DNA of 64,000 bases, from the NCBI GenBank assembly GCA_009711295.1, contig WLST01000001.1, forward strand, positions 58,371-122,370. Direction: 5' to 3'. Below, one piece after another: positions 1 to 64,000 of this stretch. A program made the translations under genes and the position numbers. Origin of the DNA: Actinomycetota bacterium (GTDB taxonomy: Bacteria; Actinomycetota; Acidimicrobiia; Acidimicrobiales; Ilumatobacteraceae). Positions within the stretch are counted from its first letter, which is position 1. Each line of letters begins with the position of its first letter. The notes below the pieces were generated by a model. That model worked only from the letters and a program-made list of their open reading frames with translations, did not search any database and was not told where the DNA came from.

Positions 1-1
1 C

Positions 2-184
2 TCAGCAGCAGTGCGCAGAGAACTCGCTGGTCATCGTGGAGTCACCAACCCAGAAATATTGTTGTCCGACCGCGACGCACGACTACAACTTGAACTGCTC
101 GACGACCGACACGCGAGTGAAAATGCTGCGGCATTCCTCTTGGAGTGGGTGAGCGAGCGGGCGGTAAATCATGTCACAGAATGA
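2..184 (+). CDS. C-terminal fragment of a CDS entering from the left edge, product unknown
   Basis: Frame 2 open from the window edge to TGA at 182-184 (…NPEILLSDRDARLQLELLDDRHASENAAAFLLEWVSERAVNHVTE*). Confidence 0.5.
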   Translation, partial: SAAVRRELAGHRGVTNPEILLSDRDARLQLELLDDRHASENAAAFLLEWVSERAVNHVTE

Positions 185-199
185 ATCTAGGCTATTGCT

Positions 200-1507
200 G
201 TGGCAGTAACTGAACGTGGCTCCGACGCAATGCGTTTGTACCTCAACGAAATTGGTCAGCACACGTTGCTCACGTCCGACGATGAACGTCGTTTAGGCAA
301 ACTCATCAAAGATGGTCTCGTTGCAGTTGAGCGTCTCACCGGTGACGAACCCATCGATCCAAGCGAGAAGCGCACACTGCGCCGCGCCGCGCAAGAAGGC
401 CAAGCTGCAAAAACGCAAATGGTGCAAGCCAACTTGCGCTTAGTTGTTTCCATCGCTCGTCGTTACGACGGCAAAGATCTTCAACTTGCCGACCTCGTAC
501 AAGAGGGAAACATTGGCCTCATGCGTGCGGTCGACAAATACGACTATGAAAAAGGCTTTAAGTTTTCTACTTATGCCACTTGGTGGATACGTCAGGCAAT
601 GACGCGGGCAATGGCCGACCAGGGTCGCAACATCCGTATTCCCACCCACATGATGGAACTCGTCAACCGGGTACAGCGCACCGAGCGCGAACTCACTTCA
701 GAACTCGAACGCGACCCCAGCCCCGAAGAAGTGGCTCACCGCTGTGGTTTAGAGGTGGAAAAGGTTCTAGAGCTCATGCAATACGCCTTTGGCACCGTGA
801 GCCTCGATACGCCACTGGGTGACGATGGCGACGGGGGAGCCTGGGTCGACATCATCGCCGATGAAAAAATGGAGACACCCAATTCAGCAGCTGAGCGGCA
901 TGCCTTGGTGAATCTTGTCGAGGCAGAACTCGATGGTCTGCCCGAGCGCGACTGCGAAATTATCATGATGCGCTTTGGCATCTCTCGCCAGTCGCGCCCG
1001 CTCGACGAGGTGGCCGCGCAATTTGGTATCGCAAGAGAACACGTGCGTGACATCATTAAAGAACTTGTCCAGCTCACACATCATGAACTAGCTGCAAAAC
1101 TCAAGCGCACTCCTACCGAAACCGAAGAAATAGAAACAGAGAAGGTGCTCGAACTCATCCCTGAAGCATTCGGTGCATTGCATCACGATTGCCCGCTTGC
1201 CGATGAAGCCGATGCAAAGACCTGGGCTGCTGCAATTGCCCACGAACAAAACGGGTCGTTCGACTCAGCCGCAGAGCGCGCTGTGCATGTTGCTCTCGTA
1301 CGCTTGGGCCTGAAGCATCTTCCCGAGAACGACTGCGAAATTCTCAAGCAGCACTTCGGAGTGCGCCGGCGCCCGCGCACCCTCGATGAAGTGGCATCGG
1401 AAATTAAGGTCACTCGCGAACGTATTCGTCAAATTGAACAAAAAACGCTGGCGCGGATGCGCCACCCCCATAATTCTGCTCGTCTTCGGGGTTTTCTCGA
1501 TGACTAA
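200..1507 (+). CDS. RNA polymerase sigma-70 family factor with duplicated region 3-4
   Basis: Region 2 signature (NLRLVVSIARRYDGKDLQLADLVQEGNIGLMRAVDKYDYEKGFKFSTYATWWIRQAMTRA) and C-terminal region 4 helix-turn-helix (TRERIRQIEQKTLARMRHP); GTG start. Confidence 0.95.
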   Translation: MAVTERGSDAMRLYLNEIGQHTLLTSDDERRLGKLIKDGLVAVERLTGDEPIDPSEKRTLRRAAQEGQAAKTQMVQANLRLVVSIARRYDGKDLQLADLVQEGNIGLMRAVDKYDYEKGFKFSTYATWWIRQAMTRAMADQGRNIRIPTHMMELVNRVQRTERELTSELERDPSPEEVAHRCGLEVEKVLELMQYAFGTVSLDTPLGDDGDGGAWVDIIADEKMETPNSAAERHALVNLVEAELDGLPERDCEIIMMRFGISRQSRPLDEVAAQFGIAREHVRDIIKELVQLTHHELAAKLKRTPTETEEIETEKVLELIPEAFGALHHDCPLADEADAKTWAAAIAHEQNGSFDSAAERAVHVALVRLGLKHLPENDCEILKQHFGVRRRPRTLDEVASEIKVTRERIRQIEQKTLARMRHPHNSARLRGFLDD

Positions 1508-1541
1508 AAGCACCCTGCGCTGATAACCTGCGGTACGCCTT

Positions 1542-1614
1542 TCCGGGGTAGCTCAGTTGGCAGAGCAACGGACTGTTAATCCGTTTGTCGTGGGTTCGAG
1601 CCCCACCCCCGGAG
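1542..1614 (+). tRNA. tRNA-Asn (anticodon GTT)
   Basis: Acceptor TCCGGGG/CCCCGGA, T arm GTGGGTTCGAGCCCCAC, anticodon loop CTGTTAA; no encoded CCA. Confidence 0.97.
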
Positions 1615-2598
1615 CTACTGCATTGCCTCGGCTAAGAGTTCCATCGACCTCAGTCGAGCTGGCGTGTTCTCACAATGGTGAACCACCATCAATTCATCGG
1701 GTTCCACAGCGCGAAGGAACTCATTGACCTTCTCTTTCACCAGCTGTGTGTCGCCCACTGCGCTGTAGGTGAAAATCTGGTTCAGATACTGCGCTCGTGG
1801 TGAATTGAGGAGATCAGTCACTTCCTCGTCGCTCAGCCTGTTGCCCGGCCCACCAAAGAGGGCTTTGGCGAATACGCGGCGCCGGCGCTCGAGTTGCCTT
1901 TCAGCATCGGCAGTGGTGTCAGCCGCAATGATGTTCATGCTCGCCATTGCGTGCGGTTTGTCGAGCTGAGCCGATGGCGTGAAGCGTTCGCGGTAAATAT
2001 GCAGCGCTTCATGCAGGTGCTGTGGCGCGAAATGCGAGGCAAAAGCAAAGGGCAAACCCAGCAGGGCTGCGAGCTGGGCTCCAAAGAGCGATGAACCCAA
2101 AATATAGAGCGGAACAAATGTGCCATAACCTGGCGTTGCTTGCACATGTTCAACGCGCGAATTGTGCGAGAGAAAACCTTGCAGTTCAACCACGTCTTGG
2201 GCGAAGTGTTCTGCAGCACGTGGGTCGCGGCGTAGTGCACGAAAAGTATTTTGATCGGTTCCCGGTGCACGGCCGAGGCCAATATCGATGCGGCCTGGGT
2301 GTAGTTCTGCCAACGTGCCAAATTGTTCAGCAATAACGAGAGGTGAATGATTCGGCAACATGACGCCACCTGAACCAAGACGAATAGTAGAAGTATTTGC
2401 TGCAACGTGCGCAATAAGCACGGCTGGAGCCGACGATGCAATGGATTGTGAGTTGTGATGCTCTGCGTACCACACACGCGTGTAGCCCAATTGCTCAGCT
2501 TTTTGAGCAACGGTCACGCACCCATTCAGGCTCTCGTGCACTGTTTCGCCTTCACCAATAGAAGCAAGATCAAGAAGGGAGAGTGGAACCTTGCTCAC
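1615..2598 (-). CDS. LLM class flavin-dependent oxidoreductase (luciferase-like, MsnO8 type)
   Basis: N-term [13 protein letters not shown]…[11 protein letters not shown] and [41 protein letters not shown]. Confidence 0.9.
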
Positions 2599-2651
2599 AG
2601 TGACCTTTCGCTTCGGTGGAGTGAAATGAACGATAGCCTGAGAACTCGCGC

Positions 2652-2725
<74 letters not shown>

Positions 2726-2734
2726 CTATCGGAT

Positions 2735-3319
2735 TTAGCTCTCGACGGGGAGTTTCTCGGAGTAACTCACCCGCATGCAGGAGCCGCCGAATAGAGATTC
2801 GATTTCTTCGGTCATTTCCAATGAACCCCCGACATACAGCGACCAAAAGTCAACATCGGTTCCAACAAACCATGCATGGTCATCTGGCCACATGAGGTCG
2901 GGGTTGCGCCACTCATCCGAACTCGGATATCTCAACTCACCCAACGATAGTAAGTCACCGGTGAGAAGGAAGTAGACCCGAGTCGGCATTACAAGTTTTG
3001 GAATCTGTGAGAGTTCTTCGCGATTCGACTCCGATTGGAAGCCATGCCCTTCCCAAATACCGAAAGTTAAGTTGCCGAGCGGCGATGAGTGTTTTGCACA
3101 AATAGAACCCAGCGCGACGAACATCTCTCTATACGCCGACCACCAGTGCTGTATTCTGGGTTCTGGTGCTAAGAGCCGAACGACCGCTTCAAAGGTATTC
3201 GGAATAAGAGTCCCCACCGTCCCGACGCTGCCAGCGCACCCATTACAAATCCATTCTTCTGTACCGGTTGTCGTGATTGATGAAATTGAATCACCAAAGG
3301 GGAAGGTACTCACCAGCAC
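2735..3319 (-). CDS. Conserved actinobacterial hypothetical protein
   Basis: Motifs TLIPNTFEAVVRLLAPE…RIQHWWSAYREM…GIWEGHG…DLMWPDDHAWFVGTDVDFWSLYVGGS resemble a recognisable but uncharacterised actinobacterial family. Confidence 0.75.
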   Translation of the reverse strand: MLVSTFPFGDSISSITTTGTEEWICNGCAGSVGTVGTLIPNTFEAVVRLLAPEPRIQHWWSAYREMFVALGSICAKHSSPLGNLTFGIWEGHGFQSESNREELSQIPKLVMPTRVYFLLTGDLLSLGELRYPSSDEWRNPDLMWPDDHAWFVGTDVDFWSLYVGGSLEMTEEIESLFGGSCMRVSYSEKLPVES

Positions 3320-3690
3320 AAACCAGTCGGACGCACAGCAAACTCGCTCAACTCGGCGCGCACAAGAGTGAGTTCGTGCCTTCCCGGGCTGGCCCCCACA
3401 GTAATTGTGGAAAGTGTCGCCGCCAAGTGTGCAATTCCGAGTTCTAATCTTTCATAAAAATTCAATTCAAATTTAGCATTTGCGTCCGGTATGAATAATT
3501 GTGAAATTACAGTCATGATGTCTGCTAGACGGAGATAGCGGAATGCAGATTTCATATAGGCATGCATTTCATGACCAGAAACTACTCCTGATTGAGAATC
3601 AAAAATTACTCCGACACCAACAGTAGCCTCTCTCGCCGAAAGCATGCCTCCTCTGCAACTAGGTGATTGACCCGATGGACGAAAGTTCAA
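3310..3690 (-). CDS. Hypothetical protein
   Basis: ORF overlapping the start of the downstream 194-aa ORF; no recognised family; start uncertain. Confidence 0.3.
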   Translation of the reverse strand: MNFRPSGQSPSCRGGMLSAREATVGVGVIFDSQSGVVSGHEMHAYMKSAFRYLRLADIMTVISQLFIPDANAKFELNFYERLELGIAHLAATLSTITVGASPGRHELTLVRAELSEFAVRPTGLCW

Positions 3691-3884
3691 TAAGGGCTCC
3701 TCGAGGCGCTAATGGCAAGCTCGTGACGAACGCCCAATTAGATGAGTGCCACGGCAGGGTGGGCGAGGTCATGTTCAACGGAAAGAAGCAGAGGATGTAC
3801 CACTATGTGCTCAACAACGAGTACCCATACTCCATCGGATGCCTTCGTGGAACCCCTCGGCCGATGATTGGCATGAATCACTAA
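3663..3884 (+). pseudogene. C-terminal remnant of a YHYH-domain protein
   Basis: LDECHGRVGEVMFNGKKQRMYHYVLNNEYPYSIGCLRGTP matches the C-terminal YHYH-type motif; no signal peptide or N-terminal domain before an upstream in-frame stop. Confidence 0.55.
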
Positions 3885-3983
3885 GGCTTCGTCACTCCGA
3901 TAGATCAACGCCGTGGAATTCTCGGCTTGCTCAATTCCTTGCTGTACTTGGCGTTGAGTTCCGTTGAGTGGCAGGGTAGTTGC

Positions 3984-5198
3984 ATGCAATTCGACGTCGC
4001 CATCATCGGGGCAGGCCCTGGGGGCTCTTCGGCTGCCATTACTGCAGCGCGCGCTGGGCTCAAGGTGCTGTTGCTCGAAAAAGGCAGTTATGGCCGCGAC
4101 AAAGTATGTGGCGATGGTCTTACCCCACGAGCAATTGCTGCGTTAAAAGAACTGCAAGTTGATTTTTCAGTAGCTCACCGCATTGATGGCTTGCGCATGA
4201 TTGCCGGGAAAAAAGAACGAGAACTGCTCTGGCCCTCGAATACGGCGTTTCCCAACCATGGTGCAGTATGGCCCCGTCAAAAATTCGACCAACACTTAGT
4301 TGACTTAGCCATTGCCGCAGGCGCCGATGTGCGTTTCGATGCCGAAGCGCTTCCTGTTTTTGAAGGCACCAAAGTGGTGGGTGTGGAAGTGGCTGGCGAA
4401 GTTTTTCATGCGTCTCTCGTGGTGCTTGCCGCAGGCGCACAAGGAGCCGCAGCAAAAATGCTGGGTGCGGTGCGCGACCCCAATGAAACTTTTGGTTTAG
4501 CTATTCGGGCCTATGCAAAAACACCACGTCATGCCGAGCGGCATTTGGAAGCATGTTTGAGTTTGCAAGACGAACACGGCACTGCAGTACCTGGGTACGG
4601 ATGGATGTTCCCTGCAGGCGATGGCACCGTCAATATTGGTGTGGGTGCGCTGAGCACCATGAAGGGTTTTAAAAAACTCAACCTCAACACATTGCTCGAT
4701 CAGTACGCATCTCTCGTGCGTGACTCATGGTCACTTGGCGACTACGAAGACAAGCCACGCGCGTGGCGTTTGCCGATGAGTTGCATGAAACGTTCTGGCC
4801 CAGGTTGGGTAGCAATTGGCGATTCCGCCGGATTCGTGAATCCCATGAACGGCGAAGGTATTGACTATGCCTTGGAGTCGGGCATGCTCGCAGTGAATTG
4901 TTTCCTCGAAAACCCAGCAACTGCTCCTCAGCAATACGACCGCCTCGTGGGCGAACGCTTCGACGACTTCTTGCGCACGGGTCGCAGGTTCAGCCTCATC
5001 ATCGGGCACCCCTGGTTGTTGAAGCCAGGCCTGCGCATTGCCGTGGGTACTCAAAGTGCTGCCGACATCACCCTTGCAGTGATGGGAAACCTCATCGACT
5101 CATCAACACCAGGTGCTGCAGGCAAAGTAATGCGCCTTGCCGACAACGTGTTGCGTATTGCCGACCCTGTACTGCGTCGCACGCGGGCAAAGGCGTAA
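3984..5198 (+). CDS. Geranylgeranyl reductase family FAD-dependent oxidoreductase
   Basis: FDVAIIGAGPGGSSAAITAARAGLKVLLLEKG, KVCGDGLTPRA, WVAIGDSAGFVNPMNGEGIDYALESG. Confidence 0.92.
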   Translation: MQFDVAIIGAGPGGSSAAITAARAGLKVLLLEKGSYGRDKVCGDGLTPRAIAALKELQVDFSVAHRIDGLRMIAGKKERELLWPSNTAFPNHGAVWPRQKFDQHLVDLAIAAGADVRFDAEALPVFEGTKVVGVEVAGEVFHASLVVLAAGAQGAAAKMLGAVRDPNETFGLAIRAYAKTPRHAERHLEACLSLQDEHGTAVPGYGWMFPAGDGTVNIGVGALSTMKGFKKLNLNTLLDQYASLVRDSWSLGDYEDKPRAWRLPMSCMKRSGPGWVAIGDSAGFVNPMNGEGIDYALESGMLAVNCFLENPATAPQQYDRLVGERFDDFLRTGRRFSLIIGHPWLLKPGLRIAVGTQSAADITLAVMGNLIDSSTPGAAGKVMRLADNVLRIADPVLRRTRAKA

Positions 5199-5212
5199 AT
5201 CGCCTCCCCACA

Positions 5213-5593
5213 ATGTTCTACATTGAGGGCATGGGCGTTTCTGTCAAAAAGAACTATTTCAACGGCTTGCGCGGCGCACTGGAAGATATTGCGCGCGATG
5301 AATTTTGGCCGACAACATTTATTTCAGACCCCTCTGCGCCACCCGATGTGCATTGGCATGCATGCGATGTGCACGGGTACGTCATTAGCGGTAACTCCAC
5401 CATCCTCGATGGCGAAACAGGGCAGTGGTTGTCGCTCTCGGCAGGCGACAAACTCATTATTCCTGCAGGTGCGCTGCATATTGAAGGGGAGTCGGAGAGC
5501 ACTGTTGTTTACGTGGTGGCAACACGTGACCAGTTGCCTTTTAAAGAAGTATTTCGGTTGCTTCCCGCAGATGACCCGCAACGTCCGCGTTAG
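5213..5593 (+). CDS. Cupin domain protein
   Basis: DVHWHACDVHGYVISGNSTILDGETGQWLSLSAGDKLIIPAGALHIEGES cupin motifs; start at 5213 or 5231. Confidence 0.8.
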   Translation: MFYIEGMGVSVKKNYFNGLRGALEDIARDEFWPTTFISDPSAPPDVHWHACDVHGYVISGNSTILDGETGQWLSLSAGDKLIIPAGALHIEGESESTVVYVVATRDQLPFKEVFRLLPADDPQRPR

Positions 5594-5956
5594 CTAAGGC
5601 TTCATAACAACCCAGCCGCGGTTTTGTAGCTCCGCGGCAAGGTCGTCGTCGCTTAACTTTTTGAGTAAGCGCTGTTCGGGTGTGCTTTTCGCCGGCAGGT
5701 TTGACGACTTCTTTTGAAATGAAGCGTGTTGCGGCACAGCGGGTTCGCTGTTGGGGAACTCCGCAGCATCGTTGAGTTGGGTGATGAAAGCTTCTGCTTC
5801 GGCGCGTGTGAATTTTCCACCTGCTTGGCGTTGGTTGAAACCCATGGGCCCACGTGCATCGCGAAAATCGCTATGACCTGCTGCTTGCAGAAGGGCCAAT
5901 AGTTCTTTGATCATTTGCATGGGAGCGGGTGGGCCCGAGGGTTGGCCAAATGCCAT
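5594..5956 (-). CDS. Conserved hypothetical protein
   Basis: MAFGQPSGPPAPMQMIKELLALLQAAGHSDFRDARGPMGFNQRQAGGKFTRAEAEAFI, a conserved actinobacterial-type N-terminus. Confidence 0.75.
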   Translation of the reverse strand: MAFGQPSGPPAPMQMIKELLALLQAAGHSDFRDARGPMGFNQRQAGGKFTRAEAEAFITQLNDAAEFPNSEPAVPQHASFQKKSSNLPAKSTPEQRLLKKLSDDDLAAELQNRGWVVMKP

Positions 5957-5979
5957 GGGAAACTGCTTTCAATAAGTAT

Positions 5980-6474
5980 TTACTTGGTAACGCGACCGTC
6001 GACGCCGGTCCAGACGGCTTTGGCACCGCTGTGTCCTGCATCGTAGACAAAGGCTGTAGCAACAGCGCCGGATGCAATGGTCGCTGTGAGTAAAACAGCG
6101 GGAGCCCACTTGGGGAGTTTGGCAAGCTTCTGTGCGTACTTACTGCGGCGGAGCACTTCTTCGGCAGCTGCAACCACGGCAATGCCACCAAAAATAACGG
6201 CAGGTGCTTGTGCGGCATCGCCTTTTTCCGTGTGGTCATGAATTTGAGCAGTGCGCTTCACCGACTCTTGCAAGCTTTCTCCTGAACTGGCAGCAAGAAG
6301 GACACCTATTCCACCGATAGCAGCCATAGTCGCAGCTGCAATCAGAAGTGGCTGGCGGAATTTTTTATATATAGCCACGACCGCCAAAATGGCAGCGAGC
6401 GGTACAAGTACAACCGGTACGTGTACGAAAAGTGGGTGAGCAGGTACTCCAAAAATCTGATCAATTGCTAACAA
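5980..6474 (-). CDS. DUF2231-like membrane protein
   Basis: FGVPAHPLFVHVPVVLVPLAAI…HDHTEKGDAAQAPAVIFGG; several TM segments; probable TTG start. Confidence 0.8.
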   Translation of the reverse strand: MLAIDQIFGVPAHPLFVHVPVVLVPLAAILAVVAIYKKFRQPLLIAAATMAAIGGIGVLLAASSGESLQESVKRTAQIHDHTEKGDAAQAPAVIFGGIAVVAAAEEVLRRSKYAQKLAKLPKWAPAVLLTATIASGAVATAFVYDAGHSGAKAVWTGVDGRVTK

Positions 6475-7060
6475 TGTCTTCTTCTTTCGTGGTGCTAGGG
6501 GCAGGTATTTGTGTGAGACGGGGAGACTTTGTAGGTGTGCGCAAAGTAACGAGGTGAGCGGCGCCAAGTGCTGCAGCAAGAGTCACCATCATGATGGTGA
6601 GCGCACCGTAAAGACGTGATGTCATGTCAGTACCGGTGGTGATTGCGTGCCAGGTCACCAATATGAAAGCAACATAGCTTGAGAGGTGAACTGCGCGCCA
6701 CAGTTTCTTTGGGAGTTTCTTCATGGCCCATGAAGTGATTTGTATGGCGGCAATCATGTACATGGCAAGCACGCCGAGTGCAACGCCGCGCGGGTGCCAT
6801 GACGAAGAAAATGGAATCAGTAATTCTTTGGGGCCAAAATGTGAGTAGTTATCTCCAACAAGTGCAACGAGATGCAAAACAGTGGCGGCGAGGAGCAACG
6901 TTCCAAACCATTTATGTAGGTCGAGCAACCATGCCGGCCGGTCGTATCCACGAAACAAGCGAGTGACCAACAAAATTCCCCAGGCGCATGATGCCAAAAC
7001 GAGGAACCAAGCAACCGTGCCTGCAGACCGTGAGAGATACCACCAAAAATGTGAGTTCAT
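6461..7060 (-). CDS. Ferric reductase-like transmembrane haem protein
   Basis: MNSHFWWYLSRSAGTVAWFLVLASCAWGILLVTRLF…LHKWFGTLLLAATVLHLVALVGDNY…AVHLSSYVAFILVTWHAITTGTD, with His pairs on TM helices. Confidence 0.88.
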   Translation of the reverse strand: MNSHFWWYLSRSAGTVAWFLVLASCAWGILLVTRLFRGYDRPAWLLDLHKWFGTLLLAATVLHLVALVGDNYSHFGPKELLIPFSSSWHPRGVALGVLAMYMIAAIQITSWAMKKLPKKLWRAVHLSSYVAFILVTWHAITTGTDMTSRLYGALTIMMVTLAAALGAAHLVTLRTPTKSPRLTQIPAPSTTKEEDIVSN

Positions 7061-8052
7061 ATTGTTTCGTTTTCTTGATAAGGGATTGGGGTGGTTGCAT
7101 ATTGTGCCCAACTCGCAGTTTCAACGCTAGAGCCGTCCGTGCGTACAACACGTGAAGCGAGGTGAAAGAAGGCGAGGAGTTCTGTACCTATTTTTTCGCC
7201 ACTCACAAGTAGTGCAGTTGCGAACACTTCTGCCCAAGCTGCAGTTGAAGCGATGACCGTTGTGGTGTGTAGTGCTTCGGGCGCATCTTGTGCAATGGGT
7301 TTTCCGGTTGTTGGGTCAATGACATGGTGTTGCATGTCTGAACCAACATGCCAGCGCTTCGCATGTGTTGAAGAAGTGGCAACACCGCCAGAAGGGATGA
7401 CAATTGATGCCGCAATGCGCAACGGGTGTTCAGCATCTTCAATATGAACTGGCCATACCTCGGCATCGCCCGGTGTGCCTATGCATCGCAGGTCTCCTCC
7501 AACGCTGATGGACACTCCTCGTGCATTGAGCGACATCAACTGTTCGGCAACAATGTCGGCAGCAAGCCCCTTGCCCATTCCGCCGGGGTCGACGGTTGCG
7601 CCGTTGTGCAATCGAGCTTGCCAACCTGATGAAGTGAGTTGCACCTCAAGGTCGTTTGCAGTTGCGTGCCAGCTCGCAGAACTGGGGAGCGACACCGTTG
7701 CATTGTTGGTAAGTGAATGTGAATAGCCCGCATCAATAAGTGCTGGCAAAAGAAAAGGGTTGAAGGCGCCGTTGGTGGCGCGAAATGCTTCAACAAGGTA
7801 ATGGAGCAGCATTGCGGTGTCGTCGGAAACGGGAGTCCACACGGAATGCAGTGCAGTGTTGAGCTGCGACACTTCGCTCGTTGCAATGAATCGACTCCAG
7901 CGCACTTCAAGTTGAGCGAGGCGAGCTTGTGCAACTTCAATGAGATGACTGAGTTCGTTTTCACTGTCTGCCACAACAATCACACGAGCGGTATTTCCCA
8001 TAGCGGGAAACACCGCCGTGCGTGTATGTAACACAGTGTTACTTCGAGCCAC
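7057..8052 (-). CDS. apbE: FAD:protein FMN transferase (ApbE family)
   Basis: GATVDPGGMGKGLAADIVAEQLMSLNARGVSISVGGDLRCIG and HHVIDPTTGKPIAQDA; ATGA overlap with the downstream reductase gene. Confidence 0.92.
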   Translation of the reverse strand: MARSNTVLHTRTAVFPAMGNTARVIVVADSENELSHLIEVAQARLAQLEVRWSRFIATSEVSQLNTALHSVWTPVSDDTAMLLHYLVEAFRATNGAFNPFLLPALIDAGYSHSLTNNATVSLPSSASWHATANDLEVQLTSSGWQARLHNGATVDPGGMGKGLAADIVAEQLMSLNARGVSISVGGDLRCIGTPGDAEVWPVHIEDAEHPLRIAASIVIPSGGVATSSTHAKRWHVGSDMQHHVIDPTTGKPIAQDAPEALHTTTVIASTAAWAEVFATALLVSGEKIGTELLAFFHLASRVVRTDGSSVETASWAQYATTPIPYQENETI

Positions 8053-8533
8053 CGCTGTTGCTCACGGCCGTGCTTTGTGGAGCCTGTAGCTGCACTGGTG
8101 TGGGTGCGGGGGCTGGTGCAATGGTTGCAACCGGTACTGGTGCTGCAGTGGCTACAGGTGCTGCGACCTCAACTGCGGCTGCTACAGGTGCTGTAGTAAT
8201 AACCGGTGTGACAACTGCAGTTGGAGTACTGGTATTGCTTGCCTGGCGTACCGCAGTGGCCACAGCTTGTGCAGTGTGTGCCGCAATGGTTGGTGTGGTG
8301 GCAGTGCCCAGTGGTGCTAACTCTTGAACTGGGGTCACCAGAGCAACGCTTTGCATCTGAGACACGTTTTGCTCAGTTGCAGCTGGAGCACTTACTGCTT
8401 GTGTGGGGCTTTGTTCTGCTGCTGCGTAAGCAGCTGTCATGGCAAGGATTGCTGTTGCTGTGATGCCGGTTGACAAGATACGAGCTGATTGGGCTACGTG
8501 GCGCTTGCGCCGAATGAGTGGGCGATTAGTCAT
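8039..8533 (-). CDS. Secreted Ala/Pro/Val-rich low-complexity protein
   Basis: N-terminal signal-like segment (MTNRPLIRRKRHVAQSARILSTGITATAILAMTAAYAAA), then AP/TP-rich tail; overlaps neighbouring operon genes. Confidence 0.65.
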   Translation of the reverse strand: MTNRPLIRRKRHVAQSARILSTGITATAILAMTAAYAAAEQSPTQAVSAPAATEQNVSQMQSVALVTPVQELAPLGTATTPTIAAHTAQAVATAVRQASNTSTPTAVVTPVITTAPVAAAVEVAAPVATAAPVPVATIAPAPAPTPVQLQAPQSTAVSNSGGSK

Positions 8534-9251
8534 CGTCGTTTTCCCTTTCTTCATGGTTGCGGTCTTCAGTGCGTCGTGGAGGAGCTGGTCGCTCATCGTG
8601 TTCTTCTTCGTCATGGTCATCGTCATCGTCTTCGTCGTCGTGTGGTGGGCGAGGAGGAAGGTTGCCGCTGACGGGGTTGTTCACCGCTGCCACAATTTGG
8701 CCGTTGATGAGTCGAGCCGAGAATTCAATGGTGCGTGCTGGCGAAGCGAGCGTGATGCGCACATCGTCGCCATCGCGGGTGTAGGTGTTGGTCACCTTGT
8801 AAGGGGAACCAGGAGTTACCGCCACACTTTTCACGGTGAGCGTGCGCCCATTGAGGCTCAAAGTGATGACCGCGATGTCTTCTACTTGGAAAGCCTTTTC
8901 CACAGTTGCCGGGGGGCGGGCAACGGTAGATGAAGGAATGCTTGGTGCTGGTGCTGGTGCTGGTGCTGGGACTGGCGCAGCCACTGATGTTGTGGGTGCA
9001 ACGGAAGTGTCTGGAGCCTCGACGACGCCATTGGCCTCTACCGCGGGAGCGGTAGCTGCATCGGCAGCACCAAGAGCGGTGATGTCACCATTTGCCGTGT
9101 TCAGCGCATCGGCAGAAACTGTTGCAGCAAGCGCTGGCGTACCACGAACGGTGGATGAGTCTTGTAGCACTGAAGAGTTCAGTGCGAGGGCGGAGCCGCC
9201 GGCAAGAAGTACACCTGCGATGGAAAGTGATGTGGCAAGTCCTGATTTCAT
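8526..9251 (-). CDS. Secreted protein with Pro/Ala linker and Asp/Glu/His-rich C-terminus
   Basis: MKSGLATSLSIAGVLLAGGSALA signal peptide, PAPAPAPAP linker, tail PPHDDEDDDDDHDEEEHDERPAPPRRTEDRNHEERENDDD. Confidence 0.8.
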   Translation of the reverse strand: MKSGLATSLSIAGVLLAGGSALALNSSVLQDSSTVRGTPALAATVSADALNTANGDITALGAADAATAPAVEANGVVEAPDTSVAPTTSVAAPVPAPAPAPAPSIPSSTVARPPATVEKAFQVEDIAVITLSLNGRTLTVKSVAVTPGSPYKVTNTYTRDGDDVRITLASPARTIEFSARLINGQIVAAVNNPVSGNLPPRPPHDDEDDDDDHDEEEHDERPAPPRRTEDRNHEERENDDD

Positions 9252-9373
9252 GTAACTCACCATACGGAAGTGATTTCTCATGGACGGCGAGGGGATATCC
9301 AAGAAACATCCAAGATTTTGAGGACAGAGGAGAAAAACCGAGGATTTGGCCTCAGGTAGGCGACAATGGCATC

Positions 9374-10039
9374 GTGAAAGTCCTTCTTGTTGAAGATGAT
9401 CCCTCCATTGCATCGGTGGTGAGCCGCGGACTTGGCGATGCTGGTTTTGGTGTAGAGCATGTGGGCAATGGGAAAGATGCAATTGCTGCGCAAGGTTATG
9501 ACTTCGTATTGCTCGATCTCGGCCTGCCCGATATGGATGGCTTTGACGTGTGTAAAGCCATTCGCGTGAAGTCGCAAGTACCCATCGTCATTCTCACCGC
9601 ACGTAGTGATGAATTCGATCGTGTGGTTGGTTTAGAACTAGGGGCTGATGACTATGTGGTGAAGCCATTTGGTATGCGTGAACTCGTGGCGCGTATTCGC
9701 GCGGTCTTGCGTCGCGGTGGCATTGAACATGGAAATCACGACACAACTATTTCTGTTGGTGGCCTCAGCATCGATGAAAAAACTCGACGCGCTGTCATTG
9801 ACGGCAATGAACTAGCTCTCACTCCGAAGGAATTTGATCTGCTCGCATATTTGGCGGCCAGCCCCGATGTGGTTCATCGGCGCAACGATATTTTGGAGCA
9901 TGTGTGGGATACCGAATGGTATGGCCCCACAAAAACACTCGATGCACATGTTGCCGCCCTGCGTAAAAAGCTCGGCAATCAAGAGTGGATTGAAGCGGTG
10001 CGAGGTGTGGGCTTTCGATTGAAAGACCCGGCGCAGTGA
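9374..10039 (+). CDS. OmpR/PhoB-family response regulator
   Basis: VLLVEDDPS, VLLDLGLPDMDG, GADDYVVKPF and a winged-helix C-terminus; GTG start. Confidence 0.95.
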   Translation: MKVLLVEDDPSIASVVSRGLGDAGFGVEHVGNGKDAIAAQGYDFVLLDLGLPDMDGFDVCKAIRVKSQVPIVILTARSDEFDRVVGLELGADDYVVKPFGMRELVARIRAVLRRGGIEHGNHDTTISVGGLSIDEKTRRAVIDGNELALTPKEFDLLAYLAASPDVVHRRNDILEHVWDTEWYGPTKTLDAHVAALRKKLGNQEWIEAVRGVGFRLKDPAQ

Positions 10040-11457
10040 GGCGCCGTTTAGTTCTTGCCGTCGTCGGACTCGTTGCCATCATTCTTGTGGTTCACGACAT
10101 TCCCTTGCGTAGTCACTTAAAGCGAGTAGAGCAAGACCGTGTGATTACCGCACTCGAGCGCGATGCATTCACCCTTGCGGCCAAGTCGCAACAGTTGCTT
10201 GCTGGAAAATCGCCCAGCACCGATACCACGCCAACGGGTGTGAGTTTGTCAACGCTGGTGAGCGACTATAGAACTAACAGCACAGCTGAAGTGCTCGTTG
10301 TGAGTGGAGAAGGAGCAGTGCAAATAGCTTCCGATCCAACCGTTCAAATTGGTATGTCTTTTCTCAACCGGCCAGAAATTGCTTCTGCGTTATTAGGAAA
10401 TTCCACTGTTGGTGTGCGCCGATCAGAAACATTGAACGCCGACTTGGTTTACGCGGCAGTTCCTGTGCTCACCACCGACTTTGTCATTGGGGCAGTACGG
10501 CTCACCTACCCTAAATCGGTTGTTGATGCACGTGTTGCCTCGCGACTCAGGGGCATCTTGCTCGTGGCTTTCATTTCGTTGCTGATGGCCTTTGTGGCTG
10601 CCCTGATTATTGCTTCGAGCGCTGTTCGCCCGTTACGTCGGCTCAAGGCGCGCACGGAAGAGATTGCCGAAGGCGACTTGTCGGCGCGTGCAGAAGTGGA
10701 AGGTCCTTCTGAAATTCGCGAACTTGCCGTTTCCTTTAATGAGATGGCTGCTCGAGTGGAGAAGATGCTTGCTGAACAGCGTGGCTTTGCTGCAGATGCA
10801 TCTCATCAACTACGTACACCCTTAACGGCATTGCGGCTACGCATTGAGCAGGCGCAAATGAGTGCTCTGAAGCCCGAGGTGGGTATTGAAGAACTGAACG
10901 AAGACCTTGAAGCGGCTTCAGGAGAGATAGAGCGTCTACAACGCTTAGTGGAGCAACTTCTTGCTTTGGCGCGAACAGAAAAGAAGAATGTCCTTGGCGA
11001 TGTCAATGTGGAAACAGTTGTACAAGGGCGTTTGGAAATGTGGAACAGCCTCGCAGAAGAACGAAATGTGACATTGAATTTCGGCGCTCCAGGAAATGTT
11101 CTCGTGAAAGCCGTTGAAGGTACTTTGGAGCAAATACTCGATAACTACATTGACAATGCGCTCGACTATGCACCAGAACACTCTTCGATCTCGCTGCACA
11201 TTGAAGTCTCTGAGCGTGATGTGAAACTTTCAGTTGTCGATGAAGGTCCTGGTATGCCAGTTGAGGCGCGCCAAAATGCATTCGACCGTTTCTGGCGGGG
11301 ATCAGAAAGCCAGAACCGCCCAGGTGGTAGTGGTCTTGGCCTGTCTATTGTCGCCCAGCTTGCTGCAGCAAGTGGCGGCACAGTTGAACTCTCACAAAAC
11401 ATTCCTACAGGGCTTGTTGCTTCGGTCTCGTTGCGTAAATCGGCAGGAAATAAGTAA
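10036..11457 (+). CDS. Sensor histidine kinase with HAMP domain
   Basis: TM segment, HAMP (VRPLRRLKARTEEIAEGDLSARAEV), H box FAADASHQLRTPLTALRLRIE, N/G boxes; GTGA overlap with the regulator. Confidence 0.95.
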   Translation: MRRRLVLAVVGLVAIILVVHDIPLRSHLKRVEQDRVITALERDAFTLAAKSQQLLAGKSPSTDTTPTGVSLSTLVSDYRTNSTAEVLVVSGEGAVQIASDPTVQIGMSFLNRPEIASALLGNSTVGVRRSETLNADLVYAAVPVLTTDFVIGAVRLTYPKSVVDARVASRLRGILLVAFISLLMAFVAALIIASSAVRPLRRLKARTEEIAEGDLSARAEVEGPSEIRELAVSFNEMAARVEKMLAEQRGFAADASHQLRTPLTALRLRIEQAQMSALKPEVGIEELNEDLEAASGEIERLQRLVEQLLALARTEKKNVLGDVNVETVVQGRLEMWNSLAEERNVTLNFGAPGNVLVKAVEGTLEQILDNYIDNALDYAPEHSSISLHIEVSERDVKLSVVDEGPGMPVEARQNAFDRFWRGSESQNRPGGSGLGLSIVAQLAAASGGTVELSQNIPTGLVASVSLRKSAGNK

Positions 11458-12882
11458 TTATTTCAGCGAGCACTCGTCGAGAAGCTCGTTATAGCGTGTC
11501 ACCATTTTATCGCTATTTGTTATTTCCTCAATGGTGAACTCTGTATAGAGCGCAGTAGCTACGCATTCGGCGTCGGTGTTTTCTTCAGAGCGCATAATGA
11601 AGGCCATATCGCTTGCGCGCCAAAAGATTTGTGAAGTGTCGTCTGCGGTCGGTAGTTCGTGTTTCACTTTTGTGCCCGGGTCGCATACAGAAATAGCAAC
11701 GTGGTCATCAATCTCTTTTACTTGCGCGTTGACGAGGGTCGGATTTTTTACCCATGTGGAAAATGCTGTAAAAATCTTTTGTGTGCCTGTGTTGGTTGAG
11801 CCAACAACATTCATCGAAACACACATTTTCCCTTTGCCACTCTTGTCATTTGCGCGGTATGCGGTGTAGTGGCCATTGCCCCACATGTCGCTCAATCGAA
11901 GTGCCTCGGGTGCTCCAAGTGCTCTCACCAAAATGAAATAGATGTCGAGTTGGTTTAACTGGTCGCTCAATGCGTACATGTTTTTTCGGGGAACGGTGGG
12001 TGTCTCTATTTCGACAGGAGTTTCTCCGGCGAAGTATTTCGAGGGCAAAATGATTTGTGCAAGGGAGCGGGGTTGCTTCTTCAGAAACACATCGGTAATG
12101 GCTCGCGGTCCTTTTTGCTTCAACGCGGCAATAAACGTGGGGCCAAAAATATACGGTGCCGATTGTTGGGCACTGAGTACTTCCGGAATCAACTTCACCT
12201 GTGGTTCAGATGAAGCTGTGGTGTCTTTTTGGTATTGCTCAAGCTCCTTGTCGTCAAAGTTTTCTTCGACGTACATGTCTTCAGCTGCATTGGCATGGCC
12301 TTCAAGAACGGCTGTCATGGCAACTGATTCTTCGGAAGTGGTGTGGCGTCGGTTAATGCGTGCTAGTCCAAATTCTTGGTCTTGTAAGGCATGAGTGAGT
12401 TCATGAACCACAACGGCACGCAGTGAAGCAGAGAGTTTTCCACCCTTCAGGGCTGCGGCGTCGCTGCGAATCACCATCTCGCGATCAGTTGGCGAATAGT
12501 AGGCAAGCGTGTTTCCGGAACTGAGGTCGTTGAGCCCACTAAAAGAATCAAAAGATCCGTCTGCTAAACCAAGCGTGCGCAACAAGGCATTGAGATCGAC
12601 GTAGTACTGCTTGTCGTCTGGAGAAAGATCAGCTTCGTCGTTCACCACAAGTTTGTTGAACTCTTTATCGTTTAAAAACCGAGCACTCACGGGGTGTTGA
12701 AAGCTGTAACCCGTTTGCTTCTCCACAAACGACGCAAGTGGTGCGAGCCGCGTGTCCCATTTACTAGGCCAGTTGTAGGCGAATGGCTTCCATTGCTCAA
12801 GACCCCATGACGCAACTGCAAGCAGCAGTACTGCGCTGAGGAGAAGCGCACTTTTCTTTGTGCGTTGTTGACGAGCCATCAT
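11458..12882 (-). CDS. Membrane-anchored/secreted zincin-type metallopeptidase-like protein
   Basis: N-terminal TM/signal; HELTHALQDQEFGL zinc-binding motif with downstream ESVAMTAVLEGHANAAEDMY. Confidence 0.75.
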   Translation of the reverse strand: MMARQQRTKKSALLLSAVLLLAVASWGLEQWKPFAYNWPSKWDTRLAPLASFVEKQTGYSFQHPVSARFLNDKEFNKLVVNDEADLSPDDKQYYVDLNALLRTLGLADGSFDSFSGLNDLSSGNTLAYYSPTDREMVIRSDAAALKGGKLSASLRAVVVHELTHALQDQEFGLARINRRHTTSEESVAMTAVLEGHANAAEDMYVEENFDDKELEQYQKDTTASSEPQVKLIPEVLSAQQSAPYIFGPTFIAALKQKGPRAITDVFLKKQPRSLAQIILPSKYFAGETPVEIETPTVPRKNMYALSDQLNQLDIYFILVRALGAPEALRLSDMWGNGHYTAYRANDKSGKGKMCVSMNVVGSTNTGTQKIFTAFSTWVKNPTLVNAQVKEIDDHVAISVCDPGTKVKHELPTADDTSQIFWRASDMAFIMRSEENTDAECVATALYTEFTIEEITNSDKMVTRYNELLDECSLK

Positions 12883-12894
12883 TTGCTGCTTGAA

Positions 12895-13464
12895 CTAATC
12901 GATGTCGATCCATTGAGGAGCACGTGCGAGCAGGTCGAGGCTTACTTCGCGACACTTGTCGAGAATTTTGCAGAACCCCTCATCGCGCACTGCATAAACA
13001 TCGGCAAGAAGAACGGGAACACGTGACACCAAACTCAATGAACGTTCGGGAGCATCGGTGACCGAAGCAAAAGAGTCGATAGCCGACACCTCAATGGGCA
13101 ATTCCATTCCACCCACCCCAGCGAGTTCTGTGGCAAGCACCAGAAGGTCTGGAGGACGTGTGAGTGGAGGAAGGGTCCAGGTGAAGATGAGTTGAAATTG
13201 AAAATCACCCGGTGGCTCATCGTCGGGGTCGTCGAGTTTCACCACAACGTCTTCAAAGCCAAGTAAAACGCGTGGGTCAACTTCAAGTGACATGTGCAGG
13301 TCGATTGGTCCACTGCAAGCTTCCTCAGGGTGAAGGTCAACTTCCCACATTTGGCGCAATGAATAGGTCTCCACGAAATGGCGCTCATCGTGCACATGGA
13401 AACCATGGTCGACGGCATGGCTTTTCAGGTCGGAAACAAAGCCTGCAACGTCAATAACTGCCAC
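12895..13464 (-). CDS. Conserved hypothetical protein
   Basis: Good ORF with coding character (MAVIDVAGFVSDLKSHAVDHGFHVHDERHFVETYSLRQMWEVDLHPEEACSGPIDLHMSLEVDPRVLLGFEDVVV). Confidence 0.7.
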   Translation of the reverse strand: MAVIDVAGFVSDLKSHAVDHGFHVHDERHFVETYSLRQMWEVDLHPEEACSGPIDLHMSLEVDPRVLLGFEDVVVKLDDPDDEPPGDFQFQLIFTWTLPPLTRPPDLLVLATELAGVGGMELPIEVSAIDSFASVTDAPERSLSLVSRVPVLLADVYAVRDEGFCKILDKCREVSLDLLARAPQWIDID

Positions 13465-13486
13465 GCCGTGACACTACCGTTACCTT

Positions 13487-14287
13487 GTGGCCGAACTCAC
13501 TTCCGTACTTAAGTCGTCATCTTCCGACGAGGAGATTCTCTTCGCGTTGCGCCAGGGCGCTGGAATAGCTCAGGCTGTGGCAAGCACCATTACCGATTGG
13601 TCTTTTTCGGGTGCCGTCAGTGGCCAATATCGTGCCGACCTCTCGGTGAACGATGCGGTGCTCGGTGCCTTCAGCGGGTTTGGTTGTGGCGTGCTGTCCG
13701 AGGAAAGCGGGGCAACGGGAGTCGTGCCCACGAGCCCCAGTGAACTGGGCGAGGGCTTAGTGATTGTGGTTGACCCCATTGACGGGAGCACCAACGCGAG
13801 CCGCGGCATTCCTTGGTATGCAACGGCATTGTGTGCAGTCGACCAGCACGGCCCGCGTGTAGCGGTTGTTGCGCAATTGTGTGCGCCGCATGTTGAGTAC
13901 GTCGCCATTCGTGGCAAGGGTGCGTGGCGTAACGGGCTAGCACTCACTGCTCACAGCGAGCGCCCCATGGCCGAGTCGGTCATTGGTGTCTCGGGTCCGC
14001 CTCCTGCGCTACGTCCGTGGTGGCAGTTTCGGGCCTTAGGTTCGGCCGCACTCGACTTGTGTTTGGTAGCCGAAGGAGCCCTCGATGGGTACCTCGATTG
14101 CGACACGCACGGGGTCTGGGACTATTTGGCTTCCCTCCTGATTTGCCAAGAAGCCGGTGTGCACATTGCCGATGCCTTTGGCCGAGACCTCTGCCACTTC
14201 GGCCATTCCGAGCGGCGTACTCCGGTTGCGGCCCGGGGGAAAGAGAACCTCCAGGCGCTATGCGACCTGCGCACAGCCTCTTCCTGA
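13487..14287 (+). CDS. Inositol monophosphatase family protein
   Basis: GVLSEESG, VVDPIDGSTNASRGIPWYATALCAVD, GVWDYLASLLICQEAGVHIAD. Confidence 0.92.
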   Translation: MAELTSVLKSSSSDEEILFALRQGAGIAQAVASTITDWSFSGAVSGQYRADLSVNDAVLGAFSGFGCGVLSEESGATGVVPTSPSELGEGLVIVVDPIDGSTNASRGIPWYATALCAVDQHGPRVAVVAQLCAPHVEYVAIRGKGAWRNGLALTAHSERPMAESVIGVSGPPPALRPWWQFRALGSAALDLCLVAEGALDGYLDCDTHGVWDYLASLLICQEAGVHIADAFGRDLCHFGHSERRTPVAARGKENLQALCDLRTASS

Positions 14288-14295
14288 TCTATGGT

Positions 14296-16380
14296 ATGAA
14301 AATGAAACTCAATTTAAAGGTGATTGCCACAGCATCTGTCGTTGTCGTATTAGCTGCATGTGGCGGCGGAGGTGGCGGTGCTTCAACAGCAGGCCCCGAA
14401 GTGACGGTTCCCGAAGCAACAGGCACATCTCAAGACACGGGCCTTGCTCCGAACCCCAACGGTTTTGCATTCCCTAACTTTGGTTCTGCAGGAAGCCCTG
14501 AAGTTTTTGGCGAAACAGATCTTGTCTCGATGTTTGGTGCAACTCCCGACATTTGTGTTGACGGTGTAGCCGACCCATGTAAGCCAACAGCCGAAGCTGC
14601 TGCATGGGCCCGCATGGTGAACGACTCACGCGCCGCGGGTCACTGTGAAGGTTTTGCTGTGTTGGCTGCTGCGCGTTTCTCGCAAGCTGTGAAGCCGAAC
14701 TCGGTGGAGTTGTTGAATCAAGGTGATGTAACGCACGGCATTATGCGCGCATTTGCTACTCAGTTCTTGAAAGAAACACAAGACGAAACAAACCAGTGGG
14801 CAAAGAAATCGATAAAAGAAAAAGTTGCTGCACTTGAAGCATCGTTCGCCAAGAAGATTGTTGGTTACAGCCTTGGTGTGTACACCGATGAAGGCGGGCA
14901 CGCAGTTTTGCCGTACGCCATTGAATATGAAACTGCCGATTTGGCGAAGATCAAAATTTATGACTCCAACTGGCCTGGCCAAGATCGTTTCGTCAAGGTA
15001 GACCTTGCTGCAGGCACGTGGGAGTTCTCATTTGCTGGGGCCGATCCAAACAACGACCCGAATGCATGGAAGGGAAAGTCGAAAGATATTGACATCACTT
15101 CAATGGACACTCGTGCATCGGCTACTTGCCCCTTCTGCGGCGATAAGAGTGCAGTGCAAAAGTCGCTTTTGGTTGTGCGTTCCGCATTGCCAAACTGGAA
15201 AATTGAAACTGCCGATGGCGTGCTCACACCGGGCTCAAATGAAATCGGCAATAGCAGCGTGCGCCCATTGCGTTCTTCTGCTGCTGGCCCCGCAACCGAC
15301 GCGCCTACTGACTACATCGTTTCTATTCCCGATGACAAGCCCGCGAAGTTCACCTTGCCTTCGGCAACGCGCATCTCGGGAATCACCTCAAAGGTTGCAG
15401 TACAAATTGAAACACCAGGGTCTGCCGACACCACAGTGAGCCTTTCAAGCGATGCTGTGTCAACAACCAACCCAGAAGTAGTACTCACACTTGCCGATGG
15501 CAACTTGGTGGGTTCGTCAAACGGCGATAACAACTCGGTCACCTCTTCTGGTGAGGCCGTGCAAATTGTTGTTGATGGCGCAAACGGAACTCCAGTAACG
15601 GTCGATGTAAACGCCGATGCTGCAGCAGTTGAGGTGCGTACTCCAGGCCGTGACGGTGTTGATGCAAACACCAACTACGAAGTAGTCACACAAACTTCCG
15701 ACACGCAAGTAGAACGCAAAGTTGTGGGCACCAACGGTAAAGAGACCATCAAAACTGAAGATGGTCAACTCGCGAGCACCAAGGTAGAAAACCCACTTCC
15801 CGATGCACTCAAGGCACCTGCAGTGAAGGGCGGATTGCCCGATGCAGCTAGCCGTGCACTCGATGCCGGTACTGCCGCAACAACAACAACAACCACCACT
15901 ACTTCAGTCGCTGGTGGCCCAACGACAACAGCAAAGAAGACAACGTCGAGCACGTTGAAGCCAACAGCTACAACAGCACCACAAACCGCAACAACAACGG
16001 CGAAAGTAGCTCGTGCCTCGGTACGTGTTGACGTGAATGTTGACGGGTGGAGCCTCGCAGCCAGCGACCCAGCGTCGTCGGGCTTCAGTGCAAACCTCAC
16101 GGGTTCCACTGGTGCTATTCAAGATGGCATTAGTTGCGATTCGGTGGGTTGCCTCGAAGGTGCAGCAACCGATGTGTTGGCCAGTGGCACCGACCCTGCA
16201 ACGGGAACGACCAGCACCACAACCCTGCAGTTCAAAATGTCGGGCGTGGCCTCTACCTTCGATGTCCGCTGTGGAAACGCGGGCAGTTGGGTGAAGGCAT
16301 CTCAGGCCGGCGGTGGGTTCTCCGCCACATGCTCGTTTAGCAACGTGACGACCGACGAAACCGTTTACGTCCGCGCCTAA
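14296..16380 (+). CDS. Lipoprotein with candidate Cys-His-Asp peptidase-like domain and Thr-rich linker
   Basis: Lipobox VVLAACGGG; GHCEGFAVLAAARF…GGHAVLPYAIEYE…KIYDSNWPG; TTTTTTTTSVAGGPTTTAKKTTS linker. Confidence 0.8.
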   Translation: MKMKLNLKVIATASVVVVLAACGGGGGGASTAGPEVTVPEATGTSQDTGLAPNPNGFAFPNFGSAGSPEVFGETDLVSMFGATPDICVDGVADPCKPTAEAAAWARMVNDSRAAGHCEGFAVLAAARFSQAVKPNSVELLNQGDVTHGIMRAFATQFLKETQDETNQWAKKSIKEKVAALEASFAKKIVGYSLGVYTDEGGHAVLPYAIEYETADLAKIKIYDSNWPGQDRFVKVDLAAGTWEFSFAGADPNNDPNAWKGKSKDIDITSMDTRASATCPFCGDKSAVQKSLLVVRSALPNWKIETADGVLTPGSNEIGNSSVRPLRSSAAGPATDAPTDYIVSIPDDKPAKFTLPSATRISGITSKVAVQIETPGSADTTVSLSSDAVSTTNPEVVLTLADGNLVGSSNGDNNSVTSSGEAVQIVVDGANGTPVTVDVNADAAAVEVRTPGRDGVDANTNYEVVTQTSDTQVERKVVGTNGKETIKTEDGQLASTKVENPLPDALKAPAVKGGLPDAASRALDAGTAATTTTTTTTSVAGGPTTTAKKTTSSTLKPTATTAPQTATTTAKVARASVRVDVNVDGWSLAASDPASSGFSANLTGSTGAIQDGISCDSVGCLEGAATDVLASGTDPATGTTSTTTLQFKMSGVASTFDVRCGNAGSWVKASQAGGGFSATCSFSNVTTDETVYVRA

Positions 16381-16400
16381 ACACCTATAAATACTTCTTG

Positions 16401-16430
16401 AAACGCCGGTGCCTTGTGGTGCCGGCGTTT
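16401..16430 (+). terminator. Strong hairpin, probable transcription terminator
   Basis: AAACGCCGGTGCC-TTGT-GGTGCCGGCGTTT: 13-bp stem (two G-T wobbles), 4-nt loop. Confidence 0.7.
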
Positions 16431-16449
16431 CTGCGTAAAACTAGGTTTA

Positions 16450-19113
16450 ATGTTAAACATGAAACCTTTTTCTGCTCGTTTAGGTGCTGCTGTTGTGCTC
16501 ATTGCCGGGCTCCTTGCATTCTCATCGCCGACCGTGCCTGTGCAGGCCGATGCTGGTGAAACGGTCACCGCAAGTCGCGCAGTTGCTGGAAGTTTGTCTG
16601 GTGGTTCAAACCATATGTGTCTCCTTAAAAACAGCAATGTTTACTGCTGGGGTCTCAATACGTATTTCCAACTAGGCGATGGAACGACAACAAGTCGAAA
16701 CACCCCACAATTGGTAAGTGGTTTAACTTCGCCAATTTCGGTATCGGCTGGAGGCGGTCAGTCGTGTGCGGTGCAAGCGGACCATAAAATTTTATGTTGG
16801 GGGAATAGAGGGGGATACTCCAACCCAAACCCAATCGGTGCTCCGACCAAAGTGCAAAGGACGGTTGGCCTCTCAACACAAGTTGTAGACGACGCTACAT
16901 ATGTAGATATTGGCGGGAGTGGCTCTGGCACTGAAACAGGTTGTTACATCACTACATCAAACGAACTTTGGTGCTGGGGTGAAAATAGTGGCGGTCAAGT
17001 GGGCGACGGAACTGCCGCTGACGTGCAGAGCGCAGTGCGAATTGCCGGCTTGCAAGTGATCGCGGTATCAGTTGGACCAAATCACACCTGTGCGGTGATT
17101 CAAGGCGGTTCTGTGCAGTGCTGGGGAATGGATGACTACGGCCAGCTTGGTGATGGTGCGGCCGGAATGGGAACGTACACCGACTCGCCTGCAACAGTTG
17201 GCGGTGTTTCCGGGGCAGTTGGCATTTCAGTGAACGGATTTCACTCGTGTGCATTGATTCAAGAGGGGAACGTTAAATGTTGGGGTGCAAACTTTGACAG
17301 TCAATTAGGGGATGGAATTAACGCAAGTGGATCTTCCGCAACTCCAGTTGATGTTGCTGGAATATCGACCGCAAGGGGCATTTCAGCTGGGTCGAATCAT
17401 ACGTGTGCAATTCTCGCCAACGGAACAGTGAAATGCTGGGGTGATAACTCAAAGTTGCAAGGTGGGCGAGTTGGCAATAAATCGGCTACTCCCGTTCTGG
17501 TCGATGGAATCACTGGTGCAACCGCAGTGAGTGCAGGGGCAAACCACACCTGTGCGCTCATTGGGAGTAATGACCTGAAGTGTTGGGGCAACGGGGGCAG
17601 TGGAATTCTGGGCGACGGAGTTTCTGTCGCAGACACCGCAACTCCTGTTTCCATTGCGAGAAAAGTGGAGCAATCCCTTACCGCATCGAGCATTACTGCG
17701 AAGACGGTGAACGACACAACAATTTCACTCGCGGGTGTTGCCACTGCGTCAAGTGGTGCTGCGGTTGTCTATTCAAATATTCCTGGTAATTCAGGTATTT
17801 GTGATGTCTCGGGAACTTCTGTGTCGGTGCTTGGCACGGGAGTATGCAAAGTGCAAGTAGAAGCTCCCTCTTATGGGTTCTTTATGACTGCATACGACAC
17901 GGTGGAGTTCTCTATTTCTGGAGTAGCACCTACAGTTTCAACGGCTGACGCAACAAGCATCGCAGTCACTTCGGCAACACTTAATGCAACAGTAAACGCG
18001 CGTTATTTATCCACATCAGTCAGTATTGAGTACGGCACAAGTGCCACGCTTGCTGGTGCAACAACGGTCAACGGCACGGCGGTTACTGGTTCCACGAATA
18101 CTGTGAGCACAGCATCTGTTACTGGTTTGATATCTGGCACCACGTATTACTTCCGGGCGCAAGCAACGAACAGTGCTGGTTCAACTACTGCCACAGCAAT
18201 CAAGAGTTTCACCACGCTTGGTGGAAAGCCTTCTGCAACGACAGCAGTTGCTTCTGGCATTTCCGCCAATAAGGCAACCCTCAATGCGTCGGTTAATGCC
18301 AATGGTGTTTCTACAACTGTGAAATACCGAGTTGGTAAATCGGCCGACCTCACTGGCGATGTCACGGTGTACGAAGGTCGTACCGTTACCGACTTCGCAG
18401 ATGAATCGGTTCCTGTCTCTATCAGCAGCCTTGTTGAGATGGCGACGTACTACTACCGAGTGGAAGCTACAAACTCTTTCGGTACTGCAACGGGTGAAAT
18501 CAAGTCATTCACTACTGCTCGTCCGGTGGGCGTGACTATTAATAGCGCTGCTGAATTCACCAACAAGAAAACGGTTGTGTTGTCGGTAACTGGAGCCTCG
18601 GGTTCAGTGTCGGCAATAGTGTCGAACGACGGTGGGTTCGGATCTTCAGAAACCTTCACGCTTGTTGATGGTTCTGCTGAAATTAACTGGACCTTGATTT
18701 CGAGTCGCGATGAGCGCTTGCCAAAGCAGGTGTACGTCAAGTTCGTTTCGCGATTTGGTACACAGTCATCGAACTATCAAGATGACATCATTCTTGACAC
18801 CACTGCTCCTGTTTTGAGCGACGCTGTTGCTGTGGCGACGACTGCTCCTGCTAGTGCAGTGAGTGTGGCTTCTGTGCGCGCCGCGAAAAAGAACGGTGCA
18901 AAAATTACCGTGCGAGCAGTAGACGCAAACTCGGGTATCGGTTCGGTGGAAATGCGTTCAGGGGCGAGTAAAAAAGCCACGAGTGTGAAATATGCAAACC
19001 CAAAGGCAAAGTCGCAAACACTAACCGTGAATACAAAGGCGAAAGCGTTGCAGGTACGGGTTATTGATCGTGCCGGAAACCCTTCTCCATGGAAGACAGT
19101 TAAGGTGAAATGA
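16450..19113 (+). CDS. Secreted RCC1-repeat (seven-blade) protein with C-terminal Ig/FN3-like domains (paralog 1)
   Basis: Signal peptide; seven repeats of xxCx(n)CWGxNxxxQLGDG; FN3-like segments; conserved C-terminal domain ending VRVIDRAGNPSPWKTVKVK. Confidence 0.9.
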   Translation: MLNMKPFSARLGAAVVLIAGLLAFSSPTVPVQADAGETVTASRAVAGSLSGGSNHMCLLKNSNVYCWGLNTYFQLGDGTTTSRNTPQLVSGLTSPISVSAGGGQSCAVQADHKILCWGNRGGYSNPNPIGAPTKVQRTVGLSTQVVDDATYVDIGGSGSGTETGCYITTSNELWCWGENSGGQVGDGTAADVQSAVRIAGLQVIAVSVGPNHTCAVIQGGSVQCWGMDDYGQLGDGAAGMGTYTDSPATVGGVSGAVGISVNGFHSCALIQEGNVKCWGANFDSQLGDGINASGSSATPVDVAGISTARGISAGSNHTCAILANGTVKCWGDNSKLQGGRVGNKSATPVLVDGITGATAVSAGANHTCALIGSNDLKCWGNGGSGILGDGVSVADTATPVSIARKVEQSLTASSITAKTVNDTTISLAGVATASSGAAVVYSNIPGNSGICDVSGTSVSVLGTGVCKVQVEAPSYGFFMTAYDTVEFSISGVAPTVSTADATSIAVTSATLNATVNARYLSTSVSIEYGTSATLAGATTVNGTAVTGSTNTVSTASVTGLISGTTYYFRAQATNSAGSTTATAIKSFTTLGGKPSATTAVASGISANKATLNASVNANGVSTTVKYRVGKSADLTGDVTVYEGRTVTDFADESVPVSISSLVEMATYYYRVEATNSFGTATGEIKSFTTARPVGVTINSAAEFTNKKTVVLSVTGASGSVSAIVSNDGGFGSSETFTLVDGSAEINWTLISSRDERLPKQVYVKFVSRFGTQSSNYQDDIILDTTAPVLSDAVAVATTAPASAVSVASVRAAKKNGAKITVRAVDANSGIGSVEMRSGASKKATSVKYANPKAKSQTLTVNTKAKALQVRVIDRAGNPSPWKTVKVK

Positions 19114-21521
19114 TGCGTAGTGTTCGTAAGGTCTTTGTAGTTGCCACCGCTGTATTTGCATCGTGTTTTGTGCCGTTACAGGCGCAAGCGGAAAGTGGTG
19201 AAGTTCCGGCCAGCAATACTGCAGGCCAAAGTGCGGCCGGGCGTATCAGTGTGGGCGGCGGATTCGCTTGTGTAGTGATGTCGGGCTCGGTGTATTGCTG
19301 GGGCGAAAACGACGGTGGTCAACTGGGTGTGGTTGATGGAGTGAACAAGAGCACTGCAGTGAAAATTGCCGGAATCTCTACCGCGGTCAGCGTGGCTGCT
19401 GGAGATAACCATGCCTGTGCTTTGCTCTCTAGCGGACGTGTTTCATGTTGGGGAACAAACGCTGAGTTCCAATTGGGAAATGCCGACACAAGTGTTAACG
19501 GTCCAGTAGAAGTGGGCCAACTCACCGATGCCACTGCTATTGCATCGGGAACTGACTTCAGTTGTGCGATTTCCACCTCCAATGGTGCCGTATGTTGGGG
19601 TGCATCTACTCGAGGCCAATTGGGTGTCACCATTGGCACCACCGGTGGGCATAGGCATGAGCCCCAACTTGTAGATGGACTTCGTACTGGTGTTGATTCC
19701 ATCGCTGCTGGCGTGTCACATGCGTGCGCAGTGAAAACCGATGGCAATGTGTGGTGCTGGGGTACAGCAACTCAAGGTTCGCTAGTGGGATACTTGGGTA
19801 ACCTCACTTCAAATTTTTCTGAATTACCAGTTCGTGTTCGGGTTTCCTCTGGCGGAGCGCCTGCATATGTAACTGACGCAGTTTCCGTATCTGGAGGTTC
19901 CGGTAATACTTGCGTGCTGAGAAGCACTAGTGGAATTTATTGCTGGGGTACGGATAGCTACGGGAAAATGGGGAACTCCACAACAGGGTCTCTCGACAAT
20001 TCAAATGTTGGCACGGGAGGCGGAACGCCATGGGCGTTACCGGTATTGGCTATCGCCGGTCAAGGGGCTTCGTCATTTTCTGGTGCTGTTTCGGTTTCTT
20101 TGGGAGATGAGCACTCGTGTGCTCTGGTAACGGGAGCAACCGTGAAGTGTTGGGGTCAGAGTGTTGACGGTCGTGTGGGAAACAACACCACCACTCCTAA
20201 CCTCAACTACCCAGTAGCGGTGAATGCCCTCACCAACGTTGCCGCTGTTTCAGCGGGCGCTAACAGTACGTGCGCTCTCACCACTTCAGACACTGTGTAT
20301 TGCTGGGGAAAAGGAACTTCAGGGCAAATTGGTAATGGTGCGTTGTTGTCGGCAACCACACCACGTCTCGTATCAGCAGCAGCGAACCCAGGTGTATCAC
20401 TTGCTGCAATTAGCGGTAGGTCGATGACATCGGCGCCGTTCAGTGTTTCTGCAACTGTTGCTTCAGGTGCAACGCCAACGTACAGCAGTTCAACTACATC
20501 TATCTGTACGGTCAGTGGTTCCACTGTCACGCTCATTGGGCCGGGTACGTGCACGGTTGTTGCTGAAGTAGCTTCCTCTGGTTTTTACTCTGCCGGGTCG
20601 GCATCGCAGAGTTTTACTGTCGAGTCTGCATTGCCACCAACGGTCACTACTTCTTCGGCTACATCTATTGCTGCTACCAGTGCAGTTTTGAATGGTGTGG
20701 TGAACCCCAACGGAGCAGAAGCAACCGTTAGCTTTCTTGTTGGCACTAGCCCCACGCTTGTGGGAGCGTCAACTGTTGAGTCGAAAGTGTTAACTGGTAA
20801 CACGTCAGAAGAAGTGTCGCAAAAAACAGGAACACTTCTCGAGGCCACTACGTATTACTTCCAAGCTGTTGCCAAAAATGTTCATGGAACCACAAAAGGT
20901 GACATCCGTTCATTCACTACCGGGCGTCCTATTGGAGTATCCATCAACGACGCTGCCGAATTCACGAATAAAAAAACTGTTGTGGTGTCGGTTACTGGGC
21001 CATCTGGTTCCGTGAAAGCAATTTTGTCGAATGACGGTGGCTTCAAGAGTTCAGAGACCTTTGACTTGGTAGATGCTTCTGCCGATATCAATTGGACCTT
21101 GCTGGCCAGTCGCGATGAACGCTTGCCAAAAATTGTTTATGTGAAGTACATCTCGCGGTTCGGTACCACATCAAGCACTCCATCGTCAGACGACATCATC
21201 CTTGACACCACGGCTCCTGTTTTGAGCACCGCTACAGCAGTCGCTACCACCGCTCCCGCGACTGCGGTGAGTGTTGCTTCTATTCGTGCTGCTAAAAAGA
21301 ATGGTGCAAAAATTACAGTGAAAGCGGTTGACGCAAACTCCGGGATTGGTTCAGTAGAGATGCGCTCTGGGGCCAGTAAAACGACAACGAGCATTAAATA
21401 TGTAAACCCGAAGGCGAAGTCGCAAACTTTAACTGTGAATACCAAGGCGAAGTCATTGCAGGTGCGGGTTATCGACCGCGCTGGCAATCCTTCGCCTTGG
21501 AAGACCGTTAAAGTTAAATAA
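19110..21521 (+). CDS. Secreted RCC1-repeat (seven-blade) protein (paralog 2)
   Basis: ATGA overlap with previous gene; signal peptide; seven C…CWG repeats; C-terminal domain nearly identical to paralog 1. Confidence 0.9.
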   Translation: MMRSVRKVFVVATAVFASCFVPLQAQAESGEVPASNTAGQSAAGRISVGGGFACVVMSGSVYCWGENDGGQLGVVDGVNKSTAVKIAGISTAVSVAAGDNHACALLSSGRVSCWGTNAEFQLGNADTSVNGPVEVGQLTDATAIASGTDFSCAISTSNGAVCWGASTRGQLGVTIGTTGGHRHEPQLVDGLRTGVDSIAAGVSHACAVKTDGNVWCWGTATQGSLVGYLGNLTSNFSELPVRVRVSSGGAPAYVTDAVSVSGGSGNTCVLRSTSGIYCWGTDSYGKMGNSTTGSLDNSNVGTGGGTPWALPVLAIAGQGASSFSGAVSVSLGDEHSCALVTGATVKCWGQSVDGRVGNNTTTPNLNYPVAVNALTNVAAVSAGANSTCALTTSDTVYCWGKGTSGQIGNGALLSATTPRLVSAAANPGVSLAAISGRSMTSAPFSVSATVASGATPTYSSSTTSICTVSGSTVTLIGPGTCTVVAEVASSGFYSAGSASQSFTVESALPPTVTTSSATSIAATSAVLNGVVNPNGAEATVSFLVGTSPTLVGASTVESKVLTGNTSEEVSQKTGTLLEATTYYFQAVAKNVHGTTKGDIRSFTTGRPIGVSINDAAEFTNKKTVVVSVTGPSGSVKAILSNDGGFKSSETFDLVDASADINWTLLASRDERLPKIVYVKYISRFGTTSSTPSSDDIILDTTAPVLSTATAVATTAPATAVSVASIRAAKKNGAKITVKAVDANSGIGSVEMRSGASKTTTSIKYVNPKAKSQTLTVNTKAKSLQVRVIDRAGNPSPWKTVKVK

Positions 21522-23884
21522 TGCTCTTTCTTCGTCGCATAGTTGTTTCTACTCTTTCTCTCGTTGCGGTGTGTGTCGCACCAATTCAGGTTCGTGCCGA
21601 TTCCGGGGAAGCGCTGACATCTCAGCAAAACGCGGCGGGGCAATTGTCCTTAGGCGGAAGTTTTTCCTGCGTCCTTGTTTCGGGTGCGGTTTACTGTTGG
21701 GGTGATAACCACTCGGCGCAGTTGGGTCAGCCATCGACGGTCTTTAGTAGCGCAGTTCCTGTAGCAGTCCCTCAAATTTCAACCGCCACTCAAATTTCTG
21801 CAGGCGAGAATCACACATGTGCGGTTTTGGCGAACGGGTCGGTTGTGTGCTGGGGTCTTAACTTCAATTTGCAGCTCGGCCAAGTGGGTGTACCAAAGAA
21901 TGCCACTCCTACGGCCGTGGCTGGAATCTCGGGTGCAACAGCTGTTTCCTCTGGGTCGCTGCACTCTTGTGCCATTGTCGCCGCAGGCGCAGTGAAGTGT
22001 TGGGGCGGTGGAGCATCGGGCCAGCTGGGAAGTGGCACATCTGATTCTGCTACGCCCATATCTGTTCCGGGAGTGAGTGGAGCCACCGCAATTTCTGTGG
22101 GTGCGGAACATTCATGTGCTGTTGTCACCAACGGTGGAGTGAAATGTTGGGGCAGCGAGACCGATGGTGAACTGGGAAATGGACTTCCAGATAATGAAAC
22201 CCAACAAGGGCCTGTGTCGGTTGTGTATGACAGCAATGGTCAAGTGCTCACGGGAGCAGTTGGCATCACTTCAAGCACAAACTCGAGCTGTGCGTTGATG
22301 TCTAATCAGCATGCTTATTGCTGGGGGTCAACCATGTTTAATGAGTTAGGAAATGATCCTCAGGTTTCGCCTCGCATAAATTCTGCTAAAGAATTTAAGT
22401 CACCTGAAACGTGGCAGGCAGTCACTGATATCACCCATATTTCTGCCGGCGAGTATTACACGTGCATTATCCGCAATAATGGAGTTCCGTATTGTTTGGG
22501 TGACAATCTTTCCGGTGAATTAGGTGATGGAACAGATAACTATTCCATGTTCCCTACGCTTCAAAACATTGTTGGAGTTCCTGCCGCGGCTGTTATCACT
22601 ACTAGTCGTGGTCATACCTGTTCTATGAGTACTCAACTCGCAGTGATGTGCTGGGGGACGGGCAACTCCGGGCAAATTGGGAATGGCTCAATAGATGATT
22701 CATACACACCCGTTGCGGTAACCGGAGTAGCCCCACAAACCATTTCATTTGGCGCACTAGCGGGCAAAGCATTAGGTGATGCGCCATTTACATTGTCTGC
22801 CACAGCGTCTTCCGGTGCAGCGGTGAGTTTTTCTTCATCAACAACAAGTGTGTGCACCGTGAGCGGTGTAACCATCACGCTTGTGGGCGCTGGCACATGT
22901 TCCATTGTCGCAAGCAGGGCTCCTTCAGGTATCTACGCCGCAGCAACATCGGTAACGCAATCATTCACCGTTTCTGGCGGCAAGCCGGTGGTGTCAACAG
23001 GAACTGCCACAACGCAAAGCATTAAGGCGACAATGCGCGGAACAGTCAACCCTGGCGGAATCGATACGTCGGTGGTGTTTGTTTATGGCAAAGATTCGAA
23101 ACTAGTTGGCGTTACTTCAACAACAGCCGTCACAAAAACGGGAACCACCTCTGAAGAAGTAAGCACCGTGGTGTCTGACCTCTCAACGAATACCACTTAC
23201 TACTATCGCATCGAAGCCACCAATGCTCTAGGTAAGTCAGTTGGTGACATTATTTCCTTCACCACAAAGCGCCCCGAGGGTGTCACCATTAATGATGAAG
23301 ATGAATTCACGAAGTCAACGAAGGTAACTGTTTCTGTCGTGGGGCCAACCACGGCTGTGAGTGCTTTGGTGTCGAACGACGGCAGTTTCCGAACTACGAA
23401 AACGTTTGACCTTGTTGAAGGTGCTGCCGATATTTCATGGACACTGCTCGCAACCCGCGATGGTTCTTACACCAAAGTGGTGTACGTGCGATTCCAATCG
23501 AAGTTCGGTACCAAGTTGAGCGATAGCACCGATGACATCATTGTCGATACATCAAAGCCAGTTCTTGATTCTGCGTCAGCTAAGGCTTCCAGTGCATTCT
23601 CTGGCGCAGTGTCGATAGCTGCAGTAAAAGCAGGTGGCGCGAAAATTACCGTTAAGGCAAAAGATTCCATTTCGGGGGCAGGCTTTGTGGAAGTGCGTAG
23701 CGCAGCGAACAAGAAGTCAACGGTTGTTGCTTTCAAGAAGTCGCCCACCAAAGTAAAAGTGATGGGAATGCCACGAGTTACCTCCGACACCGTGAGTGTG
23801 AACACCACTGCAAAGCGACTTCAGGTGCGTGTGCTCGATAAAGCTGGAAATGCTTCCAGTTGGAGTTGGCTCATCGTTCGTTAA
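21521..23884 (+). CDS. Secreted RCC1-repeat (seven-blade) protein (paralog 3)
   Basis: TAATG overlap with previous gene; signal peptide; seven C…C(W/L)G repeats; related but more divergent C-terminal domain. Confidence 0.9.
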   Translation: MLFLRRIVVSTLSLVAVCVAPIQVRADSGEALTSQQNAAGQLSLGGSFSCVLVSGAVYCWGDNHSAQLGQPSTVFSSAVPVAVPQISTATQISAGENHTCAVLANGSVVCWGLNFNLQLGQVGVPKNATPTAVAGISGATAVSSGSLHSCAIVAAGAVKCWGGGASGQLGSGTSDSATPISVPGVSGATAISVGAEHSCAVVTNGGVKCWGSETDGELGNGLPDNETQQGPVSVVYDSNGQVLTGAVGITSSTNSSCALMSNQHAYCWGSTMFNELGNDPQVSPRINSAKEFKSPETWQAVTDITHISAGEYYTCIIRNNGVPYCLGDNLSGELGDGTDNYSMFPTLQNIVGVPAAAVITTSRGHTCSMSTQLAVMCWGTGNSGQIGNGSIDDSYTPVAVTGVAPQTISFGALAGKALGDAPFTLSATASSGAAVSFSSSTTSVCTVSGVTITLVGAGTCSIVASRAPSGIYAAATSVTQSFTVSGGKPVVSTGTATTQSIKATMRGTVNPGGIDTSVVFVYGKDSKLVGVTSTTAVTKTGTTSEEVSTVVSDLSTNTTYYYRIEATNALGKSVGDIISFTTKRPEGVTINDEDEFTKSTKVTVSVVGPTTAVSALVSNDGSFRTTKTFDLVEGAADISWTLLATRDGSYTKVVYVRFQSKFGTKLSDSTDDIIVDTSKPVLDSASAKASSAFSGAVSIAAVKAGGAKITVKAKDSISGAGFVEVRSAANKKSTVVAFKKSPTKVKVMGMPRVTSDTVSVNTTAKRLQVRVLDKAGNASSWSWLIVR

Positions 23885-23902
23885 TGGTGGTTCAATGGTC
23901 AT

Positions 23903-24952
23903 ATGGACCGGCGACGTTTTCTATCTCAGGCACTGGGCATTGCCGTGGGCGGGGTTGTGTGGTCGGCCTGTGGTGGCTCGAAGCAACTGTTGCAAAGTAG
24001 TGACACCATTGCATCGTTGGCGAACAACACGTTGGTCATTCCCGATGCTCCCGTTGCTGCAGCCGGGGAGATTGCCCCATTCATCACTCCGCAGTCAAAG
24101 TTCTTTCGCATCGATACAGCAATTGGTTCCACACCTCAACTCAAAACTGCCGATTGGAAACTACGTATTCACGGATTGGTAGACAAAGAAGTCACCTTGA
24201 CTATGGCCGACATTCTGGCGTTGCCACAGGTAGAGCACGTCATCACCCTCGGTTGTGTTTCAAATGAAGTCGGCGGCGACCTCGTTGGCAATGCCCGTTG
24301 GGGTGGAGTGTTGCTAGCCGACGTGTTGAAACTTGCAGGTGTGCAAAAATCGGCAACTCAACTTGCGAGCACCAGCATCGATGGCTGGACATGCGGTACC
24401 CCAGTAGACGCAGTTTTTGATGGGCGGCCGGCAATGCTCGCTACCTCTATGAATGGTGAACCACTCACTGCCGAACATGGCTTTCCCATTCGCATGATTG
24501 TTCCTGGTTTGTTTGGTTATGTTTCTGCAACAAAGTGGGTGACAGATATGGAACTCACTACTTGGGAAGGTTTCCAAGCATATTGGTTGCAGCGTGGTTG
24601 GTCGGAGCAAGGGCCAATGCTTGCTTCAAGCCGCATCGACACACCACGCAATGGCGATGAATTAGTAGCAGGAAAGGTACCCATCGGTGGCCTTGCATGG
24701 GCGCCACGTGCTGGTGTGGCAAAAGTGGAAGTACAAATAGATGAAGAGCCGTGGCGAGATGCAGATGTGGTTCCAGGGGGAACAGGTGACACCTGGGTGC
24801 AATGGCGAACGAAGTGGAGTGCGGTCGCGGGGAATCATCGCATAGTGGTGCGTGTTACCGATGCCAATGGAGTTGTACAAGATCCAGAAATACGACCGGT
24901 TGCCCCTAGCGGTATCACGGGTTACCACATCATCAAAGTGACTGTCGTCTAG
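23903..24952 (+). CDS. Tat-exported molybdopterin-dependent oxidoreductase (sulfite oxidase fold)
   Basis: MDRRRFLSQALGIAVGGVVWSACGG Tat/lipobox; Moco Cys in HVITLGCVSNEVGGDLVGNARWGGVLLADVLKLAGV; C-terminal dimerisation-like domain. Confidence 0.88.
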   Translation: MDRRRFLSQALGIAVGGVVWSACGGSKQLLQSSDTIASLANNTLVIPDAPVAAAGEIAPFITPQSKFFRIDTAIGSTPQLKTADWKLRIHGLVDKEVTLTMADILALPQVEHVITLGCVSNEVGGDLVGNARWGGVLLADVLKLAGVQKSATQLASTSIDGWTCGTPVDAVFDGRPAMLATSMNGEPLTAEHGFPIRMIVPGLFGYVSATKWVTDMELTTWEGFQAYWLQRGWSEQGPMLASSRIDTPRNGDELVAGKVPIGGLAWAPRAGVAKVEVQIDEEPWRDADVVPGGTGDTWVQWRTKWSAVAGNHRIVVRVTDANGVVQDPEIRPVAPSGITGYHIIKVTVV

Positions 24953-24969
24953 CCACACACCCGTCGCCT

Positions 24970-25695
24970 ATGGTCATGGGCATGGGTTTCTTTTCAAACA
25001 TCAAGCAGCGGCGTGCAGAAAAAGAAGCCCTCGAGCAAGCAGCTGCCGAGCAAGCCCAACACGGCACATGGCAATCGCAGTCCGAACAACTCGATGTCAT
25101 GATCAATGCTGTCGAGCGTTGCGGCAACAACGACATTGAGGGTCTCTTCGACCCATACGAAACCGGTTTCATTTTAAAAAAAGATGAATACGCCATTGGC
25201 CTCATCGCCAATTGTGCACTCTTGGAAACGCGTCGGTCAGCTTCCACATATCAAGGTGGGTACGGCGGAGTTTCATTTCCTCTCTTTGGAAAAGTACGTC
25301 TGAACACTGGTCGCTCAAAAGGCAAACTCGTTCCTGGTGAAGAATCAATTACCTCTATTTCCGATGGGGAAGTGCTCATCACTAATAAGCGCGCAATGTT
25401 CCGCGGCGACACGAACAACAAAGAGTGGCCCTATTCCAAACTCATGGCCTGTGAGCATCACCCCGAGGGGTACACCACCTTTGCAGTGTCGGCTCAGACG
25501 AAAACCACCGGGTTTGCCTATGGTGCCGACGTGGCCAATGAAGTGCAGTTTCGCCTTGAACTCGGCATTGCTATTAGTAATGAAACGACCGATCAGCTTT
25601 TGGCCCAACTACGGGTAGAGCGCCAGCAGCTCGACGCTAAAAAACCTTTGCCGCCGCCGGTGGTTGGGCTGTCAAATGGGGAAAATCCCCGATAG
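24970..25695 (+). CDS. Hypothetical protein
   Basis: Complete ORF with coding character; no recognised family. Confidence 0.65.
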   Translation: MVMGMGFFSNIKQRRAEKEALEQAAAEQAQHGTWQSQSEQLDVMINAVERCGNNDIEGLFDPYETGFILKKDEYAIGLIANCALLETRRSASTYQGGYGGVSFPLFGKVRLNTGRSKGKLVPGEESITSISDGEVLITNKRAMFRGDTNNKEWPYSKLMACEHHPEGYTTFAVSAQTKTTGFAYGADVANEVQFRLELGIAISNETTDQLLAQLRVERQQLDAKKPLPPPVVGLSNGENPR

Positions 25696-25715
25696 ATTGG
25701 CGTTTCCGATTCATC

Positions 25716-25792
25716 GGGCGTTTAGCTCAGTTGGCTAGAGCGCTTCCCTTACAAGGAAGATGTCGGGGGTTCGAGTCCCTCAACGCCCACCA
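25716..25792 (+). tRNA. tRNA-Val (anticodon TAC), CCA encoded
   Basis: Acceptor GGGCGTT/AACGCCC, anticodon loop CTTACAA, 3' ACCA. Confidence 0.97.
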
Positions 25793-25858
25793 TTATTCCT
25801 TTGCGCTGAGTGTCACTCGTGCCTGTAAGAAGACCCTGCCGGTATCAACCGCTCCAAT

Positions 25859-26458
25859 TTATTTGACGAGGAAGCCGTCGATGGAAAGCAATATTGCTTC
25901 CAACATCTCTTCATCGCTCGGGCGGTGCTTGTCGATATCTGACAAATACAAGCCAAGTACCGTTCCTTGCACCACCAGTGCAAGAGCTCGCATATCGCAA
26001 GAGGGAACAATGAAGCCGCGGTCGCGCGCCATTTGGTATACCTCAACTGCTCGGTCAATAAACAAACTATTGGCGTGAGCAATGGAAGCCATCATGTCGG
26101 GACGTTTCGTAGCTGCACCAAAGGTGGTGATACGCACGGCACGTTGCGGCCAACGTCGAGTGTTCACGATGACCGCAAGGAGGCCTCGAAGATTCGCCCG
26201 GTATTCCTCAGGAGTTGACGAGGCCTCAGTCACCTGAGCGATGTATTCAATGTCTTCAGCAGCCGTTGCAAGGAATCGTGATATTTGTGCTTCAGACACC
26301 AAATTGTCGCGGGTCTGAAAGTAGTACTTGATCATTCCTTGAGTAACACCGGCATTCTTGGCCACGGCGACAACCCGCAAACTGGCTTCGCCACTGGCGT
26401 CAATGATTTCGATGGCGGCTTGCAGAATTCGTTCACGCACATTGTGATCATCTGTCAT
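25859..26458 (-). CDS. TetR family transcriptional regulator
   Basis: N-terminal HTH: RERILQAAIEIIDASGEASLRVVAVAKNAGVTQGMIKYYFQTRDNLVSEA. Confidence 0.92.
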   Translation of the reverse strand: MTDDHNVRERILQAAIEIIDASGEASLRVVAVAKNAGVTQGMIKYYFQTRDNLVSEAQISRFLATAAEDIEYIAQVTEASSTPEEYRANLRGLLAVIVNTRRWPQRAVRITTFGAATKRPDMMASIAHANSLFIDRAVEVYQMARDRGFIVPSCDMRALALVVQGTVLGLYLSDIDKHRPSDEEMLEAILLSIDGFLVK

Positions 26459-26540
26459 GTTCGGTAATCCTGCCTTTCGCCAGTATCAACACAGCGCGGA
26501 TGCGCCATTGGGAAGAAGCGTTTTGATTTGCTTTTCCACG

Positions 26541-26592
26541 ATTATAGTCCTATATTATTTATTAATATATTTTATAACAATTTTATCTACGC
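26541..26592. promoter_or_regulatory. AT-rich intergenic promoter region between divergent TetR and RCC1-OmpA genes
   Basis: attatagtcctatattatttattaatatattttataacaattttatctacgc: conspicuously AT-rich against the surrounding composition. Confidence 0.45.
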
Positions 26593-26615
26593 AACGCCCA
26601 AAGAGGTTTCACACC

Positions 26616-29138
26616 ATGTTTTCACCCGCTCGTCGCGCTCTGGCGCTTTCATTCTTCCTATTAGCTGCGGTCCTTGGGGTCGTAGCTCCGATGACTCCAG
26701 CCCCTGCCAGGGCTTCGGTTCAGTTGTCTAACCCATCATCGCCGTACAAAATTGCCGGTGGCGATGGGTTTATGTGCATGGTGGTCAACGGGGTCGTGCA
26801 ATGCTCTGGCACCAATACTCTTGGTCAGCTTGGCGATGGAACAAATACGAACCGTAATTACCTCAAGGCGATTAAAGGTGACTTGAAAATCGAAGGTACC
26901 TACTCGCTAGCTGTAGGAAAGTCACACGCCTGTGCCGTCTCTGGATCTGGCTCGAGCTATCCGGGCGAAGGAAAGTTGTATTGCTGGGGTGATAACCAAT
27001 ACGGGCAGTTAGGTGACGGTACGAATACCAGTTCTTCTTTGCCGGTATTGGTGACCACCAGTATCAGCGGCTCCTTTATGAACGCAGATATCCGAGGCAT
27101 CTTTGTTGGTGACAACCACACGTGTGCCATTACGTCAATCTCCGGTGTGAACCGGTTGTTCTGCTGGGGCCTCAACAACAAGGGCCAGGTCGGAGATGGC
27201 ACCACTGTCGATAGCAATCGTCCGACCGCAGTGCAAGGTGTTTTTGCCACGGGTGGTGTGCTGACAACGGCTTCTTCAAGTAGTCGCGCAAATCCTTGGG
27301 CTGCGGCCGGCGCAGAGCACACATGTGCAGCGAGTGTTTCTACGGGGAACAAAATTCATTGTTGGGGCGCAAATGGCAGTGGGCAGCTGGGCAATAACTC
27401 CACTACCGACAGCCTTCTTCCCGTCGACACCGGATTGGTGGGCCTCAGTTCGGGAAGTGCAAATACGGCTTTTGTTGCTGCCGGAAGTGACTTCACTTGT
27501 GCCACTGAAGCAGGGTTCCTCAAGTGTTGGGGCGAAAATGCCAATGGCCAAATGGGTAATGGTGGAACAACCGATGTCAAGGTTCCTACTTTGGTGCCGA
27601 GTAATGCTGGTTTCACGAACGCCGTCATTTATGTATTGGCAGCAGGTGGCGACACTGTGTGTGTTGTAAAAACAGCGAACACCGCAGAGAACTTGTGGTG
27701 CTGGGGCGCAAACAATGCGGGTCAGGTTGGCGACAACACCACCACAAATCGAGATCGCCCCACATTGGTTCTCGACAACTCTGCACAGAGTTTTGACAAC
27801 TCTTATCTTGGTGTGAGTAGCCCTCCAGCTAGTGGTCTCACCGTTGGGCGTTCGGTTGCCAATGGCTTTGCTTGTGTCACAAGATGGTGCTGGGGCAAAA
27901 ACTCCACCGGCCAACTCGCACTAGGAAACACAACCGATGCGGCCTTGCCTTCGGAGGTAAAAACAGGTGTCATCGCCGCAGACGAAGTCTCTGGTGTCAC
28001 AGCCACATCAGTATTGAAGAGCACAGGTGTCGAGGTCACATTCAGTGGCTTGCCAGCTGCGGGTTTAGCAACAATGCGCATCACCGTTGCTCCTGTCGCA
28101 CACGCACTTGCTCCTTACCAGGGGGCCAACATCGGCGATACCTATTATTCCGCCAAAATTTTGAGCGGTCAAACATTGCCAACGGTGTCGGGTGGTCAGA
28201 CGACAGTAACGCTCACAGGATTATTGCCCTCAGTGATGTCACTGAGTCCTCCCACTGCGGGCGCTGAAGTACCTTTTGTGCAAGGCGTCTCTTATCACAT
28301 CACGTATTCCATGACTGGCACGGCAACAAGCGGATACGCCGACGGCTGGACAGCGCGTAATGGAAAAATAGCTGGCTCGGAACTTGTGGTAACGATCGAC
28401 TCGTCCTCTGTAGCTGATGGCGGGTCACCTTCTACGCCAACAACAGTGGCATCGGGAACCCCAACAACGGTTGCTACTGCTACAACAGTTGCTGCATCAA
28501 CAACCACAGGCAACTATGCATCAGCAGTACCGGGCATCACCGTGACCGATGCAAAGGTGTATGCCGTTGCGCCGCAAGAGGTTGCTGGAGACTCGGCAAT
28601 TATTGTGTTGTCGGCTGCTCAAAACAAGTTGATGGACGTCGAGAGTAAAACTCCGAGCATCTGTTTGCCGAATGATGATGACCTCATCTTTTTAGATCAA
28701 GGAAAATGCATTGCCGACGTGGTGAATGTAAAGACGCGAAAAGTGTTGCGCACATTGCGTACCACTGTGGTGGAAGATGACATTGCCGACCTCAAGGTGG
28801 GTAATGAAATTGCGATTTTGACGCCGCTGTATTTCTACTCAGGCACTACAAGCTTCAAAGAAGTTTCACTTGCTCGTCTTGCCAAGCTGAAGAGCCGCAT
28901 TAACGCAGCCGGGTCTGTTCTCGTTGCCGGTCACTCTGGCACGTTGAGCGGAAATACTGCAGAAAACGTAAAGTTGTCGCAATTGCGCGCTGCCGCAACG
29001 GTGAAAGAATTGCAGTCACGTGGTGCGAAAGGCCCGTTCGCCATTGCGGCAGTAGGAGCACTCGACCCTGCAAGTAAGGGAAAGAGCCAGGCCGATCAAG
29101 ATAAGAACCGTCGTGTGGTGATTGTTCTGATTCCTTAA
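26616..29138 (+). CDS. Secreted RCC1-repeat (seven-blade) protein with C-terminal OmpA-like domain
   Basis: Signal peptide MFSPARRALALSFFLLAAVLGVVAPMTPAPARA; seven C…C(W/S)G repeats; C-term VLVAGHSGTLSGNTAENVKLSQLRAAATVKELQSRGAKG…DQDKNRRVVIVLIP. Confidence 0.88.
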   Translation: MFSPARRALALSFFLLAAVLGVVAPMTPAPARASVQLSNPSSPYKIAGGDGFMCMVVNGVVQCSGTNTLGQLGDGTNTNRNYLKAIKGDLKIEGTYSLAVGKSHACAVSGSGSSYPGEGKLYCWGDNQYGQLGDGTNTSSSLPVLVTTSISGSFMNADIRGIFVGDNHTCAITSISGVNRLFCWGLNNKGQVGDGTTVDSNRPTAVQGVFATGGVLTTASSSSRANPWAAAGAEHTCAASVSTGNKIHCWGANGSGQLGNNSTTDSLLPVDTGLVGLSSGSANTAFVAAGSDFTCATEAGFLKCWGENANGQMGNGGTTDVKVPTLVPSNAGFTNAVIYVLAAGGDTVCVVKTANTAENLWCWGANNAGQVGDNTTTNRDRPTLVLDNSAQSFDNSYLGVSSPPASGLTVGRSVANGFACVTRWCWGKNSTGQLALGNTTDAALPSEVKTGVIAADEVSGVTATSVLKSTGVEVTFSGLPAAGLATMRITVAPVAHALAPYQGANIGDTYYSAKILSGQTLPTVSGGQTTVTLTGLLPSVMSLSPPTAGAEVPFVQGVSYHITYSMTGTATSGYADGWTARNGKIAGSELVVTIDSSSVADGGSPSTPTTVASGTPTTVATATTVAASTTTGNYASAVPGITVTDAKVYAVAPQEVAGDSAIIVLSAAQNKLMDVESKTPSICLPNDDDLIFLDQGKCIADVVNVKTRKVLRTLRTTVVEDDIADLKVGNEIAILTPLYFYSGTTSFKEVSLARLAKLKSRINAAGSVLVAGHSGTLSGNTAENVKLSQLRAAATVKELQSRGAKGPFAIAAVGALDPASKGKSQADQDKNRRVVIVLIP

Positions 29139-29150
29139 CGGGAAAAGGAA

Positions 29151-29552
29151 CTATTCACGCTCCATCGAGATTGCCATCTCGGGGAGCGTGACCCACGGCT
29201 GACGGTCGACACACCAAGCTTCAACGTTTGGCTTCACGCTCGATTTGTCGTCGAGTACGCCGGCCTTGACAGCAATGATGCCTGCAGATTTGGAGAGTTC
29301 AGAAACAATGGGCGAACCGCACTGTGGGCAAAACTTGCGACGCACATATACGTCGTCGTTGTTCTCGCCGCGCTCTTCATAGGTCTTTAGCTCGCCTTTC
29401 ACAGTGAGCTGTGACTCGTGTGCCACAAGGTTCACTGAGAAGGCAGAACCACCTTGGCGTTGGCAGTGGTCGCAGTGACACACCGCTGTTGCGATGAGGT
29501 CTCCTACGAGTTCAAACGTTACGGCTCCACATAGGCATCTTCCAGTTGTCAT
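29151..29552 (-). CDS. GFA family protein (CENP-V/GFA fold)
   Basis: GRCLCGAVTFEL, CHCDHCQRQGGSAFSVN, FCPQCGSPI. Confidence 0.93.
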   Translation of the reverse strand: MTTGRCLCGAVTFELVGDLIATAVCHCDHCQRQGGSAFSVNLVAHESQLTVKGELKTYEERGENNDDVYVRRKFCPQCGSPIVSELSKSAGIIAVKAGVLDDKSSVKPNVEAWCVDRQPWVTLPEMAISMERE

Positions 29553-29606
29553 GTGCCAATAGTAGTCACAGCGGGTTGCATGGTTGAGAGGCTGAGGAGC
29601 CTTTTG

Positions 29607-31616
29607 CTATTCGCTCAAGATGCGCTGGAAGGTGCCTGCAAGGCTCTTGCTATTGGCAATGCTGATGTGGCCATGATCGCGGTAGCCCCATTCAGAACCA
29701 TTAATGGTGCTGCAGGGGTCGTTCGGACAGAGTTCGCTAAAGAGGTCGAGGGTGGTGGCTTTTGACTCGGTTGCAGCAGCTTCTTCAGAGGCAACGGCGA
29801 GCTCGCGTGCTGCTTGAGCATCGGCTTGGGTGATGGAAGTGTCCATCCACTTTTTCGGGCCAAGAATGCGCAGTGGTGCCATGCCGATAGGTGTCCATGG
29901 GGCGAATTTGGGAACCGGGTGAACAATGATGACCTTGATGAAGCGGTAGCGCAAGATGTTGGCAATTTTGATGAGGCCCTCTTGCAGTGCAAGGGCTTTT
30001 TCTTCTGGAGTGGTGTAGAGATTCTTCCCATCGGAAGAGCGGAAAGTGAAATAGCTCTGCTTGATGTAACTGTCGGAGGCAGAAGCAATGACCACGTATT
30101 GAGGTTTGAGTTCAATGAGGTGAGCCAACGTTTTGGATACGAAGTAACTACATGTGGTGTCTTCTTTACTCCAGTCCCACAGACGCAGGTTGGCAAAGGG
30201 GCACGACGACTGAGTAGCAACTTTGGCATTGAGCGAAGCGGCATTTGCCCCAGCCACGAAGCCTTCGGTGAATTGCCCTGCATTGGAATCGCCAATGAGC
30301 ACCGCGGTGCCTTTAGCGTTCTTGACGTCCCAAGAGCAGTTGTCATTTTCACGCATGCCCATGGGGGTGGGTGTGCTGCATCCGCGTAATACGTCTTCAT
30401 GGAGAGCAAATGGTTTGTACAGGCTTGAAGCACTCACACGGTCATGAGATGTGTTGAGCGCAACTGCGGCAATGAGTGGAACCACAATGCATGTTGCGCC
30501 AAGTAGCAGCGTGCGTCGTGGCGCTGGGTTCTTACGAAAGCGAATGGGCGATTCAATAAGTTTGTATGAGAGCGCGGCAGGAATAATAGAAAGTGCTGCA
30601 GCAATGCCTCGTGCTCCACGCACTTGTGGGAAGACCGCATAGGCGAACACAATGAAAGGCCAGTGCCATAAATACCAACCGTATGACAAGTCGCCGATTT
30701 TTTGCATGGGGCGGCTACCAATAATGGCGGTGATGAAGTTGCGCGACTGCGATTCACCAGCTGCAATGAGAAACATTGTGCCCACAACCGGCACGAGGGC
30801 TGCATTGCCAGGAAATGGTGTGCGCTTGTCGAAGCCCCATGCGCCCCAGGCAAGGCATGCAAGGCCAAGTACCGAGAGGAGATAGGCATTGAAGGTGTTG
30901 ATGCGTGACAGTACAACTGCCCCAAGGGCAAGTAAGGCGCCAGCAGCAAATTCCCAAGCGCGAGTGGGTGCATAGTAGAAAGCAAAGCTTGCCGACTTGC
31001 CGCCATTGAAAGTCATGGTGCGGGAAACTACAAACGAGACTGTGCCGATAGCGGTGAGAAAGACTGCGAGAAAAGCACGGTGGTGTGTGCGAAAGCGTGT
31101 TGCAACTGCCCAAGCAATGGCAAGGAGTGCCGGAAACACCAAATAGAACTGTTCTTCAACGGCAAGAGACCAAGTGTGCAAGAAAGGGTTGGCTTCAGCG
31201 TTGAGGCCAAAGTACCCGCCGCCGCCTCCACCTACATGATGCAAATAGGTGTTGGCATTGAAGAGCGAGGCTGCAGCACCAGTTCGTGCCGCAATGGGTT
31301 GAGCGGCGATGGCCGCAAGGAAAGTAGAGAGAAGAAGTGTTGCGCCGAGCATGAGGCCAAGCGCGGGGAGCAACCGGCGAATGCGGCGCAAGTAGAAATT
31401 GCGGAAATTGATTTTCCCGTGGGCATCGAACTCTTTTAAGAGCATGCGCGTAATGACGAAGCCCGACACAACGAAAAAGACATCGACCCCTATGAACCCG
31501 CCAGGCATCACAACGCCTGCGTGGTAGACCACCACGAGTGCGACAGCAATAGCACGGATGCCTTGAATGTCGTTGCGAAAACCTGCAGGGGTAGTGGTAC
31601 TCATGGGTTGCATCAT
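29607..31616 (-). CDS. Acyltransferase 3 / SGNH fusion (OafA-like)
   Basis: RNDIQGIRAIAVALVVVYHAG…GGFIGVDVFFVVSGFVIT; C-terminal SGNH domain AVLIGDSNAGQFTEGF. Confidence 0.92.
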   Translation of the reverse strand: MMQPMSTTTPAGFRNDIQGIRAIAVALVVVYHAGVVMPGGFIGVDVFFVVSGFVITRMLLKEFDAHGKINFRNFYLRRIRRLLPALGLMLGATLLLSTFLAAIAAQPIAARTGAAASLFNANTYLHHVGGGGGGYFGLNAEANPFLHTWSLAVEEQFYLVFPALLAIAWAVATRFRTHHRAFLAVFLTAIGTVSFVVSRTMTFNGGKSASFAFYYAPTRAWEFAAGALLALGAVVLSRINTFNAYLLSVLGLACLAWGAWGFDKRTPFPGNAALVPVVGTMFLIAAGESQSRNFITAIIGSRPMQKIGDLSYGWYLWHWPFIVFAYAVFPQVRGARGIAAALSIIPAALSYKLIESPIRFRKNPAPRRTLLLGATCIVVPLIAAVALNTSHDRVSASSLYKPFALHEDVLRGCSTPTPMGMRENDNCSWDVKNAKGTAVLIGDSNAGQFTEGFVAGANAASLNAKVATQSSCPFANLRLWDWSKEDTTCSYFVSKTLAHLIELKPQYVVIASASDSYIKQSYFTFRSSDGKNLYTTPEEKALALQEGLIKIANILRYRFIKVIIVHPVPKFAPWTPIGMAPLRILGPKKWMDTSITQADAQAARELAVASEEAAATESKATTLDLFSELCPNDPCSTINGSEWGYRDHGHISIANSKSLAGTFQRILSE

Positions 31617-31681
31617 TTTACGTGGCAATTCCTGTGAGAGGGGTAGGGGAACTAGGATTTGAGGATCATTAGGGGGTAGGT

Positions 31682-33259
31682 ATGGCAGTTTTAACGAGTG
31701 ATTTTGCACGCGACCGTGGTTCCGAGGCGGCACTCATCGATGAATCGCGTTCGGTTACTTGGGCAGATCTCAACGACCGCGTGAACCGTCTGGTGAATGG
31801 TTTGCGAAACCTTGGCCTTTCCACTGGCGACACCATTGCTGTGGTGGCAGGAAACCAATGTGAATGGTTTGAAATTGCTCAAGCATGTGCGCACGGCGGT
31901 TGGACCTATGTGCCAGTGAACTGGCACTGGGTGGCCGATGAACTCGCGTATGTATTTAACGATGCCCAAGCAAAAGTGGTGTTGGTCGACGCGCGTTATG
32001 AAGGCCCTGTTGCAGAAGCAATGAAAGACGAACGCTCGCAAAGTGTTCAGCATGTTGTAGGCATTCAATGTGGTGCTGATGCTGCAGTGCGCAAGAGCGC
32101 ATCGTTCGTAGAATTTGAAACGCTCATTGCGGGCGCAAGTAACGCAGAACCCACCGACCAAATGCTGGGCGGGCCAATGTTCTATACCTCTGGCACTACA
32201 GGACGGCCCAAAGGTGTGCGGAGCGCATTGTCGGGTGGCATGGCGCTGACCCCCGACATTATGAAGCTCATTGCTGCCGGGTTCTCCAACTTTTTGCCAA
32301 TACCTGGCCGCACCATGTTGTGTGGGCCTTTTTACCACTCGGCACAATGGGCATTTTCGTTCTTCCCCATGGTGGGCGGTTCTTCGGTCGTCATGCAGCA
32401 CAAGTACGACTCTGCAGAAATGCTGCGCCTTATTGACGAGCATGCATGTACCAACGTGCACTTGGTGCCTACGCAAATGAAACGCTTGCTCGACTTGCCA
32501 CAAGCAGTGAAAGACACTTTTGAAGGCGCAGCAATGAGCACGGTATGGCATGGTGCTGCACCTTGCCCACCGGCTGTGAAGCGCGGCCTCATTGAGTGGT
32601 GGGGTCCGAAAATTACCGAGTACTACGGAAGCACCGAAGGTTCCATCATTTCAACAGTGAGCTCGCAAGAGTGGCTCGATAAAGGCGGAAGCGTGGGCAA
32701 GCCTCTCGACAGTGTTGAGGTGATTGTGGTGAACGACGCCAACGAGCGTGTTGAACAAGGAAGCGAAGGCACCTTGTATTTCCGCAACAAGATGGGAACC
32801 GACTTCTCGTATCACAACGATGATGGCAAAACGAAAGATGCACACCTAGAGCCTGGGGTGTTCACCACTGGCGACGTGGGCTACATCGACTCCGATGGCT
32901 ACTTGTGGTTGTCAGACCGCAAGATCGACATGATCATTAGTGGTGGGGTCAACATTTACCCTGCGGAAATTGAAGGCGTCATTGCAGTGCACCCAGGTGT
33001 AGAAGATGTCGCAGTGATAGGCGTGCCTGACGAAGAATTCGGTGAAAGTGTGAAAGCACTTGTTCAAGTGCAAGAAGGCGTCAAAGAATCTCCCGAACTT
33101 GCTGCAGAAATTATTGCGCATTGTCGTGAATTGCTTGCTGGCTATAAAGCTCCGCGTTCAGTTGATTTCATTGCATATATTCCGCGTACAGGTACTGGAA
33201 AAATTCAGAAGAAACCACTGCGTGCTCCGTATTGGGAAGGGCACTCACGCAAAATATAA
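31682..33259 (+). CDS. AMP-dependent acyl-CoA synthetase/ligase
   Basis: MFYTSGTTGRPKGVR, EYYGSTEG, GDVGYIDSDGYLWLSDRKIDMIISGGVNIYPAEIE, PRTGTGKIQKKPLR. Confidence 0.95.
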   Translation: MAVLTSDFARDRGSEAALIDESRSVTWADLNDRVNRLVNGLRNLGLSTGDTIAVVAGNQCEWFEIAQACAHGGWTYVPVNWHWVADELAYVFNDAQAKVVLVDARYEGPVAEAMKDERSQSVQHVVGIQCGADAAVRKSASFVEFETLIAGASNAEPTDQMLGGPMFYTSGTTGRPKGVRSALSGGMALTPDIMKLIAAGFSNFLPIPGRTMLCGPFYHSAQWAFSFFPMVGGSSVVMQHKYDSAEMLRLIDEHACTNVHLVPTQMKRLLDLPQAVKDTFEGAAMSTVWHGAAPCPPAVKRGLIEWWGPKITEYYGSTEGSIISTVSSQEWLDKGGSVGKPLDSVEVIVVNDANERVEQGSEGTLYFRNKMGTDFSYHNDDGKTKDAHLEPGVFTTGDVGYIDSDGYLWLSDRKIDMIISGGVNIYPAEIEGVIAVHPGVEDVAVIGVPDEEFGESVKALVQVQEGVKESPELAAEIIAHCRELLAGYKAPRSVDFIAYIPRTGTGKIQKKPLRAPYWEGHSRKI

Positions 33260-33382
33260 ACGTGTTAGTCGTACCTCATTAGTTATATGACGATGGTGTT
33301 TATAGTCAAAATACCGTGACGCAATTGACGTTCAATTGGTGATCTTTAACAGAGTTGTTATACGCACGCGTGACGTACTGTC

Positions 33383-34744
33383 ATGTACATGAGCGACATC
33401 ACATCACGAAACGATAAAACTGGAACACTGCTTCTCTCGATGATGCTGGCCATTACTGCAGCAGTTGTTTTAGTGCTCGGTGCATTAGGTGTAGTAGCAG
33501 TTGCAAAAGGTGATGCCACTTCTTCAAGTGTCGTCACTACAACTGTTCATGCAACGGTGAGTGAATTTAAAATAGTGCTCGATCCTGCAACTGTTCCTGC
33601 AGGAAATGTTGTTGTTGAAGTACACAACATCGGGTCAGTTGAACACAACTTGTCGGTGAAATCACTTGGAAAGAAAACACCAAACATACTGAGCATGGGC
33701 TCGGCGACACTGAACGCAGGCAAAGTTGACGCCGCAATCGAATTTATTTGTGACATTGCGGGGCACGCCGAAAGTGGAATGAAAGCAACGCTCAGTATCG
33801 GCGATGCCAATACTTCAATAACGCCAACAACTGCTGTGATGACACCAGCACAGATGGATAAAGCAATGGAAGAAGTTGCAATGAAGTTTCCGGCAAAAAC
33901 TAAAGGCGTCGGTAATCAGGAACTTGCACCAAAGGTGGGCGCTGATGGAGTGAAGGAATTTGATCTCACGGCATCAATTATTGATTGGGAAGTAGAACCC
34001 GGTGTTGTGGTGAAGGGATGGGCATATAACGGTCAAATCCCAGGTCCAGCTCTACATGTAAATGTGGGTGACAAGGTTCGCATCGTTCTGAAAAATGAAT
34101 TGCCAGAATCCACCTCGATGCACCTTCATGGTATTCGGGTACCAAATGCAATGGATGGTGTTGACCCATATACACAAAAGCCAATTTTGACCGGCGAAAC
34201 GTTCTCATATGAGTTCACGGCGACTGAACCAGCAGTAGGCATGTACCACTCGCATCACAATGCTCAAGTGCAGGTACCTAACGGACTGGCTGGTGCGCTC
34301 ATCATTGGCGATTGGAAAACCATGGCCATGCAGGCAGCCGGCACAAAGGTCAATGATGCCGATGGCAAAGCAGAGCAAGAAGTGATGATGGTGTTGAATG
34401 ATGCAGGAACCATCGGGTTGACGCTGAATGGGAAGTCTTTTCCTGCCACCTCGCCATACTCCCTCAAGGTCGGCGAAACCATGGTGGTGCATTACTTCAA
34501 TGAAGGCCTCATGACTCACCCGATGCATATGCATCAGCCATCGGGTCTAGTAGTGGCGCGAGACGGTGCGGTGCTCGATTCACCATATTTTGCCGACACC
34601 ATCAACGTGGCGCCAGGTGAACGCTGGACTGTGGTGTATACCGCGCAAGACCCAGGAGTGTGGGCCTGGCATTGCCACATTCTGACGCATGCGGAAACAC
34701 CCATGGGTATGAAGTACATGGTGACAGCACTCATTGTGAAGTGA
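33383..34744 (+). CDS. Membrane-anchored multicopper oxidase with N-terminal cupredoxin domain
   Basis: Copper motifs MHLHGI, YHSHHN, HPMHMHQ, WAWHCHILTHAETPMGM; N-terminal cupredoxin EHNLSV…CDIAGHAESGM. Confidence 0.9.
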   Translation: MYMSDITSRNDKTGTLLLSMMLAITAAVVLVLGALGVVAVAKGDATSSSVVTTTVHATVSEFKIVLDPATVPAGNVVVEVHNIGSVEHNLSVKSLGKKTPNILSMGSATLNAGKVDAAIEFICDIAGHAESGMKATLSIGDANTSITPTTAVMTPAQMDKAMEEVAMKFPAKTKGVGNQELAPKVGADGVKEFDLTASIIDWEVEPGVVVKGWAYNGQIPGPALHVNVGDKVRIVLKNELPESTSMHLHGIRVPNAMDGVDPYTQKPILTGETFSYEFTATEPAVGMYHSHHNAQVQVPNGLAGALIIGDWKTMAMQAAGTKVNDADGKAEQEVMMVLNDAGTIGLTLNGKSFPATSPYSLKVGETMVVHYFNEGLMTHPMHMHQPSGLVVARDGAVLDSPYFADTINVAPGERWTVVYTAQDPGVWAWHCHILTHAETPMGMKYMVTALIVK

Positions 34745-34787
34745 GAAGTAAAGAGAAGCAAAAAATAATCAACGAATGGAGAAAATC

Positions 34788-35435
34788 ATGGTAAAAGTTT
34801 TGATCTGTGATGATCATGAAATGATTCGCGATGGTTTAGTTGCACTCATCGAGCGCAATAGCGAATTTTCGGTAGTTGCGTCTGCGGGAGACATCCAAGA
34901 AGCGATTGCTAAGGCTGTAGTGACGCATCCGGAAATTGCACTGATTGATGTGAAACTGGAGACAGAAAGCGGTCTCGACCTTGCTCGTTGGTTTCAAAAA
35001 AATCAGCCGGAGTGCAAAGTGGTGATGCTCGGTTCCGCCGTTTCGCACTTGGCATTTCTCGAGGCTCATCGTGTGGGAGCGAAAGCTTTCTTGCCAAAAT
35101 CTGGGTCTGCGATGCTTTTAATGAGCACATTACGTGAGGTGACTTCTGGTAGTTCCTGCATCGATAGTTCGCAAGTACATGCTGTAGAGGAAATGTTGGA
35201 ACAAAGTGGAATAGTTGCGCTCGCACATTTATCGAAAAATGACACCGACATCATGCGCTGCATCGCTCGAGGTTTTACCGACAAAGAAATTTCAGAGGCT
35301 CTGTATCTGAACATCCAAACGGTACGCAATCACGTATCGAAAATCATGTCGAAGCTGGGGAAGACCAACCGCACACAACTTGCTATTTTGATGAACTCAG
35401 TAGAAATGAGTGAAGGGTCGCTGTCGGGCCTTTAA
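34788..35435 (+). CDS. LuxR/NarL-family response regulator
   Basis: VLICDDHEMIRDG, ALIDVKL, AFLPKSG; C-term HTH LSKNDTDIMRCIARGFTDKEISEALYLNIQTVRNHVSKIMSKLGKTNRTQLA. Confidence 0.93.
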   Translation: MVKVLICDDHEMIRDGLVALIERNSEFSVVASAGDIQEAIAKAVVTHPEIALIDVKLETESGLDLARWFQKNQPECKVVMLGSAVSHLAFLEAHRVGAKAFLPKSGSAMLLMSTLREVTSGSSCIDSSQVHAVEEMLEQSGIVALAHLSKNDTDIMRCIARGFTDKEISEALYLNIQTVRNHVSKIMSKLGKTNRTQLAILMNSVEMSEGSLSGL

Positions 35436-36895
35436 GGCTTCAGGCGTTTGTAAGTGGTAATTCCGGCAACGGTTTGCGCTTCGCCGTATTCACCTTGTGC
35501 AATCAATTGATTCAAGAGATCTTGTGGTGCTTGCCCCAGGGTCCCGTCTTTAATAACAAGCCACTTCACTTCGCTCGGGCTCACAAACTTAGAGTCGTCG
35601 TTGAGGAAGTTTGTTTTGATCCACGGGTTGGGAAACGTATAAATGATTTCTCGCTGTGCCGCGTGCGGAACAAAGGCGTAGTGCGCCGACACCACATCGG
35701 TTGGCCCAATTCTGTCGTGTGCTGCTTCCCAGCCGCTGGTGTCGCGTGTTCCATGTGGCCAGTATCCGGTGTTGTACTTAGCGCCAAAGGGGAGAAGCCC
35801 CCACGAGTTCGCTGCAATATATGCACACACCACAACTGCGAGTACTCCCAAGCGGGCGAGTGATCGTGAGCGCCGTTGCAGAAATGCAGCACCTTCAATG
35901 GCGGCCGCAATTGCTGCCACATTGGGAATTGCCTGGTAGTGATACATCATTGCCCAGGTGAAGTCGGCAGTGGTGAGAATGTTGATGAAGTACTGCGGCA
36001 GCCCCATGAGCAAGGTGAGTGGCGCCAGTAGTGAGAGAAATGCAAGTGGCGATGTAATGCGCCCGCCATAGGCCACGGCATTATTTTGATACAGGCGGTC
36101 GACAAACATCGAAGGATGTCGCAGTGATGTCTTTACTACTTCAGTGGGAGTAGTGCCCAAATTGCCGTATAGGGCGCCGTATGCGCTGTAGTCGCCTGCA
36201 AGGTGAGGTACAAACCACACGCCGATGATAAGGAAATAGAGAACTGCTCCGCCGAAGAGCATGGCTCCAAAACGCAAACGTTTGCGGAACATCAGCAAAA
36301 TGCCGAGCCCCATGACAGCGAGTGCAATGTCTTCTTTCCACAGCATCGCAACAGCAATCCACGCAATGGTGACAACGTTGTGTCGCGTGATGTGTTTTCC
36401 TATTCCCTCTGGGCGTGACGTTGCATAGTGGTAGCCCATCAAGAGAAAAGGAAGTGCCATGGTCTCGGGGTGGAAAGTTTCCCAAGCGAGGTACGCGGTG
36501 GTGGGCAACAAGAGCCAGGCAATGCCAAAGGCCAGTGCAGAAAATTCACTTTTCAAACGATGGCGCGCGATGAGAAAAACCGGGTATGCCGCACAAGCCA
36601 ATGCAATCACTTGAAACATATTCCACAGGTTTGGCCCGCCACCGAGCCAAACGAATGGCACGAGAAAGTAATACATGAACATTGCATGGTGCCCAAAGAC
36701 AGGAAGGCCACAAACGGTATTGAACCATTTGCCATGAGCAAGTAGCCAGAGCGATTGGTCATGGATGCCGAGGTCGAAGTCGAAAGTGGCGTATGCATCT
36801 TGGCGATGGACAACCAAACGACCCACCACAATGATCCATGTGAAAATGGAGGCCCATATGAGCGCGGAGGAAAGCGACTTGCGCACAGCAGGCAT
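35432..36895 (-). CDS. DUF2079 multi-pass membrane protein
   Basis: FDFDLGIHDQSLWLLAHGKWFNTVCGLPVFGHHAMFMYYFLVPFVWLGGGPNLWNMFQVIALACAAYPVF. Confidence 0.88.
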   Translation of the reverse strand: MPAVRKSLSSALIWASIFTWIIVVGRLVVHRQDAYATFDFDLGIHDQSLWLLAHGKWFNTVCGLPVFGHHAMFMYYFLVPFVWLGGGPNLWNMFQVIALACAAYPVFLIARHRLKSEFSALAFGIAWLLLPTTAYLAWETFHPETMALPFLLMGYHYATSRPEGIGKHITRHNVVTIAWIAVAMLWKEDIALAVMGLGILLMFRKRLRFGAMLFGGAVLYFLIIGVWFVPHLAGDYSAYGALYGNLGTTPTEVVKTSLRHPSMFVDRLYQNNAVAYGGRITSPLAFLSLLAPLTLLMGLPQYFINILTTADFTWAMMYHYQAIPNVAAIAAAIEGAAFLQRRSRSLARLGVLAVVVCAYIAANSWGLLPFGAKYNTGYWPHGTRDTSGWEAAHDRIGPTDVVSAHYAFVPHAAQREIIYTFPNPWIKTNFLNDDSKFVSPSEVKWLVIKDGTLGQAPQDLLNQLIAQGEYGEAQTVAGITTYKRLKP

Positions 36896-36956
36896 TGAGA
36901 AAAAATACTACTCCGAGTTCTGATATTTTGGTCATGTAGCGACGAACAAGGGGTAA

Positions 36957-37877
36957 GTGAGCACCATGGCAAGTAAAGAAGCAGAAGCATTCCTTCAACA
37001 AGTGCGTGAGTACCAAAAACAAGCACTTGGCTCAGCAACTGCAGTTCCCACGCTGGAAGAAATGCGCTTTGGGGCAGAAGCAGTGATGGAAACCGTTGGT
37101 GCCATGCCAAGTGGGGTAGATCTTGAAGAAGTTGACGTCAATGGTCTGTCAGCTTTGTGGGTGCGACACTCTGGGGCCGATACGAAATCAGTGGTGATGT
37201 ACTTCCATGGTGGTGGTTACGTCGTGCAAAGCGCCAATTCACATCGCAAAGTTGCTGCTCACCTTGCATTGCAGAGCAACAGAAACGTTCTGAGCGTGAA
37301 TTATCGGCTCGCTCCCGAGCACGCTCATCCAGCGGCAGTAAACGATGCAGTACTTGCGTATGAGTGGTTATTGAAAGCTGGCTATGCGCCGAGCAAAATC
37401 GCTCTTGCCGGCGACTCGGCAGGTGGAGGGTTGTCTGTTGCACTGATGGTTGCATTGAAAAATCAGAAAATCGAGCAGCCAGCTGGCGCAGTTGTATTTT
37501 CTCCGTGGGTAGATCTTGAGGGCACCGGTGAATCTATGGATTCCAAAGCAAGCGTCGACCTCATGGTTGACCGTCATGCTCTTGCGCTCATGGCAAACAT
37601 GTTTATTGCAGGAGGCTCACTTCGCGACCCGCTCGCTGCTCCGTTGTATGCAGACCTCGCCGGAGTTGCGCCTCTTTATATTCAAGTAGGAGGCGATGAA
37701 GCATTGCTCGATGACTCCACCCGTTTAGCGACACGTGCAGCCCATGCCGGAGTACCAGTGCGCTTAGAAGTTTTTCCCGAAATGCAGCACGTCTTTCAAT
37801 CGGGAGTGGGTGTCATTCCTGAAGCCAACGACGCAGTTGCTCGTGCAGGGCAGTGGTTGCAGGGAATCTTGGCCTAA
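36957..37877 (+). CDS. Alpha/beta hydrolase (HSL/lipase family)
   Basis: VMYFHGGGYVVQSANSHR, VNYRLAPEHAHPAAV, ALAGDSAGGGLSVALMV. Confidence 0.93.
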   Translation: MSTMASKEAEAFLQQVREYQKQALGSATAVPTLEEMRFGAEAVMETVGAMPSGVDLEEVDVNGLSALWVRHSGADTKSVVMYFHGGGYVVQSANSHRKVAAHLALQSNRNVLSVNYRLAPEHAHPAAVNDAVLAYEWLLKAGYAPSKIALAGDSAGGGLSVALMVALKNQKIEQPAGAVVFSPWVDLEGTGESMDSKASVDLMVDRHALALMANMFIAGGSLRDPLAAPLYADLAGVAPLYIQVGGDEALLDDSTRLATRAAHAGVPVRLEVFPEMQHVFQSGVGVIPEANDAVARAGQWLQGILA

Positions 37878-37880
37878 GTG

Positions 37881-38840
37881 CTACTTGCCGTTCAGTGCGG
37901 CAACAACAGGTGCAAAGGTGTCAACATCTTCTGCTCCAACAATGACGTAGCTAAAGCCCCAACGTTCGCGGCGAGCAATAAGATCTTCAATGAGCTTGCT
38001 CGGCGGGCCAATGAGGGCAAAGGGTGTTTCTTCCACCATTGATGGCGTGACACCAATCATTTGAGCAACACCATCAATTGTTCCAGCGGCATCGTCGGTG
38101 ACCTTGACAAAAAAGGAACGAATGTTCATTTCAATGCTGGGCAATCGTGACCCTGCTGCATTAATGACGATGTTGACCTTCTCGGTCACGGCCTCGGCGG
38201 TCATGGTGCTAATTGCCTCGGGGCCAACAACGCCTGCGGTCATGGTGCCGTTAATTCCAATGATGTCTGCTTCACGGGCAGCATAAGAAAGAACACGTTT
38301 GCCGCCTCCACCAATCAAGATGGGCGGGTATGGGCGCTGCACGGGTTTTGGCATGCCCACGTAATTCGCCACGTTGTAATGAGTGCCTGAATGGTTCACG
38401 GGGTCGTCACTCATTGCGGCTTTGATGATGGCAAGACCCTCAATGAAGCGGTCGATGCGGACACCTGGTGTGTCATAAGCAATTCCCGACTGCTCATAGT
38501 CGCTCACCATCCAGCCGGCACCTAAACCAATTTCCAAACGACCCTCAGAGAGCAAGTCGATAGTGGCAAGTTCTTTTGCCAGCACAACAGGGTGCTTGTA
38601 GTCGTTGTCCCATACCAGCGCACCAACACGCAGGGTGCTTGTTGCATCGGCCACTGTTTGCAGTGCAGGAATTGGGGCGAGTTGATCGGTGAAGTGGTCG
38701 GGCATGGTGAGACAAGAAAAGCCGTTTGCTTCAGTTTTCTTCGCGAGGTCGACCCACTCTGTGCGGTTCGCGGCGCGTGAGCATTGGACGCCAAAACGAA
38801 AGGGTGCGATGTGGGGAAAAGTCATGTGAAACCTTGACAT
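37881..38840 (-). CDS. LLM class F420-dependent oxidoreductase
   Basis: RFGVQCSRAANRTEWVDLAKKTEANGFSCLTMPDHF…ELATIDLLSEGRLEIGLGAGWMVSDYEQSG. Confidence 0.9.
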   Translation of the reverse strand: MSRFHMTFPHIAPFRFGVQCSRAANRTEWVDLAKKTEANGFSCLTMPDHFTDQLAPIPALQTVADATSTLRVGALVWDNDYKHPVVLAKELATIDLLSEGRLEIGLGAGWMVSDYEQSGIAYDTPGVRIDRFIEGLAIIKAAMSDDPVNHSGTHYNVANYVGMPKPVQRPYPPILIGGGGKRVLSYAAREADIIGINGTMTAGVVGPEAISTMTAEAVTEKVNIVINAAGSRLPSIEMNIRSFFVKVTDDAAGTIDGVAQMIGVTPSMVEETPFALIGPPSKLIEDLIARRERWGFSYVIVGAEDVDTFAPVVAALNGK

Positions 38841-38924
38841 ATTCCAGAGCAGTACAGCAAGAAAAGAGGCATGACGTGACTTGCTTCTCCAATACTTATC
38901 CATTAAATTGAATTTGAATTCAAT

Positions 38925-38940
38925 GTCCACCTGGGTGGAC
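38925..38940. promoter_or_regulatory. Perfect dyad GTCCACC-TG-GGTGGAC upstream of a lipoprotein gene
   Basis: 16-bp inverted repeat read directly. Confidence 0.5.
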
Positions 38941-38944
38941 CCAA

Positions 38945-40699
38945 ATGCGGGTAAAGGTGGATGTTGTGGCTCGTTTTACACACATATGGAAAACAGGTGT
39001 TGTTGTAACAGCATTATTGGCAACGGTGGTCGCATGCGGTAGCAGTGATTCATCACGTGAACGCAATGTTGCATTGGTTGCAGGAACTACCTGTGCGAAA
39101 CCTGGTCAGGTATCAAAAATATCGAAGGTGTCAGTGGTGTGTGCGAAAACGATCACCGGCAACATTTGGTATCCAACAATGAAATCTCAGGGTCGCGCGG
39201 TGTCGTGCGCAAAATCAGGTGCTGTGCGTAAAAAGAAAGCTGTGGTGTGGGTGTGTGGTGTTACTAAAGGTAAAAAACTGTGGAATGCCACGTCGCCTTT
39301 GCCAGCGGCGGTATTGCTAGCGGCTGCAGTTGTTGAACCTGGCGTTTCTCAACCGGTAATTATTTTAGAGTCAACCAATGTTGCGACACCTTCACAGCCA
39401 GTTGTGGCTGACAACAATGTGTTGGCAAACCTCGGTATTGCTGACGAACCACCCGTTACGACGCCATCAACTGTTCCTGATGCAACGACAACAACATCGA
39501 CGACGATTGCCAAAACAACTACAACATCGACGACGATTGCCAAAACAACTACAACATCGACGACGATTCCAAAAACAACAACGACAGCAACAACTGCACC
39601 TATTTCATACAAGGTGGGCGACAAAGGCCCTGGTGGTGGAACGGTTTTCTATGTTGCGCCTTCTTCTTTTGCTTCTACAGGTTCTGCCTGTGGCACTGAA
39701 TGTGATTATTTGGAAGCTGCACCCACTGGGTGGATTGCTGCTGCAACGCCTGCTGGGCAAACTAATTGTCAGACGGCTGGCACAAGCTCTACTGATCCGC
39801 GGTGCGCGTGGTCTGGTAATGAATATTCTCGAGTTGGGACCACGGATACAGCGATCGGTACGGGCTACGCGAATACTTCAGCGATGATTCTTCAAGATGA
39901 GACCGTGGCAAAAGCAGCGACTGTTGCCCGTGCATTTCAAGGTGGGGGTAAAACCGATTGGTTTTTACCATCACAAGATGAACTAAATCAGATGCATATC
40001 AATAGGGCTGCAATTGGTGATTTTGTTTCTGGCCCCTATTGGAGCTCGTCTGAGAACGGCGCGGATCGCGCGTGGTACCAGTTCTTCAGCAACGCCGCCC
40101 CTAGCCACGCCAAGAAGACGTGGTTTAACTACGTGCGTCCAGTGCGAGCCTTTTCTGCAACAACGTCAACGGCCTCTGTTTCCTACAAAGTGGGAGATAC
40201 CGGTCCTGGCGGCGGCATCATCTTTTACAAAGATTTAGAACGCCCAATAGGTTCCCAATATTTCGAAGCGGCGTGTGCTGGATGGTCTGATGGCACATGT
40301 GGCGGATACGACATTGCCGACCCGGAACCTAAGTGGGGTTGTCATGGGGTCGCTCTTTCTGGTGCTGATGGAAGCGCAATTGGGGATGGTAAGCAGAACA
40401 CGGCCGATATTCTGAGTGAGTGTAAAGAGGCTCGCATTGCCGCTTCTCTTGCCGATAAATTGGTGTTGGGCGGCCAATCCGATTGGTTTTTGGCATCAAA
40501 AGATGAGCTGAATCAGATGTACCTCCAGAAGTCGGCAGTTGGCGGTTTAGATTCTTTTTCCTATTGGACTTCGACTGAGTTCGGCCTTGATAGCAAGATT
40601 GGTGCGGTTTATCAAGCTTTTTACAAAGGCTTTCGCGGCTCTCAAAGTTCCCTCGCAAAGCAAGGGTTTACCGGTGTTCGGCCGGTGCGTTCTTTCTAG
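38945..40699 (+). CDS. Lipoprotein with two DUF1566/Lcl-like domains and Thr-rich repeat linker
   Basis: Lipobox ATVVACGSS; two copies of YKVGDxGPGGG…DWFLPSxDELNQM…YW(S/T)S(S/T)E…VRPVR; start may be GTG at 38966. Confidence 0.85.
   Translation: MRVKVDVVARFTHIWKTGVVVTALLATVVACGSSDSSRERNVALVAGTTCAKPGQVSKISKVSVVCAKTITGNIWYPTMKSQGRAVSCAKSGAVRKKKAVVWVCGVTKGKKLWNATSPLPAAVLLAAAVVEPGVSQPVIILESTNVATPSQPVVADNNVLANLGIADEPPVTTPSTVPDATTTTSTTIAKTTTTSTTIAKTTTTSTTIPKTTTTATTAPISYKVGDKGPGGGTVFYVAPSSFASTGSACGTECDYLEAAPTGWIAAATPAGQTNCQTAGTSSTDPRCAWSGNEYSRVGTTDTAIGTGYANTSAMILQDETVAKAATVARAFQGGGKTDWFLPSQDELNQMHINRAAIGDFVSGPYWSSSENGADRAWYQFFSNAAPSHAKKTWFNYVRPVRAFSATTSTASVSYKVGDTGPGGGIIFYKDLERPIGSQYFEAACAGWSDGTCGGYDIADPEPKWGCHGVALSGADGSAIGDGKQNTADILSECKEARIAASLADKLVLGGQSDWFLASKDELNQMYLQKSAVGGLDSFSYWTSTEFGLDSKIGAVYQAFYKGFRGSQSSLAKQGFTGVRPVRSF
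39491..39580 (+). repeat. Tandem 30-bp repeat (about 3 copies) encoding TTSTTIAKTT
   Basis: acaacatcgacgacgattgccaaaacaact repeated head to tail, third copy diverged. Confidence 0.9.
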
Positions 40700-40779
40700 C
40701 AATTCAGTTATTGATGAACGATGGCGTGTGATGTGTCATAGAACGCAACACCTCTCTGTACTCAGGTACCGTAGAGATT

Positions 40780-43149
40780 GTGCCGAATGCAAAGGATTTC
40801 TTCCGTAAGTTTGCGACGAAAGATTATCTTTCGCGCGTAGGCGGCACTGTAGGAAAGATGAGCATCGTGCTCATGGCTGGCGCGCTTCTTGTGAGCGCTC
40901 TCGTTGTTGCAATGGCGCCACGTGTGTGGGGAATTGCTACAGCACATAGCGAAAAACCAGTCACGCTTCCTGCGTTTACCGGAATCGCACAGCGTTCGTA
41001 CCTGTACGACGTGAATGGCGCTCAAATTGGCGCGTTCCAGGTGGAGAATAGCCAGCCAGTCAAAATGCAAGAAGTGCCGGTCGACGTCACGGCGGCAATT
41101 CTTGCAGTGGAAGATGCTGGCTTCTACGGGCACAAAGGTGTGAACCTGCGCGCTTTGGTACGTGCAACGCTGTCGAACTTCAATGCGGGAAGCTCGCGGC
41201 AAGGTGCCTCAACCATTACTCAGCAAGTGGTGAAAAATGAATATCTTGCAGGCTTGCCGCGCGATGGCCGGTACAAAGTGCTGCAGACAAGGTATGCCGC
41301 ATTGCTAGAGAAGCAAGCGACAAAGCCACAAATTCTTGAGAGGTATTTGAACACCGTATTTTTCGGAAATAATGCTTACGGTATTGAAGCTGCTGCAGAA
41401 ATATATTTTGGCGTTGGTGTGGAAAAGCTCACCTTGGTGCAGGGCGCATTTCTGGCTGGCCTCATTCAGGCACCTACCAGTTACGACCCCATTCGCCACC
41501 CTGAACGGTCGCGGCAACGTTTTACTCAATCTTTGAATCGCCTTGTGGTTGAGGACTTAATGACAAAAGAAGAAGCTGCACGTTTGGCCAAAGAGTGGCC
41601 GTTGCCAGAAGTGGTGCAAAGTGTTCCGCAGAAGTCGGTAGAGCGCACGTACTTTTCTGAAACGGTGAAAGATTACTTATTGAACCGCAGCGATATTTTG
41701 GGCCCTACGTATCAAGAGCGATACAACGCGCTCTTTCGTGGTGGTCTCAAGATCTACACCACACTCGATAATAGTTATCAAAAAGCTGCAGAAAAGGCCG
41801 CGGCTGAGAAGCTTCCAGCAAACAAGCAAGGTATTCAGTCAGCAGTGTTGTCATTAGACACTGCAACCGGTGGCGTGCGTGCCATGGTGGGCGGGCCTGG
41901 TTTTGTTCCTGGGCAAAGTGAAGTCAACATGACACTGCGCAGGCGTCAAACAGGGTCGAGTGTCAAGATCTTTATTTTGGCTGCTGCCTTGCAAGCCGGA
42001 GCTGAAGGAATAGATCTCATCGATGGCACCTTGCCGTGCACCTTGCCAAACCCGGGTAAGCCTGAAGAGCCTTTTGTTGTGACAAAAGGTGTGAGCCGCC
42101 CGCTGGGTTCGCTCGAAGAAATGACCTGGTATTCCATTAACTGTGCATATAGCAGGCTCTCGCAAATTGTGGGGCTGAATCGTTTGGTCGACACCACGTA
42201 TCGCATGACGCAGTCGATGTATCTGAATCGTGAAACGTATTCCATTCAGCCGTATGCGAGTTTTGCGACGGGCGCAAATGAAATGAGCCCTTTCGATATG
42301 GCGAGCGGGGCGCAAACTATTGCCAATGGCGGTTTGCACAAGCAGCCGTACTTCATTGACCGCATCGAGAACGTCTCGGGAACGATGTACGAGCACAACG
42401 ACCCAGGAACACAAGTGTTCGCAAAAGAAATTGCCGATAAGGAAGTGGCCATTTTGAAAGGTGTTCTCACGAAGGGCACTGCCCGTCGTAGTGCGCTCGA
42501 CAAAGAACGCCCCGCTGGTGGAAAAACGGGTACGCAAGACGACAACACCAACGCATGGTTTGTTGGGTTTACCAAAGAACTCACCACTGCCGTGTGGGTG
42601 GGCGACCCTCGCGCATATACCTCGATGGTAGGAATCCCTGAGTTCGTTGCAGCGGGAGTGCCGCGTGTGCAGGGCGCAACATTCCCCGCAGCTATCTGGA
42701 AGGCATACAACGATGTCGCTCTCGTTGATGCTCCCATTGTCGATTGGGATGCGGCCGTTCCACCAAGCCGTGGTTCAATGCGTTTGTATTTGCCCGGTGT
42801 CGACTGTGTTGCTCAGCTGGTGTCGGGTGCATTGCCACGCAGGTTTACTGGCAATGTGGTGGCCTTCGACCCCATGTGGTTAACCACAACTACAGTTCAG
42901 CCAATTGGTGATCCGGCAGCCGGAGCTGCTACCTCAATGCCAAGTACAACCACCACGGTGCCTGTGGTGGTTCCTGGGGCTCAGGGCCCACCAGTGGTGA
43001 GCATCGTCGACCCGGGCACCACCATTTTGCCGTCGAATACCAACCCATTTTCTCCTCTACCAACGCTCGACCCGTTGCGGAACCTGGTTTTCGACTGTGC
43101 AAAACCTCTTCCAGGAAGCGTGCAAACGAGTATTCCGACACCTGGGTAA
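40780..43149 (+). CDS. Bifunctional class A penicillin-binding protein (transglycosylase/transpeptidase)
   Basis: AILAVEDAGFYGHKGVN, GASTITQQVVKNEYL, RQTGSSVKIF, GKTGTQDDNTNAWFVGFT. Confidence 0.95.
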   Translation: MPNAKDFFRKFATKDYLSRVGGTVGKMSIVLMAGALLVSALVVAMAPRVWGIATAHSEKPVTLPAFTGIAQRSYLYDVNGAQIGAFQVENSQPVKMQEVPVDVTAAILAVEDAGFYGHKGVNLRALVRATLSNFNAGSSRQGASTITQQVVKNEYLAGLPRDGRYKVLQTRYAALLEKQATKPQILERYLNTVFFGNNAYGIEAAAEIYFGVGVEKLTLVQGAFLAGLIQAPTSYDPIRHPERSRQRFTQSLNRLVVEDLMTKEEAARLAKEWPLPEVVQSVPQKSVERTYFSETVKDYLLNRSDILGPTYQERYNALFRGGLKIYTTLDNSYQKAAEKAAAEKLPANKQGIQSAVLSLDTATGGVRAMVGGPGFVPGQSEVNMTLRRRQTGSSVKIFILAAALQAGAEGIDLIDGTLPCTLPNPGKPEEPFVVTKGVSRPLGSLEEMTWYSINCAYSRLSQIVGLNRLVDTTYRMTQSMYLNRETYSIQPYASFATGANEMSPFDMASGAQTIANGGLHKQPYFIDRIENVSGTMYEHNDPGTQVFAKEIADKEVAILKGVLTKGTARRSALDKERPAGGKTGTQDDNTNAWFVGFTKELTTAVWVGDPRAYTSMVGIPEFVAAGVPRVQGATFPAAIWKAYNDVALVDAPIVDWDAAVPPSRGSMRLYLPGVDCVAQLVSGALPRRFTGNVVAFDPMWLTTTTVQPIGDPAAGAATSMPSTTTTVPVVVPGAQGPPVVSIVDPGTTILPSNTNPFSPLPTLDPLRNLVFDCAKPLPGSVQTSIPTPG

Positions 43150-43161
43150 TAGCCTGCAAGT

Positions 43162-43866
43162 GTGTCGATCTTGGTTCATCTCTATGACCTGCAAATGCTC
43201 GATACCACCCTTGAGCAACTGCGCCATCACTTCATCACTTTGCCTGAGCGCGAGGCATTGGCCGTAGTTCAAAAAAATATTGCCGATTGCGCATCGCAAA
43301 TATCGTCGGGTGAAATGCGTCAACAAGAACTTGAAAAATTGTTGAATGTTGCTGAAGCAACCAGTGCAACTCTACGTAAAAAACGAGAGCGGCTTGAACA
43401 GCAAATGAAAACCGTTATTGCTCCGCGCGAAGCAGAAGCGCTTCAGCACGAGATTCTGACGGTGAACACTGAATTGAATACAGCCGATGAAGAGTCGCTG
43501 GCCTTCATGGAAGAGTCGGAACACATCGATTCCACTCTTGTGGCGGCGCGTGCAGCGCTCGTCGAGTTGCGCACTGCAGAAGTTACTGCCACCGCAGCAT
43601 TACATGAAGCCGAGGAGTATAAAAAAGCCGAAGCTCGTGATGTAGAGGAAAAGCGTCAACGCCTTGCCGAGACACTCGATGAAAAGTGGTCGGCCGCATA
43701 TGAACTGCGCCGCTCACAGCACAAAGGCATTGCTGTGGCGAAGGTAAAAAATCACGTGTGTGGTGGTTGCCATCTCGACTTGTCTACATCTGAGGTCGAC
43801 CTACTCAAAAAAGAAACAGACGAAAACAGGGAATGCCCGAACTGTGCTCGGTGGTTGGTGTTCTAG
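43162..43866 (+). CDS. Coiled-coil C4-type zinc ribbon protein
   Basis: Long coiled coil and C-terminal CGGCHLDLSTSEVDLLKK…RECPNCARWLVF. Confidence 0.88.
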   Translation: MSILVHLYDLQMLDTTLEQLRHHFITLPEREALAVVQKNIADCASQISSGEMRQQELEKLLNVAEATSATLRKKRERLEQQMKTVIAPREAEALQHEILTVNTELNTADEESLAFMEESEHIDSTLVAARAALVELRTAEVTATAALHEAEEYKKAEARDVEEKRQRLAETLDEKWSAAYELRRSQHKGIAVAKVKNHVCGGCHLDLSTSEVDLLKKETDENRECPNCARWLVF

Positions 43867-44355
43867 ATGTTTTTCTGGTTTGTCGCCGCGGCAATATTTT
43901 CGGTTCGATTTGTTTTCCAAGACCCGCGGTTCGACTATCGACTACTTGTCGTAGGGGTTCTTCTTCCCGATGCCATCGACATTTGGTTCGGTGGTGCACG
44001 AGTGCTGCACACACTTCTTTTCAGTGTTTCCATGTTGGTGGTTATTATGTTGGCGACACGAACAAGGAAAGTTCTGCGTAAGCGCCTCTTGCCGCTCGCT
44101 ATTGGCACCTTTATGCATCTCATTTTCGATGGGGCATTCACTGCGACGAAAGTGTTCTGGTGGCCTTTTGGGGGTGTGTCATTCGGCGATGCTGAACTTC
44201 CTGTGGCGCAACGCATGGGGCTCAACGTTGTAATGGAAATTGCTGGCGTCATCTTCCTTGTTGTCTTAGTGCGACAATGTGGCCTCGCCCATGCAGATCG
44301 GCGTCATAACTTTTTACGTACCGGAATACTTTCGCCAATGGGCGAAGAGAAGTAA
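43867..44355 (+). CDS. Membrane protein (YdjM/metal-dependent hydrolase-like)
   Basis: TM segments; LLPDAIDIWFGGARVLHTLLFS…IGTFMHLIFDG. Confidence 0.7.
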   Translation: MFFWFVAAAIFSVRFVFQDPRFDYRLLVVGVLLPDAIDIWFGGARVLHTLLFSVSMLVVIMLATRTRKVLRKRLLPLAIGTFMHLIFDGAFTATKVFWWPFGGVSFGDAELPVAQRMGLNVVMEIAGVIFLVVLVRQCGLAHADRRHNFLRTGILSPMGEEK

Positions 44356-44359
44356 CGCC

Positions 44360-44959
44360 GTGGCGGAACGTTTACTCACATTGGTGCGACATGGGCAAAC
44401 CGCCGCGAATGCGCAGAACCTATTGCAAGGCCACGTCAACCATCCGCTCGACGACATTGGTCGTGCGCAAGTGAGTTTGTTGGGCGCAGCTCTGCAGAAA
44501 ATTGCCCCAGTTGATCGTGTTGTTGCAAGCCCTCTTCTGCGGGCACAACAAACCGCGCAAGCTATTACCCAGGGTCTGACACGCAGCATCGAAGTAGAAA
44601 CCGACCCACGTTGGATAGAGCTGAACTATGGCGACTTCGATGGGCAACCAGTTAGCTCGGTGAGCCCAGAACAGTGGGCAACGTGGCGAACAGATGAGCA
44701 CTTCCGGCCACCACATGGTGAAACACTCGCCGAACTCTCGGTGCGCGTGCATGAGGCAATTGAAGACTTGTTGAACAACACAGAGCACTCACACATTGTT
44801 GTGGTGAGTCATGTCTCACCCATTAAGGCTGCAGTGGCGTGGGCTCTTGGGGTAGGAGTAAACGTGTCGTGGCGCACTGCACTTGACCGGGCATCAATGA
44901 CTACTGTCAGGCTCGATGCCAAGCACCCGGCACTGAAAACTTTTAATGTCACTTTGTGA
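44360..44959 (+). CDS. Histidine phosphatase family protein
   Basis: LTLVRHGQTAANAQNLLQGH, VASPLLRAQQTAQAI, PHGETLAEL, VVSHVSPIKA; GTG start. Confidence 0.92.
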   Translation: MAERLLTLVRHGQTAANAQNLLQGHVNHPLDDIGRAQVSLLGAALQKIAPVDRVVASPLLRAQQTAQAITQGLTRSIEVETDPRWIELNYGDFDGQPVSSVSPEQWATWRTDEHFRPPHGETLAELSVRVHEAIEDLLNNTEHSHIVVVSHVSPIKAAVAWALGVGVNVSWRTALDRASMTTVRLDAKHPALKTFNVTL

Positions 44960-44962
44960 AGT

Positions 44963-45306
<344 letters not shown>

Positions 45307-45347
45307 CTGAAAAGTGTACGAGGTTTATTGGGGAAGTGGTGTTGGCT

Positions 45348-46193
45348 TTATGAGCATTTGGCGTATTCATACGCCATGGAGTTGAGGCTTGGTGTTTCCA
45401 TATTGAGGGTGGTTTTGTTACCTGCCTCGTTGGGCTTGCCAAGTGCAACGGCGATGGTGCCAAGTGATCCGAAGGGTCCAGGTACTGCCGCTGGGTTTGG
45501 CTTGCCTGTCTTTTCATTTGTTGATGGGCCAATGCCGGCGATACCTGGGTTGATGGCTTGAGCAAGAACTGCTGCATGGCGAGATTCTTGTTCGCCGATG
45601 CCCATTGCTGCTGCACGCAACTTTGGCTGAGAAAGAAGCGACACGTAGAACTGGTAGGTCTCGGCTGCCAAAGTTTCGAGGCCAAGGGCTAATGCCATTA
45701 CATCGTCGAGTGGGGTATCGCTCGCAGCGATGCCGGCATCTTTGTTTCCCAAAATGAGATCAAGTGCAGGGTTGATGTAGAGCTTGTTGATTTGTTCGTT
45801 GGCACATTCAAAAGTTTCACCCTTTGCTTCGGTGATGACGCCACTCAATGCCTTGGCGTGAGCTTCGTGGTCGGCTTTAAACCTGTTCACCACGGCTGCG
45901 GTACCTGCTGCACTTCCCGTGAAGAGTCCGAGCTCTAATACCTTCTTGTAAGTATCGATGGCGTTGAACTCAAGTGACGTAGCGGTGCGCAAGAGCACTT
46001 CGTCTGTCGGGGCAGCTGTGGGGAGTCCTGTAGTTGGTGGAACTTCACCAATGCGAGGGAATGCACCTGCGGGGCTCTGTGGGCCTTTGCCACATGCGGC
46101 AAGAAGCGTGGTGGTTGCAATGGCAAAGCCGCCTGTGAGCAAGAATCGACGGCGGTTGACCGGTGAAGACATATCGAAGTTATTTGAGTTCAT
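45348..46193 (-). CDS. Ferritin-like domain lipoprotein (Tat-type signal)
   Basis: NRRRFLLTGGFAIATTTLLAACGKG; helical EFNAIDTYKKVLE…DHEAHAKAL…LETLAAETYQFYVSLL…EQESRHAAVLA. Confidence 0.85.
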   Translation of the reverse strand: MNSNNFDMSSPVNRRRFLLTGGFAIATTTLLAACGKGPQSPAGAFPRIGEVPPTTGLPTAAPTDEVLLRTATSLEFNAIDTYKKVLELGLFTGSAAGTAAVVNRFKADHEAHAKALSGVITEAKGETFECANEQINKLYINPALDLILGNKDAGIAASDTPLDDVMALALGLETLAAETYQFYVSLLSQPKLRAAAMGIGEQESRHAAVLAQAINPGIAGIGPSTNEKTGKPNPAAVPGPFGSLGTIAVALGKPNEAGNKTTLNMETPSLNSMAYEYAKCS

Positions 46194-46216
46194 GGTGTGT
46201 CCTTAGGAGATGTGTT

Positions 46217-46741
46217 CTACGCCGGGTAGGTCTTGGTGTCGAGTGGTTCTGCAGCATTGTCGAGGATGTCGCCGAGGGCTTTTTTGCCAGCGAAGCCAGC
46301 AAGTACTGCAGCATGACGACCCTGAACGGAAATGATGGACGCAACAAGTTGCGCGCCATCGGTGCCGGTGATTGTTCCGAGCACTCCGAGATGGGTTTTG
46401 ACGAGTGAGTTCTCTAAGGAGAGGAATGTTCCGGCGAGTTCAGCATCGGAGCCAGATGCGGCAGCAGCAACGAATGCTGTGTAGAAACTTGCATTTTGTG
46501 CAGTTGCTGCAGAACGACCAAGGAGCCCAGCCAGAGACTGTGCGTAGGCGAGATGATGTGCGCCAAATAAGTCGGTGACAACCTTGAGGTCTTTTCCTGC
46601 TGCAGCTGAAGCTTTTGCGTAGAGCGCAGTCATCGCAAGTTCAATTCCATGAGCGAACTGCAAAACGGCGATGTCGCTCTTTGTCGGTTGCTTTGGCGGG
46701 GCGGTAGTGGTGGGTGCGTCCACGCGGGGTTCCTTTCGCAT
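46217..46741 (-). CDS. Ferritin-like protein
   Basis: HGIELAMTALYAKASAA…FGAHHLAYAQSLAG…QGRHAAVLAG; start uncertain. Confidence 0.75.
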   Translation of the reverse strand: MRKEPRVDAPTTTAPPKQPTKSDIAVLQFAHGIELAMTALYAKASAAAGKDLKVVTDLFGAHHLAYAQSLAGLLGRSAATAQNASFYTAFVAAAASGSDAELAGTFLSLENSLVKTHLGVLGTITGTDGAQLVASIISVQGRHAAVLAGFAGKKALGDILDNAAEPLDTKTYPA

Positions 46742-46819
46742 TCATTAACAGATCAGATTTATGTTCATAACAGTATTTCAGACCAGGTCGATTTCCGAAC
46801 TAGGGAAAGCGAGACAACT

Positions 46820-48334
46820 TTAGAAGTCAAGAGCAGAGAGGTCGGGGATCCAGCCCTGTGAAGCGCTCACCGCGACGGTCCACTGCGAACGAAGTGCCAC
46901 TGAGGTTGGGCCGTCCAAGGTGCTTTCCACTTGATTCTCGGGGTTCCAAGTGCTGGTTGCTGCAGAAAGTGAGGGCCACAGCCCGAGTGCGGTTCCTGCC
47001 AAAAAGGCGGCTCCGAGAGTTGTTGCTTCCGTGACGGGTGACACTTCAATAGTGCGCGAAGTGCTGTTGGCGAGTGCTTGAACAAAGACGGGGTTTTTGC
47101 TCATCCCGCCATCGATGCGAATGGGGCTCGTGGTGGACGAGGCGAACTGGGCGGCATCGTGGGCGGCCGCTTCGTAGAGGTCGGCTCCTCTGTGTGCCAC
47201 TCCTTCAAGCACTGCTCGCACGACGTGTGCACGTGTGGTGCCACGTGTGATGCCAAGGAGTGCTCCACGTGCGCCGTAATCCCAATGTGGTGTTCCGAGA
47301 CCAAAGAGGGCGGGCACATACATGACTCCATCGCTGCTCGTCACACTGCCGGCAAGCTCGGCGCTCTCTTGCGCAGTGTCGATGAGTTTCATGTCGTCAA
47401 TGAGCCATTCAATATTGGTGCCAGCAGACAACATGATGGCTTCAACGCCCCAATGCACCGTGGTAGTCGTTGCATCTTTTTCAATCAGTGAAAAAGCAAC
47501 GATGGGAAAAGTTCCTGATGTGCTGCGTGACGATGCGGTGGGGGCAGTGGTACCTGTGTACATATCGAGCATGCCACCGGTACCAAAAGTAATTTTGGTG
47601 CTGCCTGGGGTAATGCAGCCTTGCCCCACTAACGACGCTTGCTGATCGCCAACGAGTGCAGCAATGGGAAGGTTGCTGAGTTCGATTGCGTGACCAACCA
47701 CTTGTGATGAAGCAACGATGGTGGGAAGAGCAACGAGTGGAATCTTTAAGGTTGAACAAATTTTTTCAGACCAGTTCAGTGTGTCTACAGAAAAGAGCCC
47801 GGTCACACCTGCGTTGGTGTGGTCGGTTACAAAAGATTTTCCGGCGGTGAACTTCCACGTGAGCCAAGTGTCGATGGTGCCAATGCAAATATCGCCACGC
47901 TGAATTTCTTCTTGTAGTTGTGCGCCGTAGTTTTGCAGCATCCAGACAGCCTTGGTTGCTGTTTGGTTAGGGGCAAACATCAAGCCATGCTCGGAGCGTG
48001 CGGTAATGCACTCCATCACTGTGCGCAGGTCTTGCCAGCCAAGGGCCGGCCCTAGAGGCTCTCCTGTGATGCGATTCCAGACAATGGTGGACGCTCGTTG
48101 ATTGGTGATGCCAATTCCGATTGCACAATTTGGATTGCGCTCCAACACGGTGAGGGCAGCATCACGTGCGGCAGTGAACATGTGCATTGCGTCGAACTCA
48201 ACAAGACCTGAAAAAGGGGTTGACGGTGGATTCTTGCAGTACTCCACATCGGTGATTTGCCCTGCACCATTGACGAGGGCTGCACGCAAGCCAGTGGTGC
48301 CGACATCGATGACCAAAATTGATGGCTGTGTCAT
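46820..48334 (-). CDS. FGGY-family carbohydrate/polyol kinase (glycerol kinase paralog, substrate uncertain)
   Basis: SILVIDVGTTGLRAALV, GITNQRASTIVWNRITGEPLGPALGWQDLRT, LVGDQQASLVGQGCITPGSTKITFGTGG. Confidence 0.9.
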   Translation of the reverse strand: MTQPSILVIDVGTTGLRAALVNGAGQITDVEYCKNPPSTPFSGLVEFDAMHMFTAARDAALTVLERNPNCAIGIGITNQRASTIVWNRITGEPLGPALGWQDLRTVMECITARSEHGLMFAPNQTATKAVWMLQNYGAQLQEEIQRGDICIGTIDTWLTWKFTAGKSFVTDHTNAGVTGLFSVDTLNWSEKICSTLKIPLVALPTIVASSQVVGHAIELSNLPIAALVGDQQASLVGQGCITPGSTKITFGTGGMLDMYTGTTAPTASSRSTSGTFPIVAFSLIEKDATTTTVHWGVEAIMLSAGTNIEWLIDDMKLIDTAQESAELAGSVTSSDGVMYVPALFGLGTPHWDYGARGALLGITRGTTRAHVVRAVLEGVAHRGADLYEAAAHDAAQFASSTTSPIRIDGGMSKNPVFVQALANSTSRTIEVSPVTEATTLGAAFLAGTALGLWPSLSAATSTWNPENQVESTLDGPTSVALRSQWTVAVSASQGWIPDLSALDF

Positions 48335-48729
48335 TTGGGGCGCACTCCTGAGTTCTGCATGATGCTCCCGAGCACGCCGCCAAAAATACTGGCAACAAGC
48401 GCAAGAGAAAACGCGGTAATGATTCGGCTCACACGCACTTCACCGCCGGTGGCGACGCGAATGAGGAGAAAAAAGCTTTGCACCACTAAAAAAACTCCAG
48501 CCCCTGCCACAAGTCCGTGTGCGAGTGGACGTCCGCGTTCTTGATGCCATGCGGCAACACCACTGCCAATGACGAACCCGCAAATGGCGAGCAAGGAAAG
48601 TAGCGGCGCCCATCCACTCGGATGGTCGGAGTTATCAACGACGAATCGCGCAATCAGTGTGGGAGGGACGGCAAAAAGAGCGGTGACTGATGCCCCTTTT
48701 TGCAGGGCAAGAGTGTCGAAATCTTTCAT
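48331..48729 (-). CDS. Small hypothetical membrane protein
   Basis: Several TM segments; ATGA overlap with the kinase gene. Confidence 0.65.
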   Translation of the reverse strand: MKDFDTLALQKGASVTALFAVPPTLIARFVVDNSDHPSGWAPLLSLLAICGFVIGSGVAAWHQERGRPLAHGLVAGAGVFLVVQSFFLLIRVATGGEVRVSRIITAFSLALVASIFGGVLGSIMQNSGVRPK

Positions 48730-48738
48730 TGCTTATGT

Positions 48739-50253
48739 TTAGCGCATTGGCCAGAGTGCTGCGTCGTTTGACCCAGTGTTGAGACCCAATTTGCCAGGGT
48801 TCAAAATGTTGTTTGGGTCGAGTGTTGTCTTCAGCGACTGCAGAACTTTCATTCCCGTTCCGAGGGCTTCGCTCATGAAGCGGTTGCGGTTGAGGCCTAC
48901 TCCGTGATGGTGCGACAGGTTTGCCCCAGCCTGAAGTGCAGCACGTTGGGCTGCATCCCATAGTGCAACATAAGTCTTTTCAAACTCTTCTGCTGGAGGA
49001 GTTGCTGCAAAGGTGAAATATACACATGCGCCGTCGAGATAGCTGTGCGATAAATGACAAGTAGCGCTGCGTGCATGGGGAACTTGCAGAAGTGATTGCA
49101 CCACAGCGTCGTTGACATGCATCAGCTGGCTCCAAGGAGCAGCAACTTCAATGGTGTCGACAACAAAACCTTTTTTGGTGAGGCTCTGCAAAGCGCTGGT
49201 GTCGTTGCGATGCGAGAGCCATTTTTCTACCAGAGCAGTATCGGCAGCGATGGCATGATTTTGATTGGAATATTGCTGGACGATATGCATGGTTGCTGCA
49301 ACAAGTTGTTCGTTGCCTTCATCGAGTACAAGCAGTGTTGCTTGTGTGCCATCGCCTTCGTGTGATCGCTTGCTTTCGCTGCCGTCGTACAAGCGCAGCA
49401 CTGCAGGTGTTGCTCCTGCGCGAATGAGTTGACGGCACGCTTCAATGCCTTGGGCAAAGGTGGGGAAACGGTAAGCAGCCGTTGTGCGAAACTCTGGTAA
49501 CGGGTGGGCGCGCAGCCACGCCCGCGTGATGACTCCAAGTGTTCCTTCAGAACCGAGAAAGACTTCGGTGAGATCTGGTCCGGCTGCTGCTGCAGGCGCG
49601 CCGCCGGTGAGAACAACAGTTCCGTCGGCGAGCACAACTTCAAGGCCCACCACCATGTCTTCAATTTTTCCGTAACGGGTGGAAAATTGACCTGCACCTC
49701 GGCAGGCGATCCATCCACCAACGGTAGAGATATCGAATGATTGTGGGTAATGCCCCACAGTGAGTTGGTGTTGTGCGTTCAACTCAGATTCCAGGTCTGG
49801 GCCAAAGGTGCCGGGGAGAACTTCGACGATGCCAGAGATGGCGTCGACTGCATTAATGCCTTGCAGAGAGGTGAGATCGAGAAGCACGCCGCCATAGAGC
49901 GGAATGGAAGCGCCGGTAACACCACTGCGGCCGCCGGCGGGTGTTACTGGAATTTTTACTTCGTTACAAATACGCATCACTGCCGAAACTTCAGATGTAT
50001 TTCGTGGCCGACACACCACGCTTGGCAGTGCAGCAGTTTCGTTGCGTAGCGCCCACGACAATGACAGCGGCCACCAGTCACGCCCGCTTTCAGCGAGTGT
50101 TGCAGCATCGGTGGTGCTGGTGCATGCCGATGTGAGTTGTGCCAGTACCTCTGCGGTGATGAGTCCACGACCCTGGGTGGGGAAATGAGCAGAGGCTGTA
50201 GCAGCAGAACCAGAGAACTCAATGGGTGGAGTGGTGTTCATATATTGCGTCAT
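48739..50253 (-). CDS. FAD-binding oxidase (alkyl-DHAP synthase-like)
   Basis: PRNTSEVSAVMRICNEVKIPVTPAGGRSGVTGASIPLYGGVLLDLTSL; QSFDISTVGGWIACRGAGQFSTRYGKIEDMVVGLEVVLADGTV; C-term SLKTTLDPNNILNPGKLGL. Confidence 0.92.
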   Translation of the reverse strand: MTQYMNTTPPIEFSGSAATASAHFPTQGRGLITAEVLAQLTSACTSTTDAATLAESGRDWWPLSLSWALRNETAALPSVVCRPRNTSEVSAVMRICNEVKIPVTPAGGRSGVTGASIPLYGGVLLDLTSLQGINAVDAISGIVEVLPGTFGPDLESELNAQHQLTVGHYPQSFDISTVGGWIACRGAGQFSTRYGKIEDMVVGLEVVLADGTVVLTGGAPAAAAGPDLTEVFLGSEGTLGVITRAWLRAHPLPEFRTTAAYRFPTFAQGIEACRQLIRAGATPAVLRLYDGSESKRSHEGDGTQATLLVLDEGNEQLVAATMHIVQQYSNQNHAIAADTALVEKWLSHRNDTSALQSLTKKGFVVDTIEVAAPWSQLMHVNDAVVQSLLQVPHARSATCHLSHSYLDGACVYFTFAATPPAEEFEKTYVALWDAAQRAALQAGANLSHHHGVGLNRNRFMSEALGTGMKVLQSLKTTLDPNNILNPGKLGLNTGSNDAALWPMR

Positions 50254-51959
50254 GGTTGCTCTTTCGTTGCTGCGATAAATTCAGATTCGGTCACCAACCC
50301 AGCGGCTTCTTCTTCAGCACAAATGGCATTGAAAAGCTCTACTTGGTTATTGATGTCAGATTCGCTCCACTGCAGCTGCGGTGCAATGAGTTCGGCCACA
50401 CTGCGTGCTGCGTTTTTTGTTGCGGCACGGTTGAACAGTAATGCCCGCGTACGGCGTGAGAGAACGTCGTCGAGCGTGTATGCCATTTCGTGGGTTGCTG
50501 CGTACATTGCCTCGGCACGTAAGTAGGGAAGTCCGTCAATGAGGGGAAGCCCGAGATCGGGCTGGGCAGCAATGAGCGCATCAATGTCGGATGCATAAGA
50601 CCCAAAACGATGCGCGAGGTGCATTTGTTGTGCATTTCGTGATTTTGATTCACGGTATCCACGTGAGCCATGCAGGGCTAGATTTTTTGTTCGGCAACGA
50701 TACTTTTTGTTCGATAGGTGGAGTTGGTGAATGACGGCGTCGATGGTGTCTTCACTCATTTCACGATATGTGGTGAGTTTGCCACCGGTGACAGTGATGA
50801 CCCCGGAGTCGGAAGTGCTGACTCTGTGGCGACGCGATAAGTCGGCTGTGCGTTCACCAATTTTTTCATTTTCATCGGGCTTCACTAACGGACGCAACCC
50901 TGCCCACACTGCCAAAACATCTTTGTGTGTCACCTCATTGGTGATGCTTGCGTTTAATGCACGTAAGACGTAATCAATGTCGTCTTTGGTGCACTGTGGA
51001 TTATCGACTGATCCGTCGTAACTGGTATCGGTTGTTCCGATGTAGGTGTACTGAAATGTGCCATCGCCATTGGGCACCCAGGGCACAACAAACAAACTGC
51101 GCTTGTCTTTCGGCACGGGAATGACCACAGCAATGTCGTTGCGAACAAGGTTCCATGGAACGGTGATATGCACGCCTTTTGCAGGGCGAATTGAGGAAGG
51201 ATGCTTTCCTTCATCAAGTTTGCGCACATCATCGGCCCAAACACCGGTGGCATTAACAACTGCTTTGGCCTTAATGGTGAAGGTGTCGCCCTCTTGTGAT
51301 TGTGCCTGAACAACAAACTTTCCCGTTGCATCTTTCTCTATGCCAGTCACGCTGCACCAGTTGGCAAGCGTTGCGCCTTGTTGCGCTGCTGTCTGTGCGA
51401 GTGCAATGCAAATGCGAGAGTCATCTGCGGCTGCGTCGTAATACAAATACGCAGATGCGAGTCGATCTTTCGGCATTGTGGGCAAGTGTTTGTAAGCCGC
51501 TTTGGCATTTAAGCGTCGGTGAAATTTTCCGATGCGCCAGCCACCAGTGAGGTCATACATCCACAATGCTGAACCCAGAGCACGTGCAATTTTCTTTTTA
51601 ATGAGGCCATCTTTGGTAACGATGGGAATCATGAAGGGGAGTACTTGCACTAAGTGTGGTGCATTAGAACGCAAGCGTCGCCGTTCGTGCAACGCTTCGT
51701 ATACCAAGCGCACATCGCCTTGCTGCAGGTAACGCAACCCACCATGAATCAGTTTCGAACTCTTCGATGACGTACCAGATGAAAAGTCGTGACGCTCGAG
51801 AAGCGCAACACGCAAACCTCTGCTTGCGGCATCAACCGCAACGCCAAGACCTGTGACGCCGCCACCAACAATGACCACATCGAATTCCTGATGAACAAGA
51901 TTCTGCAATGCTTGCGCCCGGGTCAAAAGGGGGGCGCTCAAGGGGGTGGCGTTACTCAT
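50250..51959 (-). CDS. glpD: Glycerol-3-phosphate dehydrogenase (FAD)
   Basis: FDVVIVGGGVTGLGVAVDAASRGLRVALLERHDFSSGTSSKSSKLIHGGLRYLQQGD; TGGKLTTYREMSED. Confidence 0.95.
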   Translation of the reverse strand: MSNATPLSAPLLTRAQALQNLVHQEFDVVIVGGGVTGLGVAVDAASRGLRVALLERHDFSSGTSSKSSKLIHGGLRYLQQGDVRLVYEALHERRRLRSNAPHLVQVLPFMIPIVTKDGLIKKKIARALGSALWMYDLTGGWRIGKFHRRLNAKAAYKHLPTMPKDRLASAYLYYDAAADDSRICIALAQTAAQQGATLANWCSVTGIEKDATGKFVVQAQSQEGDTFTIKAKAVVNATGVWADDVRKLDEGKHPSSIRPAKGVHITVPWNLVRNDIAVVIPVPKDKRSLFVVPWVPNGDGTFQYTYIGTTDTSYDGSVDNPQCTKDDIDYVLRALNASITNEVTHKDVLAVWAGLRPLVKPDENEKIGERTADLSRRHRVSTSDSGVITVTGGKLTTYREMSEDTIDAVIHQLHLSNKKYRCRTKNLALHGSRGYRESKSRNAQQMHLAHRFGSYASDIDALIAAQPDLGLPLIDGLPYLRAEAMYAATHEMAYTLDDVLSRRTRALLFNRAATKNAARSVAELIAPQLQWSESDINNQVELFNAICAEEEAAGLVTESEFIAATKEQP

Positions 51960-52047
51960 GGGTAGATCCTACTTGTGACGCATTTCGCATGCTTTGCTAG
52001 TTCGCACGACTTGTTGATTAGCAGCAGATGAGATTAGTTTTCCTTGT

Positions 52048-52470
52048 GTGAAAACGCCAGAAGAACTCGTCGCCCGATTCCGCGAAGAGGGGTACAAAGT
52101 GACCCCGCAGCGCCAACTCATTTTCCGTTTATTGAATGGCAACACGGCTCACCCAACGGCAGAAACGTTGTACGAAGTCGCCGCAGAGCAAATGCCCGGC
52201 ATTTCATTGCGCACGGTGTACCAAACTCTGTCGGAATTGAGCGCCATGGGTGAAGTGCAGCACATCGACCTTGGCTCTGGCGCTGTGCGCTTCGACCCCA
52301 ATGTCGACGATCATCATCATGTGGTGTGCAGCACGTGCGGTGTGGTGCACGACGTCTATGTCAATCAAACGCCTTTGCAGTTTGAAGGCGACGTTGAAGG
52401 TTTTGCGGTGCATAGCACTCGCATTGTGTTCTCAGGTGAATGTGCTCAATGCGCGCATTTGTCTGCGTAA
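52048..52470 (+). CDS. Fur family regulator, PerR-like
   Basis: YKVTPQRQLIFRLLNGNTAHPTAETLYEVA…LRTVYQTLSEL…RFDPNVDDHHHVVCSTCGVVHDV; C-terminal CAQC. Confidence 0.92.
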   Translation: MKTPEELVARFREEGYKVTPQRQLIFRLLNGNTAHPTAETLYEVAAEQMPGISLRTVYQTLSELSAMGEVQHIDLGSGAVRFDPNVDDHHHVVCSTCGVVHDVYVNQTPLQFEGDVEGFAVHSTRIVFSGECAQCAHLSA

Positions 52471-52506
52471 GAGAAATACCCATAACAACTACAAAAAGGA
52501 GACGTC

Positions 52507-52923
52507 ATGGCCGGATTGAACGGAACCAAGACACACGAAAACCTGAAAGAAGCATTTGCTGGTGAAAGCCAAGCAAACCGTCGCTACCTCTGGTTCGCAC
52601 AGAAGGCAGACGTTGAGGGTTACCCAGATGCAGCTGCGCTTTTCCGTTCAGTTGCTGAAGGCGAAACCGGCCATGCACATGGTCACCTCGACTTCCTTGC
52701 TCAAGTAGGCGACCCAGCTTCTGGTTTGCCCATTGGTGAAACCGAAGAGAACTTCAAAGCATCTATTGCTGGTGAAACATATGAGTACACACAGATGTAC
52801 CCAGGTTTCGGACGCACAGCTCGCGAAGAAGGATTCAACGACATCGCCGACTGGTTTGAAACTCTTGCAAAGGCAGAAAAGAGCCACGCTGGTCGTTTCC
52901 AGCAGGGTCTCGACGCTCTCTAA
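52507..52923 (+). CDS. Rubrerythrin (ferritin-like domain only)
   Basis: [54 protein letters not shown]; no C-terminal rubredoxin domain. Confidence 0.93.
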
Positions 52924-52939
52924 AGAGTGAGTTATTCCG

Positions 52940-52972
52940 TTGTGGGGCACAGGTTTTTCCTGTGTCCCACAA
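52940..52972 (+). terminator. Strong intercistronic hairpin
   Basis: TTGTGGGGCACAGG-ttttt-CCTGTGTCCCACAA, 14-bp stem with one G-T wobble; no clear U tract. Confidence 0.6.
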
Positions 52973-53010
52973 CAACACCTCAATAAAAACGACGCAAGCA
53001 GGGAAATGAC

Positions 53011-54318
53011 ATGACCATCACATACGACCCAAATCATCCGAACTATCTCAATGAGGCCGACCTGCGTGAAGAACTCACGCGCGTGTACGACCTTTGCCAC
53101 GGGTGTCGTTTGTGCTTTAAGTACTGCACATCATTTCCCACCTTGTTTTCCTATGTCGATGCTCACGACGATCAAGATGCTGGGCGCTTGACGCCAGCAC
53201 AACAAGATCAAGTGGTTGATGAATGCTTCCAATGCAAACTCTGCTACATCAACTGCCCGTACATTCCCGGCTTGCATGAATGGGAACTCGATTTTCCACG
53301 CCTCATGTTGCGTGCCGATGCAACTCGTCAAGCAAATGGTCAAGTACCGCTGCGTAAGCGCATGACCACCACCATGATGGGCCACACCGATGCCTTGGGC
53401 AAAGTGGCAACCACATTTTCGCCAATTGCTAACGCGGTGATGGGTGCCGAAGCCGGATCCCTCATTCGCAAAGTAGTGGAAAAGACTTCTGGTGTTTCCA
53501 GCCAACGCCTCTTGCCACCTTTTGCTAAAACACGATTTTCTACATGGTTCAAAAAGCATGTGTCTCCGGTGATGACAAAGAAGCAGGGCAAAGTTGCTCT
53601 CTTTCCCACATGTCTTGTTGAGTACCAAGAGCCAGGTATTGGTAAAGACCTCATCAATGTTTATGAAAAGAACAACATTGAGTGCTCACTTGCCGAAGGT
53701 GCCTCATGCTGTGGTGCTCCGTACTTGCACAGCGGCGATGTTGAGCAATTCAAAAAAGTAGGAGCGAAAAACGTTGAGGCTTTGGCGGCTGCAGTACGCG
53801 CCGGCAACGACATTGTTGTGCCTCAGCCAACGTGTGGCTACATCTTGAAAAAAGACTATGTCGACTACATCGGCGGGGCCGATGCTGAACTCGTCGCTGC
53901 AAATACTTACGATGCGGCCGAGTATCTCATGGGTCTTCATAAAGGTGAAGGAACCGAACTCAACACCGATTTTGTAGGTGAAGTTCCTGAAAAAATCACT
54001 TATCACGCACCTTGTCACTTGCGTGCTCAAAACATTGGCATGAAGAGCCGCGACTTGTTGAAACTCACCGGTTCTAAAATCAAACTCATCCAAACCTGTT
54101 CAGGTATCGACGGCATGTGGGGACTGCGCGCTGAAAATGCCGATATGTCTATTCCTATCGCTCGCAAACTCGCCGATGAAATTGAAGCCGCAGAGGGCGA
54201 TGAAATTGCTGGCGACTGTCACTTGGCGAACACCGCTATTACCGAGCAAACAGGTAAATCACCAAGTCATCCATTGCAATTACTTGCTCGCGCTTACGGA
54301 ATTCCCGAAGAGAAATAA
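53011..54318 (+). CDS. Fe-S oxidoreductase with 4Fe-4S clusters and CCG (heterodisulfide reductase B-like) domains
   Basis: CHGCRLCFKYC, CFQCKLCYINCPY, GASCCGAPYLHSG, THAPCHLRAQNIG-type motif. Confidence 0.92.
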   Translation: MTITYDPNHPNYLNEADLREELTRVYDLCHGCRLCFKYCTSFPTLFSYVDAHDDQDAGRLTPAQQDQVVDECFQCKLCYINCPYIPGLHEWELDFPRLMLRADATRQANGQVPLRKRMTTTMMGHTDALGKVATTFSPIANAVMGAEAGSLIRKVVEKTSGVSSQRLLPPFAKTRFSTWFKKHVSPVMTKKQGKVALFPTCLVEYQEPGIGKDLINVYEKNNIECSLAEGASCCGAPYLHSGDVEQFKKVGAKNVEALAAAVRAGNDIVVPQPTCGYILKKDYVDYIGGADAELVAANTYDAAEYLMGLHKGEGTELNTDFVGEVPEKITYHAPCHLRAQNIGMKSRDLLKLTGSKIKLIQTCSGIDGMWGLRAENADMSIPIARKLADEIEAAEGDEIAGDCHLANTAITEQTGKSPSHPLQLLARAYGIPEEK

Positions 54319-54342
54319 ATAACCGAAAAAGAGAGGATAAAT

Positions 54343-54969
54343 ATGCCCCCCGTATTGTCACCATCTCACAATGGTTCACGCAAACTTGTCATCGACGACA
54401 TTCTCGACCTGCGTGCTTATGAAAAAGTACGTGTTGCTGAAAAAGCACGCGTCTTAGAACTGAAGCGCAAGCGTCGCGTTGAAATCGGAACCATCCTGAC
54501 TGTGCTCTTTGAAAACAGAGACACCATGTGGATGCAGATCCAAGAAATGTTGCGCGCCGAGAAAGTTCTCACCGATGAGGGTGTGTATGAAGAACTCAAT
54601 GCGTATAACCCGCTCATCCCAGAACCAGGGCAGTTGAGTTGCACGGTCTTTATCGAAATCACCACCGAAGCAGCCATGCGTGAGTGGTTGCCAAAACTGG
54701 TGGGCATCGAGCGTTCCATTGTGCTGGTGCTCAGCGATGGCACTGAAGTGCACCCGGTGACCGACGCTCAACACGATGCTGCCCTCACTCGAGAAGACAT
54801 CACAGCTGCAGTGCATTACATCCACTTCAATTTCACCCCAGAACAAGTGGCGGCTTTTGCCAGTGGACCAGTGCAATTGCGTTGTATCCACCCCAACTAT
54901 TTGGAAGTAATGGAGCTTTCCGATTCCACCGTCGGAGAGCTGCTTTTAGACCTCCAGGCCAATAGTTAA
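54343..54969 (+). CDS. DUF3501 family protein
   Basis: LVIDDILDLRAYEKVRVAEKARVLELKRKRRVEIGTILTVLFENRDTMWMQIQEMLRAEKV. Confidence 0.92.
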   Translation: MPPVLSPSHNGSRKLVIDDILDLRAYEKVRVAEKARVLELKRKRRVEIGTILTVLFENRDTMWMQIQEMLRAEKVLTDEGVYEELNAYNPLIPEPGQLSCTVFIEITTEAAMREWLPKLVGIERSIVLVLSDGTEVHPVTDAQHDAALTREDITAAVHYIHFNFTPEQVAAFASGPVQLRCIHPNYLEVMELSDSTVGELLLDLQANS

Positions 54970-55122
54970 TTCTTTCCCGTTGAGTTTGCGTTACTTGTAG
55001 AGCACAACGTAAGGTGGGCGAGGTGAGACGTTCGTCACGCATCGGGGGATGCATGGCGAAGGTTGAACTGAACACATTCCGGGGCTTTTCCGGGGTGAAC
55101 TGCAACACGGTGGGGGAACAAC

Positions 55123-55368
55123 GTGACAGTCATCGATCTTTCATGGCGACAAAAAGGGGCCTGTCAGGGTCTCGATCCTGCAGTCTTTTTCCCCGATGAG
55201 GGCGACGAAGCGCAAGTAGAAATCGCCATTGCGGTGTGCGATACCTGCCATGTACGTGTGTCGTGCTTGGAGCATGCCTTGGCAAGTCGTGAAAAAGAAG
55301 GCGTGTGGGGCGGCACAACCGAACGTGAACGTCGGCGCATTGTGCGTCAACGACGTCGCTCTGCGTAA
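55123..55368 (+). CDS. WhiB-family Fe-S transcription factor
   Basis: Cys pattern C…C-x2-C…C (GACQGLDPAVFFPDEG…CDTCHVRVSCLEHAL) and EGVWGGTTERERRR. Confidence 0.95.
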   Translation: MTVIDLSWRQKGACQGLDPAVFFPDEGDEAQVEIAIAVCDTCHVRVSCLEHALASREKEGVWGGTTERERRRIVRQRRRSA

Positions 55369-55378
55369 GAATGAGCGA

Positions 55379-56470
55379 GTGACTTCTTCGCATTCGCTCG
55401 ATATTGCTCAGTACGGGGGGTGGCCAGGAATTCTGGGAACGCTTGTTGCCGGAAATGACCTTGAGCCTCATATTGCCGAAGCGGCTATTACCGACATTTT
55501 GAATGGGCAAGCAACTGCCTCTCAAATGACTGCATTCATTGTTGCTTTGCGCGCCAAAGGTGAAACTGCAACCGAGCTATCAGGCATGTTGCGCGCGGTG
55601 CGTTCCGCTGGTCAGCGCGTCGACCTTGCACCAGAACTTGCTCAACGCGCCATCGACATAGTGGGCACAGGTGGCGACCAAAGTCATTCCTTTAATGTTT
55701 CTACGGTGACGTCACTCGTGGTGGCCGGCGCAGGTGTGCCGGTGTGCAAGCACGGGAATCGGGCCGCTTCATCGAAATGTGGTGCAGCCGATGTGCTTGA
55801 AGAACTCGGCGTAGCCATTGAGCTCGACCCCATTGGCGTTGCGCAATGTATTGATGAAGCCGGTATGGGCTTTTGCCTTGCTGCTCGATTTCACCCAGCA
55901 TTTCGCTACACAGGGCCATCGCGGCGCGAAATAGGAATTTCCACTGCATTCAACTTGTTGGGCCCCATGGCGAACCCTGCTCCCATTTCTTCCATGCTGG
56001 TTGGTGTTGCAGCACCATGGATGATGCGTCCGATGATTGAAGCTTTAAGTTCACGCGGAGTCACTTCCGCTTGGGTGGTGCATGGAAGCAACGGAACCAC
56101 TCAAGGTGGAGTTGATGAGCTCACACTTGCTGGCCCAGCGCTCGTGATGCAATTGCGCGATGGTGCAGTGAGCGAATTGAAAGTTGACTGTTCCGACATT
56201 GGTCTCTCCTCGCAACCGCTGTCGGCAATTGTTGGCGGAGACGCAACTGAAAATGCACGCATTGCACGTGCAGTATTGGCCGGAGAAAAGGGTGCTGCAC
56301 GCGACACCGTGGTGTTGAACGCTGCAGCAGCACTTCATGTGGCTGGAGTTGCTGCGTCGCTCGGCGACGGTCGTGTGTTGGCTGAAGAATCTATTGATTC
56401 AGGTAAGGCATCTGCGGTGTTGCAGAAACTCGTTGCCACGAGCACTGCAGCTGCCGAGCGTTTGGAGTAA
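55379..56470 (+). CDS. trpD: Anthranilate phosphoribosyltransferase
   Basis: IVGTGGDQSHSFNVSTVTSLVVAGAGVPVCKHGNRAASSKCGAADVLEELGV; FNLLGPMANPA. Confidence 0.92.
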   Translation: MTSSHSLDIAQYGGWPGILGTLVAGNDLEPHIAEAAITDILNGQATASQMTAFIVALRAKGETATELSGMLRAVRSAGQRVDLAPELAQRAIDIVGTGGDQSHSFNVSTVTSLVVAGAGVPVCKHGNRAASSKCGAADVLEELGVAIELDPIGVAQCIDEAGMGFCLAARFHPAFRYTGPSRREIGISTAFNLLGPMANPAPISSMLVGVAAPWMMRPMIEALSSRGVTSAWVVHGSNGTTQGGVDELTLAGPALVMQLRDGAVSELKVDCSDIGLSSQPLSAIVGGDATENARIARAVLAGEKGAARDTVVLNAAAALHVAGVAASLGDGRVLAEESIDSGKASAVLQKLVATSTAAAERLE

Positions 56471-56487
56471 CTATTTCCTCGCTGGCA

Positions 56488-57297
56488 GTGCGTGTTCCCG
56501 CTAGCTCGGCCAATTTGGGCCCAGGGTTCGATGGAATAGCCATGGCGCTGTCTTTGTATGCAACGGTGCGCGAGGCAGAAAGTAGCGATGCTGTTGCCGA
56601 TGAATTTCACCCAGCCACTATTGCTTTTCGTGCACTTGGCGGTGTTGGCAATATTTCGGTTCGCACCGATATTCCAATGGGTCGTGGTCTGGGATACAGC
56701 GGGGCAGTACGAGTGGGTGGAGCACTTCTTGCAGCACTGCAGCAAGATGGAAAAGCTTTGCTCTCTCGGGAGTGGCGTAAGAAAATACTGGTTGCTACTG
56801 CAGACCTAGAAGGCCACGGCGACAACGTTGCTGCGTCGTTGCTCGGTGGTGTTGTGGGAACCAACGGCACATTTGCTGCGAGCATTACGAACAATTGCGC
56901 GGTGGAAGTGGTGGTGTGGGTTCCTTCTTCATCTACTTCAACTCATGCTTCGCGTACAAAGTTGCCAAGCCAGGTAAGTCTTGCCGACGCAGCATTTAAT
57001 ATTTCCCACACCGCGCTCCTAGTGGGTGCATTGAATTCGGGAGATCTTGAAGCACTCGCTGTAGCTACTGCCGACCGTTTGCACCAAGACATTCGTTTTG
57101 CTGCAGTGCCAGAGAGCAAAGCAGCACTCGATGCAGGGCTAAGCGCTGGGGCCATTTGTGGCTGGCTGTCGGGTTCGGGTCCGAGTGTTGCCATGTTTTG
57201 CCCTGCGGGTGAAGCAGCACGTATTGCGCACAGCCTTCCCGCGCAAGGTTCGGCAAAGGTGTTAGAAATCGACACCGTTGGTGCACGCCTGTTGTAG
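56488..57297 (+). CDS. thrB: Homoserine kinase (GHMP family)
   Basis: VRVPASSANLGPGFDGIAMALSLY; IPMGRGLGYSGAVRVGGALLA; GAICGWLSGSGPSVAMF. Confidence 0.88.
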   Translation: MRVPASSANLGPGFDGIAMALSLYATVREAESSDAVADEFHPATIAFRALGGVGNISVRTDIPMGRGLGYSGAVRVGGALLAALQQDGKALLSREWRKKILVATADLEGHGDNVAASLLGGVVGTNGTFAASITNNCAVEVVVWVPSSSTSTHASRTKLPSQVSLADAAFNISHTALLVGALNSGDLEALAVATADRLHQDIRFAAVPESKAALDAGLSAGAICGWLSGSGPSVAMFCPAGEAARIAHSLPAQGSAKVLEIDTVGARLL

Positions 57298-57328
57298 CCC
57301 TGTCACACCCCTTTGCTCATATGTGGGC

Positions 57329-57553
57329 ATGGAACAACGCACCTCAATTCCCGTTACGTCTTCGTCACTCACCATCTCATGCGACACCTGCGTGATGCAC
57401 GAGAGCGATGCTTGCGGCGACTGCGTGGTTTCTTACCTGCTCAACCATGAGCCTGGCGATGCCGTGGTCTTTAGCTTTGAAGAAGAGCGTGCCGTGAGGT
57501 TGCTCGCTTCTGCGGGTTTGGTGCCTACGCTTCGTCATCGTGAAGTCGGTTGA
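57329..57553 (+). CDS. Small Cys-containing conserved hypothetical protein
   Basis: MEQRTSIPVTSSSLTISCDTCVMHESDACGDCVVSYLLNHEPGDAVVFSFEEERAVRLLASAGLVPTLRH. Confidence 0.7.
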   Translation: MEQRTSIPVTSSSLTISCDTCVMHESDACGDCVVSYLLNHEPGDAVVFSFEEERAVRLLASAGLVPTLRHREVG

Positions 57554-58667
57554 GTCTCAAAGTAGCTATACACAGCACCTCTCTGAGGTAGGTCTGTCGG
57601 CTGGGTTACATCGTGTCGGCTTCACCACTGCTGAACCGCTGTTGCGGGCACGTGAAGCTTTGGTCGAGCGCGAAGGTCGTGGGTTGCGCGACACCATGCA
57701 GTTCACATACCGCAACCCCATTCGCTCTACAACTCCCGAGATGGCTCTTCCTCATGCGCGCAGCATTGTGGTGGGAGCTCGGAGTTACTTTGCCGATGTG
57801 CAGTTGCCTGTACTTTCTGAAATGACCGACCAAATTTTTGGCGACGTCGCGCGCTATGCCTGGTCCGATCATTATGCGTCGTTGCGAGATTCGCTCACAG
57901 TGGTTGCAGAGCAACTACGTAGCGATGGCCACGAAGCATTGGTATTTGCCGATAGCAATGCCATCGTCGACCGCGAAGTTGCGTATCTTGCAGGGCTCGG
58001 ATGGTTTGGTAAAAACGCAAACTTGCTCATCAGCGGTGCCGGCAGTTGGTTTGTTCTGGGTTGCATAGTTACCACTGCCGAACTCACGCCATCTGCAACG
58101 GTGTCTGACGGTTGTGGAACCTGCCGGCGTTGCATTGATGCGTGCCCAACAGGAGCCATTGTGGAGCCAGGAGTCATCGATGCCGGAAAGTGTTTGGCGT
58201 GGATACTGCAAAAGCCTGGCACTATTGCGCACGAATATCGCGAAGCAATTGGCGCGCGAATGTACGGATGCGACTCATGCCAAGACGCCTGCCCGCCGAG
58301 CATGAGACTCGCGCAACATGAAGAGGTTGCCAGCGATGCCCAAATTGTGGTCGATGTGCTGGAACTGTTGTCGCTGAGCGATGCTGAAATTCTGGAGCGT
58401 TACGGCCGCTGGTACATCGCGGGTCGCGATCCGCGATGGGTACGCCGCAATGCCTTGGTGGTCATTGGAAATAGTGCATCGCCGCACAACGAAAAAGCGA
58501 AAGCAGTACTCACCGCTCACGTGCAAAGCCCCGACCCGGTTTTACGGGCACATGCAATTTGGGCAGCATCACGCTTGGGCATGGGCTCCAGTATCCCGCA
58601 GCACGATGAAGATCCCGATGTGACAGCAGAATTGCACCGTCTACCAGGCGTGCGTGAGCAACACTAG
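57540..58667 (+). CDS. queG: Epoxyqueuosine reductase
   Basis: YLAGLGWFGKNANLLIS…GSWFVLGCIVTTAEL; CGTCRRCIDACPTGAIVEPGVIDAGKCLAW; YGCDSCQDACP. Confidence 0.93.
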   Translation: MKSVESQSSYTQHLSEVGLSAGLHRVGFTTAEPLLRAREALVEREGRGLRDTMQFTYRNPIRSTTPEMALPHARSIVVGARSYFADVQLPVLSEMTDQIFGDVARYAWSDHYASLRDSLTVVAEQLRSDGHEALVFADSNAIVDREVAYLAGLGWFGKNANLLISGAGSWFVLGCIVTTAELTPSATVSDGCGTCRRCIDACPTGAIVEPGVIDAGKCLAWILQKPGTIAHEYREAIGARMYGCDSCQDACPPSMRLAQHEEVASDAQIVVDVLELLSLSDAEILERYGRWYIAGRDPRWVRRNALVVIGNSASPHNEKAKAVLTAHVQSPDPVLRAHAIWAASRLGMGSSIPQHDEDPDVTAELHRLPGVREQH

Positions 58668-58673
58668 AGAAGC

Positions 58674-59798
58674 ATGACATCGCGCCACCTTTTAGTAACG
58701 AACGACTTCCCACCAAAAATTGGTGGCATTCAGTCGTTGCTCTGGGAGTGGTGGCGGCGCTTGCCAAGCGATTCCTTTGCTGTTCTCACATCGCCGTATG
58801 AAGGCGCAAAAGAATGGGATGCCACGCAGCCGTTCCATATTGAACGCACGCGCGAGCCAGTGTTATTGCCACACCCATTCATGGGGAAGCGCATTAATGA
58901 GATGGCAAAGCGTGTTGGTGCCGACTTCGTCGTGCTCGACCCTGCGGTGCCACTTGGCATCGTTGGCCCGTCATTGGAATTGCCATATGCGGTGGTGGTT
59001 CATGGAGCCGAGGTCACAGTGCCAGGGCGTATCCCAGGCACACATCAATTATTGGGCCGCGTATTGCGCAACTCCATTCATGTTGTTGCCGCGGGTCAGT
59101 ATCCGGCCGATGAGGCCGTGCGAGCCGCGGGTCGTGACCTTCCGACAACGGTGGTGCAGCCAGGTGTCGACACCGAGCGCTTTCGTGTGTTGAGCGCCGA
59201 TGAGCGCGCATCAGCGCGTGAACATTTTGGTGTGTCACCGACCGCCGAACTCATTGTTGGCGTCAGCCGACTTGTTCCGCGCAAAGGTTTCGATATTGCT
59301 ATTTCGGCAGTTGCGCGGCTCGCGCGCGATCGTCCGCAACTCGAGATGCTTATTGCTGGTGCGGGTCGCGATGCGAAGCGTTTGAATGAGCTTGCCCAAA
59401 AGCTCGGTGCTCCAGTGCGCTTTTTGGGTCGTACGCCATTTGAAGATCTGCCACTTCTCTATGGGTGTGCCGATATTTTCACCATGCTGTGCCGTAATAG
59501 GTGGGGCGGGCTCGAACAAGAAGGCTTTGGCATCGTGTTTTTGGAGGCAGCTGCGTGCGGAGTGCCTCAAGTTGCCGGAAGTAGTGGCGGAGCCGCTGAA
59601 GCAGTTGACGATGGCGTGTCGGGCATTGTGGTGAAAGACCCCACCAGTATCGACGAAGTGGCTCAAGTATTCTCGGTATTGCTCAACAGCCCCGACCTGC
59701 GTCAACGTATGGGCAATGCTGGGCGAGTGCGCGCCGTGGAAAGTTTTTCCTACGATGTGCTCACCGCACGATTATGGAATACTCTGTCGCAATTGTGA
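58674..59798 (+). CDS. Glycosyltransferase family 4 (PimB-like)
   Basis: LLVTNDFPPKIGGIQSLLWEWWRRLP; GVSRLVPRKGFDIAI; EGFGIVFLEAAACGVPQVAGSSGGAAEAV. Confidence 0.9.
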   Translation: MTSRHLLVTNDFPPKIGGIQSLLWEWWRRLPSDSFAVLTSPYEGAKEWDATQPFHIERTREPVLLPHPFMGKRINEMAKRVGADFVVLDPAVPLGIVGPSLELPYAVVVHGAEVTVPGRIPGTHQLLGRVLRNSIHVVAAGQYPADEAVRAAGRDLPTTVVQPGVDTERFRVLSADERASAREHFGVSPTAELIVGVSRLVPRKGFDIAISAVARLARDRPQLEMLIAGAGRDAKRLNELAQKLGAPVRFLGRTPFEDLPLLYGCADIFTMLCRNRWGGLEQEGFGIVFLEAAACGVPQVAGSSGGAAEAVDDGVSGIVVKDPTSIDEVAQVFSVLLNSPDLRQRMGNAGRVRAVESFSYDVLTARLWNTLSQL

Positions 59799-59811
59799 AG
59801 AAAGATCAGCA

Positions 59812-60261
59812 GTGAGCAAAATCGTTTTGTGTAATCGAGTGGCAACTCTGGTTTTTTCCGTTGTCGCAGTTGTCAGTGCCATTTTTTTCACATCAGCATC
59901 GCGAGTGGCAATTGTCGCAGTGAGCCTTGTACTTTTTGCCGCGGGGGTAGCCACGTTTCTCTTGGGCTACTTCGCAGCCGTACAACGCAGTAGAGAAGAA
60001 GAGATTGCGGTTACTCAACTGTTCTTTTTGGCCGGCGATGTTGCACCGAAAAATGTGCGCCTAGCGATGTGGTATTGCCTTGCAGCACAGTGCGTCGTTG
60101 GACTAGGCGTTGCCTTGGCGCGACCTTCCACCGATGGGAAGGCGGGAAGCGTGATGGCTTTTGCGGTGATGGTTCCGATGCTCGGAATTGGGTTGAATGG
60201 GCTATGGGCAGGCAAGTTCGGTACCTTTGGCCCGCGACAATTGAAGTCTGCACCAGAATAA
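59812..60261 (+). CDS. Hypothetical membrane protein
   Basis: Four predicted hydrophobic segments; GTG start. Confidence 0.75.
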   Translation: MSKIVLCNRVATLVFSVVAVVSAIFFTSASRVAIVAVSLVLFAAGVATFLLGYFAAVQRSREEEIAVTQLFFLAGDVAPKNVRLAMWYCLAAQCVVGLGVALARPSTDGKAGSVMAFAVMVPMLGIGLNGLWAGKFGTFGPRQLKSAPE

Positions 60262-60297
60262 ACGTGCAATTGCATGCGCCATCGGTAACAATGGGGT

Positions 60298-60729
60298 ATG
60301 GCCGAAACTGCCAAACAAACCACCGTCATCGCCGCTTCGCCTGAGCACTGCTTTGCCATTGCTACCGAGTTTGAGCGATACCCCGATTGGGCTAAAGATC
60401 TCAAAGACGCCGTGGTCCTTGAACGCGATGCTCAAGGACGTGCTTCGCGAGTTGAGTTTCGTGCGTCAGCACTTGGTCGCAGTACTCACTACACACTGGG
60501 CTATACCTACGGAGACGCACCTCTTACCATTCAGTGGAAACTCGTCGATGGCGACATCATGCGTACGCTCGATGGCGACTACATGTTCGAGCCAGTAAAC
60601 AACGGAACACTTGTTACTTACGATCTATCCATCGATCTGGTGATTCCACTTCCTGGTTTTGTGAAGCGCCGCGCTGAAAATCGTATTTTGCACACGTTGA
60701 ATGAACTGAAAGCACGCTGCGAGTCGTAA
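60298..60729 (+). CDS. SRPBCC (START-like/polyketide cyclase) family protein
   Basis: AASPEHCFAIATEFERYPDWAKDLKDAVVLERDAQGRASRVEFRASALG. Confidence 0.85.
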   Translation: MAETAKQTTVIAASPEHCFAIATEFERYPDWAKDLKDAVVLERDAQGRASRVEFRASALGRSTHYTLGYTYGDAPLTIQWKLVDGDIMRTLDGDYMFEPVNNGTLVTYDLSIDLVIPLPGFVKRRAENRILHTLNELKARCES

Positions 60730-60760
60730 GGCCGCGCAACAGCATTTTTCATCTTCCAAC

Positions 60761-61639
60761 ATGGTTGCAATCGGTGTTGATGTTGGAGGCACCAAGTGCC
60801 TAGCGGTTGCACTTGGGGAAGATGGCTCCGTTCTCGATTCACTCACACTTCCTACTGCTGAGGGCATTGGTGTTGTTGAAGAAGTTGCCGAATTGTGCAC
60901 TGCCCTCGCACGACGCGTAGGCAAAGCAGCAACGTCGCTGGGGGTGGGAATGCCCGGAACGGTGTCGCGTGACGGTGTGGTGTATCTTGCTCCGCATCTT
61001 CCCGACGTGCGTCAGTTGCCGATGCGGGAATTACTTGCAAGCAAGTTGAACATTCCAGTTGTTGTCGATAACGACGCAACATGTGCTGGCGTTGCTGAGT
61101 GGAAAAAAGGGGCTGCGCAAAATTGCAACGACGCTCTCATCATTACCATTGGTACAGGAATTGGTGCTGCACTCATTGCCAATGGAAAAGTGATGCGCGG
61201 GCATCACGGTTTTGCGGGCGAGAGTGGACACCACATCGTTGTGTACGGCGGGGAAGAGTGCCCGTGTGGACGACGTGGATGTTGGGAGCAATATGCCTCG
61301 GGTACGGCGCTACGACGCATGGCCAATGGTGTGAGTGGTGAAGAAGTTTTGTTGCGTGTGGTGAAAGAAGATGCAGAAGCACAGATCGTTTTGGAAGAGT
61401 TTGCGAGTTGGGTGGCGCTTGGCCTTTTTAACCTGGTCAATACGCTCGACCCACAGGTCATTGTGCTGGGTGGTGGCCTCGGGTCATCTGCGGTACTGCG
61501 ACATTTCGTCGCCAATGCATTAAGCAAGCAAATGCCACCGGCAGAGTTGCGTCCAGCGCCACTGTTGGTAACTGCTCAGTTAGGCCCAGAAGCAGGTGCA
61601 ATTGGTGCGGCATTGCTGGGCAAAGCAGTTATGAATTAG
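60761..61639 (+). CDS. ROK family sugar kinase (glucokinase-like)
   Basis: AIGVDVGGTKCLAVAL; VVDNDATCAGVAEW; IGTGIGAALIANGKVMRGHHGFAGESGHH; CPCGRRGCWEQYASG. Confidence 0.93.
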   Translation: MVAIGVDVGGTKCLAVALGEDGSVLDSLTLPTAEGIGVVEEVAELCTALARRVGKAATSLGVGMPGTVSRDGVVYLAPHLPDVRQLPMRELLASKLNIPVVVDNDATCAGVAEWKKGAAQNCNDALIITIGTGIGAALIANGKVMRGHHGFAGESGHHIVVYGGEECPCGRRGCWEQYASGTALRRMANGVSGEEVLLRVVKEDAEAQIVLEEFASWVALGLFNLVNTLDPQVIVLGGGLGSSAVLRHFVANALSKQMPPAELRPAPLLVTAQLGPEAGAIGAALLGKAVMN

Positions 61640-63089
61640 TGCGCACTCGCTGAACAGCATTGAGCCATTGGGCATGAGCTGCATTGGTGACGCTGGTGTT
61701 TTCGCTATTGGGTAAGTACGTCGCGTTGCTCGCCCACTGCGCAGAAATGTCTGCCATGGTTGACCATGCACCTATGCCAAGACCGGCGAGGTATGCAGCA
61801 CCACACGCAGTTGTTTCGCGGTCAACAGGCAACACCACGGGAACTTGCAGTTGGTCGGCTTGGAATTGCATGAGAAACGCATTGTCGGTTGCTCCGCCAT
61901 CGGCGCGTAGTTCGGTGAGGGTAATGCCCGTTGCTTTTGTCATTGCTTCAATCACATCGCGCGTTTGAAACACGATTGATTCAAGAGTTGCACGCGCAAG
62001 GTGTCCGCGGTGTGTGCCACGTGAAATGCCAAAGATGCCACCGCGTGCATATGGGTCCCACCACGGGCTGCCAAGGCCGGTGAGCGCCGGCACCATCACC
62101 ACTCCGCCGGCATCAGGAACCGACATGGCGAGAGTTTCTATTTCTTTCGCGTCATCAATAATGTGCAAACCATCGCGCAACCACTGCACCGCGGCTCCTG
62201 TTACAAAAATAGAGCCTTCAACGGCATAGGTGGTGGTGTCGTTAATGCGCCACGCAACAGTATTGAGCAATCCATCGACAACCGAAGGGCATGTGGTGCC
62301 CACATTCATGAGCACGAAGCTGCCAGTTCCGTATGTATTTTTTGCAGTGCCAGCGGCAAAGCAGGCTTGGCCAAAAAGTGCAGCTTGCTGGTCTCCGGCA
62401 ATACCGGAAATGGGAATGCCACGCGGGATGCCTTCAACGTTTGTAGTTGCAAAGACGCCACTTGAGTTGCGTACTTCGGGTAGTGCATGCATGGGTATGG
62501 AAAGAAGCGCGCACATCTCGGGGCTCCATGCATGTTGTTGAATGTCGTACAGCATGGTTCTGCTTGCATTCGATTCATCGGTAGCAAATGTGGTTCCGCC
62601 AGAAAGCCTCCACAAGATCCACGAATCAATGGTCCCCAGTGCCAGTTGCGCAGTGGGCTTCACAACTCCGTTGCGCAGTAGCCACTCAGCCTTGGTACCA
62701 GTGAAGTAAGGGTCGAGAACAAGGCCAGTAATACGCCGCACTGCAGGTAACTCATCGGCCAATTCGTGACAGCGGTCTGCGGTGCGGCGATCTTGCCAAA
62801 CAATGGCCGGAGCAAGCACTTCATCGCTGGACCGATCCCACGCCACAAGAGTTTCGCGTTGGTTAGTTATTCCGATCGCAATGGGGGGTTCGCTGAGCTG
62901 GCCCAACACTTCGCGCAAAGTAGAGAGAACTGCACCCCAAATTTCTTCAGCGTCATGTTCCACCCATCCAGGCCGAGGAAAGAACTGCGTGAATTCCTGG
63001 TAGGCAGATAACGAAGGTGCGCCAGTTGTGGAAATTGCGCGGGCTCTGACACCTGTTGTTCCGGCATCAATTGCGACGATGAAGGCCAT
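61629..63089 (-). CDS. glpK: Glycerol kinase
   Basis: FIVAIDAGTTGVRARAIS; GWVEHDAEEIW; GITNQRETLVAWD; DPYFTGTKAEWLLRN; GDQQAALFGQACF. Confidence 0.92.
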   Translation of the reverse strand: MAFIVAIDAGTTGVRARAISTTGAPSLSAYQEFTQFFPRPGWVEHDAEEIWGAVLSTLREVLGQLSEPPIAIGITNQRETLVAWDRSSDEVLAPAIVWQDRRTADRCHELADELPAVRRITGLVLDPYFTGTKAEWLLRNGVVKPTAQLALGTIDSWILWRLSGGTTFATDESNASRTMLYDIQQHAWSPEMCALLSIPMHALPEVRNSSGVFATTNVEGIPRGIPISGIAGDQQAALFGQACFAAGTAKNTYGTGSFVLMNVGTTCPSVVDGLLNTVAWRINDTTTYAVEGSIFVTGAAVQWLRDGLHIIDDAKEIETLAMSVPDAGGVVMVPALTGLGSPWWDPYARGGIFGISRGTHRGHLARATLESIVFQTRDVIEAMTKATGITLTELRADGGATDNAFLMQFQADQLQVPVVLPVDRETTACGAAYLAGLGIGAWSTMADISAQWASNATYLPNSENTSVTNAAHAQWLNAVQRVRTNS

Positions 63090-63098
63090 GCCTAGAAA

Positions 63099-63821
63099 CT
63101 AGTGCTGATTGACCTTTTCACCGTCAAAGCGGTACCCAAGGCCCCGAACAGTGACGACATATTCGGGGGCATCGGGGCGTACTTCAATTTTCGTACGCAA
63201 ACGCCGCACGTGTACGTCTACAAGGCGACCATCGCCAAAGTAGCCGTATCCCCATACCCGGTCGAGCAGTGTTTCGCGGGCGAATACCTTGTTGGGGCTG
63301 GTGGCGAGTTCACACAGCAAGCGAAACTCAGTTCGTGTGAGTGAGATTTCTTTGCCATCGCGATACACGCGACCTTCGTCGGGGCGAATTTCAAGATGCC
63401 CGAAATGTAAAGCGTTCTCGAGATGAAAGGCGCCACTGGCGCGGCGTAGCAATGCATGCATGCGTGCAACAAGGAGTTGACAATTCACTGGGTGTTCGTG
63501 GTACTCGTCAGCTCCGGCTTCAAGACCCTGCAAGATGGTGTCGGAGTGGTCTGACACGATGTAAATGTATGCAGACGTCGCAGTTCTCATTTGTTTCACC
63601 ATGTCGCTCGTATTGCCGTCAATAGCGGAAAAGTTGAGAACTATGACAGTGGGCTGCTTCTTGTGAATAGCGGTGAGCGAGTCGTGAAAAGATTTTGCTA
63701 CTTCTAAATCGTGTGGCTCTTTATTCTCGGCAAATGAATGAGCAATACCGGCCTCAAGTTGGGGCGAGCCTTCCACGAGGAGCAATGCAATGGGTGATTG
63801 TGCAGGGCGTCCGTGATGCAT
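63099..63821 (-). CDS. OmpR-type winged-helix regulator with degenerate receiver domain
   Basis: C-term ISLTRTEFRLLCELATSPNKVFARETLLDRVWGYGYFGDGRLVDVHVRRLRTKIE; N-term receiver fold lacking canonical Asp/Lys. Confidence 0.9.
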   Translation of the reverse strand: MHHGRPAQSPIALLLVEGSPQLEAGIAHSFAENKEPHDLEVAKSFHDSLTAIHKKQPTVIVLNFSAIDGNTSDMVKQMRTATSAYIYIVSDHSDTILQGLEAGADEYHEHPVNCQLLVARMHALLRRASGAFHLENALHFGHLEIRPDEGRVYRDGKEISLTRTEFRLLCELATSPNKVFARETLLDRVWGYGYFGDGRLVDVHVRRLRTKIEVRPDAPEYVVTVRGLGYRFDGEKVNQH

Positions 63822-63854
63822 AGACCTTTAGTCTAGAACACTTGTGGAAAGCAA

Positions 63855-64000
63855 TTAACTTTTGGAGCGATGAATGAGATTTTGTATTTGAGTAAATACT
63901 GCAGCAGGAGATGCCAAAATAGCCGACGGCAAAATGTCGCCACCATCGATACTGCCAATTTTGCATCCAGATTCTTTGGCAATGAGCGTTCCGGCCGCGA
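63855..64000 (-). CDS. C-terminal part of an inositol monophosphatase-like protein (truncated by window edge)
   Basis: AAGTLIAKESGCKIGSIDGGDILPSAILASPAAVFTQIQNLIHRSKS*, open to the window edge. Confidence 0.6.
   Translation of the reverse strand, partial: AAGTLIAKESGCKIGSIDGGDILPSAILASPAAVFTQIQNLIHRSKS

Follow-up and report, generated by a model that had tools for sequence, protein, structure and literature searches.

The window, which here means the whole analysed stretch of 64,000 nucleotides, contains three adjacent genes (A, B and C), each with a predicted signal peptide and exactly seven RCC1-type blades, preceded by the gene of a lipoprotein (Table 1). A sequence-only reading of the same DNA had described the three as exported seven-blade RCC1 paralogs, and our results agree with this description as well as with the frames and overlaps it gave. 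Gene A probably starts at the ATG at position 16450. Gene B starts at 19110 with an ATGATG that runs over the TGA of gene A, and gene C starts at 21521 in a TAATG junction with gene B. The overlaps had also been regarded as unusual, which they are not: the window contains at least three more junctions of the same kind (10036/10039, 48331/48334 and 50250/50253). Furthermore, the overlap is not conserved, since it is missing between A and B in the related genomes G007 and G002.

Table 1. Features of the RCC1 locus and its surroundings, with positions in the window
Feature	Coordinates	Strand	Description
Lipoprotein	14296..16380	+	predicted papain-like N-terminal domain, beta-sandwich, Thr/Ser-rich linker, C-terminal domain ending DETVYVRA
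Lipoprotein sites	14359; 14644, 14899, 14968	+	Cys codon of lipobox LAAC; putative catalytic Cys, His and Asn codons
Stem-loop	16400..16431	+	separates the lipoprotein gene from gene A; stem of 14 bp without mismatch, loop of 4 nt, not followed by a T-run
Gene A	16450..19113	+	signal peptide 16450-16548; seven-blade Cys-paired RCC1 propeller about 16588-17673
Gene A, 3' of propeller		+	Cys-paired Ig-like domain, two FN3-like domains, tail 18520-19110
Gene B	19110..21521	+	signal peptide; seven-blade propeller about 19233-20393; one FN3-like domain; tail 20925-21518
Gene C	21521..23884	+	signal peptide; seven-blade propeller about 21632-22744; one FN3-like domain; tail 23270-23872
Oxidored_molyb protein (SoxC/SorA-like)	23903..24952	+	lipobox-like signal; conserved 3' neighbour; Pfam 1.7e-44, NCBIfam below cut-off
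241-aa protein	24970..25695	+	conserved neighbour without assigned function (synteny)
Gene D, fourth RCC1 gene	26457..29138	+	seven Cys-paired blades (last short, C-x4-C); C-terminal OmpA-like domain

A, B and C each contain seven matches to the pattern C-x8/9-C-[WL]-G. The Pfam model WD40_RLD is matched with E-values of 1.5e-69, 8.9e-57 and 1.3e-57, respectively, RCC1_2 and RCC1 also score above cut-off, and the repeats exceed the Pfam cut-offs of RCC1-like propellers (PF13540, PF00415, PF25390). Because the scores lie far above the cut-off, a chance origin of the blades is excluded. The AlphaFold2 (AF2) model of mature A, built from an alignment of 13 homologues, has pLDDT values mostly of 80–92 in the propeller, with lower values in one loop near residues 88–110. 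In a Foldseek search the model matched the complete UVR8 ring with TM-scores of 0.82–0.84 (normalised by UVR8 length, most entries), followed by HERC and RCC1. A closed seven-blade ring, which the sequence-only reading had proposed to verify by modelling, is thus predicted for A by the model and the fold search, and for B and C by their alignment to A, in which all Cys are kept. The number of repeats proved constant, with seven blades in A–C and in the intact homologues within the genus.

The Cys pair of the blade consensus quoted earlier is present in all 21 blades of A–C and the CWG motif in 20 of the 21, the sole exception being blade 6 of gene C (CLG), but in the remainder of that consensus (GxN...QLG[DN]G) the blades vary far more than had been stated. 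All Cys residues of mature A–C are accounted for by the 14 in the propeller and one pair downstream (463/478 in the ORF numbering of A), and all 16 are invariant among 13 homologues. To survey the blades, a profile in which both Cys positions were masked was run over all fetched loci and the distinct blades were counted. Both Cys are present in 337 of 434 distinct blades, neither in 96, and a single one in 1; outside the genus the corresponding counts are 196, 95 and 1 (n = 292). The blade class is uniform in each protein, either Cys-Cys or mostly Leu and Ala, apart from one exceptional blade in one protein. The intrablade pairing suggested by the earlier reading is upheld by this both-or-none behaviour, seen in 291 of the 292 distinct blades outside the genus. 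In the AF2 model of A the paired Cys lie on adjacent strands of one hairpin (C24 in strand 22–27, C33 in strand 30–35), and covariation and hairpin register together support one predicted disulfide per blade. The pairs had also been called not typical of cytosolic RCC1. Alignments to PDB entries agree, but the feature is not peculiar to this locus, as it is widespread in bacterial RCC1 proteins, being common in Actinomycetota, and has been described for CRINKLY4. A–C fall in the same Cys-paired blade class as CRINKLY4, with one C-x(8-10)-CWG pair per blade. The unmixed split into Cys-Cys and mostly Leu-Ala blades provides a simple sequence rule for recognising disulfide-stapled propellers. As a possible genomic marker of the two classes we considered the oxidative-folding genes VKOR and Thioredoxin_4, which failed to separate genomes with Cys-paired blades from those with Leu-Ala blades; neither was found in the genome to which the window belongs (1.87 Mb, 79% complete) nor in most relatives with Cys-paired blades, which counts against the disulfides.

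The signal peptides of A, B and C have AxA-type ends followed by DAGE, ESGE and DSGE. The A-(D/E)-x-G-E motif reported for the mature N-termini is therefore present in all three, but it is partly the signal-peptidase site and is lost in several homologues, which have ADINGAP, ADSSES or ADPAG instead. At the C-termini, which end in ...PSPWKTVKVK or ...SSWSWLIVR, there is no LPxTG signal with its hydrophobic stretch and basic tail; none of the three proteins has a transmembrane end, and Pfam and NCBIfam gave no match to an S-layer anchor domain. The tails resemble a general Ig-like domain, with a weak OmpL47-type match in the NCBIfam search.

The putative catalytic Cys, His and Asn of the lipoprotein are invariant in 13 homologues. 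In its AF2 model (pLDDT 81) the Cys starts helix 88–102, the His starts strand 172–183, and the Asn lies just past strand 188–194, and in alignment and model alike these residues have the order and topology of the papain Cys-His-Asn/Asp. This order and placing is what the protein has in common with papain-like (clan CA) peptidases, among which streptopain was the only fold match; it differs from them in being a membrane lipoprotein and in lacking a significant sequence or fold match. There was no Pfam match above cut-off, no NCBIfam match and no PDB sequence match, and the Foldseek search, dominated by the beta-sandwich domain, returned nothing significant (streptopain weakly, with probability 0.25–0.38). 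Since the fold and sequence matches are all non-significant, we infer the papain-like character from the alignment and the model, which suggest that the lipoprotein belongs to an unnamed papain-like family.

The C-terminal domain of the lipoprotein was found in 17 of 224 genomes of the family, with one copy in each. The lipoprotein gene adjoins RCC1 or tail-bearing genes in most of these genomes, among them G003, G005–G010, G012, G383 and G395, which represent two genera, lies one gene away from such a gene in G394, and is without such neighbours in G036, G385, G397 and G404. For a distant tail-bearing RCC1 protein in G412 (L111), the 12 kb that were retrieved contain no lipoprotein. Because each occurs without the other, neither the lipoprotein nor the tail-bearing RCC1 protein strictly needs its counterpart. 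In a third genus (G021), a 1186-aa ORF joins the papain-like lipoprotein to a set of exactly seven Cys-paired blades, with two MBG-like domains in between. This single fusion has neither FN3 domain nor tail, and the missing tail would be in keeping with tails that help the other proteins to reach the lipoprotein. The genome of the window also encodes lipoprotein paralogs elsewhere: a 1572-aa frame at 6516–11231 of L072 (G000:C72) that is rich in MBG-like repeats and includes a PA14-like stretch, and another, with FN3-like repeats, on contig 99.

The gene order at the locus is the same across the genus: an inositol-monophosphatase-like gene, the lipoprotein, 1–3 RCC1 genes, the molybdopterin oxidoreductase and the 241-aa protein, with the arrangement RCC1, lipoprotein, RCC1 in G003 and G010. 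In the window, a tRNA gene (25716–25789) is located between the 241-aa gene and a TetR gene. There is one RCC1 copy at the locus in G005 and G009, two in G002, G003, G007 and G010, and three in the window, as counted in genomes most of which are metagenome assemblies broken at repeats. Co-conservation in related genomes, which the earlier reading had proposed as a check, thus holds for the syntenic locus but not for the number of copies. The adjacency in sister species is partly due to common descent and is not independent evidence. The 14-bp stem-loop upstream of gene A also occurs in G005, G006, G007, G009 and G012, though not clearly in G008, and has no match in Rfam; it may allow the lipoprotein gene and gene A to be expressed differently. 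Several contigs related to this Acidimicrobiia-type locus (L079, which is the G005 contig, L090 and L095) come from records titled Bifidobacterium breve MAG, which are apparently mislabelled.

Heads and tails of these proteins are decoupled. The propellers of neighbouring paralogs share 30–34% mutual identity; A and B are 30% identical in the propeller and 85% in the tail, and the corresponding values for A and C are 31% and 54%. The comparison of A with the gene at the same position in a sister genome (G007_A) shows sharp identity steps near residues 31 and 600: nucleotide identity is 94% in the signal peptide, 44% in the propeller, 83% in the second FN3 domain and 82% in the tail, and dN is 0.03, 0.81, 0.07 and 0.04, respectively. 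The propeller of A is nevertheless 65% identical to that of G009 and 62% to that of G005, and this contrast indicates that at least two head types exist on a near-identical signal peptide and tail. At another locus (L084), the gene behind the lipoprotein combines FN3 and the tail with a non-RCC1 head. A tree test for recombination between head and tail, with five sequences, gave a p-AU of 0.18 and thus no significant conflict.

On balance we lean towards the view that A–C are exported binding proteins with variable heads, which would be displayed at the envelope and would bind ligands there. The signal peptide would export the chain; the N-terminal seven-blade propeller, with a disulfide staple in each blade, would serve as the head, one or two FN3-like domains as the stalk, and the conserved Ig-like tail would form the end. 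Because A–C possess neither LPxTG nor a transmembrane end, the tail most likely attaches to a partner and thereby retains them at the envelope. The foremost candidate for this partner is the papain-like lipoprotein, lipid-anchored and encoded by the preceding gene, which the tail may contact. Its C-terminal domain could be the docking site, or the lipoprotein, if it is an active enzyme, could process or cross-link A–C. The heads would diversify through recombination, or through duplication with homogenisation of the tails, and the ligand would therefore differ among copies and species while the display part remains constant. It is possible, but rather unlikely, that the whole amounts to a constant display system, consisting of the lipid-anchored papain-like lipoprotein and the conserved tail, on which recognition heads are swapped (mostly stapled propellers, occasionally another fold) and whose anchor or maturation enzyme represents a new papain-like family. 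If true, this would be a bacterial head-exchange receptor or adhesin system.

The difference between A and G007_A could also arise if the two were different old tandem paralogs that were differentially kept and lost, with tails kept alike by gene conversion. We take this to be a serious contender, although somewhat less probable than its opposite; it competes with head exchange only and agrees with the binding-protein interpretation. The varying copy number speaks for it, as do A and B, which in the window likewise combine similar tails with divergent propellers. However, A and G007_A have the same signal peptide, spacer hairpin and position beside the lipoprotein, which favours a single locus with changed heads. 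The sequence-only reading had proposed instead a hetero-oligomeric surface layer or adhesin with coupled, stoichiometric expression. Three adjacent exported paralogs with overlapping ends would suit a layer of fixed ratio expressed from a coupled operon, but such overlaps are routine in the window and not conserved, the lipoprotein and A have a stable hairpin between them, the heads have diverged to the extent described above, and an obligate three-part layer is unlikely because close relatives have one, two or three copies. With this variation, and with no match to an S-layer anchor domain, we consider a layer of A, B and C very unlikely, and coupled stoichiometric expression of an obligate hetero-oligomer is not supported, whereas an adhesin or another binding protein stays plausible. 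Variable copy number and variable heads argue for binding proteins that share a display part and differ in their ligands.

Two further explanations concern the function of the propellers. They might be substrate-binding modules of the lipoprotein, holding an extracellular protein or peptide that the papain-like domain cuts or joins in the style of a scavenging protease. The fusion in G021 and the invariant Cys-His-Asn, with their catalytic-type placing in the AF2 model, are in favour of this idea, but the absence of a significant fold match beyond the weak papain-type similarity weighs against it, and we regard it as improbable. The secreted RCC1-like binder BLIP-II (PMC9218822) provides a precedent for A–C being secreted inhibitors of a foreign enzyme. 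PDB sequence searches, however, brought up no similarity to BLIP-II, and A–C, with their large stalk and tail, do not look like a small free inhibitor, which makes such a role very unlikely.

Among the closest known systems are the RCC1-repeat surface proteins of honeybee-gut bifidobacteria, which are encoded by tandem genes and for which duplication and diversification with recombination have been reported (PMC4449606). Like A–C, they are actinobacterial, tandemly duplicated and exported, with about seven repeats per domain. They have LPxTG anchors and 2–4 propellers per protein, whereas A–C have one propeller, no LPxTG and a papain-like lipoprotein upstream. In the CRINKLY4 family, Cys-paired RCC1-like blades carrying C(X~10)CWG motifs have been described, and disulfides within the blades were proposed (PMC4617170). 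The CRINKLY4/ACR4 ectodomain (PDB 7a0j) is likewise an exported RCC1-like propeller of seven repeats, but it is part of a receptor kinase of plants that also contains TNFR-like and kinase domains. UVR8 and the RCC1/HERC propellers share the closed seven-blade fold with the model of gene A; unlike A–C, they are intracellular and, in the PDB alignments, lack the paired Cys pattern. Bacterial RCC1 proteins are widespread, nearly all of them without assigned function, and a literature search on RCC1 in Acidimicrobiia yielded no title or abstract that dealt with RCC1 propellers. The propeller class is ordinary in bacteria, and what is new here is the link and fusion to the lipoprotein, the decoupling of head and tail, and a non-RCC1 head on the same tail. 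The lipoprotein link and fusion, together with variable heads on constant tails, offer a testable route to function in uncultured freshwater Acidimicrobiia.

Of 298 genomes sampled from the phylum, 59 encode RCC1 proteins. The OmpA-like C-terminus of gene D, which has an ortholog in G007 (L045), is a second way to anchor propellers. The genome of the window has two further RCC1 genes. The one on contig 45 runs into the end of the contig and shows at least nine blades; the other, on contig 85, also has an OmpA-like end. Gene D-like pieces were seen in G001 and G011, where the C-terminal domain of the lipoprotein was not found. Elsewhere, L074 (G023:C1:3990000-4006000) contains three tandem RCC1 genes with 14 Cys-paired blades each, that is, two times seven, and very long frames of 2286–4464 aa with RCC1 blades occur in G003:C27, G010:C2, G012:C15 and G007:C21.
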